Source: a virus. From it: a DNA stretch of 64,000 nt. The DNA is taken from positions 1 through 64,000 of the IMG/VR virus record IMGVR_UViG_3300037189_014399, one strand, 5' to 3'. Every line of letters begins with the position of its first letter. The first letter of the stretch is position 1. Below, one piece after another: positions 1 through 64,000 of this stretch. The notes beneath the pieces were generated by a model. The model was given only the letters and a program-made list of their open reading frames with translations, was not told where the DNA came from and did no database searches. The position numbers and the translations under genes were made by a program.

Positions 1-201
1 ATGTATGTTCTTGATACTAACAAGGATATCCCCGCCCCATTTTTACGTATGACTGCTGATGGGTGCGAGCGTATGTTCGTTCGTAACGACTTCGCCATAG
101 AGGTAGGTGAGCCTATGTCTATTCCCTGCTCATCTACGCCAGATGGTGCGGTAATGACGCTCTGTTCTACTCGTGTAGTAGAGGCTAAGCGTATTGCTTA
201 G
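1..201 (+). CDS. Hypothetical protein, possibly 5'-truncated
   Basis: An open frame of 66 residues runs from the first base of the window to a TAG at 199-201. An ATG sits exactly at base 1, but upstream sequence is missing, so neither the start nor a ribosome site can be judged. No motif or membrane segment is recognised. It is followed at once by a hairpin (213-238) and then a structured noncoding block, as for several later genes here. Confidence 0.55.
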   Translation: MYVLDTNKDIPAPFLRMTADGCERMFVRNDFAIEVGEPMSIPCSSTPDGAVMTLCSTRVVEAKRIA

Positions 202-212
202 ATGGCTTTATG

Positions 213-238
213 CCCCCCGCAGTTTTTACTGTGGAGGG
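213..238 (+). terminator. Hairpin after first gene
   Basis: CCCCCCGCAG (213-222) pairs with CTGTGGAGGG (229-238) through one mismatch and one G-U pair, with a six-base TTTTTA loop. It lies 12 bases after the stop of the first gene. No T-run follows, so it may stabilise a 3' end or belong to the RNA region downstream rather than terminate transcription. Confidence 0.4.
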
Positions 239-257
239 TATATGGGTATCTAATCCC

Positions 258-551
258 AATAGGGGGAGAAAGACACACAGGTAATACGCACCCCGTTGAT
301 GTGTATGGATCTATGGACGAACTGATGAGAGTTCATAGGTAGCCACGCCCGTTCCCTTGAGCAGGAGTACGCCTGTCTGAGCGTATGGTTTGTAATGAAC
401 CATAGAACTAAGATGCCATATCAGATGCTTATAGGTAAAGAGTCGCCATTGGGGTATAGCCGGTCAACCTAGCCTGCAACTTAAGTTGTATTTATACGAC
501 TTTACTACTTGCAAGCACGCCTCGTTACCTGTGTGTCTCTCCCTCCCTATT
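258..551 (+). ncRNA. Structured RNA closed by a 27-position helix
   Basis: Bases 258-284 are almost perfectly complementary to 525-551: 25 of 27 positions pair, one as G-U. This helix encloses 240 bases with no convincing gene. Inside are further hairpins: AAGTTGTA/TACGACTT with a TTTA loop near 483-502, TATGGTT/AACCATA around 384-404, CAGG/CCTG around 361-374, and an interrupted CTAT..GAAC/GTTC..ATAG stem near 311-337. The 3' strand of the closing helix ends directly before the AGGAGGAGAAGGAAGG ribosome site of the next gene (start 573). That points to a multi-stem RNA that is excised from the message or controls its translation. Family unknown; comparison with large phage RNAs such as GOLLD or ROOL would be informative. 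Confidence 0.6.
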
Positions 552-572
552 AGGAGGAGAAGGAAGGCAAAG

Positions 573-827
573 ATGCAATACAAGACTAAGGTTGTCTTGG
601 TAACTATCTATTACCGAGATACAGAGCCTAAGATTTCATTGGATGATTGGGAATCACCCGATTATCTCTTCCTCAATGATGCAATCCAAAGCTCGCTGAA
701 CAAATTCAATCCTGCGTCAAAAATCTTTGATGTCGCAATTGATCCCGTCAAAGAGTGGATCTTCCATACCGATAAATGGTGGATGCATTGGGCGTATCGA
801 CTGATAAGGAGAAAGAATGTCCTGTAA
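573..827 (+). CDS. Hypothetical protein (84 aa)
   Basis: The ATG at 573 follows a very strong ribosome site (AGGAGG, repeated purines, 552-566), so it is preferred over an upstream in-frame ATG at 486 that would lie inside the RNA helix. The protein is aromatic-rich, with a tryptophan-dense stretch (KWWMHWAY) near its C terminus and a basic tail. No family is recognised. Its end overlaps the next start by 11 bases, indicating coupled translation. Confidence 0.65.
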   Translation: MQYKTKVVLVTIYYRDTEPKISLDDWESPDYLFLNDAIQSSLNKFNPASKIFDVAIDPVKEWIFHTDKWWMHWAYRLIRRKNVL

Positions 828-942
828 TCATCCCGTAAATAAGAAGGCATCGATCAAGTTCTGTCCTCACTGTCTATCAGGCTGTGCCTGTTGTGAGTGG
901 GGCAAGAAGGTAACTTGCGATTGCTGTTCATTAGCTGTTTGA
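817..942 (+). CDS. Cysteine-rich zinc-ribbon mini-protein (41 aa)
   Basis: ATG at 817 is preceded by AAGGAGAAAG. The product contains nine cysteines in pairs such as CPHC, CACC and CDCC, as in tiny zinc-binding proteins. It overlaps the end of the preceding gene. No further identity can be given; several comparable mini-proteins occur across this window. Confidence 0.6.
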   Translation: MSCNHPVNKKASIKFCPHCLSGCACCEWGKKVTCDCCSLAV

Positions 943-955
943 GTGAGCACGACAG

Positions 956-1012
956 CCCACAGGTGTCCGTCGCCTGTGGGTTGTAGTGTCTACTCAGCGT
1001 AGGCAGACACTA
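956..1012 (+). other. Two perfect hairpins in tandem
   Basis: CCCACAGG (956-963) pairs perfectly with CCTGTGGG (973-980) over a nine-base loop; immediately after, TAGTGTCT (984-991) pairs perfectly with AGACACTA (1005-1012) over a 13-base loop. They start the noncoding interval 943-1384. Without a clear U-tract they may be terminators, processing sites or part of a larger RNA. Confidence 0.55.
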
Positions 1013-1191
1013 GACATCACATCGATGGTGACGTATAAAAGAGGCCTAGATATAGTTCGTAAATACGTTGAGCCTATCTTCCCCCTTTGTATAGGCGAAG
1101 GACGTTGATTCGTTACGGCTATCGATCTCGCTCTGTCTAGTGTTAAGTAGATGAATGCGGTCATAAGACCAAGTGACTCGAAACAAAAAGG

Positions 1192-1364
1192 AGGAGAGAG
1201 CGCAACAATTTATCAGGCCTAGTAGCAGCGTAGGACTGTTGGGCTTGCCCATTAGTGACACCAGGCAAAAGGCGGGGTTGATGAAGTTGAGTTAGCATCG
1301 AGGTTTGATGACTGTATAGATGGATTCGTAATTCCCTGATAGGTTCCGCTCTGCGCTCTCTCCT
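1192..1364 (+). ncRNA. Structured RNA closed by 13-bp helix
   Basis: AGGAGAGAGCGCA (1192-1204) is the exact complement of TGCGCTCTCTCCT (1352-1364). A second, nested helix of seven pairs, TATCAGG (1211-1217) with CCTGATA (1335-1341), stacks below it, separated by an internal loop. No gene is seen inside. As in the other blocks here, the closing helix ends just before the ribosome site (AAGGAAGGAAAAGG, 1371-1384) of the next gene. The rest of 1013-1191 shows nothing I can name. Confidence 0.55.
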
Positions 1365-1384
1365 ATCTAAAAGGAAGGAAAAGG

Positions 1385-2101
1385 ATGAGTGAACTAGTAA
1401 GACACTTAGATACAAATAAGTTGCCTTATCTAGATCGCGTTCATATGGCATTCCTTGAGAAGCATAAGAAAAGTGCTTCTTATGAGTGGCTTCAACATCG
1501 AGCAAGAATTATGGAGTATCAATGCCCCATAGTTATTCGAGATGAAGCCTATCAATTGGTTGCTATGAAGAACGGTAAGCATTCAGATCCTGATGGAATA
1601 CTCCTAATAAGACACGTCACACACGAACAAGCAATCGATATCATCAATGCAAGTGGTTGGTGGTATGGAAAAGGTATCGCTCGTTGTGATGAGGAGGGAA
1701 ACCACCTCGTCTTTTATTATGCATATAGCTTCAGTCGTTATGCATATACCTGGAGTACACCGGAAGATTCAGATACCGATCTAGATATTAACTTCCGTAA
1801 CTACTACATCAATTCCCTTTGTGCAATGAAGGGAACAACAAGGAAGGAGGTAGAGCGGATGTGCCATTGTTCAGGTAGATGCTATTGCGAACCAGCACTT
1901 GAGTATGAAGTGCGTGAACATAGCAATAGTGTAGTTCTTTCCAAAGGTCGTCAACAAATCAATGTAACAGTTGAGGAGTTGACAGGCTTGATGGGTTTCT
2001 TGGCTGGAGCTAAGCAAGAGATCAAGCGACTCAAGTTAGAGTCAATTGCTACTCAGATCGAAGATCTTGAGAAGCAGAAGAAGCAAGCAGAAGAACTCTA
2101 G
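1385..2101 (+). CDS. Hypothetical protein (238 aa)
   Basis: ATG at 1385 follows a long purine ribosome site. The protein has no recognised domain. A C-x-C-SGR-C-x-C cluster lies near residues 159-167 and the last 60 residues are lysine- and glutamate-rich and likely form a coiled coil. It is the first and longest gene of a run of small genes (1385-3261) that is bracketed by noncoding RNA blocks. Confidence 0.7.
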   Translation: MSELVRHLDTNKLPYLDRVHMAFLEKHKKSASYEWLQHRARIMEYQCPIVIRDEAYQLVAMKNGKHSDPDGILLIRHVTHEQAIDIINASGWWYGKGIARCDEEGNHLVFYYAYSFSRYAYTWSTPEDSDTDLDINFRNYYINSLCAMKGTTRKEVERMCHCSGRCYCEPALEYEVREHSNSVVLSKGRQQINVTVEELTGLMGFLAGAKQEIKRLKLESIATQIEDLEKQKKQAEEL

Positions 2102-2110
2102 GGAGGATCG

Positions 2111-2488
2111 GTGTACATAGATGGACAAGAGTATGAAGATCTCATCAAGTTCTATCAAGACAACAAAGACAACAGTCAATGGGATCTTGATGGAGATGAC
2201 GATCTCATCAATCGTTACATACCGACTCGCCAATCACTCCGCATCTATTGGAGTGAGAAGCGAGCACAAGTCAGATGGACTTACTACAAGTTCAAGTGGC
2301 AAGCAAGACACACTGGTTACCGCTTAAAGTTTGGTGTGTATCCAAACCCAACAAAAGTTGTTGGGCAGACACTATTCAAATATGATGAGCCTTACAGCTT
2401 CGTTATGTTTGATGAGCTGAACTTTGTTTCCCCCAAAGTCAGTTCAATGATGCATTCAGTGCTATTCACTAGCCCTGAATCAGAATAG
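2111..2488 (+). CDS. Hypothetical protein (125 aa)
   Basis: The start is a GTG at 2111, chosen because GGGAGG lies 5-10 bases upstream and the frame continues to 2488. An acidic patch (DLDGDDD) is followed by a basic aromatic stretch. No family is recognised. A frame in another phase (2121-2327) is a shadow. Confidence 0.6.
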   Translation: MYIDGQEYEDLIKFYQDNKDNSQWDLDGDDDLINRYIPTRQSLRIYWSEKRAQVRWTYYKFKWQARHTGYRLKFGVYPNPTKVVGQTLFKYDEPYSFVMFDELNFVSPKVSSMMHSVLFTSPESE

Positions 2489-2496
2489 GAGGAACA

Positions 2497-2625
2497 ATGC
2501 GTCACTGTGAAATATGTGGTGCAATGCCAATGATCGATGGTTATCGTTGTGAGAACATACAAGATAATGATGTGTGCATTCACTGCTGTAACTGCGAGGA
2601 CCACAAGGGAGAAAGCAATGGCTAA
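2497..2625 (+). CDS. Zinc-ribbon mini-protein (42 aa)
   Basis: ATG at 2497 sits four bases after AGGAGG. The product has CEIC near its start and CIHCCNC near its end, the spacing expected of a small zinc ribbon. It overlaps the next gene by eight bases. Function unknown. Confidence 0.6.
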   Translation: MRHCEICGAMPMIDGYRCENIQDNDVCIHCCNCEDHKGESNG

Positions 2626-2866
2626 AGAAATAAGCGAACACCTTGAGATCTCATTGTTTGAGGCTCAGAAGTTCGTACACGCAACACGGCACACCAATAG
2701 TAAGAGCAAGCACTGTCCCTTCTGCATTATTGTGGATGTGGCAGTTGGTACTTACAAAGCAGACACCAACAATCCGTTCGCTGTTGCTATCTTGACCGGA
2801 GAAGCCAAGTTAGCACACGACATAGTCAATGCAACAAAAGGAGGGAAGAAAGATGATGTTCTATAA
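2618..2866 (+). CDS. Hypothetical protein (82 aa)
   Basis: The ATG at 2618 is preferred over an in-frame ATG at 2537 because AAGGGAGAAAG lies directly upstream and the earlier start would cover the zinc-ribbon gene. The sequence contains one CPFC pair and a mainly helical N terminus. No family recognised. Confidence 0.6.
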   Translation: MAKEISEHLEISLFEAQKFVHATRHTNSKSKHCPFCIIVDVAVGTYKADTNNPFAVAILTGEAKLAHDIVNATKGGKKDDVL

Positions 2867-2993
2867 CGGATTCAATCTAATGATTGATATATTCCTAATT
2901 GCAGCCACATCATTTATTGTCTACCGCAATGCGTGGTGGGATGGATACCGCGATGGTATTGAAGATACAAAGGCAGGGCTTCACGATGAGTGA
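2853..2993 (+). CDS. Small single-pass membrane protein (46 aa)
   Basis: ATG at 2853 follows AAAGGAGGGAAG. Residues about 8-24 are hydrophobic (LMIDIFLIAATSFIVY), followed by an aromatic, charged tail (WWDGYRDG). It overlaps both neighbours, typical of coupled phage genes. Role unknown; small phage membrane proteins of this kind may modulate host envelope functions, but that is conjecture. Confidence 0.55.
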   Translation: MMFYNGFNLMIDIFLIAATSFIVYRNAWWDGYRDGIEDTKAGLHDE

Positions 2994-3261
2994 AGACCTA
3001 TCTGATCAACCACACGATCACGTGGTGATGGAACTACGAGTTGATTTTGTAGTGCCACGTGATTACGATGAGCTGAGCACCATTTCTTATGGTCTTGAGT
3101 ATTTAAGTAATATACTCATAGATGCTGAAGGCATCACAGAAGAGGACAAAGAGAACGCAACGTTAAAGGTAACACAGCGTGCTCGTTGTGAAGATCTGGA
3201 TGAACCTGATCCAGAGATCACATTAGATAATGTGATTAACATACATAGGAAAACAACTTAA
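2986..3261 (+). CDS. Hypothetical acidic protein (91 aa)
   Basis: ATG at 2986 overlaps the previous stop by eight bases; an upstream in-frame ATG at 2899 would lie deep in the preceding gene. The product is strongly acidic. No domain recognised. It ends the second gene cluster before a noncoding block (3262-3577). Confidence 0.6.
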   Translation: MSEDLSDQPHDHVVMELRVDFVVPRDYDELSTISYGLEYLSNILIDAEGITEEDKENATLKVTQRARCEDLDEPDPEITLDNVINIHRKTT

Positions 3262-3274
3262 TAGTATTACGTGT

Positions 3275-3337
3275 GCCGACACAAACATCGGCAGCGCTGG
3301 CCTGGTGGCTCACTGTGGTTCGATTCCACACAGCGCA
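3275..3337 (+). ncRNA. tRNA-like element with perfect T-arm, no anticodon arm
   Basis: TGTGG (3314-3318), loop TTCGATT (3319-3325) and CCACA (3326-3330) form a canonical tRNA T-arm. CAGCGC directly after it (3331-3336) pairs with GCGCTG (3294-3299), giving an acceptor-like stem. The 14 bases between (GCCTGGTGGCTCAC) contain GG pairs that could play the D-loop role, but there is no anticodon arm. Just upstream GCCGA/TCGGC (3275-3292) forms a further hairpin. The pattern resembles the tRNA-like domain of tmRNA rather than a tRNA. Function unknown. Confidence 0.5.
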
Positions 3338-3421
3338 CGCATCATACTGATTGGCGAGGTCTTGGCCGTTGTAGTCATAGGTATCCGATGCCTTGGTTAC
3401 GGTTCCTAAGGTAAAACCGAT

Positions 3422-3554
3422 GGGTAGGCAAGTACTAATGCAGGAGAGATCAAATGTGATTGCTGATACGAAAAAAGGATCGGGCTCCCAAGTGACAATG
3501 GTTTCCATTGAATACTGGTCAAGGACAGTCCCTGCACATCAGGCTTGCCTACCC
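3422..3554 (+). ncRNA. Structured RNA closed by 11-bp helix
   Basis: GGGTAGGCAAG (3422-3432) is the exact complement of CTTGCCTACCC (3544-3554). Inside, TGCAGG (about 3439) can pair with CCTGCA (about 3531), and CAATGG-TTT-CCATTG forms a tight hairpin near 3495-3509. The helix ends ten bases before the AAGGAAGG ribosome site of the gene starting at 3578. The interval 3262-3577 holds this element and the tRNA-like element and no gene. Confidence 0.5.
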
Positions 3555-3577
3555 CCTAGCTAAAAAGGAAGGTACAT

Positions 3578-4174
3578 ATGTTAGACATAACACTCCACGG
3601 TACTCCTCAACACCGCAATTCACTATCAATGGATATCAATGTACGTGGTTGGGTAATCAAAGCCAACCACGATTACAGAGGTTCTCATGAGTGTGCATTT
3701 AAGGTTAACAATGTAGGAATTACCTTTGAGGTAGAGTCTTCCAAGCTTGGATTCATGCCTGATCGCTTAAGCATTCAAGGCAATTGGTCTACCAAAGATG
3801 GAAGAAAGTGGATGGATAACGGGGGTTGGTTACCTTGGGACACGATGAACAAGTTAAAGTTTGAGTTCTTGCCTGATGCTATTCAGCAGATGGCATATCA
3901 AAACCTTGTTAAGTATCTTGAGCAATCAACAATTACTCTGGGTAAAAATCTACAGACTCTAAAGATAAACAAGCGCTTCGTACCGCTTGGATATGTAGAT
4001 ATGAATTCTAATGATGACTCTGAGGATGCATTGCCATTCTTACCATCAGTTAGAACAACTCAACCATCACCATTCATTGGTATGGATGTATCCAAATGGA
4101 AAGTAGCACGAGAGGAGATGGCGTGGGATCCATCAAAAGCTACATCAAACGCAGAAACCTCATCAGAGGTCTAA
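3578..4174 (+). CDS. Hypothetical protein (198 aa)
   Basis: ATG at 3578 follows AAAAAGGAAGG. The protein looks soluble and beta-rich in its first half. No family or motif is recognised. Its C-terminal 50 bases overlap the next gene in another frame. Confidence 0.65.
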   Translation: MLDITLHGTPQHRNSLSMDINVRGWVIKANHDYRGSHECAFKVNNVGITFEVESSKLGFMPDRLSIQGNWSTKDGRKWMDNGGWLPWDTMNKLKFEFLPDAIQQMAYQNLVKYLEQSTITLGKNLQTLKINKRFVPLGYVDMNSNDDSEDALPFLPSVRTTQPSPFIGMDVSKWKVAREEMAWDPSKATSNAETSSEV

Positions 4175-4398
4175 AGCGTTCAGCTAAATACGGTGGTGAG
4201 TGGGACATCAATGATATTGGTTCCGTCTCACTACGTATGAAAGACGGCAGCAACAGAGAGTATCTATTCTTCTGGCCTTATGGTTGGAAGGATGGCATAC
4301 ACCTATCAACACAGAAGATTGATAGCCTTATGCAATGTGAGACTATCGATGATATCTACACATTGCAGGAGGTAAGCAATGGAGATAACAATATATAA
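4123..4398 (+). CDS. Hypothetical protein (91 aa)
   Basis: A GTG at 4123 with GAGAGGAG six bases upstream is the preferred start; an ATG at 4096 lacks a ribosome site. The N terminus is basic (KSYIKRRN) and the middle aromatic (FFWPYGW). The end overlaps the next start by 20 bases. Unrecognised. Confidence 0.5.
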   Translation: MGSIKSYIKRRNLIRGLKRSAKYGGEWDINDIGSVSLRMKDGSNREYLFFWPYGWKDGIHLSTQKIDSLMQCETIDDIYTLQEVSNGDNNI

Positions 4399-4519
4399 CT
4401 GGTGGTTTAGTATCTATATTCCACAAGTTGTTGAGTTCCATACACAAATGGGTTGGGCAATAGCTGCTGTAGTAACAGCTGTTCTATTGCGACAGCTCAA
4501 GCGCAGGTTTCTTGGGTAA
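4379..4519 (+). CDS. Small membrane protein (46 aa)
   Basis: ATG at 4379 lies six bases after AGGAGG. Residues about 25-38 are hydrophobic (GWAIAAVVTAVLL) and followed by a basic tail (RQLKRRFLG), predicting a single membrane helix with the C terminus inside. Function unknown. Confidence 0.55.
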   Translation: MEITIYNWWFSIYIPQVVEFHTQMGWAIAAVVTAVLLRQLKRRFLG

Positions 4520-4536
4520 GTAATCCAAGGATGGCG

Positions 4537-4617
4537 GTGCATAGATGGACACTAGATACTGGTTCTTGACTTCCCTTCTCCCCAGTATCTTGGAGGGTTC
4601 AATTCCCTCTATGCACA
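4537..4617 (+). ncRNA. tRNA-like RNA with acceptor, T-arm and one long arm
   Basis: GTGCATA (4537-4543) pairs perfectly with TATGCAC (4610-4616), followed by an A at the discriminator position. GAGGG (4593-4597), TTCAATT and CCCTC (4605-4609) make a canonical T-arm. GATACTGG (4555-4562) pairs perfectly with CCAGTATC (4582-4589) over a 19-base loop. A D-arm is absent; its place is taken by 11 bases containing GG. The plan (acceptor, D-loop without stem, one long helix, T-arm) is that of the tRNA-like domain of tmRNA or of a D-armless tRNA. No CCA is encoded. Confidence 0.6.
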
Positions 4618-4621
4618 CGGA

Positions 4622-4806
4622 GAAGACAGAGACCTAATGAGAGATTGCAAGTGCTCGGTATCCCATGGGGAGACTAATCCGACACAAACAATCGATCAAA
4701 AGCCCAGCGTAGTCTATATGATTTAAAGTTCCGTTCGATAAACCCGGACAACCTGCCTACTGTGCGATCATGAACCAATGTTGGTGAAACTGGTGTCTCT
4801 GTCTTC
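4622..4806 (+). ncRNA. Structured RNA closed by 12-bp helix
   Basis: GAAGACAGAGAC (4622-4633) is the exact complement of GTCTCTGTCTTC (4795-4806). AGACTA (about 4671) and TAGTCT (about 4709) can pair inside, and CCAATG-TTGG forms a small hairpin. No gene is visible. The element begins four bases after the tRNA-like RNA and ends twelve bases before the AAGGAG ribosome site of the WhiB-like gene, so it may form one transcript with both. Confidence 0.5.
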
Positions 4807-4828
4807 TTCCTAAACATAAGGAGAACAA

Positions 4829-5143
4829 ATGAGCAAGCCAAGAAAAAGAGTATCTCTTGGCACTCCAGTCAACCTACCACCACAGAATATAGATAACTGG
4901 AAGTGGCAATTTGATGCAGCGTGCAGAGATGAAGATAACAATCTCTTTTACTATCAAGATCAAGAACGTGGTGATCAAAAAGCATCGCGTATAAAAGCAG
5001 CCAAAGCAATATGTGCTAGCTGTCCAGTAAGCACGGCCTGTTTAGAGTGGGCAACCAGAACAAAAGAAACTCATGGCATTTGGGGTGGATTGACCCCAGA
5101 AGAACGCGGCATTAAGATGCCACACGAAGAATTGGTGGACTGA
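4829..5143 (+). CDS. WhiB-like iron-sulfur transcription factor 1
   Basis: The 104-residue product has the four conserved cysteines of the Wbl family (C32, C62, C65, C71; the last three as C-x2-C-x5-C) and the GIWGG turn (residues 83-87) followed by a basic-acidic C-terminal helix. Wbl proteins bind a 4Fe-4S cluster and act with the primary sigma factor on host promoters. ATG at 4829 follows AAGGAGAAC. It is flanked on both sides by structured noncoding RNA. It probably redirects host or phage transcription; the phage target is unknown. Confidence 0.9.
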   Translation: MSKPRKRVSLGTPVNLPPQNIDNWKWQFDAACRDEDNNLFYYQDQERGDQKASRIKAAKAICASCPVSTACLEWATRTKETHGIWGGLTPEERGIKMPHEELVD

Positions 5144-5540
5144 TCATCCATCATATAGGGAGACTAGAGCGGGAGTTACAAGGTAACGAAAACTCTTTTC
5201 CACACCCTATGTAGGGCAGGCACACAATGAGATCTCCATTAGTTAATAAAGGATCGCCTCAAGATGCCCGTCTCCAGCAACGTCTGCATACGTCTGCATA
5301 CAAGAGTCCTCACGCACTAGTGATGAAGGTACCGTGCTAGCACAGGTCAGAAAACATCATGAACGCTACGACAGGTTGCGTATTACGGTATTACGGTTCC
5401 GTGAGCGAAGGCTGAGGGGTGCCTGTACATGACAGGAGCAAGGAATAAAGACTAATTCGGTCAGCTATATCTAATAACGTAAAAGGATATAGAGAACATT
5501 GTGTGTGTTTCACCTCACAACTATACGTGTCTGCTTATCG
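5144..5540 (+). other. Noncoding block with hairpins and short tandem repeats
   Basis: No gene is convincing between the WhiB-like gene and the ATPase at 5662. ATAGGG (5155-5160) pairs with CCCTAT (5205-5210) and encloses a perfect GTTAC-AAG-GTAAC hairpin (5175-5187). A ten-base unit, CGTCTGCATA, occurs twice in tandem (5281-5300), and an eight-base unit, GTATTACG, twice (5380-5395). CCTGT-ACATG-ACAGG forms another hairpin near 5424-5438. The mixture suggests structured RNA and perhaps protein-binding sites. Confidence 0.45.
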
Positions 5541-5605
5541 GCGTGTCGTTGTGACAGGGGGAGGGCGTGACTAGCAGACTTCAGGGTGCAAGTCCCTGAC
5601 ACGCA
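5541..5605 (+). ncRNA. Third tRNA-like element
   Basis: CAGGG (5582-5586), loop TGCAAGT and CCCTG (5594-5598) resemble a T-arm, with G instead of T at the second loop position. ACACGC (5599-5604) can pair with GCGTGT (5541-5546) as an acceptor stem, or CACGC with GCGTG (5565-5569) as a shorter one. No D- or anticodon arm can be drawn. A separate hairpin, AACCACC/GGTGGTT (5615-5633), follows before the ribosome site of the next gene. Confidence 0.35.
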
Positions 5606-5661
5606 CGCAGTTATAACCACCATCGGGGTGGTTAGCTGTAAAGAAAAGGAAGGCAGTAACA

Positions 5662-7035
5662 ATGAAAACAGCGGTGTTTGTAGAAACGTACGAACCGGCA
5701 ATGGGCGCAGATCGTCGTCAGACTATCTTCGTACCATTTAATGAAGACGTGCGAGTGTATACCCGTGTCACTGATGGACAGAAAGGATTGTCTAATAAGT
5801 GGAACGAAGTTGCAATTGACATGTTGCACATTAGCGAGTCGGAACGTATCACTAACAAGCCAGTTGGTGTACGTGTTACTGAGAACGACAACGACGATAT
5901 CAGTGAAAAGGGTTACTCACCTGTACTCACTGTCAAAGCCGTCAATGCCCACCTCAAATCAACACCATATGGAGAGCATGATTACAATGTCCTTGATGTT
6001 GTACGTGATCTCTACCAACATGTTAGTGCTCAAGATAGTGTGGTTGAGTCAATGATTATTGACAATCGTACTAAGCCTGAGCCTTCTCCATTCATGCCTG
6101 TTACAGAAGCTGCTCCAGTTCAGGAGTATGTAGAGCGTCCAGCCGACACAAACAAATCGCTGTCGCTGGCACTCGCAACTATTCCTGCACCTGAGCTAGC
6201 TGATCGCTATGTAAGCCGTAAGATCTTCGGTCTCGTAGATTACGAGGTCTTTGATCGTAGCCGTGCAAATCATATCGACACTCTTATCTACGGCCCTACC
6301 GGTCCTGGTAAGACGTCATCTGTAATGGCGTGGGCTTCAAGCCGCAAATTACGTGTTGCTACAGTATCCGGCAATGCTGCTCTCGAGCCAAGTCAACTCA
6401 TTGGTAAGTATGTACCAGATGGGAAGGGTGGCTTTGAGTGGATTGACGGTCCTGTGACTGACGTAGTTCGCAATGGTGGTGTTCTTATCCTCGATGAGGT
6501 TAACTTCATCAGCTCTAAAATCTATACCGTCTTGTATTCATTGCTTGATGATCGTCGTGCTCTCATTCTGCTCGACCATCACGGTGAGACTGTTAGTGCA
6601 CATCGTGACCTAACAATCTTTGCGACCATGAATCCTAGCTATGTTGGCACAGTGCCACTTAACTATGCATTCCGCAACCGTTTCGGTCTACAGATCTTCT
6701 GGGACTATGACGATAAGGTCGAGGCCAAGTTAATTAAGTCCGATGCAATCCTAACTGTAATGCGTCAGCTACGCAGTGAGGCTGCTAAGGGTGAGATCGA
6801 GACTCCAGTATCTACCAATATGGGTATGGAGTTGGAATCATTCATTAACGTCTTCAATTATGAGTTTGCAATTGAGAACTTCATTGCTCACTTTGACATG
6901 GAAGAACAAGAAAAGGTCCGTCTAGTCTTCACTACCCACGAAGCTAACATTCGTGCTGACTTTGAAGAAATTCAAGTCGAGTTGGTAGAAAAGGAAGATG
7001 ACATTCAAGCAGTAACTACAACAGTAGGAGCATAG
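5662..7035 (+). CDS. CobS/MoxR-like AAA+ ATPase
   Basis: The 457-residue protein carries a Walker A motif GPTGPGKT (211-218), a Walker B VLILDE (274-279) and a downstream ATMNPS sensor 1-like motif, as in the MoxR/CobS branch of AAA+ ATPases. About 180 residues precede the ATPase core and are unrecognised. CobS works with CobT in aerobic cobalt insertion into the corrin ring; MoxR relatives act with VWA proteins as metal-loading or assembly chaperones. The VWA partner follows three bases later. Phages often carry this pair, and its phage role is not established. ATG at 5662 follows AAAAGGAAGG. Confidence 0.85.
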   Translation: MKTAVFVETYEPAMGADRRQTIFVPFNEDVRVYTRVTDGQKGLSNKWNEVAIDMLHISESERITNKPVGVRVTENDNDDISEKGYSPVLTVKAVNAHLKSTPYGEHDYNVLDVVRDLYQHVSAQDSVVESMIIDNRTKPEPSPFMPVTEAAPVQEYVERPADTNKSLSLALATIPAPELADRYVSRKIFGLVDYEVFDRSRANHIDTLIYGPTGPGKTSSVMAWASSRKLRVATVSGNAALEPSQLIGKYVPDGKGGFEWIDGPVTDVVRNGGVLILDEVNFISSKIYTVLYSLLDDRRALILLDHHGETVSAHRDLTIFATMNPSYVGTVPLNYAFRNRFGLQIFWDYDDKVEAKLIKSDAILTVMRQLRSEAAKGEIETPVSTNMGMELESFINVFNYEFAIENFIAHFDMEEQEKVRLVFTTHEANIRADFEEIQVELVEKEDDIQAVTTTVGA

Positions 7036-7038
7036 CTA

Positions 7039-8997
7039 ATGGCATATAAGGATAAGATCGAATCAGGAAGGGGTAGACGTGGCGACAAAGCTCGCACAGT
7101 ACAAGATCAATTACGTTCTTTACGTCTTGGCGCAATAGCTAGGATGTATCAGGGCGCAGATCGTATCTTGACTGGCGATCCTGTAGTCGTCAACGTTGTA
7201 GATGAGGGTCCGGCCCCAGCGTGGTCGGACGGCGCATCTATCACTCTCAATGCTGCGATGATCAATGATATGGATCTTGAGACTATTGCTCAAATCAACG
7301 GTCTCAATTACCATGAGTTGTCTCATCACCTCTACACTCCACGCAAGGGTACCCCACTAGTTCAGTGGGTCATTGAAGAGAATCTATTCCAAGCATTCAA
7401 TTGCTTGGAGGATCAACGCATTGACTCTCTACTATGTGCACGGTATCCAAGCATCATGCCGTTCTTGACTGCTACGGTTCTTCGCTATCTAGCGGAGACA
7501 CCAAAGGAGGCAACATCAGCATATGCAATCGTGCGTGGTCGTAGATATCTACCAGTAGAAATTCGTACAGGCTTTAGAGAAATCTTTCATAAGCCTGAAC
7601 TTATTCCTGACATTGTACGTATCGTTGATGAGTATCGAGTGCTTGCATTCCCTCGGGATTACAAGCGTGCTCAAGAACTAATCAAAGAGTTCAATGACAA
7701 GGTATTGGATAAGATGGATCAACCAACATCTGGGGGTGTTTCCCAGTGTGGTCATCGTGTTCCAATAGCTAAAGGTAGACCAGATCCTGGTCGTCAACAG
7801 GAAAAGGATGCTGCACGTGCCAAAGGTCAAGGTGCTAAAGAACCTGACCTAACCGATGAAGAACTCAAAGCCATGATTGAATACATGGATAAAGAGAACG
7901 TCATGGATGATGGCGATGGCAATGTCCCAACACAAACACCAGCCGAGGACAGCACAGACTCACAAAATGAGACTGATACTAACCTCACTGGTGCTGAGCA
8001 AGTAGAACAACGTCAACGCAATGTGGCTAACTCGACCCCCAAGGTTGGTAAAGGCCATGTTGCTAGTGATGGTGGCTTGCCTGACGACTTGGAAATCACT
8101 ATCCAAAATGCTCTTAATGACATCTATGGTCGTAAAGACGTACAGATGGACGTTAAGCGCAAGCAACGCATCATTGTCAATGGTGGCAAAGACGATGACT
8201 ATGAAGAGACTGGTGTTCGTGGTAAGTTTGACGAAGCAACAGTTCCTCAATCAGAAATCATCGTATATCGTAAGTTCGCTAAGGAACTTCAACGCCTACG
8301 TGATGATGCTGAACCAATGTGGGAAAAGGAGATGCCTTCGGGTCGTCTCAATGTCCAACGTGTAATAAGAGGCTGCGAGATTGATGAGGCCTTTGATCGC
8401 TGGACAGAGCAAGATGACAGCTGCAATATTGAGGCTGTTATCTGCATTGACCGCTCTGGTTCAATGTGTTCAAACCGCAATGACGAGCGTGCTTCGCTCG
8501 CCAGCTGGGTTATCAAGCGTGCATTAGAAAGCATCGGCGCTCCGGTGACTGTGTATGCGTTTGATGACAAGACCGAAGTTGCGTACGCTCGCAATGAATC
8601 TGCACACAATACCAAGTTCAAGTTTATCTTTGGTAGTGGTGGTACAGATCCATACGAGTCGTTAGTTATGGCAGAAAAAGTCTTACTAGCTTCTCAGCGT
8701 ACAAACAAGATGCTATTCGTTATTACTGACGGTGTGTTCAACACTGAAAAGAATGACGAGTTGATCAAGCGTATTGGTCAGCGTGGCATCTTGACATGCA
8801 TGGTACTTATCATGCGTACTCAGGAGTACAACAACTCCTTAGAATATAATAAGCAATCGATTGAAAGAAATGGCAGACCACACTGGGAATTCCGTCATGA
8901 AGCAGAGATTTTTGGCCAAGTAGATAGCGGCCGTGATCTCCTTAATCTGGCAAAGACCGTCGTGCTCGGTGCTATTAAAAAGAGATCGAGGAGATAG
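7039..8997 (+). CDS. CobT-like VWA-domain protein
   Basis: The 652-residue protein has HELSH (residues 92-96), an HExxH-type pattern followed by an acidic LEDQRID segment, a charged low-complexity middle (about 245-345), and a C-terminal von Willebrand A domain with the metal-site motif DRSGSM near residue 471. That order matches CobT-type partners of CobS/MoxR ATPases. With the preceding ATPase it probably forms a chelatase- or chaperone-like complex that remodels or metallates a substrate. In this genome a cobalamin-dependent ribonucleotide reductase makes a cobalt-related role attractive but unproven. Confidence 0.85.
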   Translation: MAYKDKIESGRGRRGDKARTVQDQLRSLRLGAIARMYQGADRILTGDPVVVNVVDEGPAPAWSDGASITLNAAMINDMDLETIAQINGLNYHELSHHLYTPRKGTPLVQWVIEENLFQAFNCLEDQRIDSLLCARYPSIMPFLTATVLRYLAETPKEATSAYAIVRGRRYLPVEIRTGFREIFHKPELIPDIVRIVDEYRVLAFPRDYKRAQELIKEFNDKVLDKMDQPTSGGVSQCGHRVPIAKGRPDPGRQQEKDAARAKGQGAKEPDLTDEELKAMIEYMDKENVMDDGDGNVPTQTPAEDSTDSQNETDTNLTGAEQVEQRQRNVANSTPKVGKGHVASDGGLPDDLEITIQNALNDIYGRKDVQMDVKRKQRIIVNGGKDDDYEETGVRGKFDEATVPQSEIIVYRKFAKELQRLRDDAEPMWEKEMPSGRLNVQRVIRGCEIDEAFDRWTEQDDSCNIEAVICIDRSGSMCSNRNDERASLASWVIKRALESIGAPVTVYAFDDKTEVAYARNESAHNTKFKFIFGSGGTDPYESLVMAEKVLLASQRTNKMLFVITDGVFNTEKNDELIKRIGQRGILTCMVLIMRTQEYNNSLEYNKQSIERNGRPHWEFRHEAEIFGQVDSGRDLLNLAKTVVLGAIKKRSRR

Positions 8998-8998
8998 T

Positions 8999-9709
8999 AT
9001 GACTAACTGGCTACATCCAGCCAGGGTTCATACGTATGAAGAAGCAGTTGATTATCTGAGCAGGGGTCGCAATAAAGATATGCGACCCCTGTATCATATG
9101 GGGCTGTTCATCAAACGTCTAGAACCTGGCAATGAAAGTTCAAATATAGCCATCGGTTATTTTAATACCTACAACAGAACACCTGAACGATATAGAGCCA
9201 TGACTATGGTTATCTTTCGTGAAGATGGTTTAGTTGAGTTACCAGGTTGGAATACCTGGTCTGGTGCTAGACGAGCGATGGTTTCATACTCCAACCTTAT
9301 GGGTATGAGATACAGCAGGGGTAACATTAAGTTACGACAGCCTCACGACACAGTAAAGAAGCGTAGTAGAAGACCATGCAAAGTATGTCATGGTATGACT
9401 ACGTGGTTTGAGCGTGAAGACAGCGGTAACTTAAAAGAATCCAAATGCCATCAATGTATAGATGGTTGGAGTGTTAGCAGAGATTCAATTATCTCTGACA
9501 CTTGGCCACAACAGCAGATGAGCATTTACAGCGATTGGAATAAATCCTTAACAGCTGTAACTGTCTACAAGCGTATGCTTGTTAACCCCCAAACTCATAC
9601 AGTTATTGGATTTGTCGATCATCTTGATGACACAGATGAAAACATCCTAGCTGTAGAGCCCGTGATAAAGGTAACAAGAAAGGAGGTAACCGATGATAGT
9701 AATGCTTGA
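8999..9709 (+). CDS. Hypothetical protein with central zinc finger (236 aa)
   Basis: ATG at 8999 lies just after the CobT-like stop with GAGGAGATAGT upstream. Two cysteine pairs, CKVC and CHQC, spaced by about 24 residues in the middle of the protein, look like a zinc ribbon. The remainder is unrecognised. It is the third gene of the ATPase-VWA operon. Confidence 0.65.
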   Translation: MTNWLHPARVHTYEEAVDYLSRGRNKDMRPLYHMGLFIKRLEPGNESSNIAIGYFNTYNRTPERYRAMTMVIFREDGLVELPGWNTWSGARRAMVSYSNLMGMRYSRGNIKLRQPHDTVKKRSRRPCKVCHGMTTWFEREDSGNLKESKCHQCIDGWSVSRDSIISDTWPQQQMSIYSDWNKSLTAVTVYKRMLVNPQTHTVIGFVDHLDDTDENILAVEPVIKVTRKEVTDDSNA

Positions 9710-9932
9710 TGTTACTACGAACACACTTGTAGGTCCATTCGAGACGGAAGAAGCTGCCGTTGAGTTTAAGCTCAACGCATCTGAAGAGATCAATGATCCA
9801 GATCAACAGCTGGATTTGTATGAGTTGACATCACCACTACAGTGGATGTTAGATAACTTCACATCCGTATCGTTGGTAGACGAGGCGCCCAACACAAACA
9901 TTGCGCCCGCCTCCACCATAGAATTGGTTTAG
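9693..9932 (+). CDS. Hypothetical acidic protein (79 aa)
   Basis: ATG at 9693 follows AGAAAGGAGG and overlaps the previous gene by 17 bases. The N terminus (about 25 residues) has a beta-alpha pattern that recurs in small phage proteins. No assigned function. Confidence 0.6.
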   Translation: MIVMLDVTTNTLVGPFETEEAAVEFKLNASEEINDPDQQLDLYELTSPLQWMLDNFTSVSLVDEAPNTNIAPASTIELV

Positions 9933-9969
9933 CGTCCAGCTGAGCCAATAACAAAGGGAGGAGATATAC

Positions 9970-10170
9970 ATGTCAGAACAACCGTTCATGACAATACGAG
10001 TCACAGTTGAAATGAGACTATACAAGGGGCGGTTATTGGAGGATCTTAACAATCCAGAAAATTACCGCATTGCGATATACGATCAGTTCTCTCGGATACT
10101 CAAATTCCATGATACGTTACGAGACGGCGAGTATATAGACCTGTTGTTTGTCGAACAGGTAGATCCCTAA
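9970..10170 (+). CDS. Hypothetical protein (66 aa)
   Basis: ATG at 9970 follows AAAGGGAGGAG. Small, soluble and unrecognised. It is the last gene before a strong terminator at 10174-10210, so it closes the operon that began at 5662. Confidence 0.6.
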   Translation: MSEQPFMTIRVTVEMRLYKGRLLEDLNNPENYRIAIYDQFSRILKFHDTLRDGEYIDLLFVEQVDP

Positions 10171-10173
10171 CGG

Positions 10174-10210
10174 GAAAGGCCCCTAGGTTCACGAGGCCTA
10201 GGGGCCTTTC
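10174..10210 (+). terminator. Strong hairpin terminator
   Basis: GAAAGGCCCCTAGG (10174-10187) is the exact complement of CCTAGGGGCCTTTC (10197-10210), a 14-pair stem with a nine-base loop. It lies four bases after a stop codon. It has no long T-run but is strong enough to act in either direction. Confidence 0.8.
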
Positions 10211-10253
10211 ACACATTGAAGAGAAGGTGCAACATAATTATACAGGAGGAATT

Positions 10254-10430
10254 ATGGACGAATTGCAAATGTTTCTAGAGAGCCTAGAAGAACGTATGCA
10301 AAACCTAAAGGATGAAATCCTAGGGCTAGATGAAAATGATTCTACGTATCCTTATATTGAGGGATGCATAGAAACAATGCAGTGGGTTCTTGAAGAGCTT
10401 GCTGACATTGAAGTTCCAGCAGCAAACTAA
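10254..10430 (+). CDS. Hypothetical coiled-coil protein (58 aa)
   Basis: ATG at 10254 follows ACAGGAGG. The acidic, leucine-rich sequence predicts a helical hairpin or coiled coil. Function unknown. It starts a new run of genes after the terminator. Confidence 0.55.
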   Translation: MDELQMFLESLEERMQNLKDEILGLDENDSTYPYIEGCIETMQWVLEELADIEVPAAN

Positions 10431-10446
10431 ACAAAGGAGAAGCAGG

Positions 10447-10986
10447 ATGCATACATTACAGTATGTAGCAATCCATGTTGATGAGCTGCCGGAGGGTGAA
10501 AACGGTAAAGAGTATGCTTTAGCTATGGCTAGAGATATGTTAGAAACCGATGACTCTCCAGCACGCTGGTCAGACTGGTGTCAAGTAGGTGGTGGTCGAT
10601 GGCAAGACGTTACCTGCGTATTAAATGGTGCTACTGATGAGGCAGACTTTAAAGCTGCTTTAACAGATGCAAAAAGAGGGCGTGCAAATAACCTTAAAGA
10701 TCTGGCTGATAAGGTTGATATGAAAAACCTTATGCAACTAACTAAGGGTTATATTGCAAAGCTTGAAGGAAAACCATTCCAACCCTGGAATGCAATAGAA
10801 GATCTTGGTATGAATATGGATATCTATCGCATTAACAGGATTACAACCGTATTGACTGGTGATTGGACTAGCGACAGCGGGTTCTATGACCTATCCACAT
10901 ACGACTCTGAGTTTAAATTCGTTGAACAACGTTTAGACGCAGAACCTGAAAAGCAATACCTAGTACCCGTTGACTTTCACTTCTAA
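10447..10986 (+). CDS. Hypothetical protein (179 aa)
   Basis: ATG at 10447 is chosen because AAAGGAGAAGCAGG lies upstream; an earlier in-frame ATG at 10390 would overlap the preceding gene. No domain recognised. It neighbours two other small unknown genes and a repair gene. Confidence 0.65.
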   Translation: MHTLQYVAIHVDELPEGENGKEYALAMARDMLETDDSPARWSDWCQVGGGRWQDVTCVLNGATDEADFKAALTDAKRGRANNLKDLADKVDMKNLMQLTKGYIAKLEGKPFQPWNAIEDLGMNMDIYRINRITTVLTGDWTSDSGFYDLSTYDSEFKFVEQRLDAEPEKQYLVPVDFHF

Positions 10987-10996
10987 GGAGGGTGAG

Positions 10997-11260
10997 ATGG
11001 CTAAAGTAATTTGGAACACATGGGAAGTAACTATCACTAAGAACCTTGAGAAAGGTGGTGCTTGGTTAACTCTGTGCGTATTAAAGGATGAGCTAGGTGA
11101 TACTGAAAAGGCAATCACCAATGCTTGGAGTAATGCATCGGCTGCAAAGCGTGATGTTAAGGCAACCGTTGGCCGTAAGACAATGAAGTTCATTGAGGCC
11201 GGAGAAGATGCCAAAGGCAAGCCAACTTCCTACACCGCCGTGGTGCAGGTTAAAAAATAG
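10997..11260 (+). CDS. Hypothetical protein (87 aa)
   Basis: ATG at 10997 follows AAGGAGGGTGAG. The product is lysine-rich and short, with a possible beta-sheet start. No family recognised. Confidence 0.6.
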   Translation: MAKVIWNTWEVTITKNLEKGGAWLTLCVLKDELGDTEKAITNAWSNASAAKRDVKATVGRKTMKFIEAGEDAKGKPTSYTAVVQVKK

Positions 11261-11269
11261 GAGAAACAA

Positions 11270-11542
11270 ATGGAGAAATGGAAGGCTGTACGTATGCTGG
11301 AGATCCTTTCAAAAGGATTATCAGAAGCAACAGCAGATGATATGCGTTATCTCACTAACAATGTAGAACCATTCAGTGAGTTCCTATATAACGTAGCAAC
11401 ACAAGAGTTCACCAAAGATGGTGTTGATCCTGAGAAGGTTAAATCAATACTTCATCCTCTTGTTGAGATCAGCAAGATGGCTGGTGCTAACTCCTTTGCT
11501 GATTACGTCCATGTAACTAATATAGTAGACGAGGAGGAATAA
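11270..11542 (+). CDS. Hypothetical protein (90 aa)
   Basis: ATG at 11270 follows ATAGGAGAAAC. Predicted mainly helical, soluble. No recognised motif. Confidence 0.6.
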   Translation: MEKWKAVRMLEILSKGLSEATADDMRYLTNNVEPFSEFLYNVATQEFTKDGVDPEKVKSILHPLVEISKMAGANSFADYVHVTNIVDEEE

Positions 11543-11543
11543 C

Positions 11544-11690
11544 ATGGAAGAGTGTGAAAGCTGTGGTGTTGTAAGCACCAAAGTAGCTCTCTACGAATTT
11601 GCCTTAGGCGAAGAGTATGAGGAGCACGGCACCGAGGTTATGTGGTGTCCAGACTGCACTGATGACGATTACGTATTAATAAATGGTTAA
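11544..11690 (+). CDS. Zinc-ribbon mini-protein (48 aa)
   Basis: ATG at 11544 follows GAGGAGGAATAAC. CESC near the start and CPDC near the end give a two-knuckle zinc ribbon around an acidic core. It overlaps the next gene by eight bases. Function unknown. Confidence 0.6.
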   Translation: MEECESCGVVSTKVALYEFALGEEYEEHGTEVMWCPDCTDDDYVLING

Positions 11691-12189
11691 TACGTTCTTG
11701 CCATGGCCAGATCGTAAGCAGACTGCTGAGACATTGGATAACAAACGTCTTGGCAAGCAACGAGTCGAGGCATTACAAATACTAAGAGCTAACCTTGGTC
11801 TTACCAAAGGCTGGGTTAATCATCCTGCTGCAGTAATGTGGCGGGGTCACGAAGGATATCTCTATGGGTACACCAATGCTATGTGCATTACCTGGCGTGA
11901 ACGTGGTTATGAAGACAACGTTCAAGCTAGGTTGCAAGAGCTCTACCAAGAGCATGATCTGAAAGGCTGGGATGAACCGTGGTGGTTTAGTAACCCAACG
12001 TTCAACCTAAGTCATCAGTCAAATCTGTTGCGTAAAGATGAGCAGTACTATAGGATGTACTTCCCTCCTGATGTACCGATTGACTTGCCATATCAATGGC
12101 CAATGCCAGACGGCACATTTAGGATAGTACAACGGAAAGAAGCTAACAATGGACTACGAAAGCGTAGAGCTGATCGTGGGCAAACCTAA
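11683..12189 (+). CDS. Pyrimidine-dimer DNA glycosylase-like protein
   Basis: The N terminus has the hallmarks of the pyrimidine dimer DNA glycosylase (Pyr_excise) family: an NTFLPWPD start, LDNKRLGKQRVEA, then NHPAAVMWRGHE and a conserved acidic helix. Members related to T4 endonuclease V excise UV-induced pyrimidine dimers; many bacterial and phage homologues are uncharacterised. Length (168 residues) fits. In a phage of sunlit water a repair role would make sense, which is inference. Confidence 0.75.
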   Translation: MVNTFLPWPDRKQTAETLDNKRLGKQRVEALQILRANLGLTKGWVNHPAAVMWRGHEGYLYGYTNAMCITWRERGYEDNVQARLQELYQEHDLKGWDEPWWFSNPTFNLSHQSNLLRKDEQYYRMYFPPDVPIDLPYQWPMPDGTFRIVQRKEANNGLRKRRADRGQT

Positions 12190-12283
12190 CAGGGTATGCC
12201 AACAATGTGGCGGACGTGGTTTCCTATACTGGGGTAACACTCAGGAATATGATGTAGAGAAATGCGAATGTCAAAAGGATTAG
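12149..12283 (+). CDS. DnaJ-type zinc-finger mini-protein (44 aa)
   Basis: ATG at 12149 lies in the tail of the glycosylase gene with GGAAAGAAG upstream. The product contains CQQCGGRGF, a CxxCxGxG element as in DnaJ zinc fingers, and a closing CEC. It is the last gene of the + strand left arm, ending one base before a large terminator. Confidence 0.55.
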   Translation: MDYESVELIVGKPNRVCQQCGGRGFLYWGNTQEYDVEKCECQKD

Positions 12284-12344
12284 CAAACATTTTACCCCTG
12301 CTTGAGAACTCTTCTCTGGTTCTCAATCAGGGGTAAAATGTTTG
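12284..12344. terminator. Very long bidirectional hairpin terminator
   Basis: Bases 12284-12309 and 12319-12344 form a stem of about 25 pairs with a single bulge and a nine-base loop. Its tips are AT-rich (CAAACATTTTACCCC/GGGGTAAAATGTTTG). It separates the + strand left arm from the - strand gene block. Confidence 0.85.
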
Positions 12345-12393
12345 TGTCGGGCGGGCGGGCATATGTCTGACCAGTTACCTAGCGCAGACAACC

Positions 12394-12425
12394 AATACTC
12401 TTCTGTATAAGAAGAGTATTTTTTT
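12394..12425. terminator. Second terminator between convergent operons
   Basis: AATACTCTTCT (12394-12404) pairs with AGAAGAGTATT (12410-12420) and runs into seven or more Ts on the + strand, a textbook intrinsic terminator. It lies directly after the stop of the - strand acidic gene, so it also faces that operon's 3' end. Confidence 0.8.
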
Positions 12426-12430
12426 ATGAA

Positions 12431-12571
12431 TTAAGACTCTTCCCAATCATCGTCTTCATCTTCATCCCAATCTTCATCTTCTTCATCCCAGTCATCGAGG
12501 TCTTCATCATCAAAGTCCTCGTCATCTAGTTCAAAAAGGTCTTCATCAAAGTTATCTTCTTGTGGTGCCAT
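12431..12571 (-). CDS. Extremely acidic 46-aa protein
   Basis: The frame reads MAPQED then almost only Asp, Glu, Trp, Phe and Leu, with repeated DDW/EDW units. It starts three bases after the reductase stop with a TAGGAA ribosome site. Such proteins can mimic DNA or bind basic partners; neither is shown. It could alternatively be a regulator of the reductase encoded upstream. Confidence 0.6.
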   Translation of the reverse strand: MAPQEDNFDEDLFELDDEDFDDEDLDDWDEEDEDWDEDEDDDWEES

Positions 12572-12574
12572 TTC

Positions 12575-14593
12575 CTATCCTATCTTTATCTCACAGACGT
12601 CAGTTGTACAGTAAGCCTCACCACTACCTTCTATTGCGTTGCCGGCATAGATAGGAGATAGGTCGATCCGCTTAATCTTTCCTACGTAGGAATTGTACTC
12701 GTCTTCCGTAATCTCAGTGTACGGTTGCTGAGGGTAGACGTCATTGCCTTTAGGTAGGAAACTTACGGTCTTGAGACGGCCCTCATACATATGTAGGACA
12801 GTTCCAATATGTTGGGCCTCTGTATCTGTATTGAAAGAAAGCGTTACTGAGACAGAGTTGTCGGCCCAATACTGCTGGGCGAGCGCTGCTAAGTTAGCCT
12901 TCTCAAAGATGGATACCGTCTGCTCTGGTCTTACAGCCACAGACTTTACAGGAAAGTAAACAACAGCTGTGTTGTTTGGATCCGTTACTGAATCTTCTAC
13001 CTTGTACTTGGCTGCCTTAAACAACTTAAGCATAGGATCTGATTTAGCAAACCTAATTGATCGCAGGATATATTGACCACCGATAGGCCAGTGAACTCCT
13101 GGAGTCTCTCCGGCTAGGATTGAGACAGTACCGGATGGCTTGATAGATGTGGTCTTGATTGACTCACGTACGCATAGCCATTCTGAATATACCTTGTCCC
13201 ACTTCTGAACCTCTGAGTAACCAGCGTCAAGCCATTCCCGTAACTTAGGTAGGCCTTTGGTATCAGCGAAGGCTGCCAACCCAGATACTGAACAACCAAT
13301 ACGACGATTACGTTGCATAATTGCATTAGTTTGAGGCCAGTGTGTTGGAATTAAAGTAACAGTCTTGGCGTACAAGTAAGCAAACTTTAGGGTACGTAGG
13401 TAATCCTTCAGGTCTGTATGACGATTAATGTAGGTCTCTACAAGAGTGCAGCATTCATATGATTCTAGTGTCTGCTCAGCACATGGGTTATAGCCGGCAG
13501 CTCTGTAATCCTTGTTGTTTGCTGGATCATTTAAACGTCCGTACTTACGGGATACGTCTAGCCAGATAAATCCTGGTTCACCGTTCAAAGCAATAGCCTC
13601 TGTAAATGGGGAGTAATCCATACCTACAGTTGCTTCCAGGGAATTGTTAGACATCCAACCCCAACCAGGAGACTGTGGGTCGTATGAGTTGCGCTCAGGG
13701 AATACTGAAGAGTTCTTTAGATTAAAGAAGTCCTTATCATCAGGCTGTCCCATAGCCAACTCTGCTGAACGACGTACGTTACCGGAGACTACGCACACAC
13801 CAATAAGATTAGCGATGTCTACAATATCTGTAGTGGTGAGTCTCTCACCTGCTCGTCCCTCGAATATTTTAATGAGCGACTTATGAAGTCTCTCTAGAGG
13901 CTCTGATCCGGCTGCCGTTCCACCGAAGGTTTTAATAGGCGTGCCTGCTGGACGGATCTCTTTGTAATCAAATACTGGAGTCTCCGAATCTCCTCGGAGG
14001 TAAGCATTGATGAGGAGTTGGACTGATTCAACCCAACCTTCTCTACTGTCGGGTACAAGGTAGGGGTAACTTCCTTTTGGTTCATAAATTAAGAATTCCT
14101 TACTTGCTCCCTTAGTATCAAAACCAACACCCACACCTAACATCGATGCTTCCATTAAGAATACGAATGGTGAGGCTGGGTCATTCTTTGACATATCTGC
14201 TGTGCTTACAAAGGCACAGTTCTGCAACGCTGCAGAGTTTCTTTGTTGCATTACAAACGGAGTACCCATCATCCAGAGCCCACGTCCGGGTGGTGTCCAC
14301 TTCAGGTTAAACATTCGATCAAATGCCTCTTGAGCAGAAGCTTGGGCCTGTGCCCCGTTCCATGGGAGACGGTTAGCCTTACAGTGATCTTTTTCAATTG
14401 AGAACATTCCCTCAATTACTCTTCTACAAACATCAACCCAGGTTTCTTTATTCCCGTCATCCTTGATTCGGGAGTAAGTACGCATGAAGGTGATCTCACC
14501 TACGGAGTTGCCACCGGCATCGGTGTATCCCCAAGGTACCTCTTTGGTTTGGTAAGAAGAAACAAAATCTTCTGTTAAACGGAATGAAAACAT
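12575..14593 (-). CDS. nrdJ: Adenosylcobalamin-dependent ribonucleotide reductase (class II)
   Basis: The 672-residue protein matches monomeric class II reductases. C126 (in NCAFVS) and C381 are candidates for the substrate-reducing disulfide pair around the N369-P-C371-A-E373 active-site motif, where C371 would be the thiyl radical site. The C terminus ends with C-x4-C (C662, C667), the swinging redox pair used for thioredoxin reduction. It converts ribonucleotides to deoxyribonucleotides for phage DNA synthesis and requires vitamin B12 coenzyme. No intein or truncation is seen. Phages commonly carry such genes to be independent of host nucleotide supply. Confidence 0.93.
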   Translation of the reverse strand: MFSFRLTEDFVSSYQTKEVPWGYTDAGGNSVGEITFMRTYSRIKDDGNKETWVDVCRRVIEGMFSIEKDHCKANRLPWNGAQAQASAQEAFDRMFNLKWTPPGRGLWMMGTPFVMQQRNSAALQNCAFVSTADMSKNDPASPFVFLMEASMLGVGVGFDTKGASKEFLIYEPKGSYPYLVPDSREGWVESVQLLINAYLRGDSETPVFDYKEIRPAGTPIKTFGGTAAGSEPLERLHKSLIKIFEGRAGERLTTTDIVDIANLIGVCVVSGNVRRSAELAMGQPDDKDFFNLKNSSVFPERNSYDPQSPGWGWMSNNSLEATVGMDYSPFTEAIALNGEPGFIWLDVSRKYGRLNDPANNKDYRAAGYNPCAEQTLESYECCTLVETYINRHTDLKDYLRTLKFAYLYAKTVTLIPTHWPQTNAIMQRNRRIGCSVSGLAAFADTKGLPKLREWLDAGYSEVQKWDKVYSEWLCVRESIKTTSIKPSGTVSILAGETPGVHWPIGGQYILRSIRFAKSDPMLKLFKAAKYKVEDSVTDPNNTAVVYFPVKSVAVRPEQTVSIFEKANLAALAQQYWADNSVSVTLSFNTDTEAQHIGTVLHMYEGRLKTVSFLPKGNDVYPQQPYTEITEDEYNSYVGKIKRIDLSPIYAGNAIEGSGEAYCTTDVCEIKIG

Positions 14594-14634
14594 ACAGTGC
14601 CCCTTTTCAAATAAAAATCGACTGTTATCAGGTG

Positions 14635-16074
14635 TTAGAGATCTAGACCCTCGGAGATTATCTTACTGGTTTCCTGTTCATTAAGTCCACCATTCGGTAG
14701 CTCTCTGAGGGTGTTAGCCCTGTCACCAAACAGGGCTGACATTACACCACCGCTAGATTGGCGCTCTGCGGTGATACGAATAAACTCTTTATTCTCTTCT
14801 AATTCCTTCATCTTAGCAACAAGTTTGAAGAGGCGATCCATCTCTTTTGATGTGTTAGGATCTGGGTAACCACCGTTTAATTCTTCAGAAAACCTAGCAA
14901 AAGCCACTCTTTGGCCCTGCATTTCAATAACTGCATTAAGTAATCCCTTGAGTTGATCTTTAGTTTTTACCTCAATTGGAATGTCGTATGCACAGTTATT
15001 ACCAGGTTTGAAAGCCGGACAATTGGTTGCAACAAAGCAAGAATTACATTGACGTAATGACGAACTAGAGTTATTTAAAACCGTAACATCCTTGATGGTG
15101 TCATGACCAAGGTCGTCTTTTTCTATAATTCTTTTAGTTGAAACGGAGAAAACTGGGAGAGTTTTGGTCTCTTCATTCCGCATCACAAGGCCCCTATTAT
15201 CAGGTGAAACACCACCAGTTTCCGCATCACCTGGATCATCCATGTACGCACTGTTATCAGATAACTTCTTGTTCTCCATTTTTGTAAGATGCTCCTCAAG
15301 TTTCAAATATGAGTAAATTGCGAGTTTTGTAACTTCGTTAGGATCATCTGCAAGAATGGCTTCGAAGTCTAATCCGGCCTGTTCTATGATTCCCTTGTAA
15401 CGAGGACGAGCCTCATCTTTCTGTTTTGCTTGATAGCGTACCAGCTTTGTACCGTCCCAGACAATCGTCTCTCCTCTCATCATTGGAGAAAGCCAAGCTA
15501 GGCTGCTTGCTGTCCGTACAGGGACGTCTCTAAGATTAGAGGGGTTGGCACAGGCTATGGCATGGAACTCGGTTCCTTTGGCCGTCTGAAGGCTTCTAAC
15601 ACGTGCTGACAGGGTCAGGTCCTGGTCTATAGAACGACCAAGCAAGCCTATGTGCGGGTACCGCTCAGACAGGGACATAAGCTCCGGGTAACCCTTGTGC
15701 CAGACAGGCATAAATCGATCTACCCCAAATGGTTCCCAGAAGTTCTTGCGTTCATCTTCCAGGATCTCTTGGTCATTGAGATCTAATTCTGCTGCCATAA
15801 AAATATTAGAATCATTGAGGGCTACAAAGTCCTCATAATCAGCAAGGTAATCTTCTAATTCAACTGGGGTTAGCTCAGCTTGAGCTTGGGTTCCCCCACC
15901 CGTTACGAACACACGTACGTCAGATGGGTACTTTTCAGACAAAAGGTAATCTTTGGTCACTGGCAGACCACGCTTTACAAGGCGCCAGTAATTTACTCCA
16001 ATATTCTTGACACCGGCTTCAATTAGAATCTTTCTATGGGACGGAACCTCGCCCCCAAGGAATACGAGCTCCAA
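14635..16074 (-). CDS. Unknown 479-aa protein, possible TIM-barrel N domain and cysteine cluster
   Basis: Residues about 1-225 show alternating beta-alpha segments ending in LAWLSP, faintly reminiscent of tRNA-guanine transglycosylase/DpdA-type barrels; this is only an impression. A C-x2-C-x5-C-x7-C cluster (CNSC..NCP..NNC) near residues 345-362 could bind zinc or an iron-sulfur cluster. The C terminus is helical. It overlaps a set of three genes (14635-17460) with HAD-like and nucleotidyltransferase-like proteins, suggesting a shared nucleic-acid modification or processing role. Confidence 0.6.
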   Translation of the reverse strand: MELVFLGGEVPSHRKILIEAGVKNIGVNYWRLVKRGLPVTKDYLLSEKYPSDVRVFVTGGGTQAQAELTPVELEDYLADYEDFVALNDSNIFMAAELDLNDQEILEDERKNFWEPFGVDRFMPVWHKGYPELMSLSERYPHIGLLGRSIDQDLTLSARVRSLQTAKGTEFHAIACANPSNLRDVPVRTASSLAWLSPMMRGETIVWDGTKLVRYQAKQKDEARPRYKGIIEQAGLDFEAILADDPNEVTKLAIYSYLKLEEHLTKMENKKLSDNSAYMDDPGDAETGGVSPDNRGLVMRNEETKTLPVFSVSTKRIIEKDDLGHDTIKDVTVLNNSSSSLRQCNSCFVATNCPAFKPGNNCAYDIPIEVKTKDQLKGLLNAVIEMQGQRVAFARFSEELNGGYPDPNTSKEMDRLFKLVAKMKELEENKEFIRITAERQSSGGVMSALFGDRANTLRELPNGGLNEQETSKIISEGLDL

Positions 16075-16075
16075 A

Positions 16076-16537
16076 CTATTCCCACCTATCTAATGGACCG
16101 TCTAATACAATTTTAGCAACCAAATCTTTTTGTTTCTGTAGCTCATCAGTAAGCTCGTTCCAGGGCTTGATCTGACGCTTTGTACGTACAAACTTGGGAG
16201 AAGCGAATAATAATGTTGTAATGCCCATCTGGACAGCTGCCTTACATCGATCCACGTCTGGATCTACAAATAGAACAATACGTCCTTGAGACTGAAGCAG
16301 CTTTAGGTGACGAACCTTCAGGTCTTCACCCTCAAAAGCGGAGTCGTTAGCTAGTAAATCTCCGTAACCGGATACAAGCTGTGTTCTTAGCCAGTGCTCG
16401 GCTGCAGCTTTATTGCCATCGGTAGATAAAACTACACGACCTGAAGCAAGTAACGCACTGTACAGCTTTAAACCCTGAGGAATAGGGTCACCAACTTCAG
16501 TGCGTAATACTCCATCTATGGAGATTAGCATTGTCAT
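16076..16537 (-). CDS. HAD-like protein with altered catalytic motif
   Basis: The 153-residue protein has a HAD-type layout: motif I at residues 5-11 (ISIDGVL), an LSTDG motif II around 37-41 and an acidic FVDPDVD motif IV near 90-96. Motif I has Ser where the catalytic nucleophile Asp of DxD normally stands, so phosphatase activity is doubtful. It lies between the unknown barrel-like gene and a nucleotidyltransferase-like gene with two-base gaps. Confidence 0.65.
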   Translation of the reverse strand: MTMLISIDGVLRTEVGDPIPQGLKLYSALLASGRVVLSTDGNKAAAEHWLRTQLVSGYGDLLANDSAFEGEDLKVRHLKLLQSQGRIVLFVDPDVDRCKAAVQMGITTLLFASPKFVRTKRQIKPWNELTDELQKQKDLVAKIVLDGPLDRWE

Positions 16538-16539
16538 AT

Positions 16540-17460
16540 TTAGTACCTAGTAGCTGCCCTTCGAAGCAACGTTTCCGTGTTTGGTAGCTCAACTCCGTAA
16601 GTTGAGATGTCGTATTCTTTCTTAACTTCGTCTCTGTATTGCTTTATAGCCTTCAGTGCATTAACAGCGCCGGATTTCTTACCAGCCTGCCACCTATAAT
16701 TATTGTAATCAGCGTATCCAGCACCCTTAACACTAAATGCCAGCTTGCGCCCACCATGAATATCATCATAGAATGCTACTGCTTGGTCTACTACTAGTCT
16801 GAGCTTTCGCTCTGCGTTACGTCGATAGGCGTCATTAGGGGCGTTATGGAGTTCGTTTAGGGCCTGAGAGTAACGATTCAGCATTTCGACTGCTGTCTCG
16901 TAATCATGTTGAGCCTTTTGTTCCCACGCACGTGTATAAGGAATATGAGGAGACCTCTCAGGCTCTACAACCCAAGAGTCTGTATCTAAACTATATGCAG
17001 CATATGGATTTAAGTCACGAATATCTGATGCAGGATTTACATAGTAAGTTAATTCAAATCCATGCCAGTCCCTTGTGTAAGGAAGAATATCCGCATTAAA
17101 ATCTTCATTAAACATGTGTGCTATTTCTTCATTAGAAAGACCAATATATTCTGTGTTGTATTTTCTAAAAGAAATGTAATCAATACCTACCAAGCAATCT
17201 AGATCTCCTGGTGATCGTGCTGCAGACCATTGATATGAAATTCCAGATCCTGCTAACCACATATGTACCCAACGATCAGGTTGAGCAAAACGCTTAACTA
17301 GGTATTCCATAAGGATTCTACGTATACCGTTGCGTACTGCAGGGCGTAGTTCATTCCCCATAAATAGTCGGGCATCTAAGCTGGATTCAGGCGTGCTGAA
17401 ATACGAGGTATCACTCGGTTCAATGCTAATCTCTGAAAATGCCATGTTCATATTCTTCAT
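16540..17460 (-). CDS. Nucleotidyltransferase-like protein (306 aa)
   Basis: LAGSGISYQW followed after a few residues by SPGDLDCLVGID (about residues 68-93) matches the GS...DxD signature of the polymerase-beta-type nucleotidyltransferase fold. Family members transfer nucleotides to RNA, proteins or small molecules. The rest is helical and unrecognised. Several ATGs occur at the start (residues 1, 4 and 6); the first is given. Confidence 0.65.
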   Translation of the reverse strand: MKNMNMAFSEISIEPSDTSYFSTPESSLDARLFMGNELRPAVRNGIRRILMEYLVKRFAQPDRWVHMWLAGSGISYQWSAARSPGDLDCLVGIDYISFRKYNTEYIGLSNEEIAHMFNEDFNADILPYTRDWHGFELTYYVNPASDIRDLNPYAAYSLDTDSWVVEPERSPHIPYTRAWEQKAQHDYETAVEMLNRYSQALNELHNAPNDAYRRNAERKLRLVVDQAVAFYDDIHGGRKLAFSVKGAGYADYNNYRWQAGKKSGAVNALKAIKQYRDEVKKEYDISTYGVELPNTETLLRRAATRY

Positions 17461-17492
17461 TGTTTAGGGGTGTATGTCTCAGTAAATACAAA

Positions 17493-17514
17493 AGAGAGGA
17501 CCTAAGCCCTCTCC
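17493..17514 (-). terminator. Hairpin terminator of - strand
   Basis: GAGAGG (17494-17499) pairs with CCTCTC (17508-17513); read on the - strand it is followed by TTTTGTATTT. It lies after the stop of the gene at 17532-17831. Confidence 0.65.
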
Positions 17515-17531
17515 TTTGCACCTAAAATTAC

Positions 17532-17831
17532 TTATTCTGGCTTAGGTTCGTCTTGTGCCTTTAGCTTCATTGCTGTGTATTCAGCAGAGGCTTGAGCAGC
17601 TAGATCAAAGACGATCTCCTGTGAGTAACGACGTACCTCAATAAGTGTGGCATCTCGTTCACATGGAACGCCGACAATTGCTTGTGCGCTTCGTTCAATG
17701 AACATGTTGCCATCAGTATCAACTAGAACAACAAAACCAAACTTAATATTTGGAGTGTTAGCCGGTTGCTGATTATCGGTACTGCCATCGGCGTTTACCA
17801 GTGTTGCATCCTCAATTGGTTCTTCTGTCAT
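17532..17831 (-). CDS. Hypothetical protein (99 aa)
   Basis: The N terminus is acidic and probably disordered; residues about 30-85 look like a small beta-alpha domain. It is the last gene before a terminator. No function recognised. Confidence 0.65.
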   Translation of the reverse strand: MTEEPIEDATLVNADGSTDNQQPANTPNIKFGFVVLVDTDGNMFIERSAQAIVGVPCERDATLIEVRRYSQEIVFDLAAQASAEYTAMKLKAQDEPKPE

Positions 17832-17838
17832 TTTATTC

Positions 17839-18405
17839 CTATTCGTATAGTCCGGACTGTTGTCTTGCCTTGGTTACCATAAACGTCTTAGCTGGACAAA
17901 AATCACAAAGAAATACATTTGTGACTGGTTTTGTAGAGAGGCCAACCTCTTTGCGTTCAGCTGCCGTTTTAGGTACCAATTTTTTGTTGTCTGCTTTCCA
18001 ATCGGGGCAGCGACCCTCAGGACGCAAATGTGCCTTGTAACAGCTCATTGCATCATCATAAAATGTTGCTTTAGTGGTGTAGTAATCGGGATCAATATCG
18101 GCAAGTCCACCACCAACACGATCACGCATGTTCTTAATAATCTCTTTACGAAACTTCTCTTGAGCCCAGAACTTAACACCGATCTTTGATAAGAAACCCG
18201 TGTGTTTGATCCCGGCACTTTCATGCTTTTCAATTAATACAGACAATAAATGATCATCATCTGGGTGACCTTCAAAGTCTGGAAGCTCTTCAATTGTTTT
18301 ACATTGATAGCAATAGAGCAGACGAATCTGAGGACCTTTGTCCTCAATAACTTTATATTCCCCACCTGTGTCAGCAGGTAAGCCGTTAGCACCTAGGATG
18401 CTCAT
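17839..18405 (-). CDS. Hypothetical zinc-binding protein (188 aa)
   Basis: CYQC near residue 32 and CDFC near residue 168 may jointly bind zinc, with a further C-x5-H and a RCPDW element between. The central part is charged and helical. Length and context give no function. Confidence 0.6.
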   Translation of the reverse strand: MSILGANGLPADTGGEYKVIEDKGPQIRLLYCYQCKTIEELPDFEGHPDDDHLLSVLIEKHESAGIKHTGFLSKIGVKFWAQEKFRKEIIKNMRDRVGGGLADIDPDYYTTKATFYDDAMSCYKAHLRPEGRCPDWKADNKKLVPKTAAERKEVGLSTKPVTNVFLCDFCPAKTFMVTKARQQSGLYE

Positions 18406-18450
18406 AAAACCCTCCTTACGTTGAGAGTTCTATCCTACCCTATTCTGAGA

Positions 18451-19833
18451 CTACTTGCGACGATCGTTTGTTTCAGGTTTACGTGAAGGTGGAAGAAGGC
18501 TTGACCAGTCTAATCTAACTCTAGGTTCCATATCTGTACCTAATCCTGCTGTAGAAACCGGCTGTTGAGACACCTGACCAGGACCAGCCGTTGGTAGATC
18601 TGTAACTTTGACTTCTTTACCGTCTCTAGTCTCTGTACGTGCCTTAATACGAGTAGTTTTACGCTTTGGAGTACCACCTGCGTCAAAGGTATTCAAGAAA
18701 TCTTCGTGTGTACCGCCGTTATTAATGTGGTGCTTATAAGCTGCAGCGTATCCTCTATGACCTAGAGCATCCTCATGTGAAATGAGCTCTTGTCCACCCA
18801 ATTTTTCCTTACGAAGCTGAATGATGTCTCTAGTTCTACCCTGGGATGTAGTTGTAACTGCGCCAGGCTTACGTACCACTTCAGACCTACGCACACCACG
18901 TACACCACGAGCACGATCAAGGTTTCCTGCGGCGGCAGCAGCGTGGGCCTGTGACCCAACCACTCCGGCACGTACGGCTTCCCTACGTTCTGGGGTTTGG
19001 TTTGCTTCAGCAACGTCTGGTCTAACTGTTTGGCGTTCACCTACAGGTACCTTTGTACCTAAAATACTGAGTATAACGTTAGGGGTTTCAGGGCCGCTTC
19101 TTCTTACATCATTTTTATCTAAATCTCTTAAAGACTTTCTATGTAAAGAACGAAGTTTCTTAGTGTCTAGATTTCCACTAGAGTCTAGGGATCTAATTAC
19201 AAGCTTATGACCCTCACTTAAAGATTGACCACTAGTGTGGCGATCTATGGCCTCATCTACGTAATTATTCATATCCTGCTCATGTTCAGGATACCAATTT
19301 TCTTGAGAAGGAAAGAATCCAGCTTTTAAGAACTTGCTATTAGCTAGGGGATTACCGGTAGCAAGCCTTGATACTCTTTGAGTTCTTGCTTTGCGTTTAC
19401 CGCTAGAACTAAGTCGATCAATATTTCCAGTTCTACGAAGCTTTTCTAATTCTTTTGTACGACGTGAAAGCTTTGTTATTGCGTATCCAGACTGTGCTTC
19501 AGCTCCTGAATACTCGGCTTTCTTCTCTCCAGTTTTAGGATCAACAGTTTCTGTTACTGTATCGTTTTCCATTTTAAATCCGTATTTAGATACGGGTACT
19601 TTAACAGCATTTTCTCTTGTTAACTGAGTTCTGCCTTCTAAAGCTTTTGTTGCAGCTTTAAGGTGAGTTTTGCAAAGAACAGCACGATTTTCTTCACCCT
19701 CTTGTTGTTCTCCACCTTTTGTTAATGTAAGAATGGAATGTGGTTCTTCTCCACAACCTGTTTGATCGCATGACAAACCAGATCCGGTATGTCCTGAACC
19801 GGAACGTCTATCGGGTATGCGTGTAAATGCCAT
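18451..19833 (-). CDS. Unknown basic protein with N-terminal zinc site (460 aa)
   Basis: C22, C27, C54 and H57 form a likely zinc site. The rest is rich in Arg, Lys, Gly and Thr, of low complexity, and probably disordered in the middle. It is the largest gene of a run of small genes (17532-21906). It might be an internal virion or DNA-associated protein given its charge, but that is a guess. Confidence 0.6.
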   Translation of the reverse strand: MAFTRIPDRRSGSGHTGSGLSCDQTGCGEEPHSILTLTKGGEQQEGEENRAVLCKTHLKAATKALEGRTQLTRENAVKVPVSKYGFKMENDTVTETVDPKTGEKKAEYSGAEAQSGYAITKLSRRTKELEKLRRTGNIDRLSSSGKRKARTQRVSRLATGNPLANSKFLKAGFFPSQENWYPEHEQDMNNYVDEAIDRHTSGQSLSEGHKLVIRSLDSSGNLDTKKLRSLHRKSLRDLDKNDVRRSGPETPNVILSILGTKVPVGERQTVRPDVAEANQTPERREAVRAGVVGSQAHAAAAAGNLDRARGVRGVRRSEVVRKPGAVTTTSQGRTRDIIQLRKEKLGGQELISHEDALGHRGYAAAYKHHINNGGTHEDFLNTFDAGGTPKRKTTRIKARTETRDGKEVKVTDLPTAGPGQVSQQPVSTAGLGTDMEPRVRLDWSSLLPPSRKPETNDRRK

Positions 19834-20030
19834 TATGCTTTATATCCGTTAGTTTCTATTCCTGGTTTAAAAATTGGAACTACATTCTCAGGAAGCGGCT
19901 CATTAGCAATAGAGTTACGAAACTCTTCTATATGGGCAACACGATCTTGCTCACGTTGAATACGTGATTTGTGTTCTAGAAAGCTTGCTCTCTGTCGAGC
20001 AAACCGGGCTTCCTTGGAGTTATCCCCCAT
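19833..20030 (-). CDS. Hypothetical basic helical protein (65 aa)
   Basis: The first two thirds are Arg- and Glu-rich and predicted as one long helix. The stop overlaps the next start by one base (TAATG), implying coupled translation with the large basic protein. Confidence 0.6.
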   Translation of the reverse strand: MGDNSKEARFARQRASFLEHKSRIQREQDRVAHIEEFRNSIANEPLPENVVPIFKPGIETNGYKA

Positions 20031-20042
20031 GGGATGTCCTCC

Positions 20043-20324
20043 TTAGTAGTTAGCACCCATCTGGTTATTGATGGTGTCAGCAACAGGAAGGCTGCGGTTA
20101 CGTGAAGGACGAGCGCTATCTGAAAGAGGCTCTACTTTTACAGGAGCTTCTTTATCAATGAAGTCATAGTTCCAATAAGGATTAAGATCTGCACGATTTG
20201 CCTTAACGATTTCTTCACCCATACCCTGAGCAACTTCAGTGTTAGGACGAGCTTTACGGTACTTGCCGTCAGTTGATCCCTCTGATAGTGATCCTCTGAG
20301 TGAGCGTGAGTTGTTAACTGCCAT
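20043..20324 (-). CDS. Hypothetical protein (93 aa)
   Basis: The start at 20324 (MAVNN) has GGAGCAG upstream; an earlier in-frame ATG at 20366 would overlap more of the preceding gene. Low-complexity, charged and ending in NQMGANY. No family recognised. Confidence 0.55.
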   Translation of the reverse strand: MAVNNSRSLRGSLSEGSTDGKYRKARPNTEVAQGMGEEIVKANRADLNPYWNYDFIDKEAPVKVEPLSDSARPSRNRSLPVADTINNQMGANY

Positions 20325-20496
20325 ATTTTTCTGCTCCATTATCTTTGAAATCACTTGTTGGCACATGTGACTTTACAACTTCTGCATTACTAATATTCTT
20401 AAGAAGGGTTAAACCCTCTCCACTTTTATTAAATTCTACAGAACGAGTAGCACGAATTGCTTGACGTCGTGCGTGATTAGGACGAAGAAACGCCAT
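20314..20496 (-). CDS. Hypothetical basic protein (60 aa)
   Basis: Starts MAFLRPNHARRQA; basic N terminus. Its ATG overlaps the stop of the upstream gene (TAATG). Unrecognised. Confidence 0.55.
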   Translation of the reverse strand: MAFLRPNHARRQAIRATRSVEFNKSGEGLTLLKNISNAEVVKSHVPTSDFKDNGAEKYGS

Positions 20497-20669
20497 TATT
20501 TTCTCTTACCCTTCGTTTTGCTGTCTGTAGTCTTCTTTTGAGGCTTGCCTTCCTCACGGACCTTTTGCTTAGCCCGCTCTACATCCTCATGCTTTTTTTC
20601 CTTCATAGGCTTAACTGTGTGCTTCTGAGGCTTACCCGTAATTGGGTTAGTAAGCTTAGATATAGACAT
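20496..20669 (-). CDS. Lysine-rich small protein (57 aa)
   Basis: Starts MSISKLTNPITG and becomes almost wholly Lys, Glu and Gln, ending KTKGKRK. Likely disordered or helical and nucleic-acid binding. Part of a string of small overlapping genes. Confidence 0.55.
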   Translation of the reverse strand: MSISKLTNPITGKPQKHTVKPMKEKKHEDVERAKQKVREEGKPQKKTTDSKTKGKRK

Positions 20670-20714
20670 AGGTATAGTTTCCCTTACTTGGTCCGAATTG
20701 TCTTTACAAATTGC

Positions 20715-20891
20715 CTATCGGCGGTTACTCATTATGGACTTTGCTTGCTTAGCGTAAAGCTGATCCCTGCAATCGGCACAATGCCCCGTTGAACCGCTGT
20801 AGAAATGCTCGATTGGAGTCATTAGCCTCTTGCATCCTGGACAAGTAACCGAGCCAGAATAGATAGTTTGGGTTGTATTCTCGGTATCCAT
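20715..20891 (-). CDS. Zinc-ribbon protein (58 aa)
   Basis: CPGC and CADC, spaced by about 22 residues, form a zinc ribbon. TTAGGAGAAG lies eight bases before the ATG at 20891, which decides in favour of this frame over an overlapping 63-codon frame (20749-20940) without motif. Function unknown. Confidence 0.65.
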   Translation of the reverse strand: MDTENTTQTIYSGSVTCPGCKRLMTPIEHFYSGSTGHCADCRDQLYAKQAKSIMSNRR

Positions 20892-20939
20892 TGATATCTT
20901 CTCCTAATACTTTGAGACTGTTGTCGTACCAAATTAGCA

Positions 20940-21299
20940 TTACCAGAACCCACCGCTTTGAGCATTGCGTTCTGTTCCCTGGTATCCGGCTTGACCACCA
21001 GTAAAATCTACACGTGTAGGAGGTTGATCCTCGTTTACGTCCATGACGTCCATAAGACCAATCTCTCTTGTTCTGTAGCCCTGTGTTTCTCTAAATAATT
21101 GTAGCTGAGGAAGTCGAGGCCTAACAACACGTTGAACTTCAGCTCTTGGCATTGTTACTACGTTTAAAGCTTGAGATAAAAGCGCATCTTGAAATGATGC
21201 AAAGGGACCCATGTAATCATAACGAATACCTGGATCCATAGACTCTTGAGTAATTGGACGAGGCTTGGAATGATCATATACTCCATCAGGTGAGTTCAT
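20940..21299 (-). CDS. Hypothetical protein (119 aa)
   Basis: Proline-, arginine- and glutamine-rich, starting MNSPDGVYDH and ending AQSGGFW. A similar QSGGF element occurs near the C terminus of the protein at 32142. The start overlaps the preceding short frame by ATGA. Confidence 0.6.
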   Translation of the reverse strand: MNSPDGVYDHSKPRPITQESMDPGIRYDYMGPFASFQDALLSQALNVVTMPRAEVQRVVRPRLPQLQLFRETQGYRTREIGLMDVMDVNEDQPPTRVDFTGGQAGYQGTERNAQSGGFW

Positions 21300-21361
21300 T
21301 TGTAATCACCCAGCCACTGCCCCAAGAAAATTGGACCTGGGGTTAATTTTTTAATCGACAT
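21296..21361 (-). CDS. Putative 21-aa peptide
   Basis: A frame of 21 codons (MSIKKLTPGPIFLGQWLGDYK) fills the gap exactly between two genes and its TGA overlaps the next ATG (ATGA). The tight fit is the main support; no clear ribosome site is seen. Confidence 0.4.
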   Translation of the reverse strand: MSIKKLTPGPIFLGQWLGDYK

Positions 21362-21363
21362 AT

Positions 21364-21906
21364 TTAAGCCCAATGCGGTCTCAAATGATTAAATCTATTA
21401 TTGGTTGCTGGATTAAACTCAGCAGGAACCATAGATGATGTGTTTGCCTTGCCATCATTGACAAGCTTTGGATTCTCTGCAAGTTTAAAGTTAGGTGCTT
21501 GACGTTGTACAAACATCTCTGTTCCACCATCTACATTAACCAAAGTAACTTGACGCTTCACTCCACGATCTGGTTTTAATCCTGCAGGCCATAGGTATTG
21601 TGATGCGTCAATGCGTTCACCTTTGTGAACACCTCGTTGATAGCCACGTTGATTCTGACGACTTTTTAAAGAGTCAAGTACAGTATCTGAAGTTGAGTAA
21701 GGCTTGCCTTTGTCGTCACGACGTGTGCGTATGGTGCCTAGATATCCGTCTGGATACTCTGCCTCTGGTTTACGGCCAACACCTAACCGTAGGTAATCCA
21801 TGTCACTACGAGGGACGACGGGAGTACCGCCACCGCCTGTAGTTGTGTAAGCACCTATGTAACCGTTGGCTCCAAGGTACTGCCAGTTTTGATGGGATTG
21901 AGGCAT
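21364..21906 (-). CDS. Hypothetical protein (180 aa)
   Basis: Gly-, Tyr- and Arg-rich with a conspicuous VQRQAPNF motif near residue 133; QRQAPNF recurs at the C terminus of the protein at 26949-27290. Possibly a virion accessory protein. No known domain. Confidence 0.6.
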   Translation of the reverse strand: MPQSHQNWQYLGANGYIGAYTTTGGGGTPVVPRSDMDYLRLGVGRKPEAEYPDGYLGTIRTRRDDKGKPYSTSDTVLDSLKSRQNQRGYQRGVHKGERIDASQYLWPAGLKPDRGVKRQVTLVNVDGGTEMFVQRQAPNFKLAENPKLVNDGKANTSSMVPAEFNPATNNRFNHLRPHWA

Positions 21907-21931
21907 GATTAAATGATACAGACAAAAGAAA

Positions 21932-21955
21932 AGACCGGAGGGTTATCTCCGGTCT
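21932..21955 (-). terminator. Intrinsic terminator of - strand
   Basis: AGACCGGAG (21932-21940) pairs with CTCCGGTCT (21947-21955); read on the - strand, TTTTCTTTTG follows. It lies after the stop of the membrane protein at 21971 and ends the lysis cassette. Confidence 0.8.
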
Positions 21956-21970
21956 ATTCTTATTTAATAA

Positions 21971-22162
21971 TTACTTTGCAGTAATACCAAACGCTGAATC
22001 CTTAGGATTCAATGCACGTAGAAGTGGGCCTGCAACTGATGCCAAAGCCGCACTTGCGAGCGCCTTAGCGTCTGTGTTTCCAGCTAGATACAACGCTAGT
22101 ACTGCTGAGATAGCTGTACGTCCGTATGAAGCTGCTGCTGCTTGTAGTGCCTTTGAGTTCAT
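21971..22162 (-). CDS. Putative holin-like membrane protein (63 aa)
   Basis: Alanine- and leucine-rich, with one or two hydrophobic stretches (residues about 15-27 and 36-48) and a conserved-looking tail NPKDSAFGI. The position directly after the endolysin and before a terminator suggests a role in lysis. Similar small proteins are common in actinophages; holin function is inferred. Confidence 0.55.
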   Translation of the reverse strand: MNSKALQAAAASYGRTAISAVLALYLAGNTDAKALASAALASVAGPLLRALNPKDSAFGITAK

Positions 22163-22201
22163 TTTTCCTCTTTCGATAGGTAACCCGTTAGGGTGAACTT
22201 A

Positions 22202-22699
22202 TCATACACCCGCTGGATACTTTGGTCGAGCAATGCCCATGACTAGGGCGTACGAACGATGACGAAGAAATACGCCATCTCCGTTAGCCTGAGATCCTCC
22301 CGTATGGGACTCTCCTGAGGTGTTACCTTCGATAGTTGTAAGGGTGCCCTTACCATCATTTGATACAACAATACCCACATGCTCTGTGTCATTTGGGTTC
22401 TTGTCAAAATTAAAGAATACGATATCTCCAGCTTGTGCTTTACCTACTGGAACAATCTGCTTATTCTTTTGAAACCACTGGAAACCTGCATCGCATGACG
22501 CAAAGCCCTTCTTTGTGGATGCTGCCACTAGCGCAGACAATCCTGCTTCATCAAAACACTTAGAGACGAACATTGCACACCAAGGTTGGTGATTCATTCC
22601 GTACCAAGTACCAAAAATTGTGTCGTTATTTGTACCTTCTTTGTAGCCCTGATCAGCGTACTTCTTAGCTGTAGCTACTACTGTTGCGGCGTTCGCCAT
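22202..22699 (-). CDS. CHAP-domain endolysin
   Basis: The 165-residue protein is a CHAP-type (NlpC/P60 superfamily) peptidase or amidase: catalytic C41 in PWCAMFVS, H107 in TEHVGIV, then E124 and N126 in IEGNTS. It would cleave peptidoglycan for host lysis. No separate cell-wall binding domain is seen. The C-terminal partner gene overlaps its start, and a membrane protein follows. Confidence 0.85.
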   Translation of the reverse strand: MANAATVVATAKKYADQGYKEGTNNDTIFGTWYGMNHQPWCAMFVSKCFDEAGLSALVAASTKKGFASCDAGFQWFQKNKQIVPVGKAQAGDIVFFNFDKNPNDTEHVGIVVSNDGKGTLTTIEGNTSGESHTGGSQANGDGVFLRHRSYALVMGIARPKYPAGV

Positions 22700-23007
22700 G
22701 AGTGCTCCTCAATATGTTGTTCAAATTTTCCTTCAAGCTTAGAAACAGTTTGACTGATCTCTACTTGATTTGCCCTTAGCTCTTTTACTAAAGGAAGTAG
22801 CTGTAATTTTACTACATCTACCAGAGAGCTTCCGCCATTGTGTCGCAGCTCAGCGGCAACGTCCTTCATCTCTTCTTTGGCTCTAAGTGCATTCTCTTCA
22901 ATAACATGATGGATTGCTTTTTTTAACACGAACCAGATTCCTCCCCCTAGGGCTGCGGTTACAAAGAAATATGAGTAGACAATTGTTGCCCAGTCTGAAG
23001 CTGACAT
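22678..23007 (-). CDS. Membrane-anchored coiled-coil protein, lysis cassette
   Basis: One N-terminal membrane helix (residues about 10-28, YSYFFVTAALGGGIWFVL) is followed by a charged helical coiled coil. This layout resembles actinophage holin-like proteins (DUF2746 type). Its end overlaps the endolysin start by 22 bases. Function as second holin or lysis regulator is inferred. Confidence 0.55.
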   Translation of the reverse strand: MSASDWATIVYSYFFVTAALGGGIWFVLKKAIHHVIEENALRAKEEMKDVAAELRHNGGSSLVDVVKLQLLPLVKELRANQVEISQTVSKLEGKFEQHIEEHSWRTPQQ

Positions 23008-23103
23008 CAGGACTCCCTATGAGATACAAATAATGTACATACTATGCCCTTGAATTTGTAATACGTAATGCTAAACTGACCGTAACTACATAAGGAGAGA
23101 GAA
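23008..23103. promoter_or_regulatory. Divergent intergenic region
   Basis: This is the only strand divergence in the window, between the lysis cassette (-) and the proline-rich island (+), so promoters in both directions must lie in or near these 96 bases. It is AT-rich with TTGAAT near 23051 and TAAACT about 16 bases on, a weak promoter-like pair for the + strand. AAGGAGAG (23092-23099) is the ribosome site of the next gene. Confidence 0.4.
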
Positions 23104-24993
23104 ATAAAAGCACTGCGTCTATTCGCAGCATTATTCCTAGCACTTATTTCGGCACTATACCCAGTAATACTTTTAGAATCAGCGTACGGCGATGGGTCAT
23201 CCCTTAGCGCACCCAGACAGCTTCAAGTTGAAGTAAGTGATGGTGTAGTTAAACTTGAATGGGAAGCACCAGCACAAGGTACGGTAGAACGCTATGCCGT
23301 TTTCTTTGACTGTCCAACAGACTTTACTGGTTGTGGTCAAGGTTGGGCTATTCCTAGTGGCAATGGTGGCGACGCAAGCGCACTAAAGACAACTATGAAC
23401 ATACCTGTAGAGTTATTAAATTCTATAGTGCCTACAGCAACTATGTGGGATTTTAGAGTTAGAGCTGATAACGATACAGATCATCTTTACTCTCCACTTT
23501 CAAATGGAGTTAAGATCCGAATTGCTCCTGCTCCGGCTCCGAACCCAACCCCAACTCCGACTGCCACTCCTCAACCAAGTCCAACTCCCACATTAGATCC
23601 TCAGCCAAGTCCATCACCAAGTCCAACAAGTTCTCCGACTCCGTCTCCAAGCGCCTCACCCGAGGCATCGCAGACCAGTAGCCCAGCACCAAGCCCGACA
23701 CCAAGCCCAGAACCAACACCGCAATCAACTCCATCTGTTCATTCCTTTCCTGAAAATTCAGTACATTCTACTGGTGAAGAGTGGGGATCTATAACATTAG
23801 AGGCCCCAAGTAACTCCGTATTTACTAGTGTTTACTTTGCTAATTATGGACTGCCTATTGACTACCGTGCAAACTCAGAATGCTCTGCTGATGTGTCAGG
23901 CTATGTTGCTAATGCTTTTATAGGTAAAAGCGTTGGAACTGTAGACGTAACAAATGTAACAGCAAATGGCGATCCATGCTACGGCATTGGAAAGCACCTA
24001 TCAATAATTCTTATTTATGGTCCTGCTCCTCAGCCTACCATCCCCGTTGTTTCTTCCACACCAGCTCCTGCTCCAACCGATGCACCTGCGCCAGCGCCTG
24101 ATCCAATTCCTTCTCCAACACCTCAACCCGATCCTGTAGTTCCACCTCAACCACCGGTTGTTGTACCAGATCCTGTACCAGCTCCTGCGCCAGCTCCTGA
24201 ACCGGTGCCAGCTCCTGCTCCAGAACCTGCACCTGCTCCAGCACCTGAACCTGCACCTGAGCCAGCCCCAGAGCCAGCGCCAGAGCCTGCTCCAGCTCCC
24301 GAACCAGACCCTGAACCAGCTCCCGAGCCCGCTCCAGAGCCACAACCTGCTCCTGAGCCCGCTCCGGAACCACAGCCTGAGCCTGCGCCAGCCCCAGAAC
24401 CTGCCCCAGCTCCTGAGCCTGCGCCTGCACCCGATCCTGCTCCTGCCCCAGAACCCTTACCAATTCCTGAACCTGCTCCAGAACCTGCACCTGAACCTCC
24501 TCTAGTAAATGGACTTGTACCTAATAGTCCTGATCAATTACCAGAGGATACACCAAAGGAAGCACCAGAGGAAGTACTCGTTCCTCACATACAGGTTGAT
24601 AAACCAGGTGTAGAGAACGGTGGCATTGAGTTCTTTGGTACTAAGTCTCAACCTCAAGTAGTTCAGGAAGACGGAACGCTAACACCTCCGCCACCATTGC
24701 CTGGTTCAGGAGATCCAATTCCTCCTGATGCGATCACTATTACTGAAACCTTTATCGGACAACCAGGTGGAACTACATTCAATGCACCTGACGTTGCTGT
24801 CCCAGTAGAACCAATTGTTGTAAACATTGACATCCCAGGTGTAGGCGATGCAGCGCAAGCTGTTGCTGACGCCTATGTTGCATTGGCAAATATTGGCAAT
24901 GACATGAGTCCAGTTACCCGTAAGAAAGCTAAGAAGATTCTAGTTGCAACAATTGTTGCTTCTGGTATTGCCCAGTTAAGAAGGAGATTCTAA
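23104..24993 (+). CDS. Secreted proline-rich protein with AUA start
   Basis: The frame is open from a TAA at 23083-23085. No ATG, GTG or TTG occurs until 23395, yet codons from 23104 encode an ideal signal peptide ([20 protein letters not shown], cleaved near AYG), then a fibronectin III-like domain (about residues 40-135). An ATA at 23104 lies six bases after AGGAG; CTG at 23113 is an alternative. After that come Ser/Pro/Thr repeats, a beta-rich insert (about 215-300) and a long PAPEP repeat (about 330-470), a second non-repetitive region and a basic hydrophobic end. It is probably exported and wall-spanning. Starting at the first ATG would lose the signal peptide. Confidence 0.75.
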
Positions 24994-25178
24994 TGAAAGG
25001 TCTATTACAAGATCTAGCTAATCAAATCTGGACCTTTGTAGGTCTATTTGCTGCATGGCTAGTACTAACCGGTAGCGCTAAGACAGTCGTAGGAGATGCA
25101 ATTCTTATTTCAGTCTTCCTATGGATTGCTACTTACCGTCTACGTAACCCTAAGGATAAAGATGAACAGACTGACTAA
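24993..25178 (+). CDS. Small two-segment membrane protein (61 aa)
   Basis: Start overlaps the previous stop (TAATG). Two hydrophobic stretches (residues about 11-26 and 33-48) suggest a helical hairpin with a charged cytoplasmic tail. Placed with a holin-like gene, it may act in lysis or export of the proline-rich protein. Confidence 0.6.
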   Translation: MKGLLQDLANQIWTFVGLFAAWLVLTGSAKTVVGDAILISVFLWIATYRLRNPKDKDEQTD

Positions 25179-25452
25179 TACTATTGCCCGTATCTTTGCA
25201 GTATTTGCTGCATCGGGCCTATCAGTAATTGGAGCCGGCGCTCTTGCAGGTATATCAACTGTTAAAGCAATTATCATGGCTGGAATTACTGGTGTTGCAA
25301 CAGTTGTAGAAAGACTTGCACGATCATTTCTTGATGATGGAAAGCTAGACAAGCTAGAGATTGATGCTGCTTTCTCACAAATTGATAACAAGTCTTTGAC
25401 TGAGGAAGACCTTACCCTTATAAAGAAAAAAGGCCCGATCTCTCGGGCCTAA
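25162..25452 (+). CDS. Putative holin (96 aa)
   Basis: The ATG at 25162 (MNRLTNT) overlaps the previous gene by 17 bases. One glycine-alanine-rich hydrophobic region (residues about 8-55, two short helices) is followed by an acidic amphipathic C terminus. This is the usual layout of actinophage holins, which let endolysin reach the wall. Its end is inside a terminator hairpin. Confidence 0.55.
   Translation: MNRLTNTIARIFAVFAASGLSVIGAGALAGISTVKAIIMAGITGVATVVERLARSFLDDGKLDKLEIDAAFSQIDNKSLTEEDLTLIKKKGPISRA
25431..25450. terminator. Convergent terminator overlapping a gene end
   Basis: AGGCCCGA (25431-25438), loop TCTC and TCGGGCCT (25443-25450). Read on the - strand it runs into TTTTTT, so it ends the operon from the right; on the + strand it ends the island. 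It overlaps the last codons of the holin-like gene. Confidence 0.85.
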
Positions 25453-25455
25453 TTC

Positions 25456-26652
25456 CTACTTCTTTATTCTGGATCTAAACTCTTGACCACGGTATAAAGT
25501 CTTACCGTCATCAATATGTACTAGCTCCACATGGAAAGAACCCTCTGGCTTGTAAGTAATAACAGATATGCCCTGTTGCCAGTTCTCGTAATAGGTGACT
25601 GGCTTACCATCAATACCAATTGATCCCTTAACACTAGGCACAGCACCGTCTACACGGCACAAGCAACCTGGTGAAACAGCCATAGATTTAATCTTGCCAA
25701 CACGATCAAATGTTGTGCGAGATTGAATCTCCTGGCGGTGGATGTGGCCAAAAATTGTAGACACATGAGGCATGTCATTGGTGTATCCGGCAGCAGTTGA
25801 TCCGTTAGAACGGACCTTGTCACCGTGAATAGCACGAAGCTTTTCATTAATCCAATGTGTGCCCGCTGGGTACGCATCTACATACTCAACCTCTAGCTCA
25901 TCCATACGAAGCAGATAAGGTAGAGACATGACTGGCCATGAATCTGGAATGTTTGCTCGCTTTAATCCAAATGCAGCCATAGCATTTAATGTTATGAACT
26001 TTTGCATTCTACGATCATGGTTACCTTCAAGAACAATGATCTTTGCATCAGGTGCTGCTGCACGCTGTTCTGCTAAGAACAAGTGTCCTTCATCAATAGC
26101 CATCTGAGCTGTGTGAGCAAAGTTTGCTTCCTGTTCGTACTTGCCATACATAGGTAAATCTAGATAATCTCCTAGGTTGACGACCTGATTTACACCTACC
26201 TCATGGTCTAGGTACGAAAGAATCTGTAGCGCAACATCCATCGCATCGTTATCATGGAATGGATCTACGGTTCCATCTTCGTAATAGCGGAATCCAATCT
26301 GTGGATCTGGGAGAACGACAGCTGTTTCCCAACCCTTTAAAGGAACTCTGCTCTTCTTATCAGAAGCTTTGATTACAGTTGGCTTTGCTTGTTGTACAAC
26401 AGGCCACTCTGGACCTGATTCCCATTTAGGATTAATTTGGAAACCAATTAAATCCTTTACCTGGAACTCACCATCTGCATCTTTTGCTGCAGCTTGATAC
26501 ATCTTGATCTTCTCAATAGAACCGATCTCTTCAAGATCGATGTTATTGCGATCAAGCATGTCACGAATTGCACCTAGAGCAGCATGCTTATTTACATCTT
26601 CTCTAAGGTTTTTAATCTTATCTCCTAAGCCTTCGGTTGAAGACATATGCAC
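25456..26652 (-). CDS. Calcineurin-like metallophosphoesterase
   Basis: The 398-residue protein has the full set of metallophosphoesterase motifs: DPQIG (near 115), GDYLD, GNHDRR, HGD and GHIHR. Members hydrolyse phosphomonoesters or phosphodiesters with two metal ions; relatives in phages are DNA nucleases or nucleotide phosphatases. The N-terminal 100 residues are helical. A second ATG two codons later is an alternative start. It overlaps the upstream small gene. Confidence 0.85.
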   Translation of the reverse strand: MHMSSTEGLGDKIKNLREDVNKHAALGAIRDMLDRNNIDLEEIGSIEKIKMYQAAAKDADGEFQVKDLIGFQINPKWESGPEWPVVQQAKPTVIKASDKKSRVPLKGWETAVVLPDPQIGFRYYEDGTVDPFHDNDAMDVALQILSYLDHEVGVNQVVNLGDYLDLPMYGKYEQEANFAHTAQMAIDEGHLFLAEQRAAAPDAKIIVLEGNHDRRMQKFITLNAMAAFGLKRANIPDSWPVMSLPYLLRMDELEVEYVDAYPAGTHWINEKLRAIHGDKVRSNGSTAAGYTNDMPHVSTIFGHIHRQEIQSRTTFDRVGKIKSMAVSPGCLCRVDGAVPSVKGSIGIDGKPVTYYENWQQGISVITYKPEGSFHVELVHIDDGKTLYRGQEFRSRIKK

Positions 26653-26894
26653 TCCTTCATTCGATGCTTACGAATTGTTTCACTTGAAAAATCTACACTT
26701 ATTGTCTTTAAGAAATTCATAATTTCTTTTGAAGTCATAGGTGTATCAAAGAACAAAGCATTAACTTCTTTCTGATCTTCTTCAGAAAGTTCATTCATCC
26801 ACCAGCCTACTTTGCATAGTTTGGTTTCAAGAATTACATGCTCTTCTTTGTATTTAGCTAAGGCCTCAGCAATTTTCATTAAGGCATTCTCCAT
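26625..26894 (-). CDS. Small helix-turn-helix-like protein (89 aa)
   Basis: The C-terminal part (MTSKEIMNFLKTISVDFSS..TIRKHR) looks like a helix-turn-helix in which the last helix would read DNA. The N terminus is helical. It might regulate the metallophosphoesterase or associate with it; the overlap of 28 bases indicates coupling. Confidence 0.5.
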   Translation of the reverse strand: MENALMKIAEALAKYKEEHVILETKLCKVGWWMNELSEEDQKEVNALFFDTPMTSKEIMNFLKTISVDFSSETIRKHRMKECICLQPKA

Positions 26895-26906
26895 CGCATA
26901 AACATA

Positions 26907-26933
26907 AAGCCGGTAGGAATTTCCTACCGGCTT
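26907..26933 (-). terminator. Hairpin terminator
   Basis: AAGCCGGTAGG (26907-26917) pairs perfectly with CCTACCGGCTT (26923-26933) over a five-base loop. It lies after the stop of the gene at 26949-27290. Confidence 0.75.
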
Positions 26934-26948
26934 ATATGCTACACCAAA

Positions 26949-27290
26949 TTAATACGAATCGCCCATTCCTGACTGGAAGTTAGGGGCCTGACGCTGCATG
27001 ACTGCCGGAATGATGCGGCCGTTAGCTTGAGTTGCGCCAGCTGAAGGTTCATTTTGTTTCATGTAACGGGAGCCTACGCTGTAGGCTGCGCCGTGCTTCT
27101 CAGTCATCTTGCGATGCTGAGCAGTGCCTGCGCCTGTTGGGTCGCCAGCTTGAGCGCCCTTCTTAGCTACAAGCTTGCCACTCTTTGGAGCAGCGGCAGT
27201 GAAGTGAGTTGCTTCATTGCCCATAGATTGACGTCCATTCTGATTTTCAGCAGATACAGCGTCATCCATAGGGTTAGATGATTTGGCCAT
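26949..27290 (-). CDS. Hypothetical low-complexity protein (113 aa)
   Basis: Gly, Ala, Gln and Asn dominate. It ends with MQRQAPNFQSGMGDSY, sharing QRQAPNF with the protein at 21364. This suggests a common structural or interaction role. No domain recognised. Confidence 0.6.
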   Translation of the reverse strand: MAKSSNPMDDAVSAENQNGRQSMGNEATHFTAAAPKSGKLVAKKGAQAGDPTGAGTAQHRKMTEKHGAAYSVGSRYMKQNEPSAGATQANGRIIPAVMQRQAPNFQSGMGDSY

Positions 27291-27334
27291 TAGTACATCC
27301 TTAGTTAGAGTTGAGATCTCGTATACAGTTTATA

Positions 27335-27610
27335 TTAATTAATAAATACTGTAAAGACAATCGCACTGATTTGGCCATCTCTTGAATCCACAGTAGTAAA
27401 TCCTGGGATGCAAGCTAGTCGCATGCCTCGTGGGGCGACATATCCGCTTGCGATTGCAATGGCTTTTACAGCCTGGTTAACAGCAGAGGCGCCTACGGCA
27501 CGTACTTTAATCTCAGGCTTTTCATAGAGAGCATGGGCAATTGCCGAGCCCACTGATTGGGCATTTGAGCCTGCGCCTACACGCAGGAACTTTTCTTCTT
27601 CTGTAGTCAC
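27335..27610 (-). CDS. spoVS: SpoVS family protein
   Basis: The 91-residue product has the SpoVS core: an N-terminal RVGAGSNAQSVGSAIAHAL, AVGASAVNQAVKAIAIASG and a GMRLACIPGFTTV segment. SpoVS is an Alba-like fold protein known from sporulation of Bacillus and widespread in other bacteria; nucleic-acid binding is likely but not proven. As a single gene between terminator and resolvase it may affect host chromosome or RNA metabolism. Confidence 0.85.
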   Translation of the reverse strand: MTTEEEKFLRVGAGSNAQSVGSAIAHALYEKPEIKVRAVGASAVNQAVKAIAIASGYVAPRGMRLACIPGFTTVDSRDGQISAIVFTVFIN

Positions 27611-27660
27611 TAGTTGTATTCCTTAGGGGTCGAGTTAGTAGTGCCCTCAGGAAACTAGTA

Positions 27661-28281
27661 TCAGGGTTTCTCCCTATATTTGGGGTCTAAAAGCTTGGTT
27701 AATATTTCCTTTTCATACTCCAGATCAGCCATGCCAGCAGCGATCCTAGCCAGAGCGTAGGAATCAGCAGCATTATCATTATCGAATTCTACCCCCCATT
27801 TCTTATAGGTCTGCATAAGGATCTGATTCTTCTGAACTCCCTGACCTTTGCCTGTTACATACTTCTTTATCTGGGATGGAACCACAATCAAGGGGTACTT
27901 TGCATTGATCTGACTCTCATCATGAAACCAAAAGAACATCTCTAGCTTGACCATACCGCCCAGTTCTCCAGCCATATGAGCCATCTGAGAGCCATAGGCA
28001 TAGCCTTCCATAGCTACGTTCTCTACATGGGTACTAGACCACTCTAAGTAATTTCCTAGGAATGATTGGATGTCACGTAAACGATCTGCACCACGTCCTT
28101 GACCTTCGTATACCTCGGTGTAGTAGCGACCGTCTTCGACTATAGAAGTTATAGCAAATCCACTATAGGACTGATCGATCCCTATGTAGCGCTTACCTGG
28201 ATCATCCCAGGCAAGACCACCATCATAGATCTTGGGGTTGGACTTCTTCTTCAAGGTTCCATTCCTTTTTAAAGTTTGCAA
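27661..28281 (-). CDS. RuvC-like Holliday junction resolvase
   Basis: The 206-residue protein has a RuvC-type RNase H fold: DQSYSG with D36 at beta 1, an acidic AMEGYAYG strand, and an N-D-N-A-A-D-SYALA ending helix that supplies the last acidic residues. It would cleave branched DNA during recombination and packaging. Its end is far from its neighbour, its start overlaps the preceding gene by 59 bases. Confidence 0.8.
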   Translation of the reverse strand: MQTLKRNGTLKKKSNPKIYDGGLAWDDPGKRYIGIDQSYSGFAITSIVEDGRYYTEVYEGQGRGADRLRDIQSFLGNYLEWSSTHVENVAMEGYAYGSQMAHMAGELGGMVKLEMFFWFHDESQINAKYPLIVVPSQIKKYVTGKGQGVQKNQILMQTYKKWGVEFDNDNAADSYALARIAAGMADLEYEKEILTKLLDPKYREKP

Positions 28282-28480
28282 TAAACTCTATCTGTCCTGC
28301 CATTTCCTTTTCAACAAACTCGACTTCTTGTTCAGTCATCTTATCTTTGTTGTCCTCATACATCTTCTTACCAAGCTCAAAGTTATTCTCAAGCCAGGCA
28401 AGCTCAAGCTTGCGACGTTCTTTAATGAACGCCTGTTGCTCAGCTTTGTTTCTTGCAATCTTTTCTTGACGCTTGCTCAT
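28223..28480 (-). CDS. Hypothetical coiled-coil protein (85 aa)
   Basis: Highly charged, Lys- and Glu-rich with long predicted helices. It overlaps its upstream neighbour by four bases (ATGA) and the resolvase. No function assigned. Confidence 0.55.
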   Translation of the reverse strand: MSKRQEKIARNKAEQQAFIKERRKLELAWLENNFELGKKMYEDNKDKMTEQEVEFVEKEMAGQIEFIANFKKEWNLEEEVQPQDL

Positions 28481-28851
28481 TTGTTTCTACGCTCCCTCTC
28501 ATCTTTAACCATTTGAATGGTCCCAAAGTAACCGGCACCATCTACAAGATTGTCACGCTTAGGCATGTATGCCTCTCGTGCAATCTTGACACCAACCATT
28601 GCTAGTCCCACTTGCTCCTCTGAAACTTCGATGCCAAATATAACGCTCCATATGCGAGCAATGCGATTAAAGTTGTCGAGAGGATGGTCGTACGTTTGGT
28701 TACGATCTCCGGTGATGAGTCGTTGTGCTTCTTCGTTGATCGTTTCAAGATCATACTCTGAAGGCATCCTTACGGGATCTGATGCCGGATAGTCCACTTG
28801 TCCGTCTCGTAAGTTCTCTGGATACGACTTGAGAGTTTCGTTCAACATCAT
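28477..28851 (-). CDS. DUF6378-like phage protein
   Basis: Contains EEAQRLITGDRNQTYDHP followed by NFNRIARIW and a KIAREAYMPKRDNLVDGAGY segment, a pattern found in a family of short phage proteins annotated as DUF6378. The function of the family is not known to me. It overlaps the previous gene by about 100 bases at its start. Confidence 0.6.
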   Translation of the reverse strand: MMLNETLKSYPENLRDGQVDYPASDPVRMPSEYDLETINEEAQRLITGDRNQTYDHPLDNFNRIARIWSVIFGIEVSEEQVGLAMVGVKIAREAYMPKRDNLVDGAGYFGTIQMVKDERERRNK

Positions 28852-29230
28852 CTGCCCTCGTTTCTAGTAGTTTTCTAAACGCATACTTGGTATCTAAATC
28901 ATATTTCAACTCTGCAACTTCAGGATCAGCGGCAACCTTTGCTTTAACTAAAGCAATGCGATCTGCTGAGCCGCCCTTCCATTGGTTTAGGAACTCATCT
29001 GATTCTTTATTTGTTACTAGGCGATCTGCTTCTCTTTCATTGATCACTGCAATAGCTCTAGCTCCAGATAGGTAGTCGCTCCACCCAGTAAACTGAACGA
29101 AGAGGTCCATTAGGGCCTCATCATCCAGCTCACTTATGTCTCTTGGTAGTTCTGGAATAGGAAAGTCAGGCTTAGCTGCAAGTGCGATGCCAAGTTTATT
29201 TAAACTATCAACAACTTCTTTACTAATCAT
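28751..29230 (-). CDS. Hypothetical protein (159 aa)
   Basis: The start at 29230 (MISKEVV) is chosen because it overlaps the upstream stop by eight bases and AAGGA precedes it; an earlier in-frame ATG at 29290 would run through the preceding gene. A long helical C-terminal half. Unrecognised. Confidence 0.6.
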   Translation of the reverse strand: MISKEVVDSLNKLGIALAAKPDFPIPELPRDISELDDEALMDLFVQFTGWSDYLSGARAIAVINEREADRLVTNKESDEFLNQWKGGSADRIALVKAKVAADPEVAELKYDLDTKYAFRKLLETRADDVERNSQVVSRELTRRTSGLSGIRSRKDAFRV

Positions 29231-29597
29231 TTGGGATGTCCTTATCACTTGAGTGCCACTTCTCCCAATATGGGATTCCATCCTCATCATAGTCTGAACC
29301 TAGGCGATCTAGCACCTCGTCAGTATTGGCGTCTGAGATTGCACGAAGGACTGCTTGGGTATGAGGATCCTCTGCATTCATTTCCATCTCAAGCCTGTTG
29401 TAAAGATCTTCAAAGCAACGAAACACAACGTACTGTGCTTCTTTAAGTCCGTTTACATATGCATGAGTTAATGCTTTCTTTTCAGGATCCTCTGTCATGT
29501 CTATAGCCTCGTTGAGGTTGTCATCAATGATAGAAGTTAGAACTGTATTGACATCTAACTCAAGATCTTTTAGCTCAGCTATTCTTGTCTTCTTCAT
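29223..29597 (-). CDS. Hypothetical acidic protein (124 aa)
   Basis: Helical and acidic. It overlaps the nuclease gene by 23 bases, so the two are probably co-expressed. No motif recognised. Confidence 0.6.
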   Translation of the reverse strand: MKKTRIAELKDLELDVNTVLTSIIDDNLNEAIDMTEDPEKKALTHAYVNGLKEAQYVVFRCFEDLYNRLEMEMNAEDPHTQAVLRAISDANTDEVLDRLGSDYDEDGIPYWEKWHSSDKDIPND

Positions 29598-30468
29598 TTT
29601 CCCCCCTAAATGGTTCGCAACGTTTACATCCCTTTACAGGATTAACTGTACATACTGGTGGCCTATTATTGTCAACCGCCCAAGCTACGTCAAGTGCAGA
29701 TTCAAATACACTTGCGATGTGCTCTGGGTTGTACTGTACTACAAACTCTTTATAAGATTGGTCTGCCTTTAATTCGTATAGAAATACGATCTCCTCAGGA
29801 GCTGAGGGCAGCAATCCTTCTTCAACCATTAGGTGAGCCAGGTGAAGGTATACCTGGCCCTGCTTATAATGAGAATTAAATGGCCTACGAATATTCTTCC
29901 AGGCTGTGTCTAAGCTGTTCTCTGCACCAAAGAGAGATGGTTCCTCTAATCTTATAGTGCCGGCACCTATAGATTTGATCTCTATAAGACAGTCTTCTCC
30001 GATGCCTTTAATCCAACCATCGGAGTGACCTGAGATCTTATGCTTGGCGCTAGACAGTGGTACCTCTCTATATTGAATGGTGTTCTTTAAACCCACTAAA
30101 TCTTTAGAGGTAGCCCAGGTATAGTCGTTAGTCTTTGGGTCAAACCACTTGCCATAAAGAACACCCATCTCACCAAAGTAGCCTTGCCACTTTGAGTGGA
30201 TGGCGTGTCCTTCATCAAAAATAGATTGTAATCGAAGGGATGGCTTTTCTCTAACCTCGACATAGTTCCCACGTAGAGCATGGTAAGAAGCCAGTGCACA
30301 CCATTCAGATTTAATAATGTCTGATGGGTGTAGGACGTTCTGTGCTCTAGCCTCGAAAGGCTTAGAGAGTATGTGTCGTTCTACAGACCCTAGTAAACGT
30401 GTGTCACGCTTATTAGCATCTAGAAATGCTGACATATTCTTGCTGGGAATTGTCTGAGGTTTTTTCAT
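29575..30468 (-). CDS. Cas4-like PD-(D/E)XK exonuclease
   Basis: The 297-residue protein has the RecB/Cas4 nuclease signature: a first cysteine in SEWCALAS (about 56), a GHAIH motif, GHSDG (metal-binding D), LIEIKS (E-x-K) and QVYLHL (QxxxY), and a cysteine group CTV..GCKRC near the C terminus that with the first Cys could bind a 4Fe-4S cluster. Such enzymes resect DNA 5' to 3' for recombination. There is no CRISPR array nearby, so it belongs to phage recombination. Confidence 0.85.
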   Translation of the reverse strand: MKKPQTIPSKNMSAFLDANKRDTRLLGSVERHILSKPFEARAQNVLHPSDIIKSEWCALASYHALRGNYVEVREKPSLRLQSIFDEGHAIHSKWQGYFGEMGVLYGKWFDPKTNDYTWATSKDLVGLKNTIQYREVPLSSAKHKISGHSDGWIKGIGEDCLIEIKSIGAGTIRLEEPSLFGAENSLDTAWKNIRRPFNSHYKQGQVYLHLAHLMVEEGLLPSAPEEIVFLYELKADQSYKEFVVQYNPEHIASVFESALDVAWAVDNNRPPVCTVNPVKGCKRCEPFRGENEEDKNS

Positions 30469-30776
30469 TCTCTATCCAACCATTCGTCCAAGGTAAGGCC
30501 TAATCTTTCATACTTACGTTTCATAGCATTTCTTTCTCTGTGGGACATGCCCCCAAAGATTCCATGCAACTCATCGTTACGTATTGCTTCTTTTAAGCAT
30601 TGCTTTCTAACAGGACAGGCGGGTAACCCATCCTTACCTAAACAGATTGCTTTAGCTTTATCAGCGATCTGCTTGTATAGATCTTTGTCTCTTGGTGGAA
30701 AAAAGATTTCAGTGTCTTCACCTTGACACTTAGCCTCGTATCTCCATGCCCAGGGAGGATTATCCCTGTTGTCCAA
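30465..30776 (-). CDS. WhiB-like protein 2, unusual cysteine spacing
   Basis: The four Wbl cysteines are present (C17, C45, C54, C60), with the C-x5-C part intact, but the central C-x2-C pair is expanded to C-x8-C by an inserted GKDGLPA-like segment. GIFGG (about 72-76) replaces the usual G[VI]WGG. It overlaps the Cas4-like gene by four bases. It could still bind a 4Fe-4S cluster; altered redox response is inference. Confidence 0.85.
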   Translation of the reverse strand: MDNRDNPPWAWRYEAKCQGEDTEIFFPPRDKDLYKQIADKAKAICLGKDGLPACPVRKQCLKEAIRNDELHGIFGGMSHRERNAMKRKYERLGLTLDEWLDRE

Positions 30777-31091
30777 TTATTCACCTTTGATAGAGTTACG
30801 TAATTCAAAGAAATCCTCCTCTCCTAAGATAACATAGTTACTACCGTTGAGATGAAACCCAACGATTGGGATACGACTAACTACTATAGCTTCTTTCCAG
30901 ATCTTCTCTAGAACTTCTGCCTTGACAGTAAACTGTTTTTTACCAGTCCACTTATGTTCAATTAATAGTTCTTCGTTTCTTACATCGCCTTTTCTGTCTA
31001 ATGCGCCAGAAGCAGCGTTGCGAGTACCGCCTATAACTTTAGCTAATCGCTTCTCGTGTTTGAGCGATTGTTTCTGACCCTCAGTCCTCAT
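30777..31091 (-). CDS. Hjc-like PD-(D/E)XK resolvase/nuclease (104 aa)
   Basis: GGTRNAASGALDRKGDV followed by LLIEHKWT matches the compact PD-(D/E)XK fold of Hjc-type Holliday junction resolvases (D in KGDV, E-x-K in IEHK). It overlaps the RecA-like gene by 11 bases, consistent with a recombination operon. It is a second resolvase beside the RuvC-like one. Confidence 0.7.
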   Translation of the reverse strand: MRTEGQKQSLKHEKRLAKVIGGTRNAASGALDRKGDVRNEELLIEHKWTGKKQFTVKAEVLEKIWKEAIVVSRIPIVGFHLNGSNYVILGEEDFFELRNSIKGE

Positions 31092-32142
31092 CGGTTGCGA
31101 TCATCAACTTAGGTTGAGTCTTAAGCGTATCCATAACTGCGTTACTAATTTCCGCACTAAGATCTACTTCCTCACGTAAGGAATCAATCAAAGCTTGGGC
31201 ACCTTGCCACTTTCGATCGCCGTAGTACATCCACCCTCCACGGCGTTCAACAATCCCATTTAGGATTGCTAAAGCAACAATTTCCTTACCCCTATCATAC
31301 TCTCCTTCTGAGACTACTCCGCCAGCTGAGAAGTAAAAGTCAAGGTATGCGGTCTGTTGTGGGGCAAAGGTCTTGTTCTTAATGGTCTTGACTCTAATAG
31401 TCTGACCCACTCGACGCTTCTCCTGGCCGGTACCTACCTCTAGCCACTCATCACGCTTTACTTCACAGCGGATAGTAAAGGCGTAGTCCTTGCCCAACCC
31501 TCCTGGGGTTGTTCTAGGATCTCCATGCATCACACCGATCTTCATACGGTACTGGTTAATCATGATGCCTAGTACTGGTCGTTCGTCTCCACCGATTTCA
31601 CGTCGGGTAGCTGACGATACTTTTCTAAAGAACTTATTGGTAATAAGTGCGCCACGACCCACAGTGAATTCATCCATGTCCTTTTCATCTTCTGCGCCAG
31701 GAACCAGGGCAGGAAGGGAATCAACAACAACGAGGTCCACACCTTTGCTTTCCATGAAGCGAATGACTGCGTCATAAGCATCCTCCATATTATTAGTTTC
31801 AACAAGTAGAACACGTGAGGTATCTACCCCACACATTTCTGCATAGCCTGCATCAAATGGCTCTGCTGCAATCCAAGCAGTGGTGAACTCTGGATCAATA
31901 GCCTGATTGGTTGCAATGGTCTTAAGAGCAATTGCAGTCTTACCGTGAGAGGCCTCACCAATAATCTCAACCCACTGATTCATAGGCCAGCCACCACCCA
32001 ATACAACATCGAGTGTTAGTGATCCGGTTGGAATACGTTTGATAGTGCTTACCTGATCGGCGGTAACCACTGTATTAACTCCCAGCTTTTTGTTTAGCTG
32101 AGCAACTACTTTGAGAACATCTGCGTTTAGTGTCATTGTCAT
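31081..32142 (-). CDS. RecA/UvsX-like recombinase
   Basis: The 353-residue protein has Walker A GEASHGKTA (62-70), Walker B LVVVDSLPALVPG and a RecA-type loop region with NQYRMKIGVMHGDP. It would pair strands for recombination-dependent replication and repair. It is shorter than bacterial RecA in the C terminus, closer to phage UvsX. Neighbours are nucleases and polymerase. Confidence 0.9.
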   Translation of the reverse strand: MTMTLNADVLKVVAQLNKKLGVNTVVTADQVSTIKRIPTGSLTLDVVLGGGWPMNQWVEIIGEASHGKTAIALKTIATNQAIDPEFTTAWIAAEPFDAGYAEMCGVDTSRVLLVETNNMEDAYDAVIRFMESKGVDLVVVDSLPALVPGAEDEKDMDEFTVGRGALITNKFFRKVSSATRREIGGDERPVLGIMINQYRMKIGVMHGDPRTTPGGLGKDYAFTIRCEVKRDEWLEVGTGQEKRRVGQTIRVKTIKNKTFAPQQTAYLDFYFSAGGVVSEGEYDRGKEIVALAILNGIVERRGGWMYYGDRKWQGAQALIDSLREEVDLSAEISNAVMDTLKTQPKLMIATDED

Positions 32143-32540
32143 TATCCGATCCTATCAATAATTGTGTGTGGTTGGAACCCACCGCTTTGTCCTACCTGCT
32201 TTGCAGGAATAACTGTGCCTCCGTTTTGACCTTGAACCCCACCAACGCCTGAACCTGATTGACGCAGTGGATACCCACAGTCGTAGCAACGCTTAAGTTT
32301 GGTTCCCATAGGAGCCATGTAATTTCCAGATCTGCACTCAGGGCAATTCTCAGATTCCTTTGCTGCTTGAGATTTTTGCATAGCGTTATCTAAAGCAGGA
32401 TCATAGTTGACCGGGACATTGTCTTGTCCTGGTTGCCATCTATATGGAACCGGCTGTGCTGGGGCAGATGGGGGAGTTGATACCGGAGGCTTTGGTGCTC
32501 CCATCTTTCTTGCATACCAGTCTGCATCACTCATCTTCAC
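32142..32540 (-). CDS. Zinc-ribbon protein (132 aa)
   Basis: CPEC and CYDC, separated by about 17 residues, form a zinc ribbon in an otherwise proline- and glycine-rich, probably disordered protein. It ends with QSGGFQPHTI, echoing the end of the protein at 20940. It overlaps the recombinase by one base. Function unknown. Confidence 0.6.
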   Translation of the reverse strand: MKMSDADWYARKMGAPKPPVSTPPSAPAQPVPYRWQPGQDNVPVNYDPALDNAMQKSQAAKESENCPECRSGNYMAPMGTKLKRCYDCGYPLRQSGSGVGGVQGQNGGTVIPAKQVGQSGGFQPHTIIDRIG

Positions 32541-32949
32541 TTACCTTCGTTTCTATTAGGTCTAGGTGTAACAATGTAGAAATACAAGAGACAGCGGCTG
32601 ACATAGAAACCAGTTTAAACAAACCGGATAGGTCTTCAACGTTATCTCCTGTAATGAAATCATCCTTGCCTTCTTCTTTAGCCTGGATGATGTATGCGGA
32701 AGCAGCAATGCGAGCAGCAATGTCTGAGTGTGCATCAATGATAGGAATTAAAGATGCAAACGAACTTATACGATTGCTACTTGCTATAGCTTCCATCTCT
32801 GAAACATCCTTTGAGACAGGAGACAGCCCAAGCATGTCTGCAATCTCTTCTGCATGTTCTTCAAAGATTGAATCGTAAATAGCTTGACGAATCAATACAG
32901 GCATTGGTACTGCATGTACAGATACTTTTTTTCTTCTACGTCTAAACAT
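32527..32949 (-). CDS. Hypothetical helical protein (140 aa)
   Basis: The start at 32949 (MFRRRRKK) overlaps the polymerase stop (TAATG). The N terminus is basic; the rest is helical with short hydrophobic stretches (SMSAAVSCISTLLHL). Unrecognised. Confidence 0.55.
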   Translation of the reverse strand: MFRRRRKKVSVHAVPMPVLIRQAIYDSIFEEHAEEIADMLGLSPVSKDVSEMEAIASSNRISSFASLIPIIDAHSDIAARIAASAYIIQAKEEGKDDFITGDNVEDLSGLFKLVSMSAAVSCISTLLHLDLIETKVSEDE

Positions 32950-34925
32950 TACTTTGCATCCCCCCACTTATCAACGATCTTAACATCTGCAATCATAGGA
33001 ATAGAAAGAGCAACGATGCCTTCCATAGCCGATCTGATTGCCTCAGCAGTTTCTTCTGCTAGATGATCTGGAGTTACTGTAACCAATTCATCGTGTACAG
33101 TCAAAATTAAGCTGGCCTCTGTAGGCACCAGGTTCCTTGCACGAACCATGGCTAGCTTGATGATGTCTGCTGCTGAGCCCTGGATCACAGTGTTGAATGC
33201 CTGACGTTCTGCCTTGGCTCGCAGGGTAACTTCCTTAGCCCGTAGGTTAGGTAGGTAACGTCTACGACCCAACATAGTTGAGACATAAGGCACAGGAGTC
33301 TTTAGGCGTGCGTTCTGGATCACATGCTTCTTGTACCGAACAACCGATGGGAACTTAGCCATAAAGGTATCTAGAAGCTCTCTAGCTGCCTCTACAGAAC
33401 AGTTCAAAGAGTTGGCAATCTTGTCAGGACCAACACCGTAGGCAAGGGATAGAACAAGTTCTTTTCCTGCCTTGCGGTCAACCCCCATAGTATTTCCAAT
33501 AGTTGTATAGAGATCTTCCTTGTCAGCGTATGCCTGGCACATGATTCGATCCTTACTAAAGGATGCAATGATGCGAGGTTCGATCTGAGAGTAGTCGGCA
33601 ACTACAAGCTTATGTCCCTCAGGAGCTACAAATAGATTACGTACTGCTTTTCCATTAGCGGTATGGGGAGCAGGAACATTCTGTAGGTTTGGGTTACGAC
33701 TAGAGAAACGACCAGTCTCTGTTCCATACTGAACAAAGTCTGTGTGAACACGTCCGTTGAGAACGATACTTTCTCTAGCAACTACCTTTGTCTTTCCTGC
33801 AACAGTCTTTGCAGTCATGCCACCTTGGTATGGAAGCACGTAAGTAGTCATCAACTTGTTAAGATCTGAATAGTTGAGAAGCTCATCGATAAGAGGATCT
33901 CGTCCACGCATATACTCCATGGCATCGTGAGCTACCGAGAAGTCATGCACAGTCAATGGCTTGCCCTCTTGCTGTCTACGCAATCCGGCAGGAGTCATCT
34001 TCTTAGGACGGATACCACGTCCGCCTTCTTTCTTTGGTGAGAAAAGAATGCGTTGCTTCTCTTGTACAGAGTTAATGTTAAATGCTCTACCTGCAAGCTG
34101 ATAGATAGTTGCCTTTGTTTCCTCAAGCTGACGATCTACCTCTGTCTTTAGATCAGACAATGCAGAGAGATCAATGTTTGCTCCATGTAGTTCCATCTCA
34201 CAGATGACCTGTAGGACATCCATCTCGAGTCTGAATATACCCATGAGCTTATTGGTCTCAAGATCTTGTTGGTACTTCTCATAGAGTTTAAAGGTCCACT
34301 CAGCATCTAGTGCGGAGTAAGTAGCAACCTCATCAAAGGTGTGCTTCTCGATCTCTTTACCTACGCCCTTGACCATCTCGTATCTGAACTCACGCTTTAG
34401 ACAATCGTCAAGACCTAAAGAGTGTCGGTTCTGATTATTAATAATGAAGGCAGCGTTTAATGTACAGAAGTAAGTAGGTTCAGGAAGACCACCGATGTAC
34501 TTAGATACGCTCTGCAAGTCAAACTTAAGGTTGTGCCCAACCTTTACCTTATCTCCGGTAAGTAAAGGCTTAAGAGCTTTGAATACTTCTCCAGGAGTAA
34601 GTTGATCTGGTGCCGGTCCAAAGACCTTTACACCTTTCTTTTCATCCTTACTGTAGTCATCCTCACGTAGCTCTTGACCTTTGGCAAGACGACGTTGACC
34701 ACTTACTAGAAGTGGGAAGTCAGTTCGAATGTACTCTCCGTTTGGATGTCCCATAGGAATAACATCAACACGAGATTTGTTTGCTAATGAGATCCACACG
34801 ACACGATTCTGTCGTGGATCGCCACGGTGATCTCCCATGGTTTCTACGTCAAATGCAAAGGCATCTTCTTTTTCATATGCCTTAACTAAATCTTTTAGTT
34901 CCTCTTGTGTACGAATTACGTTCAC
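32949..34925 (-). CDS. polA: Family A DNA polymerase with 3'-5' exonuclease
   Basis: The 658-residue protein has the DnaQ-like exonuclease motif FDVET (D26, E28) and the polymerase motifs DYSQIEPR (motif A), a KELVLSLAYGVG finger helix (motif B) and VHDE (motif C). There is no 5'-3' nuclease domain, as usual for phage replicative PolA proteins. It is the probable replicative polymerase. Confidence 0.95.
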   Translation of the reverse strand: MNVIRTQEELKDLVKAYEKEDAFAFDVETMGDHRGDPRQNRVVWISLANKSRVDVIPMGHPNGEYIRTDFPLLVSGQRRLAKGQELREDDYSKDEKKGVKVFGPAPDQLTPGEVFKALKPLLTGDKVKVGHNLKFDLQSVSKYIGGLPEPTYFCTLNAAFIINNQNRHSLGLDDCLKREFRYEMVKGVGKEIEKHTFDEVATYSALDAEWTFKLYEKYQQDLETNKLMGIFRLEMDVLQVICEMELHGANIDLSALSDLKTEVDRQLEETKATIYQLAGRAFNINSVQEKQRILFSPKKEGGRGIRPKKMTPAGLRRQQEGKPLTVHDFSVAHDAMEYMRGRDPLIDELLNYSDLNKLMTTYVLPYQGGMTAKTVAGKTKVVARESIVLNGRVHTDFVQYGTETGRFSSRNPNLQNVPAPHTANGKAVRNLFVAPEGHKLVVADYSQIEPRIIASFSKDRIMCQAYADKEDLYTTIGNTMGVDRKAGKELVLSLAYGVGPDKIANSLNCSVEAARELLDTFMAKFPSVVRYKKHVIQNARLKTPVPYVSTMLGRRRYLPNLRAKEVTLRAKAERQAFNTVIQGSAADIIKLAMVRARNLVPTEASLILTVHDELVTVTPDHLAEETAEAIRSAMEGIVALSIPMIADVKIVDKWGDAK

Positions 34926-34967
34926 CTTTTTATGCTCCCTGTCTGGTTGTGCTCCCCCTTAGCAACT

Positions 34968-35018
34968 GTTAGAGGACCCTAGGAAAAAGGAGGAGGGAAA
35001 ACCTAGGGTCCCTCTAAC
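34968..35018 (-). terminator. Large hairpin between operon parts
   Basis: Bases 34968-34983 and 35002-35018 form about 16 pairs with one bulge and a purine-rich 18-base loop. It lies between the stop of the 35029 gene and the polymerase start, so it may be an attenuator or terminator. Confidence 0.65.
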
Positions 35019-35028
35019 TATTGAGAGA

Positions 35029-35733
35029 TTACTGAGCGGCGAGAATTTCCCTTGCAATTTCTTCAAGCTCAGACTTAGTGGATGGCCGGAGAGCTTCGGG
35101 TCCTAGTGGCTTGAATTTGTTAAGGATCTCAGCAGCAGCAACAGGATCAATCTCCCAATCCTCTGCAAGGTCACGTTCCTTGACTACTTGAATTGAGTAG
35201 GTGGTCTTCGTGCCTGTACCTGACTTAGCTACAGCCCAGTAGAGATCATTACGGTGGATTGGACCTGTTGCCTTTGAAGTTGAAAGCTTCTCAAGCTGAG
35301 AGAACAAACGTACGCCAACAACCATTAGCTGTACTTTTGGTTCTTCTTCTCCAGTCAAGTTAACAACGCTGAATGCAAACTTGCGTTCAGGACGATTGCC
35401 TACTCGCTCTAGCGGATCTCCGCTCCATCCAATGAATGACTTCTTTCCTGGACGTTGTACCCAGTGTTGCAAGAACACCATAGGTTCATCGCTAAGGAAC
35501 TTAATTAGTTGCACATCTTCTGTGAACTTAAAATCTGATGTAAAAGAAGCGCTGGCTTCGTCTTTAGCTTTCTTAGCTGCAGCCCAACCAACCTGGATCA
35601 CTGATGAGCGATCCGGCACTTCGTTCTCATCCTCTTCTTCGAACACATCGGGATTGAACTCTTCCATATCTGGTGAGTATGTGTCCATGTTTACTTCATC
35701 CTTGCGAATACGCAAGCTGTTATTAGTTGTCAT
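35029..35733 (-). CDS. Putative single-stranded DNA-binding protein (234 aa)
   Basis: The start at 35733 (MTTNNS) is chosen over an upstream ATG run encoding an artificial-looking MPMKLPMEMEMEM lead that overlaps the previous gene. The acidic N-terminal part is followed by a beta-rich core (about 80-195) and a helical C terminus. The position before the polymerase and the weak gp32/gp2.5-like beta pattern suggest ssDNA binding; no signature proves it. Confidence 0.5.
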   Translation of the reverse strand: MTTNNSLRIRKDEVNMDTYSPDMEEFNPDVFEEEDENEVPDRSSVIQVGWAAAKKAKDEASASFTSDFKFTEDVQLIKFLSDEPMVFLQHWVQRPGKKSFIGWSGDPLERVGNRPERKFAFSVVNLTGEEEPKVQLMVVGVRLFSQLEKLSTSKATGPIHRNDLYWAVAKSGTGTKTTYSIQVVKERDLAEDWEIDPVAAAEILNKFKPLGPEALRPSTKSELEEIAREILAAQ

Positions 35734-36214
35734 TTCCATTTCCATTTCCATTGGCAGTTTCATTGGCATGAATCTTAGTCCATGTTTCTACCAATTCAAT
35801 TGATAGATCACGATGTCGATTCCAATCAATCCTAGGGGCTTCGAGAAGTCCCCGAGATTGAAAGCTCTGTAAGGAGGACTCTATCATAGCACGACTGTAC
35901 ATACGCCAGCCTGGCTTTTTCTTACCGTCCACCATCATTGATTTTAATCTATATGGTGCTTTAGGGATATACCCCTTGCGTTCCCATAGTCGTACAGTAA
36001 CTAATGGCCTACCCAGCGCAGCAGCAAATGCTCCAGCGCTATAGAGCTCAAGTGTCTTGCCATTAGGAAGCTTTTTTATAACTGGCTTTACTTCCCAGTT
36101 ATCTTTGTCAAGCTTTTCTTTTACAGGCTTCTCGACAGCACGACGTTTACGTTTGGAACCAGGATAGAACTCATCAAGCTTTCCAAACATATCATCAATT
36201 GCGTCCTTGGCCAC
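35723..36214 (-). CDS. MerR/excisionase-type DNA-binding protein (163 aa)
   Basis: The segment LYSAGAFAAALGRPLVTVRLWERKG (about 58-82, given in part) is a winged helix-turn-helix of MerR or excisionase type. The start is a GTG at 36214 with AAGGAG upstream. The C terminus is NG-rich. It may be a regulator or a DNA-bending factor for the replication genes. Confidence 0.7.
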   Translation of the reverse strand: MAKDAIDDMFGKLDEFYPGSKRKRRAVEKPVKEKLDKDNWEVKPVIKKLPNGKTLELYSAGAFAAALGRPLVTVRLWERKGYIPKAPYRLKSMMVDGKKKPGWRMYSRAMIESSLQSFQSRGLLEAPRIDWNRHRDLSIELVETWTKIHANETANGNGNGNDN

Positions 36215-36296
36215 GGCACTCCTTACACAAGTAAACGCTAGTAACTCCGAAGAGTGTTAAGTCCTCGGAGGTACCGCATTTAAAACATACGTTCAT
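36195..36296 (-). CDS. Zinc-ribbon mini-protein (33 aa)
   Basis: CFKC and CKEC spaced by 17 residues form a minimal ribbon. The ATG at 36296 overlaps the stop of the upstream ribbon gene (ATGA). Its stop lies within the next gene. Confidence 0.55.
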   Translation of the reverse strand: MNVCFKCGTSEDLTLFGVTSVYLCKECRGQGRN

Positions 36297-36433
36297 TTAC
36301 ATCCCATGCAGTAATTAGGTACACGAAGGTTGGCTCGAGCAGTTTTATACTCACGCCCACAATGTGAACAAGTTACATTAACGCTTTGATGGTACGAATG
36401 CCCAAGAGATAGTCTTGGGATACATAGAGTCAA
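36293..36433 (-). CDS. Zinc-ribbon protein, start unclear
   Basis: The C terminus contains CSHC and CMGC. No ATG fits; a TTG at 36433 or a non-canonical codon after the stop of the upstream gene (36378) must be used, so the true 5' end is uncertain. The ribbon itself (36293 to about 36365) is convincing. Confidence 0.45.
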   Translation of the reverse strand: MTLCIPRLSLGHSYHQSVNVTCSHCGREYKTARANLRVPNYCMGCK

Positions 36434-36824
36434 TTTCGTCTTCCGAAATCTTACCTGTATAGAGGGCAGCAAGTACCTTTTCTTCGTTGACCATCGGGAC
36501 CATTTCAACACAGTCTTCATATAGACCACGCTCCTTCAATATGCGCTCTGCTTCTTCCATGTCAAACTTCTTTGTGACACGACGCTGACGCTGTAGTGAT
36601 GTGTAACCACTGATCTCTTCTGGCAACTGAAGCCAGTAGTGACCCTCGGTATCTTCTTCTCCGCTAAGTTCTACTGCTTCCATCAAGTCACCCTTGATTT
36701 CATTAGAAGCTTTAGTTAGCTTATCGATCTGAGTTTTGTAATTTAAAAACTCACGGATTTTTGTTAGGAGTTCTGACTCCTGCTTATGATGCGGCTCTCT
36801 AGCCGGTTCTGCGATCTTTGGCAT
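36378..36824 (-). CDS. Hypothetical protein (148 aa)
   Basis: Helical N terminus with coiled-coil character (residues about 15-52), then a beta-hairpin and acidic C terminus. GGAGGG upstream of the start. Unrecognised; part of the replication block. Confidence 0.6.
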   Translation of the reverse strand: MPKIAEPAREPHHKQESELLTKIREFLNYKTQIDKLTKASNEIKGDLMEAVELSGEEDTEGHYWLQLPEEISGYTSLQRQRRVTKKFDMEEAERILKERGLYEDCVEMVPMVNEEKVLAALYTGKISEDEIDSMYPKTISWAFVPSKR

Positions 36825-36857
36825 AGCACCCTCCTTAAGGTGTACCTACAATAACAC

Positions 36858-36889
36858 AAAACCCCCCGGTTTCAAAACCGAGGGGTTGT
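36858..36889 (-). terminator. Intrinsic terminator of - strand
   Basis: AACCCC..GGTTT and AAACCGAGGGGTT form a hairpin with a two-base bulge; on the - strand it runs into GGGGTTTTGTG. It lies after the stop of the small repressor-like gene at 36905. Confidence 0.6.
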
Positions 36890-36904
36890 GGGTAAGTCCG
36901 TGTA

Positions 36905-37051
36905 TTAATCCTCTTTTATGTACGCCTTTAGGGCTTCGATAATAACGTCTGTGACGGTTCGCTTGTCCTCTGCAGCCTTTACCTTCACAGCTGCCCATAA
37001 CTCTGACGAGACACGAATAGTGCGAGTTGGGGTCTTTGGTGCGTTTGGCAT
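36905..37051 (-). CDS. Ribbon-helix-helix DNA-binding protein (48 aa)
   Basis: The sequence TRTIRVSSELWAAVK.. forms a strand, then two helices, as in Arc/MetJ-type ribbon-helix-helix repressors. The ATG at 37051 follows AGGAGAGAA. Immediately upstream is the helicase gene; it may regulate the replication operon. Confidence 0.7.
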   Translation of the reverse strand: MPNAPKTPTRTIRVSSELWAAVKVKAAEDKRTVTDVIIEALKAYIKED

Positions 37052-37058
37052 TTCTCTC

Positions 37059-38639
37059 CTAGATCATTGCGGCCTGTAAGAATGACCTCAAGCTACCGGC
37101 CGTAAGGTTGACACCTCCACGGTCATTAATGCCCTCACCATCTACAACAGCGTTAGCTACTGCCGTCTTCTGTTGAAGCATGGCGTGTTGACGTTCTTCT
37201 ATTGAACCTCTTACGAGTATGTCTTGTATGACGATGTGGTTCCATGTGCTTGAGGCACGCTTTATTCTACCGTTTCTTTGCACAGCTAGCCCGGCATTCC
37301 AAGGTAAATCGTAATTAATTAAAAGATTAGCTTGAGGTAGATCTACACCATATCCTCCAGCATCTGATGAGATCAGTACACGACATTCTGGATCAGTTTG
37401 AAATTCAATCTTTGATTTCTCTTTTTCTTTTGCAGACATACGACCGGTGTACTTAGCAGACTTGTATGGAATAGCCTCAGCTAATAGGTCTACCATCTTT
37501 ACATAGGATGTAAAGATTACAATCTTATTGCCATCGTAATCTGATAAAAAGTTATCTACGTATTCTTTTACTACATCAAGCTTGACTGGCTTGAGTGGAG
37601 CATCTAGGTATCCCAACTCTTTTAGGTCTGCAGCGTATGCCGATCCCTCACCAGTTAATGGGCTGTAGATATTTGCAGAATGCTTTACTAGATCTGGGTG
37701 ATCACATAACATGCGTAGGCAAGTTAGTTTAGACATGATGCGACCACGGAGTTCATCCATGATGCCGCCCTGGTCAGATCCTCCGTAATGATCAAAGAGA
37801 TCAAAGCTTGATCCAAAGGAGTTAAGAGCATCGTCAAGATCACGAAGTAGATCATCAGCTATGTGCTGATAGAGCTTTGCAGCTGAGGAGTTCATATCTA
37901 CCAGAATAGGTTCAGCTGTAATAGTCTCAGGTAGATACGGAGCTACATCAGGATCTTGTTGACGCTTACGTACACACGCCTTACTTAAAGCCTCATGAAG
38001 TGTGGGTAGGTTTCTGTAACGATCTACTCCACCAAACTGGTTTCGTACAATGAATGTCTTGTCAAACAAATCAAATCTTCCAAGCACAGATTGATCTACG
38101 AACTGCATGATTGAGTACAGCTCTTCAGGTCGTCCGTTCTCTACAGGTGTTCCGGTAAGAGCAAACTTGTAACGACTGTCTAGCTTCTTTATATACTTAG
38201 ATCGTTTTGATCTGAAAGACTTGATTGCTGTTGCTTCGTCAATAACGATGAAGCTTCTGTTGAGCTGCTGTACTTGCTCCCAGTCGTTAACAACCTGCTC
38301 GTAGTTAATAATGACGTAATCAACAAGCGAATGCCCCCAGTCGAGGGCCTCTGTATATTGCTCGAGTCGTTTCTTTGGCGTTCCGTCAATGACCAAAGTG
38401 TTTGCATGTCCATCGGTAAACTTTTCTATTTGTGCGGCCCATTGATATTTCAATGAGGAAAGACAAATTATAAGGCCTGGCCCTGTAATTTTCCCCTCAT
38501 CTCGAAGGCGCTCTATTGCTGCAATGGTAAGTACTGTCTTACCAAGACCTAGGTCATAGGCAACAAGCATCTTACGTCGCTCGACCATACGATCAACAGC
38601 TTCTGGTTGATAGGGTAGGAGAGTTCCTGTAAAGGTCAT
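37059..38639 (-). CDS. SNF2/DEAD-family helicase
   Basis: The 526-residue protein has motif I DLGLGKT (29-35), a DEAT motif II near 134, a LTGTPVEN motif III and C-terminal motifs with AGGYGVDLPQAN and QRNGRIKR. These identify the SNF2-like superfamily 2 helicases used by phages for DNA translocation and repair. It overlaps the following membrane-protein gene by four bases. Confidence 0.88.
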   Translation of the reverse strand: MTFTGTLLPYQPEAVDRMVERRKMLVAYDLGLGKTVLTIAAIERLRDEGKITGPGLIICLSSLKYQWAAQIEKFTDGHANTLVIDGTPKKRLEQYTEALDWGHSLVDYVIINYEQVVNDWEQVQQLNRSFIVIDEATAIKSFRSKRSKYIKKLDSRYKFALTGTPVENGRPEELYSIMQFVDQSVLGRFDLFDKTFIVRNQFGGVDRYRNLPTLHEALSKACVRKRQQDPDVAPYLPETITAEPILVDMNSSAAKLYQHIADDLLRDLDDALNSFGSSFDLFDHYGGSDQGGIMDELRGRIMSKLTCLRMLCDHPDLVKHSANIYSPLTGEGSAYAADLKELGYLDAPLKPVKLDVVKEYVDNFLSDYDGNKIVIFTSYVKMVDLLAEAIPYKSAKYTGRMSAKEKEKSKIEFQTDPECRVLISSDAGGYGVDLPQANLLINYDLPWNAGLAVQRNGRIKRASSTWNHIVIQDILVRGSIEERQHAMLQQKTAVANAVVDGEGINDRGGVNLTAGSLRSFLQAAMI

Positions 38640-38848
38640 CGCTCAGCCTTTGCCCAGCTTCTGTGGTTCTTAATGTAGACAGCCATGTATGCAACTGATC
38701 CTAGGTAGAAACCATATTGCTTAGTCTGTGTAGCGTAGATCAACCAGAGAGTTTCATTAAAGAACAATACAACCCAACCCAGTTTGTTTTTGGTACCCAC
38801 AATAAATGTACCTGTGATGCCGCATATAGCTAGGACCCAAGACCACAT
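38636..38848 (-). CDS. Small multi-pass membrane protein (70 aa)
   Basis: Three short hydrophobic segments (residues about 2-18, 22-40, 46-60) with conserved-looking W and G positions recall the repeat unit of PnuC-type nicotinamide riboside transporters, but it is far shorter than PnuC. Overlaps both neighbours. Function tentative. Confidence 0.5.
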   Translation of the reverse strand: MWSWVLAICGITGTFIVGTKNKLGWVVLFFNETLWLIYATQTKQYGFYLGSVAYMAVYIKNHRSWAKAER

Positions 38849-39789
38849 TAGATTAAAGCCGCCTCTCCCATTACACAGTGCTTCGAGTTTTCAAGAGACC
38901 AGTCTATCTGATCTTTTGTCATGTCTCCAATGTCTTTGACTTCAAAGTCACCGTAGTTAAATACAAAGAACTCAATGCCTTCTTTTCTCAGCTCTTTAAA
39001 TAGAACTCTAGTTGATTCCTTGCCGGCAGCATCGTTGTCTAAAGCTAGGATCAGCTTGTCTGCCCTACGCATTATCTTTATCTGGTCATGGCTGATGATG
39101 GCACCACAGGCAGCTACGCCGCCCTGGATGCCTAAGCTATGTAGACGTACAGCATCTAGTGGGGATTCCACAATAATCATTGTTCCCTCTTCCCACTTGT
39201 GTAAGCCAAAGAATGTTCGTGACTTAGGAACTCCTGGTGGGCGATTAAAGAACTTCCTTGTGATCTGACCCTTCTCTTGCCAGCCCATTAAGTTTCCATC
39301 TTCTCCCCTTATAGGAAGGATCCAGGTAGAGTCACCCTCACGCCACAAGACCCCGTAATGATTACAGGACTCAACGGTTAGCTTGCGTGCCTCTGCAGCC
39401 CACTCTGGTACTTCTTTAAACAAACCTAGTCGTCCCTCTGACATAGGAACAATGCGTGGCACTGCATAGTAAGTCTTGCGTGCTTCTTCTAACTGCTCTG
39501 ATACAAAGTTCCAATCAACCTCTACATTTTCATTAAGCCAAGCTTTAGCTTCATCGAGGTTACCTAGATCTAAGTAGTCTGAGATAAGAGTTAATAGGTT
39601 TCCCTTATACCCACAGGAGAAACAATTGTGAAGGCCACTGCCCACGTGAATTCCCCATGAGGGATTTCTATCCTCTGTGCCTGTTACAAACTTATGCATA
39701 GGACAAAGCGCAGTGATGTTGTCACCACGTTGAACACCTTCGATACGAAGTCGAAGCAGGATGCGTTCTACATCCCCGTCCTTAAACAA
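38848..39789 (-). CDS. DnaG-like primase
   Basis: A CHC2-type zinc site (C29, H32, C56, C59; CPMH..CFSC) is followed by a TOPRIM domain with IIVESPLDAVRL (E) and LALDNDAAG (D-x-D). It makes RNA primers on the lagging strand together with the DnaB-like helicase encoded upstream. Confidence 0.9.
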   Translation of the reverse strand: MFKDGDVERILLRLRIEGVQRGDNITALCPMHKFVTGTEDRNPSWGIHVGSGLHNCFSCGYKGNLLTLISDYLDLGNLDEAKAWLNENVEVDWNFVSEQLEEARKTYYAVPRIVPMSEGRLGLFKEVPEWAAEARKLTVESCNHYGVLWREGDSTWILPIRGEDGNLMGWQEKGQITRKFFNRPPGVPKSRTFFGLHKWEEGTMIIVESPLDAVRLHSLGIQGGVAACGAIISHDQIKIMRRADKLILALDNDAAGKESTRVLFKELRKEGIEFFVFNYGDFEVKDIGDMTKDQIDWSLENSKHCVMGEAALI

Positions 39790-40033
39790 GGTTTGGCCGA
39801 TCTACTGGTGTAGGTGCGAGAGCATACGTTCCACAGATAGCACACTCCATCTGTAGAAGGTATGAGGAGATCTCATAGTCAGCAAATGAAACTTTAAGGT
39901 TCCACAAGTTGCTTTCACACTTAGGACATTCATGGCATATAACATCTTCATACTCCATGGTGCCTGTGTAGTCAGGTTTGATTTCTCTAACTGACTTTGC
40001 GACTTGCTCTCCTTCTGATCCGCTTTCGGTCAT
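39782..40033 (-). CDS. Zinc-ribbon protein (83 aa)
   Basis: The start at 40033 (MTESGS) follows GGGGAGG; an upstream ATG at 40057 is less likely. CHECPKC and CAIC make a zinc ribbon. It overlaps the primase start by eight bases. No function assigned. Confidence 0.6.
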   Translation of the reverse strand: MTESGSEGEQVAKSVREIKPDYTGTMEYEDVICHECPKCESNLWNLKVSFADYEISSYLLQMECAICGTYALAPTPVDRPNLV

Positions 40034-40256
40034 TGTGATCCGTACCTCCCCACACACCTAATAGACTTGAGTCAGACAAAGCATACTCTAAACATTCAAA
40101 CTTAATTGAACACCCCATGCATACAGCCTTTGCTGCCTGCACGGTTGCCAAGTACTTAGGGTCATCGTCTTCTGGAAAGAAGAGATCTGGATCTGCATCT
40201 AAGCATGCTTGATCTCCATTAAAAGGAGAAGTTGCCTGTATCGTAAGGATTTCCAT
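39987..40256 (-). CDS. WhiB-like protein 3
   Basis: From the ATG at 40256 the 89-residue protein has C18, C46, C49 and C55 and GVWGG at 67-71, a complete and canonical Wbl signature. A longer frame to 40382 exists, but it would overlap the helicase gene and add a non-homologous lead. It overlaps the helicase end by 37 bases and the ribbon start by 46. Confidence 0.88.
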   Translation of the reverse strand: MEILTIQATSPFNGDQACLDADPDLFFPEDDDPKYLATVQAAKAVCMGCSIKFECLEYALSDSSLLGVWGGTDHNDRKRIRRRASRKVS

Positions 40257-41478
40257 ATTCCTCAAACCTTCCTTGTTCCCAGTCCCATAGTAATTCGGTT
40301 TCAGCAAAGCCACTTGAACGGCTCTTATCAATTCGTAGTACACGTGAGCTATCGTCTTCTTCATCTTTTCTTTGTAGTACAAGTACTACGTCAGAGTCTT
40401 GAACGAATGAAGACGAGTAACCAATAGCATCAGAAGTAACCTTGCCCTTAGTAACCTTGCTACTAAGAACCTGAGTTGTCTGAATAACGGGAATATCAAA
40501 ACGCTGAGCAATACGCTTCATGCCCTGAGTAATGTGTTGTAGATTCTGCCAGCTACCAAAGCGTTGCTCACCACGTGTTGCTTGCTCATCCTCCATAAGG
40601 TAAACACCATCAACGAATAAAGCATCAGGCTTAAACTTTTCTACCTTTGCAATCAAAGCAGTCAAAGTCATAGCAGTGATTGACTCTGTTAGGTAGAAAG
40701 GATGCATATCCTTAGACTTGTCATACCAAGCCTTTAGTAACTCTTCTTCTTCAGGAGTTGACTGTCCACGCATAAATCTATAGCTAGAGATGTGAGAACA
40801 CATACAGTCGTAACGACGTTGCTGTTCTATGTTTGTCATTTCAAAAGATTGAAACATAGGAACAAAGCCATCAAGGTGCAGGTTAATGGCTGTTTGTAAT
40901 GCAAGCACAGACTTACCTGTCTTTGGTGGAGCAATGATAGTTACAAGCTGACCTGGTTGCAGACCACCGGTTGCAAGATCAATAGTTTTAAATCCTGTAG
41001 GCATTCCAATAAGACCATCTGGACGCAGCTTAATATTTGTATATTGCTCCCAGCGTTCTTCGGTAGTCTTTGTAAGATCTACGTCGTGGCTTTCACTTCC
41101 ACCAGTCTGACTGATCTTGTGTAAGCCGGCGCTAAGTATTGTTATAGCCGAGGTGTGATCCCCGGCAGCAATTGAAGATCCTGCTTCTTGAACCGTATCG
41201 ATAATGCTTTGACGATTACGATATTCAATAAGTTGATCTAATAAATACTTTACCGAGTCGTCAACCTTCAACAACCTAAAGGTTGGGAAGTTATCTAAGA
41301 CGGTGACTGCTGTAGGTACTTCGCTGTACTTTACATAGTGCTCACGGATAAATTTCCATACAGCTCTATTTTCTTCAACAAAGAACCAGTCATCTTGTAC
41401 GCCACGTTCTAGTAGGTACCCGATGCTGCGGTCACGGACGGCCTTAGATATAAGCCGGAGTTCGTTATCAGCTGCCAC
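40219..41478 (-). CDS. dnaB: DnaB-like replicative helicase
   Basis: The 419-residue protein has a DnaB N-terminal domain and a RecA-like motor with Walker A APPKTGKS (183-190), a LFVDGVYLM Walker B and a RIDKSRSSG motif. It probably unwinds DNA at the fork. A DnaC-like loader lies three genes upstream. Confidence 0.88.
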   Translation of the reverse strand: MAADNELRLISKAVRDRSIGYLLERGVQDDWFFVEENRAVWKFIREHYVKYSEVPTAVTVLDNFPTFRLLKVDDSVKYLLDQLIEYRNRQSIIDTVQEAGSSIAAGDHTSAITILSAGLHKISQTGGSESHDVDLTKTTEERWEQYTNIKLRPDGLIGMPTGFKTIDLATGGLQPGQLVTIIAPPKTGKSVLALQTAINLHLDGFVPMFQSFEMTNIEQQRRYDCMCSHISSYRFMRGQSTPEEEELLKAWYDKSKDMHPFYLTESITAMTLTALIAKVEKFKPDALFVDGVYLMEDEQATRGEQRFGSWQNLQHITQGMKRIAQRFDIPVIQTTQVLSSKVTKGKVTSDAIGYSSSFVQDSDVVLVLQRKDEEDDSSRVLRIDKSRSSGFAETELLWDWEQGRFEEYGNPYDTGNFSF

Positions 41479-41883
41479 TTATACCCTCTCAAATTCTAGA
41501 TACCAATGTCCATACGAAAGCGCTCTATCGGGAATGTCTACTACATTTTTAACTTCCGGTCTATATGGAAGTTGCGATGCAAAGTCAGACGCTGTCCGGT
41601 ATGCGGTAGAGTAGTTAAACGGATTAGTACCTGAGTTGTCAAGATCTTCCATGACATCTCTCATATCCTTTTTTGTATATCCGAATCCAACTAACTCTAG
41701 TGTGAAGCCATGCTTGTGTGCAAAGTTCCACAACCTTCCTAGGGCCATTTGATTGTATTCAATTTCCTCTGTTGCTTGCAGTATGCCGAGGAAGCGCTTT
41801 CCTGATGGACGGCGTGTAAGAATGCAGTCCAAAGAAACCACTACTCTGAGTGGTAACTCGTTTGAAATATCGCCCCCCTTCAT
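41479..41883 (-). CDS. HAD-like protein, altered motif I (134 aa)
   Basis: An N-terminal VVVSLDCILT resembles HAD motif I, but the nucleophile position is Ser as in the protein at 16076. The rest is alpha/beta; later HAD motifs are not obvious. It is one base before the DnaB gene. Function unknown; catalysis by the usual mechanism is unlikely. Confidence 0.5.
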   Translation of the reverse strand: MKGGDISNELPLRVVVSLDCILTRRPSGKRFLGILQATEEIEYNQMALGRLWNFAHKHGFTLELVGFGYTKKDMRDVMEDLDNSGTNPFNYSTAYRTASDFASQLPYRPEVKNVVDIPDRALSYGHWYLEFERV

Positions 41884-41886
41884 TTC

Positions 41887-42174
41887 TTATGGCAGTGTTT
41901 CTACTTTGCCCCAACGAATGAGTAACTTACGGAATGCATCATGAGAATGCTTAGCTTCTTCAATAGCTTCCTTTGGTGCATACTTTGAGATCTCTACAGG
42001 AAAGATTCCATCCTTTAGAGATTGTGAACACCACTCAGTGTGCTTGCACTTGGAACGAGCCTTAAACCCCTTGCAAGAGCAGCGTAGTTCTTTAGCAGTA
42101 GACGCTTCTACTTCATCGACTCCGTCGTCTGACAAGAAGAACTTAATCGTTTTCCATTCCACAGTTAAACTCAT
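41887..42174 (-). CDS. SWIM-type zinc-finger protein (95 aa)
   Basis: CSC at about residues 32-34 and CKH after nine residues form C-x-C..C-x-H, the SWIM zinc-finger pattern, which binds DNA or protein. It overlaps the loader gene by four bases. It may assist replication. Confidence 0.65.
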   Translation of the reverse strand: MSLTVEWKTIKFFLSDDGVDEVEASTAKELRCSCKGFKARSKCKHTEWCSQSLKDGIFPVEISKYAPKEAIEEAKHSHDAFRKLLIRWGKVETLP

Positions 42175-42851
42175 TTCCTTCTATCCCCCTCCATAGAAAT
42201 TACCTGATACGTTGTAAAAGCTTCGTGTAGGAAACTATACATAGATTCCCCATAAACTTCACCCCAGCTTTCGATGGGAACGTTAGTGGTAATAATTGTA
42301 GGCAAGCCGTAATTAAAGCGGGTGCGAAGCAAAGCATCAAATTGATTCTCAGCCCACCCTGAGGCTGTCCTGTATTCTTTGCCAAGATCATCTAGAATTA
42401 GAAGCTTTACATTTTCTGATTTAGATTCTCCGTAGATTGCTGTTAGCAACTCTCGTTCATCCTCATTACCTTCATCCCATTGACGCTTCTCCATACGAAG
42501 AAGCTTTGGATAGTCTGTAAAGTAAACAGGACGATCAGCAATATGTTGCTTATCCCAAATCTCTCTAGGAGCTTTTAGGATCAATGCTTGAGCAATAGCG
42601 CAAGCCAGTGTTGTTTTACCGTGACCAGGTCTGCCAACAAAGAGCAAACCCTTTCCACAGTTTTCTTTGTCGTTACTTGAAATAACCTTACCTGCAAGTA
42701 CGTCATCGATCCAAAGCTGTACAAGTTCGTTCATACGTTGCTTGTACGGCTTTAGATCAGACAACTCAACACCAACGTGCTTTGCAGGAAGCGATGAAGA
42801 TTTAATCTGTGACTTAAGACTGTAAGGTCTTAGTTCGTTTATATCAAACAT
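42171..42851 (-). CDS. DnaC-like AAA+ helicase loader
   Basis: The 226-residue protein has Walker A GRPGHGKT (73-80), Walker B LLILDDLG and TTNVPIESW like DnaC/IstB proteins. It would load the DnaB-like helicase onto the origin. The initiator candidate is upstream, with one small gene between; initiator-loader neighbourhood resembles lambda O-P. Confidence 0.82.
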   Translation of the reverse strand: MFDINELRPYSLKSQIKSSSLPAKHVGVELSDLKPYKQRMNELVQLWIDDVLAGKVISSNDKENCGKGLLFVGRPGHGKTTLACAIAQALILKAPREIWDKQHIADRPVYFTDYPKLLRMEKRQWDEGNEDERELLTAIYGESKSENVKLLILDDLGKEYRTASGWAENQFDALLRTRFNYGLPTIITTNVPIESWGEVYGESMYSFLHEAFTTYQVISMEGDRRK

Positions 42852-42996
42852 CTTTCTTCCTAACTATGTCCACTGCCCATTGAAGTCCTTTGGTTACTGC
42901 ACGATTTAAATCGTCTTCATGTGGTTCCATTACTGCCAAGATCTCTGCTGCGATTTTCTCACGCAGGGTATCTTCGCATTTGCAATTCTCGCCCAT
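42844..42996 (-). CDS. Hypothetical helical protein (50 aa)
   Basis: ATG at 42996 follows AGGAGGTGAG. It contains a CKC motif near its start and is helical. It overlaps both initiator and loader genes by one and eight bases. Possible small partner of the replication initiator. Confidence 0.55.
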   Translation of the reverse strand: MGENCKCEDTLREKIAAEILAVMEPHEDDLNRAVTKGLQWAVDIVRKKDV

Positions 42997-43958
42997 CACT
43001 CACCTCCTAACGCTTTCAACATCTCATTCTGCTTACGAAGTAATGACTCTGTCAAATACTGATCTTCTTCAACGGCAACTGCATTGACCTTTGCATGGAC
43101 GGTTGGGTAGAACTTAAAGAACCGAACCATCAGTGATTGACCAAAGCCGGCCTCACGGATCAAGCGTGGGTCGTTAAAGAACATCCGTATGGCTTTAAGG
43201 ACTCCAAGGTGGCTTCCGCCGTCCCGAACCATCTTGTTGATATAAGTTGCCAGGCGAGCGCCGTTAACCTGTCCTGGGACCCCTGGAGCCTTTATACGGA
43301 GCAAGTCATAGAACTCTGCTACCAGGTCTGCGGTTTTCCAGTCTTCCTCAGGTCGATCTGAACGCTCGGCGGATTTAGGTACTGCCTCAAACTTTGTGTA
43401 CTTAAGCTGACGCAGTTTCTTCTTGTCTTCAACGTTGCCTATAGAACCTGGCGCTGTGTCATCGATCTGACCACGCTTTGGTTCTGACTTCTGTTCCTCA
43501 AATGGCCAAGCCATCTCAACCTCCTCAGAAATATCTTCACCGACTTCTGGTAAAGACCTCATCGGGCGAAGCCCGTGAGGAACATTAGAAGTACGTAGTA
43601 CTTCTAATGTATTAACGCTACTAGCTATAGCTAAGCTATTATCTATAGCGGTACTACTGATTGTAACAAGGGGTTCACCGACCGTCGGTTCTTCGATAGT
43701 CGGTGGAATGAAATTAAGCGAATCCTCGCCAAATAAAAGCTGCGTTCCAAAGCGACCATGCTTGGTCTGGTAGCGCATAGCTTTGATGTAACCGGCTTGC
43801 TTCAACTCAGACATGCCGTTTGTAATAGCTGTACGGCCTTCAGGAAGGAAGCCGACGAGTTCATCGACTGTTAGTACCCGACCCATATGAACGCACAGCA
43901 AATAAATAAATCTAGCCTTTGATGTCAAGGCGTGATCTGTGTAGATTTCCTTTTTCAT
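42996..43958 (-). CDS. Winged-helix replication initiator candidate (320 aa)
   Basis: Residues about 10-75 look like a helix-turn-helix/winged helix (SKARFIYLL..TVDELV.. AITNGMSELKQAGYI). Then follows a long linker (about 95-200) and a C-terminal helical domain (about 205-310). That order, next to a DnaC-like loader, matches phage initiators such as lambda O. The linker-coding region carries a cluster of palindromes that may be the origin. Alternative: a transcriptional regulator. Confidence 0.65.
   Translation of the reverse strand: MKKEIYTDHALTSKARFIYLLCVHMGRVLTVDELVGFLPEGRTAITNGMSELKQAGYIKAMRYQTKHGRFGTQLLFGEDSLNFIPPTIEEPTVGEPLVTISSTAIDNSLAIASSVNTLEVLRTSNVPHGLRPMRSLPEVGEDISEEVEMAWPFEEQKSEPKRGQIDDTAPGSIGNVEDKKKLRQLKYTKFEAVPKSAERSDRPEEDWKTADLVAEFYDLLRIKAPGVPGQVNGARLATYINKMVRDGGSHLGVLKAIRMFFNDPRLIREAGFGQSLMVRFFKFYPTVHAKVNAVAVEEDQYLTESLLRKQNEMLKALGGE
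43563..43689. repeat. Palindrome cluster, candidate replication origin
   Basis: Four palindromes lie within 127 bases of the initiator gene. The arms are CGGGC/GCCCG (43563-43575), 13-base ACATTAGAAGTAC/GTACTTCTAATGT with a three-base spacer (43582-43610), the perfect TAGCTATAGCTA (43622-43633) and ACCGAC/GTCGGT (43677-43689). The 43611-43665 interval is also AT-rich. Such a cluster inside an initiator gene resembles lambda ori. Confidence 0.55.
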
Positions 43959-43975
43959 TTGCCCTCCGGTTTAAG

Positions 43976-44251
43976 TTATCTTGGTGCGACCCTCTCAGGG
44001 AGTTTGCGAAACTCTCTGGTTGAGACACCGGTAAAAGTTTGCTCTACAAACATGGACAATGTCAAGCCGACAAAGGTTGAAGCGAGTATCGAAAAAACCG
44101 ACTCTCGGTTAAACGGTTCCATAACCAGGCAAGCTACCATAGAAAAGATCAAAGATACAAGTCCACGGAATTTGCCCAGTGAAACCAAAAGACCCTCTAC
44201 AGCCGTTAAGACGCAGGCGGTAGAGAGTCCAGCAATTAATACTAGGTTCAT
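43976..44251 (-). CDS. Multi-pass membrane protein (91 aa)
   Basis: Three hydrophobic segments (residues about 2-24, 29-47, 53-70) with short loops, and a basic tail. It separates the tail operon and the replication operon. Possibly a holin or superinfection-related protein; no evidence beyond topology. Confidence 0.6.
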   Translation of the reverse strand: MNLVLIAGLSTACVLTAVEGLLVSLGKFRGLVSLIFSMVACLVMEPFNRESVFSILASTFVGLTLSMFVEQTFTGVSTREFRKLPERVAPR

Positions 44252-44257
44252 AGTTTC

Positions 44258-47200
44258 CTACTGTTCTAGAAGCGTCCTATCAATGTAGAACGTATTCGGG
44301 GTAGATGGGGTGTCAGGCGTAAAGGATACCGTCATATCAGCGTAGCTTGTCTGTAGACCGTACACCTCAGGCTGACGGGTAATAACACGTAGATAGTACC
44401 AAATGTTTGGCTGGGTGATGTGGATCGTTTCAGTCTTAGTTAATACCAAAGTCTGAGTAATCGTATAGAACTTGACAGTCAGGGTGTAGGTGCCGTACCC
44501 TGTTGCATCTGGGGCCTTAAGCACCACAGATCCAACTACTCCTCGGTTTGTATAAAGCTCACCCAAACTTGACGTTAGACCAAACGTTCCTGTACCCTGT
44601 ACAACGCAGTATGCCTGTCCGTGGCTACAAAGATCATTAAATAACGATCCCTTAGATACAGTTCTGTAAAGCTTTGCAGCATTGTTCGGTGTCCAACCTA
44701 CCAAGCTCTTTTCAAATGATGGTGACTTAATAAGATTGTTAATGCCGTACTCGGTATATACATCTAGGCTTGCAGCGTTACCACGGTTAAATGCCCAGCT
44801 AGAACCAAGAGGCATGTGATCTTTTACGTTCTCTCCTAAACGGAATTGTTTTAAAGAGAGGTTGTTCCAGTTGTTACTGACACCACCGTGCACGCTAGGT
44901 TCTCTTGTTGCATAATAGAACTTACCTTGTGATCCTAAGCTAGGAACTGTAAAGGTAGTTGCATCCTGTGGGTTAATAAACTTAGAAGTAAACTTTCCAA
45001 ACTCTACCTGTACACCGTCAACATAGAAGGTTGATACAGTACTCGAGATGGATAAAGTAAAGGTTGTCTCTCCAGCCCATGGAATTCTTTGTAGGGACAT
45101 GCGTGTCCAAGTGTTTGCATTGTTAGCATCAATACTAATTGTTGCTGTATCTACGTGATCTCCTGAGGTTGCTTTAAGGGTGTAGTCTCCAGCAGCTCCA
45201 TATATATAAGCAGAGCAAACGTAATCTTCACTTTGTGATCCCTCATCAAGCGCAGCATATGGGGCGTACACAGTTGTATTTAAGAATGCTGTAGCACCTG
45301 TTTTAACTACCTTACCTGAATGGGTTCCAAATTTTGCCTGCTCATTAGAGCGGGTTAAGGTACATCCAGTGGTTGACCAGTCATTAGTGTTAGTAATAAA
45401 TGATGGGTTATTAATATAATTAAATCTATTACGGGTTTCCCATACACACTCATCAGGATTAAAGTAATGCTCGTGTACTGGATCCATCAACATAGGAGAT
45501 CCAGAACCACTGAAGGTTTCAATTACTGCAGGATCTTCATAGGTTGCTTTAGGGGTATTAGTTAAAATTGCATTGTTAATATAAAACGTATCTCCAGCAG
45601 TAGCCCCCACAATATAGATAGATGCCTTAGCTAATGGCTGTGGGGAGTCAACAGTTTTTTCTGGTGAGAGTAGGGTGACAGAGATAGGGGACGCTGTAGA
45701 AGTTAGGGCTACCGGATCGCTATCAATTAACTGGTTAGCATTAAGATAGTAAGGAACGCCATTTACATCTAACTGTAGTTGGTTCTGATCGGTGTCGTTT
45801 TGAGGAGAAGAGTATTCTAATCTTACCTTTGCAGAAATGTTTTGTGCAGAAGCAACGTCTACCTGGAAAGTATATGTCTTTGATGCATCGGCAGCAACCC
45901 ACTCTGTGATCACTCCAAAGTCCCCATTTGCAGCAGCGGTTACTTTTAAAGCTGTTGTATTAAAATAACTATAGAAGCTAACCACACCATCAACCTTGGT
46001 TGATAGGGGGGATGTCAATGTAAGGATTGCACTTTGATTGCTGTTTTGAAGATCAAAGCTATCAATAGTATGTGCAGTCCCATTAATGTATACGGTTGTA
46101 AACCCTGAGATATCAATGTAGTTAATAGGAGCGTAACCACTATACTGATTATTAAGAAGGAGTTGAGTAGAGCCAGATTCTCCATACCCATAGGTATCTA
46201 CTTCAATGTCTTTTCTTAAGATGCCCTGTATAGGGTTGTGATCTTGTTCAAGAATTGCGTTGTAAGCAACCCACCCAGCAATTCCATCTTCAAATGTAGG
46301 GTTAGGTACGTTGTTGTTTTGTTCACCCTCAATAACGATAGTAGATCTTCTAGGGTCTTGATACTCAAGTGATATAGCTTCACCTTCAGTAACTTGACAC
46401 ATATCAAAAAGAATACGATCATTTGTACTTTGAGGTATTACTGTTAAAGTAAATAAAACGTAGCTTGCTCCAATTGGAACTTCAGCACCTCGTCTACTTA
46501 CCCCACCAGAAGTAAATTCAGTCCAAGAAGTTGTAGTTGTGTGCACATCGGAGGTGCTGTCATTTCCTAAGTGAGTACCTGTTTTATCATAAAAACTTGT
46601 AGTAACAGCAATAGTTGCTGGGCTATCTAAGTGTTTAATCCAGCCACTAAATAGCATGTATTCATACTTCTCTACCGGAATACCGTACTTAAGAGCATTA
46701 AGCTTTGTTGCAGGTGCTTGATCGTTAGGGTAGGTAGGCAAGGTTAGAACAGCTGATGCTTCGGTTACTGTAAGTAATCCGTAGCCTTTTGTTCTAGGTG
46801 GATAGTCAATATCAACAAAGTTTGGAACTGGTGCAGTCTGCTGGGTTCCAACATCCGTAGATGAAGTAGAGTACTGTTTACTTACAAAAGTACCACCCGT
46901 TACTGTCCAGTGTCCTACGTTCTCTTCAAATGAAGCGTCATTGTAATCAAGCATTCTATTAATGCCTGGTTTAATAACGGTATCCCAGTGAGTTAAAGCA
47001 GTGGTTAGTGACTGGATCTGAACTCCGGTTCCCTTTTCTCCAAGGGAACGAAGAGCTCCCTTATATAAAGAGCGGTGATATAGATCACCTAGAGATGGCT
47101 CATAGGTAAAACCAAAGTCAATAATCTGTTGGGTCAAGATCTTTGTTGGGATGTAACGACTTTGACTAACGTTTTCAATAAGTCCTGCCTCAGCTCTAAA

Positions 47201-47713
47201 CTTATCGTATTGAAAAGCAAAAGCAGATAGAATGCTATTTAAGAATCCTGTTTCAGGTTCTCCGGTCGCATCTCCATATCCGTCATATTCATTTAACCAA
47301 GCAGAAGGTAACCACTTCTCAATTTTAGTCAGTGTGTCCGTATCGCCAACAAGCGTGTCATATCCGGCCCCACAAAGAATCCAATCGCGTCCATTGAACA
47401 CCCATAAAGAATAGTGAACTTCAAACCCGTAGTTAATATCAACATCATAGTAAGAGCTTTTAAAATTATTAAAGGTTCCACCATCTAGAATAATTCCATC
47501 GTCTGGTCTATCTGGAATTCCTGAATAGCTTTTAATTAACTTCCAGTGTGTAATAGTTCTATCTTGTGGGTCTCCTGTAACCGCTTTCCACTTAATAACA
47601 ACGCGACCATAGTCGTAGGACCACACCGTAAGGTCAGCGTTATAGAAGGCACCTACGTTGAGAATCTCACCGTATTTTTCTGTGCCGTACAGAAAGAGAT
47701 TATACTTTGCCAT
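44258..47713 (-). CDS. Baseplate/receptor-binding tail protein with CBM-like repeats
   Basis: The 1151-residue protein begins with a baseplate-type module (about 1-290, with LPSAWLNEYDG as in tail protein I-like proteins). It continues with at least four beta-rich modules that each start with an F-centred pattern (DASFEENVGHW, NPTFEDGIAGW, NPSFITNTNDW, SPSFEKSLVGW), like carbohydrate-binding domains of the CBM4/9 type. This suggests adsorption to cell-surface polysaccharide. Probably the main host-recognition protein. Confidence 0.7.
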   Translation of the reverse strand: MAKYNLFLYGTEKYGEILNVGAFYNADLTVWSYDYGRVVIKWKAVTGDPQDRTITHWKLIKSYSGIPDRPDDGIILDGGTFNNFKSSYYDVDINYGFEVHYSLWVFNGRDWILCGAGYDTLVGDTDTLTKIEKWLPSAWLNEYDGYGDATGEPETGFLNSILSAFAFQYDKFRAEAGLIENVSQSRYIPTKILTQQIIDFGFTYEPSLGDLYHRSLYKGALRSLGEKGTGVQIQSLTTALTHWDTVIKPGINRMLDYNDASFEENVGHWTVTGGTFVSKQYSTSSTDVGTQQTAPVPNFVDIDYPPRTKGYGLLTVTEASAVLTLPTYPNDQAPATKLNALKYGIPVEKYEYMLFSGWIKHLDSPATIAVTTSFYDKTGTHLGNDSTSDVHTTTTSWTEFTSGGVSRRGAEVPIGASYVLFTLTVIPQSTNDRILFDMCQVTEGEAISLEYQDPRRSTIVIEGEQNNNVPNPTFEDGIAGWVAYNAILEQDHNPIQGILRKDIEVDTYGYGESGSTQLLLNNQYSGYAPINYIDISGFTTVYINGTAHTIDSFDLQNSNQSAILTLTSPLSTKVDGVVSFYSYFNTTALKVTAAANGDFGVITEWVAADASKTYTFQVDVASAQNISAKVRLEYSSPQNDTDQNQLQLDVNGVPYYLNANQLIDSDPVALTSTASPISVTLLSPEKTVDSPQPLAKASIYIVGATAGDTFYINNAILTNTPKATYEDPAVIETFSGSGSPMLMDPVHEHYFNPDECVWETRNRFNYINNPSFITNTNDWSTTGCTLTRSNEQAKFGTHSGKVVKTGATAFLNTTVYAPYAALDEGSQSEDYVCSAYIYGAAGDYTLKATSGDHVDTATISIDANNANTWTRMSLQRIPWAGETTFTLSISSTVSTFYVDGVQVEFGKFTSKFINPQDATTFTVPSLGSQGKFYYATREPSVHGGVSNNWNNLSLKQFRLGENVKDHMPLGSSWAFNRGNAASLDVYTEYGINNLIKSPSFEKSLVGWTPNNAAKLYRTVSKGSLFNDLCSHGQAYCVVQGTGTFGLTSSLGELYTNRGVVGSVVLKAPDATGYGTYTLTVKFYTITQTLVLTKTETIHITQPNIWYYLRVITRQPEVYGLQTSYADMTVSFTPDTPSTPNTFYIDRTLLEQ

Positions 47714-47721
47714 TTAATTAA

Positions 47722-48276
47722 TTACATTCCCGCCAGCATGAATGGATCAAATGGATTGGCGTTTGCTGCTGCAGTCAAAGTTGCAATTGCAGCTGTAAGG
47801 GCGTTGTACTCAGTACTGTTCACATAGACAACGTTGTTAGGTCCTACTTTAGGATTGCCGGCACCATCTACTGCAAAGCCCAATGTATTTGTATAATCAT
47901 AGGTTTCAAGTAAGTTGGTTCCATTAGTAGCAAGAATGTTCTTTGCCTTAATAGCAACTGAGTTAGCTACCGTTACTGTATCGCCTGACTTCTTAAAGTA
48001 TGGGCTGTTACCGGTAGTAACACCATTAACAAGGCCTGCCTCAATATTGTTAATGCGATCAGATAGAGATGGCCAAGCCGTTCCACGCTGTACGAATGAT
48101 CCAGACCAGTTAGAGGTAAGCATGCCAGCCTGAGGACTACTGGTTCCATTGAGGTAGTACTCAATGTTATAGACCTCAGTCTGAAGAGAGTTAACGTCGT
48201 CAGCGTTTACTGTGTCCTGAAGGTTTACCTTAGGAACGAAGGTGCGTACGTTAATCGGAAAGTATTGTGATGGCAT
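47722..48276 (-). CDS. Tail or fibre-associated protein (184 aa)
   Basis: Soluble, alanine- and asparagine-rich, with a helical end. It sits between the baseplate J protein and the large receptor-binding protein. Likely a connector or fibre adaptor; not recognised. Confidence 0.6.
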   Translation of the reverse strand: MPSQYFPINVRTFVPKVNLQDTVNADDVNSLQTEVYNIEYYLNGTSSPQAGMLTSNWSGSFVQRGTAWPSLSDRINNIEAGLVNGVTTGNSPYFKKSGDTVTVANSVAIKAKNILATNGTNLLETYDYTNTLGFAVDGAGNPKVGPNNVVYVNSTEYNALTAAIATLTAAANANPFDPFMLAGM

Positions 48277-48289
48277 TTATTCCTCTTTC

Positions 48290-49825
48290 TTAGCTGTGCC
48301 CACCGGTTGGATTGATAGTTAGTGCGCTCGCAGTCATGTAAGGTACTTGATCTGGATTTAAAGTAAGTGTAGCTAAACCACCGGCATTGTCGGCATTTAA
48401 CGCAGTAAGATCTACAGAGAGCACACCTTCAATAGATGAGATAGCAGTAATAACTGAAGAGATAGTTACAATTCTTTGGAAAGTATTGTTGTCATAGGAG
48501 AATAGTCCTGTTGCACTTAACAACGCTTTCTTAATGTTAATTACAACAGTAGATTGTTTATAGGCGCCATCAATAAGAATATTTGCTGTGGCGTAAATAG
48601 GAACATAGGTAGGAGGAGATACGGTAACAGTTGTTCCAATTAAAGATGGAGCTGTAAGAGCGGTCGTAACAGCAAGGGAGATATCATTCCAAGCGCCAGT
48701 AGCAATACCTGAAACAATACCTGGAGTATATGTTCCATCATCTTGTGGTTGAACGTATACAGTAACTGAAGTCCAGCTGCCAGCTACGGCATTTGCCTTA
48801 CCCACACCAGGAACTTGCTTAGCAAGGTTTACATAGTCATCAAGGGTTACAGCTCTGTTTCGTGTGTTTACAGATGCTTTAATCTTGCTACGAAGTTTAG
48901 TAAGATCGTCTGCATCTGCACCACCAAAAGCAGCGTATGAGTTTGTTACAGACAAGGAACCTACAGCTGCTGGGTCTGGGTTTCCTGGAATAAAGGTAAC
49001 TTCAGAGATAGAACCAGCAGTAATATTTCCAGATATACCTGAGCTTGTTTTATAGACAGCACCAACTAGCTGTCCGGTTGGTGGGATTAAACCATTTGTT
49101 CCATCACCAAATATAACGTTAGTGGATCCATCATCGTTTAACTTTGTAGTAAACACGTGATCTTGTGGGCCGTATTCAATTAAAGAAGATACATATTGCC
49201 ATGGAGCAAAAGCAACGCCTTGACCAATATAGACCTTTAAAGATCCGGTTACAAGATTCGTATCAAAGATATAAAAAGATTGGTTAGATGAACCGTCAGT
49301 TGTTCCAAGGCTAATTGGAATTGGTAGGTGATAGGTAGGATCAATAAGGTCAGGTCGATCCGTATTAACTGTCTTGCCTTCTACCGCGGTAACGGACTGA
49401 GTATCTCCAGCAGCAAGCTGGCTTAATAACTGTGTTGTCTCAAAGAATACTTCACGGTATGGACCATATACAAGGGGAGCCATAACCTGTGTTCCAATAG
49501 GAAGGTCTATAGGAGAGGTACCGTTATTAGTAAAAGCCACTGTAACGGCTGCTGGCTTTGGGCCAGATGGGTTATATCCGTATAGCTCAGCAAAGTTAAG
49601 AAGGGTTGTGGTTTTTACAGCGGTACTGATTGCCGTCTCATTTGCTGCTCTATCAATGTAGTAGTTAACGACATCGCCCATATAGGCAAACGCCTCTACA
49701 AGAACATTACCCAGATCATTGTAATCTGTAGGGTCCCAGTTAAGGCCTGTTCGTGCATTGATCAGCTTAATCAGATCCGTTTTAAGGGAGTTAAAGTCCC
49801 TAGAGGTGTAATCTATTTGCATCAT
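48290..49825 (-). CDS. Baseplate J-like wedge protein
   Basis: The 511-residue protein starts with IDYTSRDFNSLKTDLI and contains DLGNVLVEAFAYMGDVV with the alternating pattern of baseplate J (P2 gpJ / T4 gp6) proteins, followed by beta-rich domains. It forms the baseplate wedge with the gp25-like protein encoded directly upstream. Confidence 0.85.
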   Translation of the reverse strand: MMQIDYTSRDFNSLKTDLIKLINARTGLNWDPTDYNDLGNVLVEAFAYMGDVVNYYIDRAANETAISTAVKTTTLLNFAELYGYNPSGPKPAAVTVAFTNNGTSPIDLPIGTQVMAPLVYGPYREVFFETTQLLSQLAAGDTQSVTAVEGKTVNTDRPDLIDPTYHLPIPISLGTTDGSSNQSFYIFDTNLVTGSLKVYIGQGVAFAPWQYVSSLIEYGPQDHVFTTKLNDDGSTNVIFGDGTNGLIPPTGQLVGAVYKTSSGISGNITAGSISEVTFIPGNPDPAAVGSLSVTNSYAAFGGADADDLTKLRSKIKASVNTRNRAVTLDDYVNLAKQVPGVGKANAVAGSWTSVTVYVQPQDDGTYTPGIVSGIATGAWNDISLAVTTALTAPSLIGTTVTVSPPTYVPIYATANILIDGAYKQSTVVINIKKALLSATGLFSYDNNTFQRIVTISSVITAISSIEGVLSVDLTALNADNAGGLATLTLNPDQVPYMTASALTINPTGGHS

Positions 49826-50230
49826 TTACTCCGCTGTAATAGTTCCGTTAGCTCTAAACACTGCTGTTCTAATTACGGTCTGCACCACAGTTCCATTAGG
49901 AATTTGTATAGAAACGTCTAGTGTGGCTTTTCCATCCCTATCAAAGATAGCTGAGGATACCCGGATTAATTTTACATCAGGCATCCACCGTTTAACGGCT
50001 GTATTTACAGCAGCTTCTACGGACTGTTGAATACGGCCTTCGTTTTCAAATAAGGCAGTACCAAAGTCAGTCCCATACTCTGGATACATTGGACGTTGAC
50101 CAATATGTGTAGATAGTAAAGTTACCAAGCGATCAAGGTAAATTGAACCTAGATCTTCAGTAGCAGAGATAACCCCATACTTATCTAGTGTCAGTGGGTA
50201 CTTTATAGATTTCATTGAACTCCAATCCAT
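49826..50230 (-). CDS. gp25-like baseplate wedge protein
   Basis: The 134-residue protein contains a region (about 25-80) with LLSTHIGQRPMYPEYG and LFENEG, the usual gp25/GpW lysozyme-like fold core. In contractile tails it starts sheath assembly on the baseplate. Stop is one base before the J-like start. Confidence 0.85.
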   Translation of the reverse strand: MDWSSMKSIKYPLTLDKYGVISATEDLGSIYLDRLVTLLSTHIGQRPMYPEYGTDFGTALFENEGRIQQSVEAAVNTAVKRWMPDVKLIRVSSAIFDRDGKATLDVSIQIPNGTVVQTVIRTAVFRANGTITAE

Positions 50231-50823
50231 ACTGGGTATTCAGGATCTCCAGCTATAAACATGATCCAAACCATTTGTCCCTCCACAGGAACCAACCTAT
50301 GAAAGGTATGCTCTGGAGTAGTTACGCCAGCTGTAGTTGTAGTTCCTGGTGCGGTAACTCCATTTTTATAAATACTTTCCTCAGCAGAATCCGTTGTAGA
50401 AGTAGTACTGGAAGTTAAAGCTCTTATCTTTCCCTTTGTTTCAACCATAGACTTAGTTGTTGTGTGAGCATGGTTAAGCTGCTTTGTAGCGTCCTTAGCA
50501 ACAACTGTTAAAGCTGGAATAGTAACTTGATGTGTGTGGGTTCCCACGGGGTAGGATGGTCCATTTCCAGATGTAACCGTTTTAGCTTCGGTAGTAAGAA
50601 GGGCCGCAACTTGAGCTGCGGTGTGGGGTAGGTGGTCGGGATGGTAAGACTCTGAAGTAATGGGCAGTACAGCTCTAGCCCAACCGGTTATAGCTTCACC
50701 TGTTGGTTGAAATACTTGAACTTGAATTCTATTTTTCTTTAATGGGTCTCTAATACTAATGACCTTAGCTTCATATATTCCGTAAAATCTAAGGCGACCA
50801 ATGTCATCCATTCCGTAATTCAT
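50212..50823 (-). CDS. Tail spike/gpV-like baseplate protein
   Basis: The N-terminal 80 residues (YGIYEAKVISIRDPLKKNRIQVQV) form an OB-fold as in gpV/gp5-type central spikes. A threonine-rich linker follows, then a beta-type C terminus (VEGQMVWIMFIAGDPEYPVWIGV). It overlaps neighbouring genes, within the baseplate operon. Confidence 0.75.
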   Translation of the reverse strand: MNYGMDDIGRLRFYGIYEAKVISIRDPLKKNRIQVQVFQPTGEAITGWARAVLPITSESYHPDHLPHTAAQVAALLTTEAKTVTSGNGPSYPVGTHTHQVTIPALTVVAKDATKQLNHAHTTTKSMVETKGKIRALTSSTTSTTDSAEESIYKNGVTAPGTTTTAGVTTPEHTFHRLVPVEGQMVWIMFIAGDPEYPVWIGVQ

Positions 50824-51440
50824 TAGATTATTTTACTACCCTTCGTTGCAACCCAGCTCGTAGTTCTAGGGGCTACCTGGTAATTGGGGATAGTTGAATC
50901 ATGGCTGTAGGGATTGGTTGATCCAGGAACAAAGCTAACTGGTTTAACTACCTTAGGAGATGCAGTTAACTTAGGAACAGGAATGCTATTTTGATTTGGG
51001 GCAACTGCATATGAGGTTAGAGCAGAGCTTGAAGAGCTAAGATCCTTGCCTGCTAACTCATTGTTAACGTTTCTAGTTTCGGATGCAGATGCTGCATTGG
51101 GATTTACATCACCAAGCAGATCACAACCCAGCTCTAGCTCCATCATGTATGGGGCTTCTGTTCCACCGAATATGTGACGGATAGATAAGACCGTCCAGTA
51201 CCCAGATAAGTTATTAGGTACCCCATCAATGTAGACAGGATCATATGGACGAAGGTTTGAATTACCCACAACGTAAGCTCTAGCTCGGTATGCGTATCGA
51301 TCTGTGTCCGCAATATCGCTAGCAATATACTTAGCTTCAGTTAAAGAGGTAGCTACTTCATAGACATTATGCTTTTTAAACTTAGCTTTAGGTTTATTAG
51401 ACTTGCCTACATTTGAGAACCGAGGTGTATTAGATGCCAT
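50823..51440 (-). CDS. Baseplate hub companion (about 205 aa)
   Basis: The ATG at 51440 (MASNTPRF) overlaps the end of the hub gene by 11 bases; an earlier ATG at 51458 is also possible. Residues about 25-120 look like a beta-rich hub (LysM- or gpD-end-like) segment: YDPVYIDGVPNNLSGYW. Together with the upstream protein it seems to form a split gpD/gp27-type hub. Confidence 0.65.
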   Translation of the reverse strand: MASNTPRFSNVGKSNKPKAKFKKHNVYEVATSLTEAKYIASDIADTDRYAYRARAYVVGNSNLRPYDPVYIDGVPNNLSGYWTVLSIRHIFGGTEAPYMMELELGCDLLGDVNPNAASASETRNVNNELAGKDLSSSSSALTSYAVAPNQNSIPVPKLTASPKVVKPVSFVPGSTNPYSHDSTIPNYQVAPRTTSWVATKGSKII

Positions 51441-52281
51441 ATAAGAAGTAATCCTCACTAGGTATTACAGATCCGTTAACAGAGATAGTGTGGTCTTTGG
51501 TCTGATGTGTGGTAGCAATTACATCTCCTGTATTTACAGAGAAGCCGCTTACAACACGATCAACAATAACTGCTCTATCTGGACTTTCATCTGAAAGCTC
51601 AGGCTTAAACATAAAGCAGGTTCCATACATACGTTGAGCTTTTGTTACCCCATCGTTATATTTAAAATAGGGTGCAGATGCTTTCTTGTCACCGTAGATC
51701 TTATTCTTTGATAAGAAATAAATAGTTGTGTTTTCTGCCCTTAAAGCAAAACCACACTGCTTTGCAAGACGTTGAAGCATTTGCCAATCACTCTGTCCTG
51801 CTTGAACTACCTGCTCACGAATTCGTGGATGACGTTCAGTAATAGTATTTAGTCCATGCTTCTTGCAAATCTTAGCAACAACAGAATCAGCTGTAGCATT
51901 CTTATAGATTTGCTGATCTGTATTCTTAAGAACGTATGAGGCAGCTACGCAAGTAATGGTTGTATTGTTAGTTGATGTTCCCGTTTCAGGATCAAGGTCG
52001 TATACGTAGCCATTAAAGGATGATTCGTTTGGTCCGGTGCTCCAAGTAAACACAACAGGATCCCCAGATACAATTCGTGTTGAATCTAAAAAGGGTTTAC
52101 CCTTAAACTGCAGGACCAATACGTCGTGAGAGTTTACAGTCTGAAATAGTTCAGCACCAATAAGTATTAGTTCAATAGCAGGTGTGTTTGGAAACTTTAC
52201 TCCAAACTGAGAGGAGCGGGCAGCACCTTCCCATACAAAGTCATGTTGAGCACCCCTAGAATTAAAGACTTCATTAGACAT
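51430..52281 (-). CDS. gpD/gp27-like baseplate hub protein
   Basis: The 283-residue protein shows the typical tail hub pattern: FKGKPFLDSTRIVSGDPV, VAASYVLKNTDQQIYKN and SDWQMLQRLAKQCGFALR. In myoviruses this trimer links tube and spike. The usual C-terminal part is apparently encoded separately by the next gene. Confidence 0.8.
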   Translation of the reverse strand: MSNEVFNSRGAQHDFVWEGAARSSQFGVKFPNTPAIELILIGAELFQTVNSHDVLVLQFKGKPFLDSTRIVSGDPVVFTWSTGPNESSFNGYVYDLDPETGTSTNNTTITCVAASYVLKNTDQQIYKNATADSVVAKICKKHGLNTITERHPRIREQVVQAGQSDWQMLQRLAKQCGFALRAENTTIYFLSKNKIYGDKKASAPYFKYNDGVTKAQRMYGTCFMFKPELSDESPDRAVIVDRVVSGFSVNTGDVIATTHQTKDHTISVNGSVIPSEDYFLYGI

Positions 52282-52564
52282 GAGGGATCCTTATGATGGT
52301 TCCAGGTTCAATAGAAAATGGATCTGTGATCTCTGGATTTAAATCCATGATCTTCCACCAGTACTCAGAGGTATATAAGATTCCAGAGTTGTAAGCAAGG
52401 TTAGCTAAGCTATCTCCTTCTTCCCAGGAATGGTCTACGTACCTTGCGGTTTGAGACTCAGGAAACTTTCTAAACACAGCAATGTTATAGATGCCTGCTT
52501 CTGTCTTTGCAGGAAGCTGAGCAATTGGTCCATCGTAATATCTAGACAATCTACTTATACTCAT
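52274..52564 (-). CDS. LysM-type baseplate protein (96 aa)
   Basis: The second half (WEEGDSLANLAYNSG..YWWKIMDLNPEI..IEPGTIIRIP) is a LysM domain, as found in small tail proteins between tape measure and hub. It may bind peptidoglycan or link the hub. Overlaps by four bases at its start. Confidence 0.8.
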   Translation of the reverse strand: MSISRLSRYYDGPIAQLPAKTEAGIYNIAVFRKFPESQTARYVDHSWEEGDSLANLAYNSGILYTSEYWWKIMDLNPEITDPFSIEPGTIIRIPHV

Positions 52565-54399
52565 TTAGTACCCAATCCACCAGTAACGGTCTTTCTAACG
52601 GTTGCAGTAGAGTTTTGGAATACTGCCTCAATAGCAGGATCGATATCTCCAAACGCTGGGATTCTAGTCATAGAGACATCAACAGTAGATAGCATAGGAA
52701 CCATGTCTTCTGTAAACAGAACATGGTTTACTTGAATAGAGTTTAAAGATACTTTGTACCTTAGGTTATCGTGGAACTTTATCCAGAATGGAATACCAGT
52801 TACGTAACCAAAATCAGAGCTCTTTGCCCCAACAGATCCTTGAAGCAATCCTTGAGAGGCGTCTTCAGGGTTACCATTTACAATTCTGTAAAAGAATTCA
52901 AGGTCGTATTCAGTTCCTCGGCTTAATATGCCTGCAATCTCTTTAGGTCCTAATGCTCTTGGATAGTTAATGCTGTATGCGGACTGACCAACAGCCTTAC
53001 GCAACTCAGTCATGTCTGCAATTCTATTTAGATACAAAGTGCAGGAGACAGCTGTGTTACCACCAAGTACGTTAGCTGGATCTGCGTTTCCTAATGTCCA
53101 GTCAATTGAAGTATTACTTTGTGTAGTGTAGGCAAGAGTTGTAGGGTTATAGTTAAAGTGAAACCTTAATTTACCTGTAGAGTTTTGAGTCTCTGCAGAT
53201 TGCTTATCTTGATAGCAATAACCTAGGTTGTTTGTAAACCCAGGGGTTTCAAAATCAAGACCACGACCACCATTCTCTACTCCTATACCGGACATCTGAC
53301 GTTTCATGTATGGAATATCACGAGTGTAGAAATGGTTAGGGGGATTCTCTTGAGGTTCAGTGGTGTCATAGGGAGCAGCTTTGCCTGGGTCGTTACCGCC
53401 GCCACCATTACCACCGCCGTTACCATTATTTGTTGTAGCAAGGCAATTTGTTTTAGATTGAATAACTTTCTTTGCTGCTACGTATCGACCATCTTTTTGA
53501 TCAGGAAGAATATTAGGACGACCTTCAGAGTCAGTTCCGCCAACTGCTATAGCATTAATATCATAGGTAGGTGTAAGTGAAGTCTTTTTATTTCCGTGCT
53601 CATCGTAAACATTGATTGTTCCTTTGTAACGATTTTTAAGAGCAGAAGAACCCACATTAGAAATGGTTTGTTGAATACCTACTTCAAGTACATACCAAAG
53701 GCCATCACAAGGACAAAGCCCACCATATCCACCAACTGTAACGGCATTGCTAACCTCGCTAGGTATTTGAGTTGCATTTCCCTTACCGGCTGTAAATGTA
53801 ACAGCTAAAGGTTTCTTTCTATACTTAGATGCCGGCACTTCATAATCACTGGCAGAAGTATTAAGTGTTGAATTTTTTGTTAAAGTAACTCGTACAGGGG
53901 GTACACCAATTGATCCTGTTTTTCCTGCAATTGGATACGCATAAAGATAAAACGCATCTCCAGAGAAATATGCATGACGATAGCCTGCAGATACAAACTT
54001 TGGTGGCTCTTGGTTTAAAGAAAAATTACTTGATCCACCATGTACGTTTTGAATGCCTGTAATTCTTGCAACCTTATTGTTGCTGTCAGCCCAAGTACGA
54101 AGAGTGTAGCCGGTGTCAAAACCTATTTTTACACCATCGCTGTTTACTAAAGAAGCGGATCCATTAGATCCTTCTTTCCAAACACGGATTACGTAACAAA
54201 TTAATTGTTCATTTGAAACTGTTCCATTAGTTAATGGAATAAACCCGCCCCTAGTTCCAAAATAATTCCATACAAGATTCTTTGTAGTGCTGCAGATATC
54301 ATCTGAGCTTGCAACAATTGATCGTTCTTCTGGTTGAGATGTAACAATGAGTGCCGATACAAAAGCCTCTACTGTATAGTAGACATCTGTTGTTGCCAT
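52561..54399 (-). CDS. Unknown baseplate/tail protein (612 aa)
   Basis: Predominantly beta structure with a low-complexity NNGNGGGNGGGGND spacer near residue 330. The C terminus has features of tail-linked proteins (IQVNHVLFTEDMVPM). Its place between tape measure and LysM suggests a baseplate part or tail-tip fibre. No enzymatic signature seen. Confidence 0.65.
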   Translation of the reverse strand: MATTDVYYTVEAFVSALIVTSQPEERSIVASSDDICSTTKNLVWNYFGTRGGFIPLTNGTVSNEQLICYVIRVWKEGSNGSASLVNSDGVKIGFDTGYTLRTWADSNNKVARITGIQNVHGGSSNFSLNQEPPKFVSAGYRHAYFSGDAFYLYAYPIAGKTGSIGVPPVRVTLTKNSTLNTSASDYEVPASKYRKKPLAVTFTAGKGNATQIPSEVSNAVTVGGYGGLCPCDGLWYVLEVGIQQTISNVGSSALKNRYKGTINVYDEHGNKKTSLTPTYDINAIAVGGTDSEGRPNILPDQKDGRYVAAKKVIQSKTNCLATTNNGNGGGNGGGGNDPGKAAPYDTTEPQENPPNHFYTRDIPYMKRQMSGIGVENGGRGLDFETPGFTNNLGYCYQDKQSAETQNSTGKLRFHFNYNPTTLAYTTQSNTSIDWTLGNADPANVLGGNTAVSCTLYLNRIADMTELRKAVGQSAYSINYPRALGPKEIAGILSRGTEYDLEFFYRIVNGNPEDASQGLLQGSVGAKSSDFGYVTGIPFWIKFHDNLRYKVSLNSIQVNHVLFTEDMVPMLSTVDVSMTRIPAFGDIDPAIEAVFQNSTATVRKTVTGGLGTK

Positions 54400-57300
54400 T
54401 ATAGACCCCCTCCAATTCCATGTACTTTGAGTTTTTTATTTAATTCTTTATTAAAGGTATCAATCAATACTTGAGCATCTTTAGCCCCACCGTTTTGAAG
54501 TGTGACTCTCATATCTACTTTGATCTCTACTTTCTGAGAGGCTGAGAAGTTTGCGCTAACGTTTCTATTAGCATGAGATCTTGCAGCAGCAACTTCAGCC
54601 ATAGCCATACCTGCGGCGGAGTCATCTCCACCCTTGCCGTAATACCCATCATTCTTTGCAACTTGTTGAGCATCGTCAAGGTACTTAATAAACTGCCCAC
54701 CAGTATATGTAGACCAGGCTTTCCAACTCTTACCGTGGCTACTCTTTTCCCATGCAGCACGGATGTTGTACTTAGGATCACGAAGTCTTGATCCATCACG
54801 ATACTGATCGTGACTTCCCTTGCCATCGTAGTTCTGCCAGTGCTTCAAAGAACGAATCTGGAATAGACCGTAGCTAGGTCCCCACTTAGCATCTTGTAAC
54901 TTAACATCTCCTGTAGCCCCTGGATCAAGATGTGATTCGGCCATTGAAACAGCAAATGCTGTCTCTAAAGACTTTCCACGGAAGCCCTGTGTGTACAACA
55001 TACGCATGTATGCTTCACGACTTCCACCAGGAATCTTATGAGAGATATCTCCAAGCACTACGTTTAGTGAAGGATCAATAAGAGGATCACCTGATGCATC
55101 TTTTGCATACGCAGCTTTAGATCCAAGTTCTTTTGTAATGTCTTTAATGTTTAAAGATAGACCACGTTCCATAGCGGTACCAAGACGAGCAGATAACTCC
55201 ATAGAGTTTAAAAGTGACGCATCACTTATTGTATTGATTGCAAAAGATTTATTCTTTGTACCATTAGGATTAAACAATGGATAGCCACCCTCTGTAGGAA
55301 GTGGTGGACTGAACTTAGCATCCTTACCAATGTACTTTCTTGGATCAACACGACCTTGTGCACCAGGACCTCCGTTGTCACGAAGTTCAAAGTGAAGGTG
55401 AGGACCAGTAGAGTTACCTGCACCGGTGTCTCCTGGCTTACCACCAGAACGACCAATCTCTTCTCCTTGATGAACGGTCTGTCCTGTACGAACCTTGATA
55501 TAAGAAAGGTGACCGTACAGTGTTGACTTCTGACCGTGAGTAATGATTACGTAGTTGCCGTAATCTTTATGCTTTCCTGTGTGGGTTACCTTACCGTCAG
55601 CTGCAGAGTAAACAGGAGTTCCCTTTTTTACACCGTAGTCAATACCACTGTGCTTTACAATCTTTCTTTTTGTTGTGTGAGGATCCTGACGCATACCAAA
55701 GCCGGATGTAACAATGGCTTTCCTTGTAGGGGCCTGGAATTTAGAGGCTACCTTCTGGCTAGCCAGTGACTGGGTACCGCCGCTTTCCCCTCCATGACCA
55801 AATACGCCGTGACCATGGTCGCCCATTCCAAGGCCTGGAACGTCGTTACCGCCGCCTCCACCCATAAGACCTGAGATAAGACCCCAGATGGTGCCTCCGA
55901 CGGCTCCTATGGCCGTTCCAGGGCCCGGTAAGAAGGATCCTATGGACGCTCCTATGGCAGCATCTTTACCCACATTTAGGGCTAGATCTCCAAACTTCTT
56001 AAGACCAGGGTTATTCTTAGCTAGCTTGGTATTGTCCAGGGGGTTCTTAACTGCCTGAGCAAGCATGGCTAGAAGGGCTAGAGGCCCGCCTCGTCTAATT
56101 CCCTTACCTAAAGCGCCCCGTATTCCTCCGCCACCCTTAGCTAAGCTGGCAGCAACAGATCCCTCTGTAGCCAAAGCTGCAGGATTGTTCATCATTGTCA
56201 TGGCTTGCATCATTGCCTTGTTTTGCATGTAACCATAACCCATACCAATTGCACCAGAGGTTACAGCTGAGATAGTTCCTCCAACACCACCTAATCCAGG
56301 CACGGTTTGAAGTACGCCCTTTAATCTTCCAAGAAGATTAGTTACCTCAGGAAGTGCCGCAGCAAAATCAGCAAGCGCATTGTTAGCAGCGGCTACGCTA
56401 TTTAAAGATGTGTTGTACCCAGAAACTAATCCCTGGTTAGTATTCTGAAGAAGCTTAGCTTCACTTGTATTGTAATTAAACTGAGCTCGCAACGGAGAGT
56501 TCTTTGCCACACCCATTAGATCTAAAGCTTTAGTAGATCCCTTAAAGGCGTCCTTACCTAAAGCTCCGTTGTTTCTTACTCTAGCTACAAGACCCATTTG
56601 AATTTGTGCCATAAGATCCTGGTTACCACCAGTGATCTGAAGAAGTGAGTTGTAGCCCTTACCACCAGGATTCATGACAGATGTCATGACCTGATCTACT
56701 GTTACTTTCTTTCCACCAAATAAAAAGTTATAAACGTCATTGACGATTGTAGGGATTGGTTTAAGCTGACCATTCTTATCACGAATTTGTACTCCCATTT
56801 TTAGGAAGGACATTCCGTTCATCTGTGATAGGGCACCAGCTACCTGCTCGTTAGTTCCTCCAGTGAGTGCACTGAGTCCACCAACAGAGGACATAATATT
56901 CTTTGAGCTTAATGTGTTTGCAAGGAAGCCACCACTATATGCAACTGAAGCCATAGCTTGAGTTGGACCAACGGCACTAGTTGCACCATTTCCTACAGCA
57001 CGGTTTGCACGAACAATAGAGCTCTGAGCTGACATTCCGCTAAGGCCTGCCATAGTATCTGCGGCCATACGAAGGTTAACAGCTGATTGCGTGTTGGGCA
57101 TTAAGCCCATACCAAGCGCAACAGTTCCAGCAGCTACAGTAATGCCACCGGCAATCTTTTCTGCCTTTGTGTAAGGCATTTCTGGCATGTCACCCATGCC
57201 AAGTTTCTTTGCAGGAGAGTTAGTCCCACCACCACCAGTGGGACTATCGCCTGTACTTAATTTTACATTTGCTGCACTCTTAATACTCTTTTCAGTATTT

Positions 57301-57461
57301 GCTGCAGACTTTTCAATCTTCTGAAATACGCCGTAGAGTTTTCCAGCAGCGGTAATTGCTAAGTTAAAGAACTTTTGGACACCGGCATTTGAGCCCATGC
57401 CAATGGAGCCCTTCTCATTATTTCCATCTGAGGGGCTAAATAAGTTCTGGTTACTTGCCAT
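54399..57461 (-). CDS. Tape measure protein with M23 peptidase and transglycosylase-like domains
   Basis: Start ATG at 57461 overlaps the preceding stop (TGATG); a TTG one codon earlier is possible. The N-terminal half is helical with Gly/Ala-rich hydrophobic stretches. About residue 590-700 has an M23 endopeptidase: HSGIDYG, HGQKSTLYGHL and GPHLHFEL. About 830-925 has a lysozyme/transglycosylase-like domain: AFAVSMAESHLDPGA, GLFQIRS. It sets tail length and helps penetrate the wall during DNA injection. Confidence 0.9.
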   Translation of the reverse strand: MASNQNLFSPSDGNNEKGSIGMGSNAGVQKFFNLAITAAGKLYGVFQKIEKSAANTEKSIKSAANVKLSTGDSPTGGGGTNSPAKKLGMGDMPEMPYTKAEKIAGGITVAAGTVALGMGLMPNTQSAVNLRMAADTMAGLSGMSAQSSIVRANRAVGNGATSAVGPTQAMASVAYSGGFLANTLSSKNIMSSVGGLSALTGGTNEQVAGALSQMNGMSFLKMGVQIRDKNGQLKPIPTIVNDVYNFLFGGKKVTVDQVMTSVMNPGGKGYNSLLQITGGNQDLMAQIQMGLVARVRNNGALGKDAFKGSTKALDLMGVAKNSPLRAQFNYNTSEAKLLQNTNQGLVSGYNTSLNSVAAANNALADFAAALPEVTNLLGRLKGVLQTVPGLGGVGGTISAVTSGAIGMGYGYMQNKAMMQAMTMMNNPAALATEGSVAASLAKGGGGIRGALGKGIRRGGPLALLAMLAQAVKNPLDNTKLAKNNPGLKKFGDLALNVGKDAAIGASIGSFLPGPGTAIGAVGGTIWGLISGLMGGGGGNDVPGLGMGDHGHGVFGHGGESGGTQSLASQKVASKFQAPTRKAIVTSGFGMRQDPHTTKRKIVKHSGIDYGVKKGTPVYSAADGKVTHTGKHKDYGNYVIITHGQKSTLYGHLSYIKVRTGQTVHQGEEIGRSGGKPGDTGAGNSTGPHLHFELRDNGGPGAQGRVDPRKYIGKDAKFSPPLPTEGGYPLFNPNGTKNKSFAINTISDASLLNSMELSARLGTAMERGLSLNIKDITKELGSKAAYAKDASGDPLIDPSLNVVLGDISHKIPGGSREAYMRMLYTQGFRGKSLETAFAVSMAESHLDPGATGDVKLQDAKWGPSYGLFQIRSLKHWQNYDGKGSHDQYRDGSRLRDPKYNIRAAWEKSSHGKSWKAWSTYTGGQFIKYLDDAQQVAKNDGYYGKGGDDSAAGMAMAEVAAARSHANRNVSANFSASQKVEIKVDMRVTLQNGGAKDAQVLIDTFNKELNKKLKVHGIGGGL

Positions 57462-57604
57462 CAACCAACCCTAGGTTTCTCTAAGGCTTTGGATATCCAA
57501 AGCACTCTTTCTCTTACCGAAAGATTACGGATCTCAGTCAATGTCCACCCAGGATAGTTCTGTGAAAGAACATCATAGGTTTGAATGATTAGATCGTAAT
57601 CTAT
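57461..57604 (-). CDS. Second tail chaperone reading frame, AUA start or frameshift
   Basis: A 47-codon frame follows the stop of the chaperone gene at 57606, reading (M)DYDLIIQTYDVLSQNYPGW.. and ending TGA that overlaps the tape measure ATG. Its first in-frame codon near a ribosome site is ATA (57604), five bases after AGGAG; no ATG, GTG or TTG fits. Tail chaperones are often made as frameshift fusions, so +1 or -2 shifting at the end of the upstream gene is an alternative. Confidence 0.65.
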   Translation of the reverse strand: MDYDLIIQTYDVLSQNYPGWTLTEIRNLSVRERVLWISKALEKPRVG

Positions 57605-57605
57605 T

Positions 57606-58421
57606 TCACTCCTGAAACAAAGAAGCCAGTGTTAGTGGCAACGGGACCTCCGACCCGCAGAACTGACAAGGCTTAGTAATTTCATCAAGTTGTGGACCTG
57701 GGTTGCGATCTGAAATGGCTTTAAGGATATCTCTACGATCTTTGATTCCAAGGTTGCGAACCTCGTCACCGTCAATCAAGGGAATACCGTTAATCGATTT
57801 AACGCAGCTCTTTAATACAATGGTGTCCAATTCGGCTGCGGTTTTATTATTAGAGTTTACTAGACTCTTTTGTGTGTGTCCTGTAGGAAGTGATACTTCT
57901 ACAGTCCCAACCTTACAAGTAATATTAAAGGTCTTATCAGATTCAAGCTTTTTAAGCTTTACATCTGTGTTAAGTCCAACAGTTAAGGTCTGGGTTTGAT
58001 CTGGGCACTTTGAGCATAGAGGACCTTCAAAGATAACCTCATCACCAAAGGTGACACGGCGGATTGCAAGCAGGAGCATTTCACGATCTCCGGCTAGCAA
58101 CATATCCAAAACGTCTTTTTCTGCTGGCTTGTCTCCAAGGCGTACAACCGCACGCTCTAGAATAAGCATCAAAGCCCTACCAATATCGGCCGCCTTTGCA
58201 ATGGCTTCCTCATCAGCCCCAGTTAATTCTCGTACTTCTGCTGTAGAGATGAATCCTTCAAATGGATCCATCAATCCAGCTACTAGTTCAACGGTGGTGT
58301 CAGGAGGAGTAGGAGCCTTACGTCTTACTGGCTCCTGACTCCCTACCTGATCACTTAATGCTTCTTCTGCGATTTGATTAACAAGTTGTGGATTATCTAC
58401 TGCACTGATTTTTGTAGTCAT
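57606..58421 (-). CDS. Tail assembly chaperone-like protein with zinc site (271 aa)
   Basis: It lies between the tube and tape measure genes, the place of tail assembly chaperones. CSKC (about 145-148) and CQFC near the C terminus could bind zinc. The central part resembles baseplate hub assembly-type proteins of T4 gp26 kind, but weakly. Confidence 0.65.
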   Translation of the reverse strand: MTTKISAVDNPQLVNQIAEEALSDQVGSQEPVRRKAPTPPDTTVELVAGLMDPFEGFISTAEVRELTGADEEAIAKAADIGRALMLILERAVVRLGDKPAEKDVLDMLLAGDREMLLLAIRRVTFGDEVIFEGPLCSKCPDQTQTLTVGLNTDVKLKKLESDKTFNITCKVGTVEVSLPTGHTQKSLVNSNNKTAAELDTIVLKSCVKSINGIPLIDGDEVRNLGIKDRRDILKAISDRNPGPQLDEITKPCQFCGSEVPLPLTLASLFQE

Positions 58422-58442
58422 TTTATACCTTATCTTTCGTTA

Positions 58443-59105
58443 TTAAGCTAGTGGTGTGTAATTCATACCTGATGCTTGAGAAGGATCCGCAGCAGTTGTT
58501 GCGTAGTCTGTTGCATAGGCAACGTCAAAACCTTCGTGAACAATCTGCATTTCTTCAACCATCAATGTGTTAGCTCCTGCATCAAGGTTGCTGTAGCTGA
58601 GGTTTGTGATCCATGCGTTATAAATATGGAAGTGAATTGACGCATGCTGCTCACCTGGAGTAGTGGCTGCCGCACCAGCTGAGGTCTTTGTAGCCTTTGG
58701 GTTTGGATGGCTAAGAACCTGGATATCAATGTCGCAACGGAAGTCTGCGCCAATACCTGACTGTGCATTACCAGTCAAGGTTGAGAATAGGCGCTTCATC
58801 CATAGGACGTTTGCATTCTGACCTAGTAGTACACCCTTTGAGAATGTAATAGGTGTGAATGAAGACTGTCCAGGAATCTGGTGGAAGTTGGTGTTGTATC
58901 CGCCTTCACGGTAAGCGATTGCTTCTGTAGCAATACTTAAACCAGAAACGGAGACGAAACCCATCTTTCCCCAAGTATCGGTGGTAGTTTTCCACCCCTG
59001 AGCAGAGTCAGTGTTCGTTGGGTTAAAAGAAACCACGAACTTGAAGTTACGTACTGGATCGGTTAGCAGTGTGCTAAACGGTCTTAGAATTGGCGAATCG
59101 GCCAT
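58443..59105 (-). CDS. Tail tube protein
   Basis: The 220-residue protein is beta-rich with SILRPFSTLLTDPVRNFKFVVSFNPT at the start and a NAWITNLSYSNLDAGANTLMVEEMQIVHEGFDV segment, the usual C-terminal pattern of phage T4-like tubes. (Patterns are given in part.) It follows the sheath gene with 14 bases between, as in most contractile tails. Confidence 0.85.
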   Translation of the reverse strand: MADSPILRPFSTLLTDPVRNFKFVVSFNPTNTDSAQGWKTTTDTWGKMGFVSVSGLSIATEAIAYREGGYNTNFHQIPGQSSFTPITFSKGVLLGQNANVLWMKRLFSTLTGNAQSGIGADFRCDIDIQVLSHPNPKATKTSAGAAATTPGEQHASIHFHIYNAWITNLSYSNLDAGANTLMVEEMQIVHEGFDVAYATDYATTAADPSQASGMNYTPLA

Positions 59106-59119
59106 GATAGTTTATCTCC

Positions 59120-60682
59120 TTACGCCGTAGCGTTTCCTGTGAGTTGTCCAAGCTTGATAACAATGAATTCGGCTGGGTACTCGAGAGCAACGCCTACTTC
59201 AATGTTAACAATGCCATTTTGAATATCAGCTTCTGAGTTATTAGTTCCATCGCAAATAACATAGAAAGCTTGCTGAGGTGAAGTTCCACGAAGACCGCCT
59301 TGCTGCCAGTATCCGCGTAGGAATGTATTGATGCCGGTACGAATACGTGACCACAAGATTGAGTCGTTGTTCTCAAAGAGAGCAAACTGACTGCGGTTAT
59401 CGAGTTCTGTCTTCAAGTACATCATTGAACGACGAACGTTGATGTAACGGTTTGAAGATGTATTGTTAAGTGTACGAGCACCCATAAGTACAATGCCTGC
59501 GCCAGGAACCTGACGGATTGCATTGATAGGTTCTGTGCCGGTGTTTAGTGTGTCTAAGTCTGTATTTGAAAGCTGAGTCTGTGTTGACACTGCTAATGCG
59601 ACACGGTTTCCAAAACCTGCTGGAGCCTTGAATACACCACGTGATGTATCTGTTGCCAAGAACTGACCAGCTGCAATAGCACCTGGGGCCTGTAGGCGTG
59701 TTGCTCCACGAGCAGCCTTTGTTGTATCTGGGATATTAACCCAAGGATAGTAGATTGCTGCTACTTCTCCATGGTTGTTTCCAGAGAAAGGTGAGGTTGA
59801 TTTTAGATCTGAAGCGTACTGTTTAGCATCTGAGACGGTTAATCCAGCAGGAACATCGCAGATTGCAAATGCATTGTCACGGCTAGCGCAGTAATCAACC
59901 ATGTCAGCTTGAAGCTGCATAGACAATGTGCGATCGGCTGAGCTTCCTGCAGTGTTGTAAACATAAGCAGCATTAGGAACGTTAAACACAAGTGGGTTCT
60001 TTACTGGATCAAACAATGTATATGCAGATGAGTAATTAGAACGTGTTGGTGTGCTTCCATCTAGGCCGCCAGTAAGAGCGTGAGGAACACCATCTGCCGT
60101 TGGGCGGTTATCTGGGGCAACAGAGGCTGAATTTTGATCAGTCAATGTAATGTAAGATGAAGATGCATTTACATATGAAATTGCATAACGTGGGTCTGTT
60201 TTTACCATGCTTAGATCAGCAAACTGTTCTACAAGAACGGTGTTTCCTGAAAGTGACTGGTATACATAAAGTGCAAAACGATTAGCAGCACCAGAGTCAA
60301 TAACTTGAACTGCAAAGTTATTACCCCAAGCTCCTGCGTTATTTGCCTTTACTAAAAGTGTAGCCAGTGCTGATTGTGAACGGTCTGTCAATACAACAGA
60401 TGCTTGTGCGGCGTTTGAACCGACTACACGCTTGATGTAGGCCTGGTTACCACCGTTAGCAAAAAAGTTATATACAGCCCAGGTCATTGGATAGGCGTCA
60501 TTGACATCGCCAAAGGTATCGACGAAGTTTCTCCAAGAACGTACTAGAACAGGTAACGCTGTTGAACCCATCGCTGCTGGGCCGACAAATGCGCCTACTG
60601 CTGATCCGTTGTCAGACAACTGAATCGTCTGAGCAACTGGTACCTCTTGTACATAGACACCAGGTCTACTAAATGTAGCCAT
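59120..60682 (-). CDS. Tail sheath protein
   Basis: The 520-residue protein starts with FSRPGVYVQEVP, the standard sheath N terminus, and ends with RIRTGINTFLRGYWQQGG and GIVNIEVGVALEYPAEF, the sheath C-terminal domain that joins adjacent subunits. It forms the contractile sheath. Confidence 0.95.
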   Translation of the reverse strand: MATFSRPGVYVQEVPVAQTIQLSDNGSAVGAFVGPAAMGSTALPVLVRSWRNFVDTFGDVNDAYPMTWAVYNFFANGGNQAYIKRVVGSNAAQASVVLTDRSQSALATLLVKANNAGAWGNNFAVQVIDSGAANRFALYVYQSLSGNTVLVEQFADLSMVKTDPRYAISYVNASSSYITLTDQNSASVAPDNRPTADGVPHALTGGLDGSTPTRSNYSSAYTLFDPVKNPLVFNVPNAAYVYNTAGSSADRTLSMQLQADMVDYCASRDNAFAICDVPAGLTVSDAKQYASDLKSTSPFSGNNHGEVAAIYYPWVNIPDTTKAARGATRLQAPGAIAAGQFLATDTSRGVFKAPAGFGNRVALAVSTQTQLSNTDLDTLNTGTEPINAIRQVPGAGIVLMGARTLNNTSSNRYINVRRSMMYLKTELDNRSQFALFENNDSILWSRIRTGINTFLRGYWQQGGLRGTSPQQAFYVICDGTNNSEADIQNGIVNIEVGVALEYPAEFIVIKLGQLTGNATA

Positions 60683-60740
60683 TGTGATTTACTCCTTAGT
60701 TAAGTTAGTTATTTTCTTAGGGGTCCGTATTGTTTTAAAT

Positions 60741-61340
60741 TTATACACTGAATCTAATAGTCTCTTTGTCTGGAAGAGAAGCAGTAATCGATATATTTGG
60801 CGGTTGAGTGACTGGGTAGATTTTATCAAGTACATCAGGCAATAGCTCTGAATACACTCGAATAGTATAGACGTTACTAAACAATCTTTTATCCTGTTCA
60901 GTTCTGTCTCTTTTGACGTAGCCTAAGAAGTCCACACGTCGGGCTGTGCCGTCTTGTGGAATTAGTAGCTGGCCAAATCTAAATGGGATATATCCCGGGG
61001 ATAGCAGAGTGGCAATGATCTGTCGATCATGCTGTGGATATCTGCAGTATGTTGTTATCTGATAGTCAAGGTTTACTGGGATTGGATACCAGGTTTTAGC
61101 AACCTCGGTAGCTCCCTCAGGAATATATGAAGTCTCTACATATCCTCTGTGGGCACGATCATTGGCTTCAGATACATCTATAAGTTCAATAGTGATGTAT
61201 GGGTAAGACTGCTGACGAATAGCAAGGTCTGGCTGACCGTAGAAGACAGCCACTGGACGATTAGGGTTTGCCTGATCTGAGACAGTGATGCCTTTTAGCA
61301 ATTCTTTTACAGCAGCATCTTCATTGAGAAGGAATGTCAT
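60741..61340 (-). CDS. Tail terminator/sheath-associated candidate (199 aa)
   Basis: A mixed alpha/beta protein with SYPYITIELIDVSE and VNLDYQITTYCRYPQHD, typical of gpU/gp15-like tail completion proteins. It lies directly before the sheath gene. Assignment by context and weak pattern. Confidence 0.6.
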   Translation of the reverse strand: MTFLLNEDAAVKELLKGITVSDQANPNRPVAVFYGQPDLAIRQQSYPYITIELIDVSEANDRAHRGYVETSYIPEGATEVAKTWYPIPVNLDYQITTYCRYPQHDRQIIATLLSPGYIPFRFGQLLIPQDGTARRVDFLGYVKRDRTEQDKRLFSNVYTIRVYSELLPDVLDKIYPVTQPPNISITASLPDKETIRFSV

Positions 61341-61651
61341 AGTAGGCCCTCTTCTTCAAAGGCAAGATCAAACTCAGCAGTTATATCGTCTTCACTTATG
61401 TCATTTAAGAATCGACGGATGAATGGATCTGCTGGCTCGCCTTCAGGGCCGAACTCGTCATCATAGATCTCATCACTGTGATGATAGGGAAAGTTGGCTT
61501 CAAAGATATCTTCTTCATGAGAGATCTCAAGCATGCGGCCGTAAGACTTACCTACAGTCTCGGCTTCGTACTGAATCTTTGCAGTTAGGGTTTGATCTAA
61601 CCGTTTATCTGCTACTCCAAATGCGTTTAGGACTCTGGCTCTGATGGTCAC
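61337..61651 (-). CDS. Hypothetical acidic head-tail region protein (104 aa)
   Basis: Starts at a GTG (61651) that overlaps the stop of the previous gene; ends overlapping the next ATG (ATGA). Acidic C-terminal half. No motif. Confidence 0.6.
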   Translation of the reverse strand: MTIRARVLNAFGVADKRLDQTLTAKIQYEAETVGKSYGRMLEISHEEDIFEANFPYHHSDEIYDDEFGPEGEPADPFIRRFLNDISEDDITAEFDLAFEEEGLL

Positions 61652-61806
61652 TTAGTCCGCCTTGAAGCTAGGTACCCTGCAATTAAACCAACGGCAATTT
61701 TTGTATTTGCCTTCTTAGGGTCTGCAGATCCCGTAACTCCACGGATAAACTCTCGGCGGTCAGCCTCGGACTCCTCACGTAGGAGGCGTCGAACTAGCAT
61801 AATCAT
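61648..61806 (-). CDS. Small basic-amphipathic protein (52 aa)
   Basis: ATG at 61806 follows GGAGGATTTTG. Basic N terminus, then a short hydrophobic region (KIAVGLIAGYLA) and a basic end. The TGA overlaps the following GTG. Possible tail or membrane-associated peptide. Confidence 0.55.
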   Translation of the reverse strand: MIMLVRRLLREESEADRREFIRGVTGSADPKKANTKIAVGLIAGYLASRRTK

Positions 61807-61883
61807 CAAAATCCTCCAGTAGAAGGCGCAGGGTCTTGCAGCAAAATCCCAAGGGTTTGGGCGTCAAGACAAGGATAAAGCAA

Positions 61884-61903
61884 AGGCCCCCAGTTGGGGG
61901 CCT
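61884..61903 (-). terminator. Hairpin terminator
   Basis: AGGCCCCC (61884-61891), loop AGTT and GGGGGCCT (61896-61903). On the - strand it is followed by TTTGCTTTATCC. It ends the run of small lysine-rich genes. Confidence 0.8.
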
Positions 61904-61908
61904 AAGCA

Positions 61909-62052
61909 TTACTTCTTCTTGACAGCCTTTTTCTTAGTTGTCTTCTTGACCTTCTTAGCTAGCTTGGCATCATTCTTTTCATCCTGAGCCTCAAACTTTT
62001 TCTTCTGAGCTGGGGTCATGCCCTTTTCAAACTTGCTATCTTTGTGTGCCAT
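61909..62052 (-). CDS. Lysine-rich small protein (47 aa)
   Basis: Starts MAHKDSKFEKGMTPA and becomes mostly Lys, ending KKAVKKK. The TAATG overlap with its upstream neighbour's stop indicates coupling. Possibly a DNA- or capsid-associated peptide. Confidence 0.55.
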   Translation of the reverse strand: MAHKDSKFEKGMTPAQKKKFEAQDEKNDAKLAKKVKKTTKKKAVKKK

Positions 62053-62192
62053 TACATTCCCTTCTTACGGTTCATTGACTTCTTCTTGGCTGGGGCAGGG
62101 GCTGACTTCTTAGCAAACTTCTTATTTGCTGCAGACAGGGTCTTCTCCCCATGCTTAGCTTTTGGCTTCATGCAGCCACAGGTAGCGCACAT
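62052..62192 (-). CDS. Lysine-rich protein with cysteine cluster (46 aa)
   Basis: Begins MCATCGCMKPKAKHG; CxxCxC followed by a His may bind metal. The rest is Lys- and Ala-rich. Overlaps both neighbours by one base (TAATG). Confidence 0.55.
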   Translation of the reverse strand: MCATCGCMKPKAKHGEKTLSAANKKFAKKSAPAPAKKKSMNRKKGM

Positions 62193-62368
62193 TACTTCTT
62201 CTTCTTTCTTAGAGCAGCAAAGTCAGATCCCTCTAACTCACCGTTGTTATTTGCATCAAGCTTCTTTTGCTTAGCTGTAAGGGGTTTCTTAGCAGCTTTC
62301 TTTTTACCCTTTTTGCAGGCACCTTTGCAGCCAGGCTTTGAGCAGCCACATCCACATGATTTACACAT
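62192..62368 (-). CDS. Cys-rich, EF-hand-like small protein (58 aa)
   Basis: The N terminus has CKSCGCGCSKPGCKGAC; the C-terminal part contains LDANNNGELEGSDF, a D-x-N-x-N-G-x-L-x3-D pattern like a calcium-binding EF-hand/dockerin loop. Lys-rich ends. Possible cation-binding virion component. Confidence 0.6.
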   Translation of the reverse strand: MCKSCGCGCSKPGCKGACKKGKKKAAKKPLTAKQKKLDANNNGELEGSDFAALRKKKK

Positions 62369-62574
62369 TATTTTTTACCTTTCTTATGGGGGTTCTTCTT
62401 ATGCCATTCTTTAGTAGCTTTGACGCCTTGCTTTACTGTCTTAGCTCCGGCCTTCTCAGTAAGATTAATCTTATCCCACTTTGGGTCGTTCTTACCGGCG
62501 TGATCAACTATCACATCGCCTTTTTTATTCTTCTTGACCTCGTGGACCTTGCCACTAACTTTTATTTTTGCCAT
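62368..62574 (-). CDS. Basic small protein (68 aa)
   Basis: Lys-rich, starting [15 protein letters not shown] with a likely beta hairpin and ending in HKKGKK. It overlaps the fibre gene stop (TAATG). Unrecognised. Confidence 0.55.
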   Translation of the reverse strand: MAKIKVSGKVHEVKKNKKGDVIVDHAGKNDPKWDKINLTEKAGAKTVKQGVKATKEWHKKNPHKKGKK

Positions 62575-63902
62575 TATTGAGCCAAGTAACTTCCCGATAA
62601 GTTAAAGGTTGTAGAGGTAGCAAAGTTACCAAGAAGGTTTTTAGTCAATGGGTCAAGTACTAGCTTGTTTCCAGGACCACCTGCGCTCTGCCCGTAGAGG
62701 GTAATAGTTGTAGAGCCAGCGGTTGTTGTGCCCACAATTGGGTAGATGGTTCCACCGATATTGAGAGTGCCTGAGAGGCTTGATGGGCCATAAGCTGCAA
62801 CTGGCAGTGTGAGGGTATAGGCACCTGTTCCAAAGTTAGAGACGTTGGTGCAAGCAACTGCAATCTGGAATTGGATAATCTTGCCAGTTCTTGCGTAGTA
62901 GCTAGTAGTAGGTGTGCCACTAAAAATAAGACCAGTACCCGCCCATGTAGACGTGTAAGAGGTATTAGCTGGTGAGACGTAAGCTGTGGTCTGGCTAGTA
63001 GAGTCGTTATAGTTAACTGTAGTAACAGCTAGAGTAGGCAACTGAGCCTGAGCAATTCCGTCAATATTAAAAACACCGTTGTTAATGGTAATGCCGGCAT
63101 TACTACCTAATGATTGATCTGTAATATATATGGTTCCGGGCCCGACGTGTATAGACTTCCAACGAAGAGCATCTGAACCTAAGTTGTAGGTATTATCTAG
63201 GGCAGGAATTACATCCGTAGAAATATTATTAAGGCTGGCTGCTTGAGCAAAGACAATGTTGTCCGTGCCAATCTTAATGCCGTAATCAACCATAGTTCCT
63301 GTCAAACTCTCAAAGAACGTTTTGTTTCCATTAAGAGTTCCATAAAGAACAAGTACTTGATCGCCTTGAGATACTTGACCTTGAACACTATTATCATAAT
63401 CAGTAGCACGGGTAAGAATAGGTGTTAGACCAGCAACCATACGGGTTGCCACATAGATACCATTTTGTTTAGCATCTACTTGGTCTTTAATAAGAACACG
63501 GTCATTTGGAGCAATAGTGCGACTATCAAGTCCAATAACCCCCGGTGTAGTCGATGTAAAGTTTGCACCAACACCGGTTCCACCATCAGCGCCTGCGCTA
63601 CCTGCGTGGTAAGTCCAAACACCGCTAAGAGGTGCAGTAGTGGCAGCAACAACCGCAGCGTGAATATTGGTTGTGCCTGCAGGACCTGTAGGTCCTGTTG
63701 CTCCTACTGCTCCCGTGGATCCAGTGGCACCAGCTGGTCCAGTTGGGCCCACAGCTCCTGTGGATCCAGTTGGGCCAGTTGCTCCCGTTGCTCCTGCACT
63801 TCCTGCAGCACCTGTAGGTCCAGTCGTTCCCGTGTCACCCTTTGCTCCAACCGGTCCTTGTGGACCAACTCCTCCGCTATTTGAATAATGAATGTTTGCC
63901 AT
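62574..63902 (-). CDS. Collagen-like tail or capsid fibre (442 aa)
   Basis: Residues about 10-78 consist of Gly-x-y triplets (GPTGPAG, GATGSTG), i.e. a collagen-like trimeric rod. Residues about 80-220 form a beta domain starting [16 protein letters not shown], and the last part a C-terminal beta domain. Such fibres decorate phage heads or tails and bind hosts. Overlap by one base with both neighbours. Confidence 0.8.
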
Positions 63903-64000
63903 TATCGATTAACCTTTAGAACTGCTACGTAACCTGCTCCACTTGAAGATAACGCATAAACTTCATCTGTTGTGTAAAGGTTATCAATTGTAAGCGCTCC
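63902..64000 (-). CDS. Partial gene, C terminus only
   Basis: The window end shows 32 codons ending [13 protein letters not shown] before a TAA that overlaps the fibre ATG (TAATG). The N terminus lies beyond the window. Beta-type sequence; possibly another fibre or decoration protein. Confidence 0.6.

Follow-up and report, generated by a model that had tools for sequence, protein, structure and literature searches.

Between positions 202 and 5661 of this viral DNA (the window, 64,000 nucleotides in all), small plus-strand open reading frames alternate with five blocks at 202-572, 943-1384, 3262-3577, 4520-4828, and 5144-5661, here called islands 1 to 5. The question that this locus raises is what these blocks contribute to the genome of a bacterial virus whose host is probably among freshwater Actinobacteria.

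Structure and conservation of the islands

An earlier note, made from the sequence alone, described the blocks as noncoding islands alternating with clusters of small genes, and this description is borne out: no convincing gene lies inside any of the five, and the reading frames that they do contain (e.g., 202-342) were not selected as genes by codon and ribosome-site scoring. Promoters and terminators were rejected as an explanation on the basis of match counts, with 9 promoter-like matches vs 12.1 in shuffles, and 7 terminator-like matches vs 3.9 in shuffles, 0 of them at island 3' ends.

The islands do fold. Island 1 (plus strand) has a 5' hairpin at 210-241 and a long closing helix, 271-285/524-538, of 15 uninterrupted pairs that the minimum free energy (MFE) fold extends outward with interruptions. 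Island 2 (plus strand) has a 12-bp hairpin at 952-984 and helices at 1006-1016/1134-1144 and 1192-1204/1352-1364. The 3' domain of island 3 (3422-3554, plus strand) is closed by a 12-pair helix, 3422-3433/3543-3554, and island 4 contains a helix of 15 pairs at 4619-4633/4795-4809; no comparable long helix was found in island 5. Relative to dinucleotide shuffles, MFE z-scores are -4.8, -3.7, -2.0, -3.0, and -1.0 for islands 1 to 5, respectively. The uninterrupted helices of islands 1 and 4 are longer than those of all 15 shuffles and that of island 3 ties the best shuffle, while the second long helix of island 2 by itself falls within the shuffled range, under a null that counts G-U pairs, of which its 13 pairs hold none. 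The long helices that the earlier note reported in four islands are thus upheld in islands 1, 2, and 4, the helix in island 3 being of approximately chance length; that such a helix closes its island is true of island 1 and, if its tRNA-like domain is set aside, of island 4, but in islands 2 and 3 it closes the 3' part only. In islands 1 to 4 the 3' arms end shortly before a ribosome site, as had been claimed. Relatives contribute 175 predicted islands, and in 34 of these the sequence leading up to the ribosome site forms upstream pairs at z < -3, compared with 0 of 31 coding controls.

The further suggestion of one design common to all five islands survives in part. The layout holds up for the most part and is conserved, and both a shared plan and a family of phage RNAs are supported: dozens of related contigs, collected with the MoxR-type ATPase gene (5662-7035, plus strand) as an anchor, show the plan again. 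However, the five islands were compared for a single common core and none was found: islands 3, 4, and 5 share a tRNA-like element, and islands 1 and 2 are without one.

Covariation across related phages, proposed at the outset as a check, is evident in two island families, whose helices are retained in changed sequence. The first is the RNA domain of island 4 (4619-4809, plus strand), in which the 15-pair helix described above forms P1 and a hairpin with an AUG triloop forms P3 (4656-4681); double compensatory changes occur in 21 of 37 pairs in an alignment (A2) of 15 sequences. In the closing helix of the second family they occur in 14 of 19 pairs. The model of the first family (R2) scores island 4 of the window at 114 bits, a value obtained on a member of its own training set. 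Island 3 does not belong to the second family, whose model (R1) gives no match in it; the best R1 match in the window (3622-3688, E 0.0012) falls on a hairpin within coding sequence, fits the outer helix only, and skips 137 model positions. Dimerization of the island 4 RNA by a kissing loop at the palindrome CCCATGGG was also rejected, as the variants TCTCATGGAGA and GGCACCATGGGTGCC retain the local stem but lose the palindrome.

A tRNA top half at gene boundaries

Islands 3, 4, and 5 have in common the "top half" of a tRNA, in which an acceptor stem stacks on a T-arm whose loop is of the TTCRANN type. ACG comes next, and after it usually a helix that leads toward the next ribosome site. On the plus strand of island 3 this element lacks an anticodon arm and spans 3294-3336, with ACG at 3337-3339, an assignment based on a pattern match and on homologues in one related contig (L154:7528 and L154:14370). 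An H-type pseudoknot, GTG[TGCCGA]CAC-AAACA-TCGGCA (3271-3293, plus strand), lies directly 5' of it and scores above 100 of 100 shuffles. In island 4 the tRNA-like domain (4537-4619, plus strand) comprises an acceptor stem (4537-4543/4610-4616), a T-arm (4593-4609), a helix (4555-4562/4582-4589) with a C/U-rich loop (4563-4581), and ACG at 4617-4619; a homologue with changed sequence is found at L154:8745-8816. The island 5 element (5565-5604, plus strand, with ACG at 5605-5607) was likewise identified by pattern match and homology, and an element occupies the same position upstream of the MoxR gene in L154, L108, L109, L118, L114, L163, and L166. A more distal acceptor strand (5541-5547) is possible in island 5, but by homology the proximal one at 5565 appears likelier. 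A hairpin (5607-5639, plus strand) separates this element from the MoxR ribosome site. The tRNA-like domains of all three islands had been overlooked in the first reading.

In related phages the elements form a series. At one end are complete tRNAs, which occupy comparable places; intermediate forms lack the anticodon arm, and at the other end only a minihelix of 11-12 bp is left. A top-half pattern ending in ACG, refined after examples had been seen and therefore controlled against the minus strand and other phages, has 40 matches on the coding strand of 50 reduced upstream regions (3 of which look spurious) vs 1 on the opposite strand. Of the 7 distinct matches in other phage DNA (1.63 Mb), most come from contigs that belong to the same clade; the element is nearly absent beyond it. 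Acceptor and T-stem pairing is kept despite sequence change, and the T-loop remains TTCRANN-like. G1-C72 is present in 28 of 36 distinct plus-strand T-loop elements vs 1 of 13 on the minus strand, and A73 is also kept; both are typical of tRNA-processing substrates. A helix begins directly after ACG in many elements, and the closing helix is better than nearly all shuffles in only 9 of the 30 tested, partly because the call of the next gene is often wrong.

Relation to known RNAs

Neither a canonical tRNA nor a tmRNA was detected in the window by ARAGORN or by Rfam models; the alanine identity pair of tmRNA, G3-U70, is G3-C70 by sequence in islands 3 and 4. An Rfam search of the window matched no family, including HDV-like ribozymes, and the GOLLD, ROOL, and OLE covariance models gave no match there even at E up to 10. 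Readings as a group I intron, HDV-like ribozyme, hammerhead, or riboswitch thus lack Rfam support in the window; a Hammerhead_II match occurs only in a distant relative (L104). A Y RNA (YrlA) partnered with Ro60 was set aside because the TROVE domain (PF05731) is missing from the phage's 104,858-base record, a scope outside of which a host-encoded partner would fall. The earlier note knew of no named system built this way, which is consistent with the Rfam searches and the literature searched.

Partial parallels nevertheless exist. In phage T7 early mRNA, long intercistronic helices cut by RNase III set the mRNA ends; these helices are alike, but T7 has no tRNA mimics, and the comparison would apply at best to islands 1 and 2. 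Plant-virus tRNA-like structures are preceded by pseudoknots, as are some elements here, including that of island 3; unlike them, the phage elements are internal and intercistronic, and a significant H-type pseudoknot accompanies only 12 of 34. A works-like analogy is offered by the t-elements of plant mitochondria, which lie at mRNA ends and are substrates of RNase P and RNase Z (PMC11658184). As in that system and in mitochondrial tRNA punctuation generally, tRNA-like structures stand at gene boundaries in transcript orientation, and real tRNAs alongside do the same job; the differences are the phage setting, the acceptor-T minihelices, the constant ACG, the structured leader domains that follow, and cleavage that is here predicted (PMC11658184). 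RNase P also cuts phage transcripts with tRNA-like features, such as M3 RNA of phi80, C4 RNA of P1/P7, and some mRNAs, among them T4 gene 32 mRNA, but these are single RNAs, whereas here several elements per genome lie between cistrons and would be recognized by host enzymes (PMC11143913). Theta (HDV-like) ribozymes are likewise structured RNAs that start where a phage tRNA ends; however, the upstream partner here is often not a tRNA, and the island 4 domain is ~190 nt, is closed as a whole by P1, and lacks an Rfam HDV match (PMC10879173). GOLLD and ROOL are, like the islands, large conserved phage-associated noncoding RNAs, but the islands are smaller, match no Rfam family, and include multiple unrelated domains per genome (PMC12286853).

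Proposed transcript punctuation and its alternatives

The earlier note had offered RNA excision between cistrons, translation control, or a family of phage RNAs as the shared mechanism. Given the tRNA mimics, the best fit is RNA processing between cistrons, and we consider the chances evenly balanced that the mimics punctuate a polycistronic transcript by way of host RNase Z and/or RNase P. The islands would then be conserved structured modules of one long phage transcript running rightward, and host tRNA-processing enzymes would recognize the acceptor-T helix, T-loop, G1-C72, and A73 of the mimics in islands 3, 4, and 5, as well as at numerous sites in relatives. A cut by RNase Z after A73, with or without one by RNase P before G1, would split the message such that the downstream piece begins one or two bases ahead of a helix. 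Where this 5' helix is not a small hairpin, it closes a domain of 150-230 nt; in both cases it may protect the end of the piece and lead to the next ribosome site. The products, leaders or noncoding RNAs, would each have a helix at the start. That islands 1 and 2 carry no mimic is a point against this proposal, although their long closing helices may themselves be processing sites, for RNase III. Real RNase P substrates, moreover, usually end in ACC(A) rather than ACG, and any processing might be a by-product of some other role of the RNA. A broader proposal, to which we assign somewhat less than an even chance, is that of a punctuation code, in which mimics graded between complete tRNAs and 12-bp minihelices ending in ACG let host tRNA enzymes cut the polycistronic transcript and expose both helix-starting leaders and new noncoding RNA families.

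A less probable explanation, but one that merits serious weight, is that the islands encode trans-acting noncoding RNAs, either small or large and structural, whose tRNA-like part only defines or protects the RNA end. The P3 hairpin of island 4, of which an exact-pattern search found no cellular copies, recurs in a stand-alone RNA of ~250 nt in other phages, with TATAAT-like and terminator-like flanks, yet the island 4 model fits these RNAs over the 26-nt hairpin only. Conservation of the island 4 structure ahead of three different genes would also suit such RNAs, and for the same reason makes gene-specific translation control less likely; against separate RNA genes, many elements are followed by just a small hairpin and a ribosome site, which is too little for one. 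Control of translation in cis, with helices and C/U-rich loops hiding or exposing the Shine-Dalgarno sequence, seems improbable. It would account for 3' arms that finish just ahead of ribosome sites and for the strand-specific CCAACACAAACA motif near many gene starts, and by inspection 9 bases in the domain loop of L154, and fewer in that of the window, could pair with the ribosome site downstream. However, the closing helices stop short of the ribosome site, which remains free, few elements have C/U-rich anti-Shine-Dalgarno loops, and such control has no need of conserved tRNA determinants. Very improbable, finally, is an origin in degenerating tRNA genes, packaging or replication signals, or other DNA-level features with incidental folding. 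Complete tRNAs do occur at similar places in some relatives, but decay would not lose the anticodon arm yet keep the T-loop, G1-C72, and A73; acceptor and T-stem pairing survives sequence change, the strand bias is 40 to 1, and the covariation in the island 4 domain and in the closing helix of the second family already disfavors this reading.

Punctuation by tRNAs in organelles and RNase P cleavage of single phage RNAs are already known. If the punctuation proposal is true, a phage lineage that marks several of its gene boundaries with reduced mimics would reveal how small a part of a tRNA suffices, and would provide a natural series from tRNA to minihelix together with compact processing signals. 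Also present in the islands are at least two RNA families with covariation and a further motif, B, all without an Rfam counterpart. Motif B, seen in island 5 at 5167-5195 (plus strand), consists of a fixed internal loop, CGGGA/GAAAA, with a helix on either side; absent from the minus strand, it occurs on the plus strand as one copy per phage in 24 of 50 phages.

Islands and tRNA-like elements of the window

Re-examination of the window bore out the five noncoding islands (I1, 202-572; I2, 943-1384; I3, 3262-3577; I4, 4520-4828; I5, 5144-5661) and their spacing among small genes as the earlier note had described them; fold z-scores from I1 to I5 were -4.8, -3.7, -2.0, -3.0 and -1.0 against dinucleotide shuffles. 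The accompanying claim that a long helix closes the island holds in the strict sense only for I1 (271-285/524-538) and the I4 domain (4619-4633/4795-4809), and not for the helices of I2 (1192-1204/1352-1364) and I3 (3422-3433/3543-3554). The I1 and I4 helices are longer than in all shuffles and that of I3 equals the best shuffle; that of I2, by length alone, is not beyond the shuffled range. Among predicted islands of relatives, the stretch preceding the ribosome site pairs upstream with z < -3 in 34 of 175 cases, versus 0 of 31 coding controls, the underlying gene calls being our own scoring and not those of a standard gene finder.

Each of I3, I4 and I5 contains a tRNA top half, an acceptor stem stacked on a T-arm and followed by ACG. 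The I3 element (3294-3336) comprises GCGCTG, a 14-nt linker, TGTGG-TTCGATT-CCACA and CAGCGC; that of I4 (4537-4616) has a 7-bp acceptor and the T-arm GAGGG-TTCAATT-CCCTC, with an 8-bp helix bearing a C/U-rich loop at the place where a tRNA would have its anticodon arm; that of I5 (5565-5604) comprises GCGTG, a linker, CAGGG-TGCAAGT-CCCTG, A and CACGC. ACG comes directly after each of these spans. None of the three is called by ARAGORN or Rfam, and I1 and I2, each opening with a plain hairpin, lack the element. C/U-rich loops of tRNA-like domains (window 4563-4581; related loci L154 8745-8816 and L144 4801-4871) are anti-Shine-Dalgarno-like; 9 bases of the L154 loop match the downstream ribosome site, judged by inspection alone.

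The element among related phages

With ribonucleotide reductase and the MoxR protein as starting points, 62 upstream regions were collected and reduced to 50 (416,639 bases) by dropping those sharing many 31-mers; the informative relatives are metagenomic contigs, and some thresholds were chosen after inspection. The acceptor, T-like hairpin and ACG were matched 40 times on the coding strand versus once on the opposite strand, these 40 not being independent events, as close relatives remain among the regions, and three of them (L165, L122, L131; ATTGAT...ATCGAT) being probable coding coincidences. The search pattern was fixed after the first examples had been seen, and the fair controls are comparisons of strand and clade: 1.63 Mb of other loci yielded only 7 distinct matches, most from same-clade contigs. 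When ACG was not required, G1-C72 occurred in 28 of 36 distinct T-loop elements on the plus strand versus 1 of 13 on the minus. ACG gave the most matches of all 64 trinucleotides; CAC came second, probably through these elements being caught again one register back.

Complete tRNA-Met and tRNA-Arg form the fullest end of the range, followed by intermediates with linkers of 10-19 nt and, smallest, bare minihelices of 11-12 bp, which carry either a T-loop (L159:3855, L132:3355, L125:4337, L113:1711) or an 8-nt loop (e.g. TGTCATAG). A helix usually begins at the G after the AC of the element. What follows may be a small hairpin and then, no more than about 60 nt on, a ribosome site, as in I5, or a larger domain enclosed by a long helix, as in I4, L154:7571, L158:7500, L171:6593 and L125:7695. 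On their 5' side, 12 of 34 elements (I3 included; several of the 12 are mutually close relatives) have an H-type pseudoknot that outscores shuffles, versus 7 of 58 random places, and most of these 12 pseudoknots end no more than 3 nt from G1. In L101, L134, L136, L147 and L160, an H-type pseudoknot (TGAGCA...TGCTCA) lies directly 5' of tRNA-Arg(CCT), and further pseudoknots stand ahead of start codons. A distant relative has an Rfam Hammerhead_II match (L104 13747-13814) near tRNA-Ala, just upstream of its MoxR homologue.

Conserved island RNAs

The I4 RNA is conserved. Fifteen homologues were aligned and tested against a structure of helices P1, P2 and P3 plus a pseudoknot; 91.5% of cells are paired, a value biased upward by the reading of the structure from one member (L141), and the covariation proposed as a check in the earlier note is present, with double changes in 21 of 37 pairs (57 cells versus 20.2 in shuffles), compensated changes that are not easily biased in this way. 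The signal is lost when partners are slid. A riboswitch specific to one gene is disfavoured, because the downstream gene differs among relatives: the window has WhiB at this place, as do L154 and L108, and other small proteins are encoded there in L164/L132 and L141/L140.

The 26-nt P3 hairpin (4656-4681) recurs alone in other phages, within a stand-alone RNA roughly 250 nt long (L174, L175, L177-L179, L183, L185, L186, L189, L192, L194) that has promoter-like (TATAAT-like) and terminator-like flanks and no Rfam match. The I4 model, R2, matches these RNAs only at P3, and the exact hairpin pattern is absent from 84,980 cellular genomes.

A second island family lies upstream of the gene preceding MoxR in 16 relatives, and its closing helix also covaries, with double changes in 14 of its 19 predicted pairs. 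Its model, R1, matched three more contigs and none of the window's islands; E-values of both models are rough.

Proposed transcript punctuation and genome context

Among the features that the CCA-adding enzyme, RNase P and RNase Z read in a tRNA are its acceptor-T helix and T-loop, together with G1-C72 and A73. RNase P and Z set RNA ends at the t-elements of plant mitochondria (PMC11658184), and RNase P cleaves phage M3 and C4 RNA and some mRNAs (PMC11143913). From these determinants and precedents, we propose that the top-half elements may punctuate the phage transcript, leaving protected leaders; in I1 and I2, RNase III might, at a guess, act at the long helix. A structured RNA that begins where a phage tRNA ends has a precedent in theta ribozymes (PMC10879173), but their topology is different.

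The virus record is 104,858 bases long, of which the window covers 1-64000. Its first 87 bases recur at the record's end (L107 4773-4859), and the genome is therefore probably circular or carries end repeats. By our reading and annotated homologues, the window has genes of contractile-tail type, one for a WhiB-type protein (4829-5143) and, at 5662-8997, those for a MoxR-type ATPase and, after it, a CobT-like protein. Distant cultured relatives infect Gordonia and Brevibacterium, which makes an actinobacterial host likely; a freshwater origin is presumed.

Two further motifs accompany these regions. Upstream of MoxR in the 50 phages, the unusually constant motif CCAACACAAACA, counted as CAACACAAACA, occurs 129 times on the coding strand and 3 times on the opposite one, often 20-60 nt ahead of a start codon and sometimes within genes; in the window it stands at 3279 and 4682 (variant CCGACACAAACA; also 6145 and 12348 minus). 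Motif B (5167-5195), [C/T]GGGA-helix-GAAAA with an outer helix, both helices being variable in sequence, is absent from the minus strand; 24 of the 50 phages have it, each exactly once.
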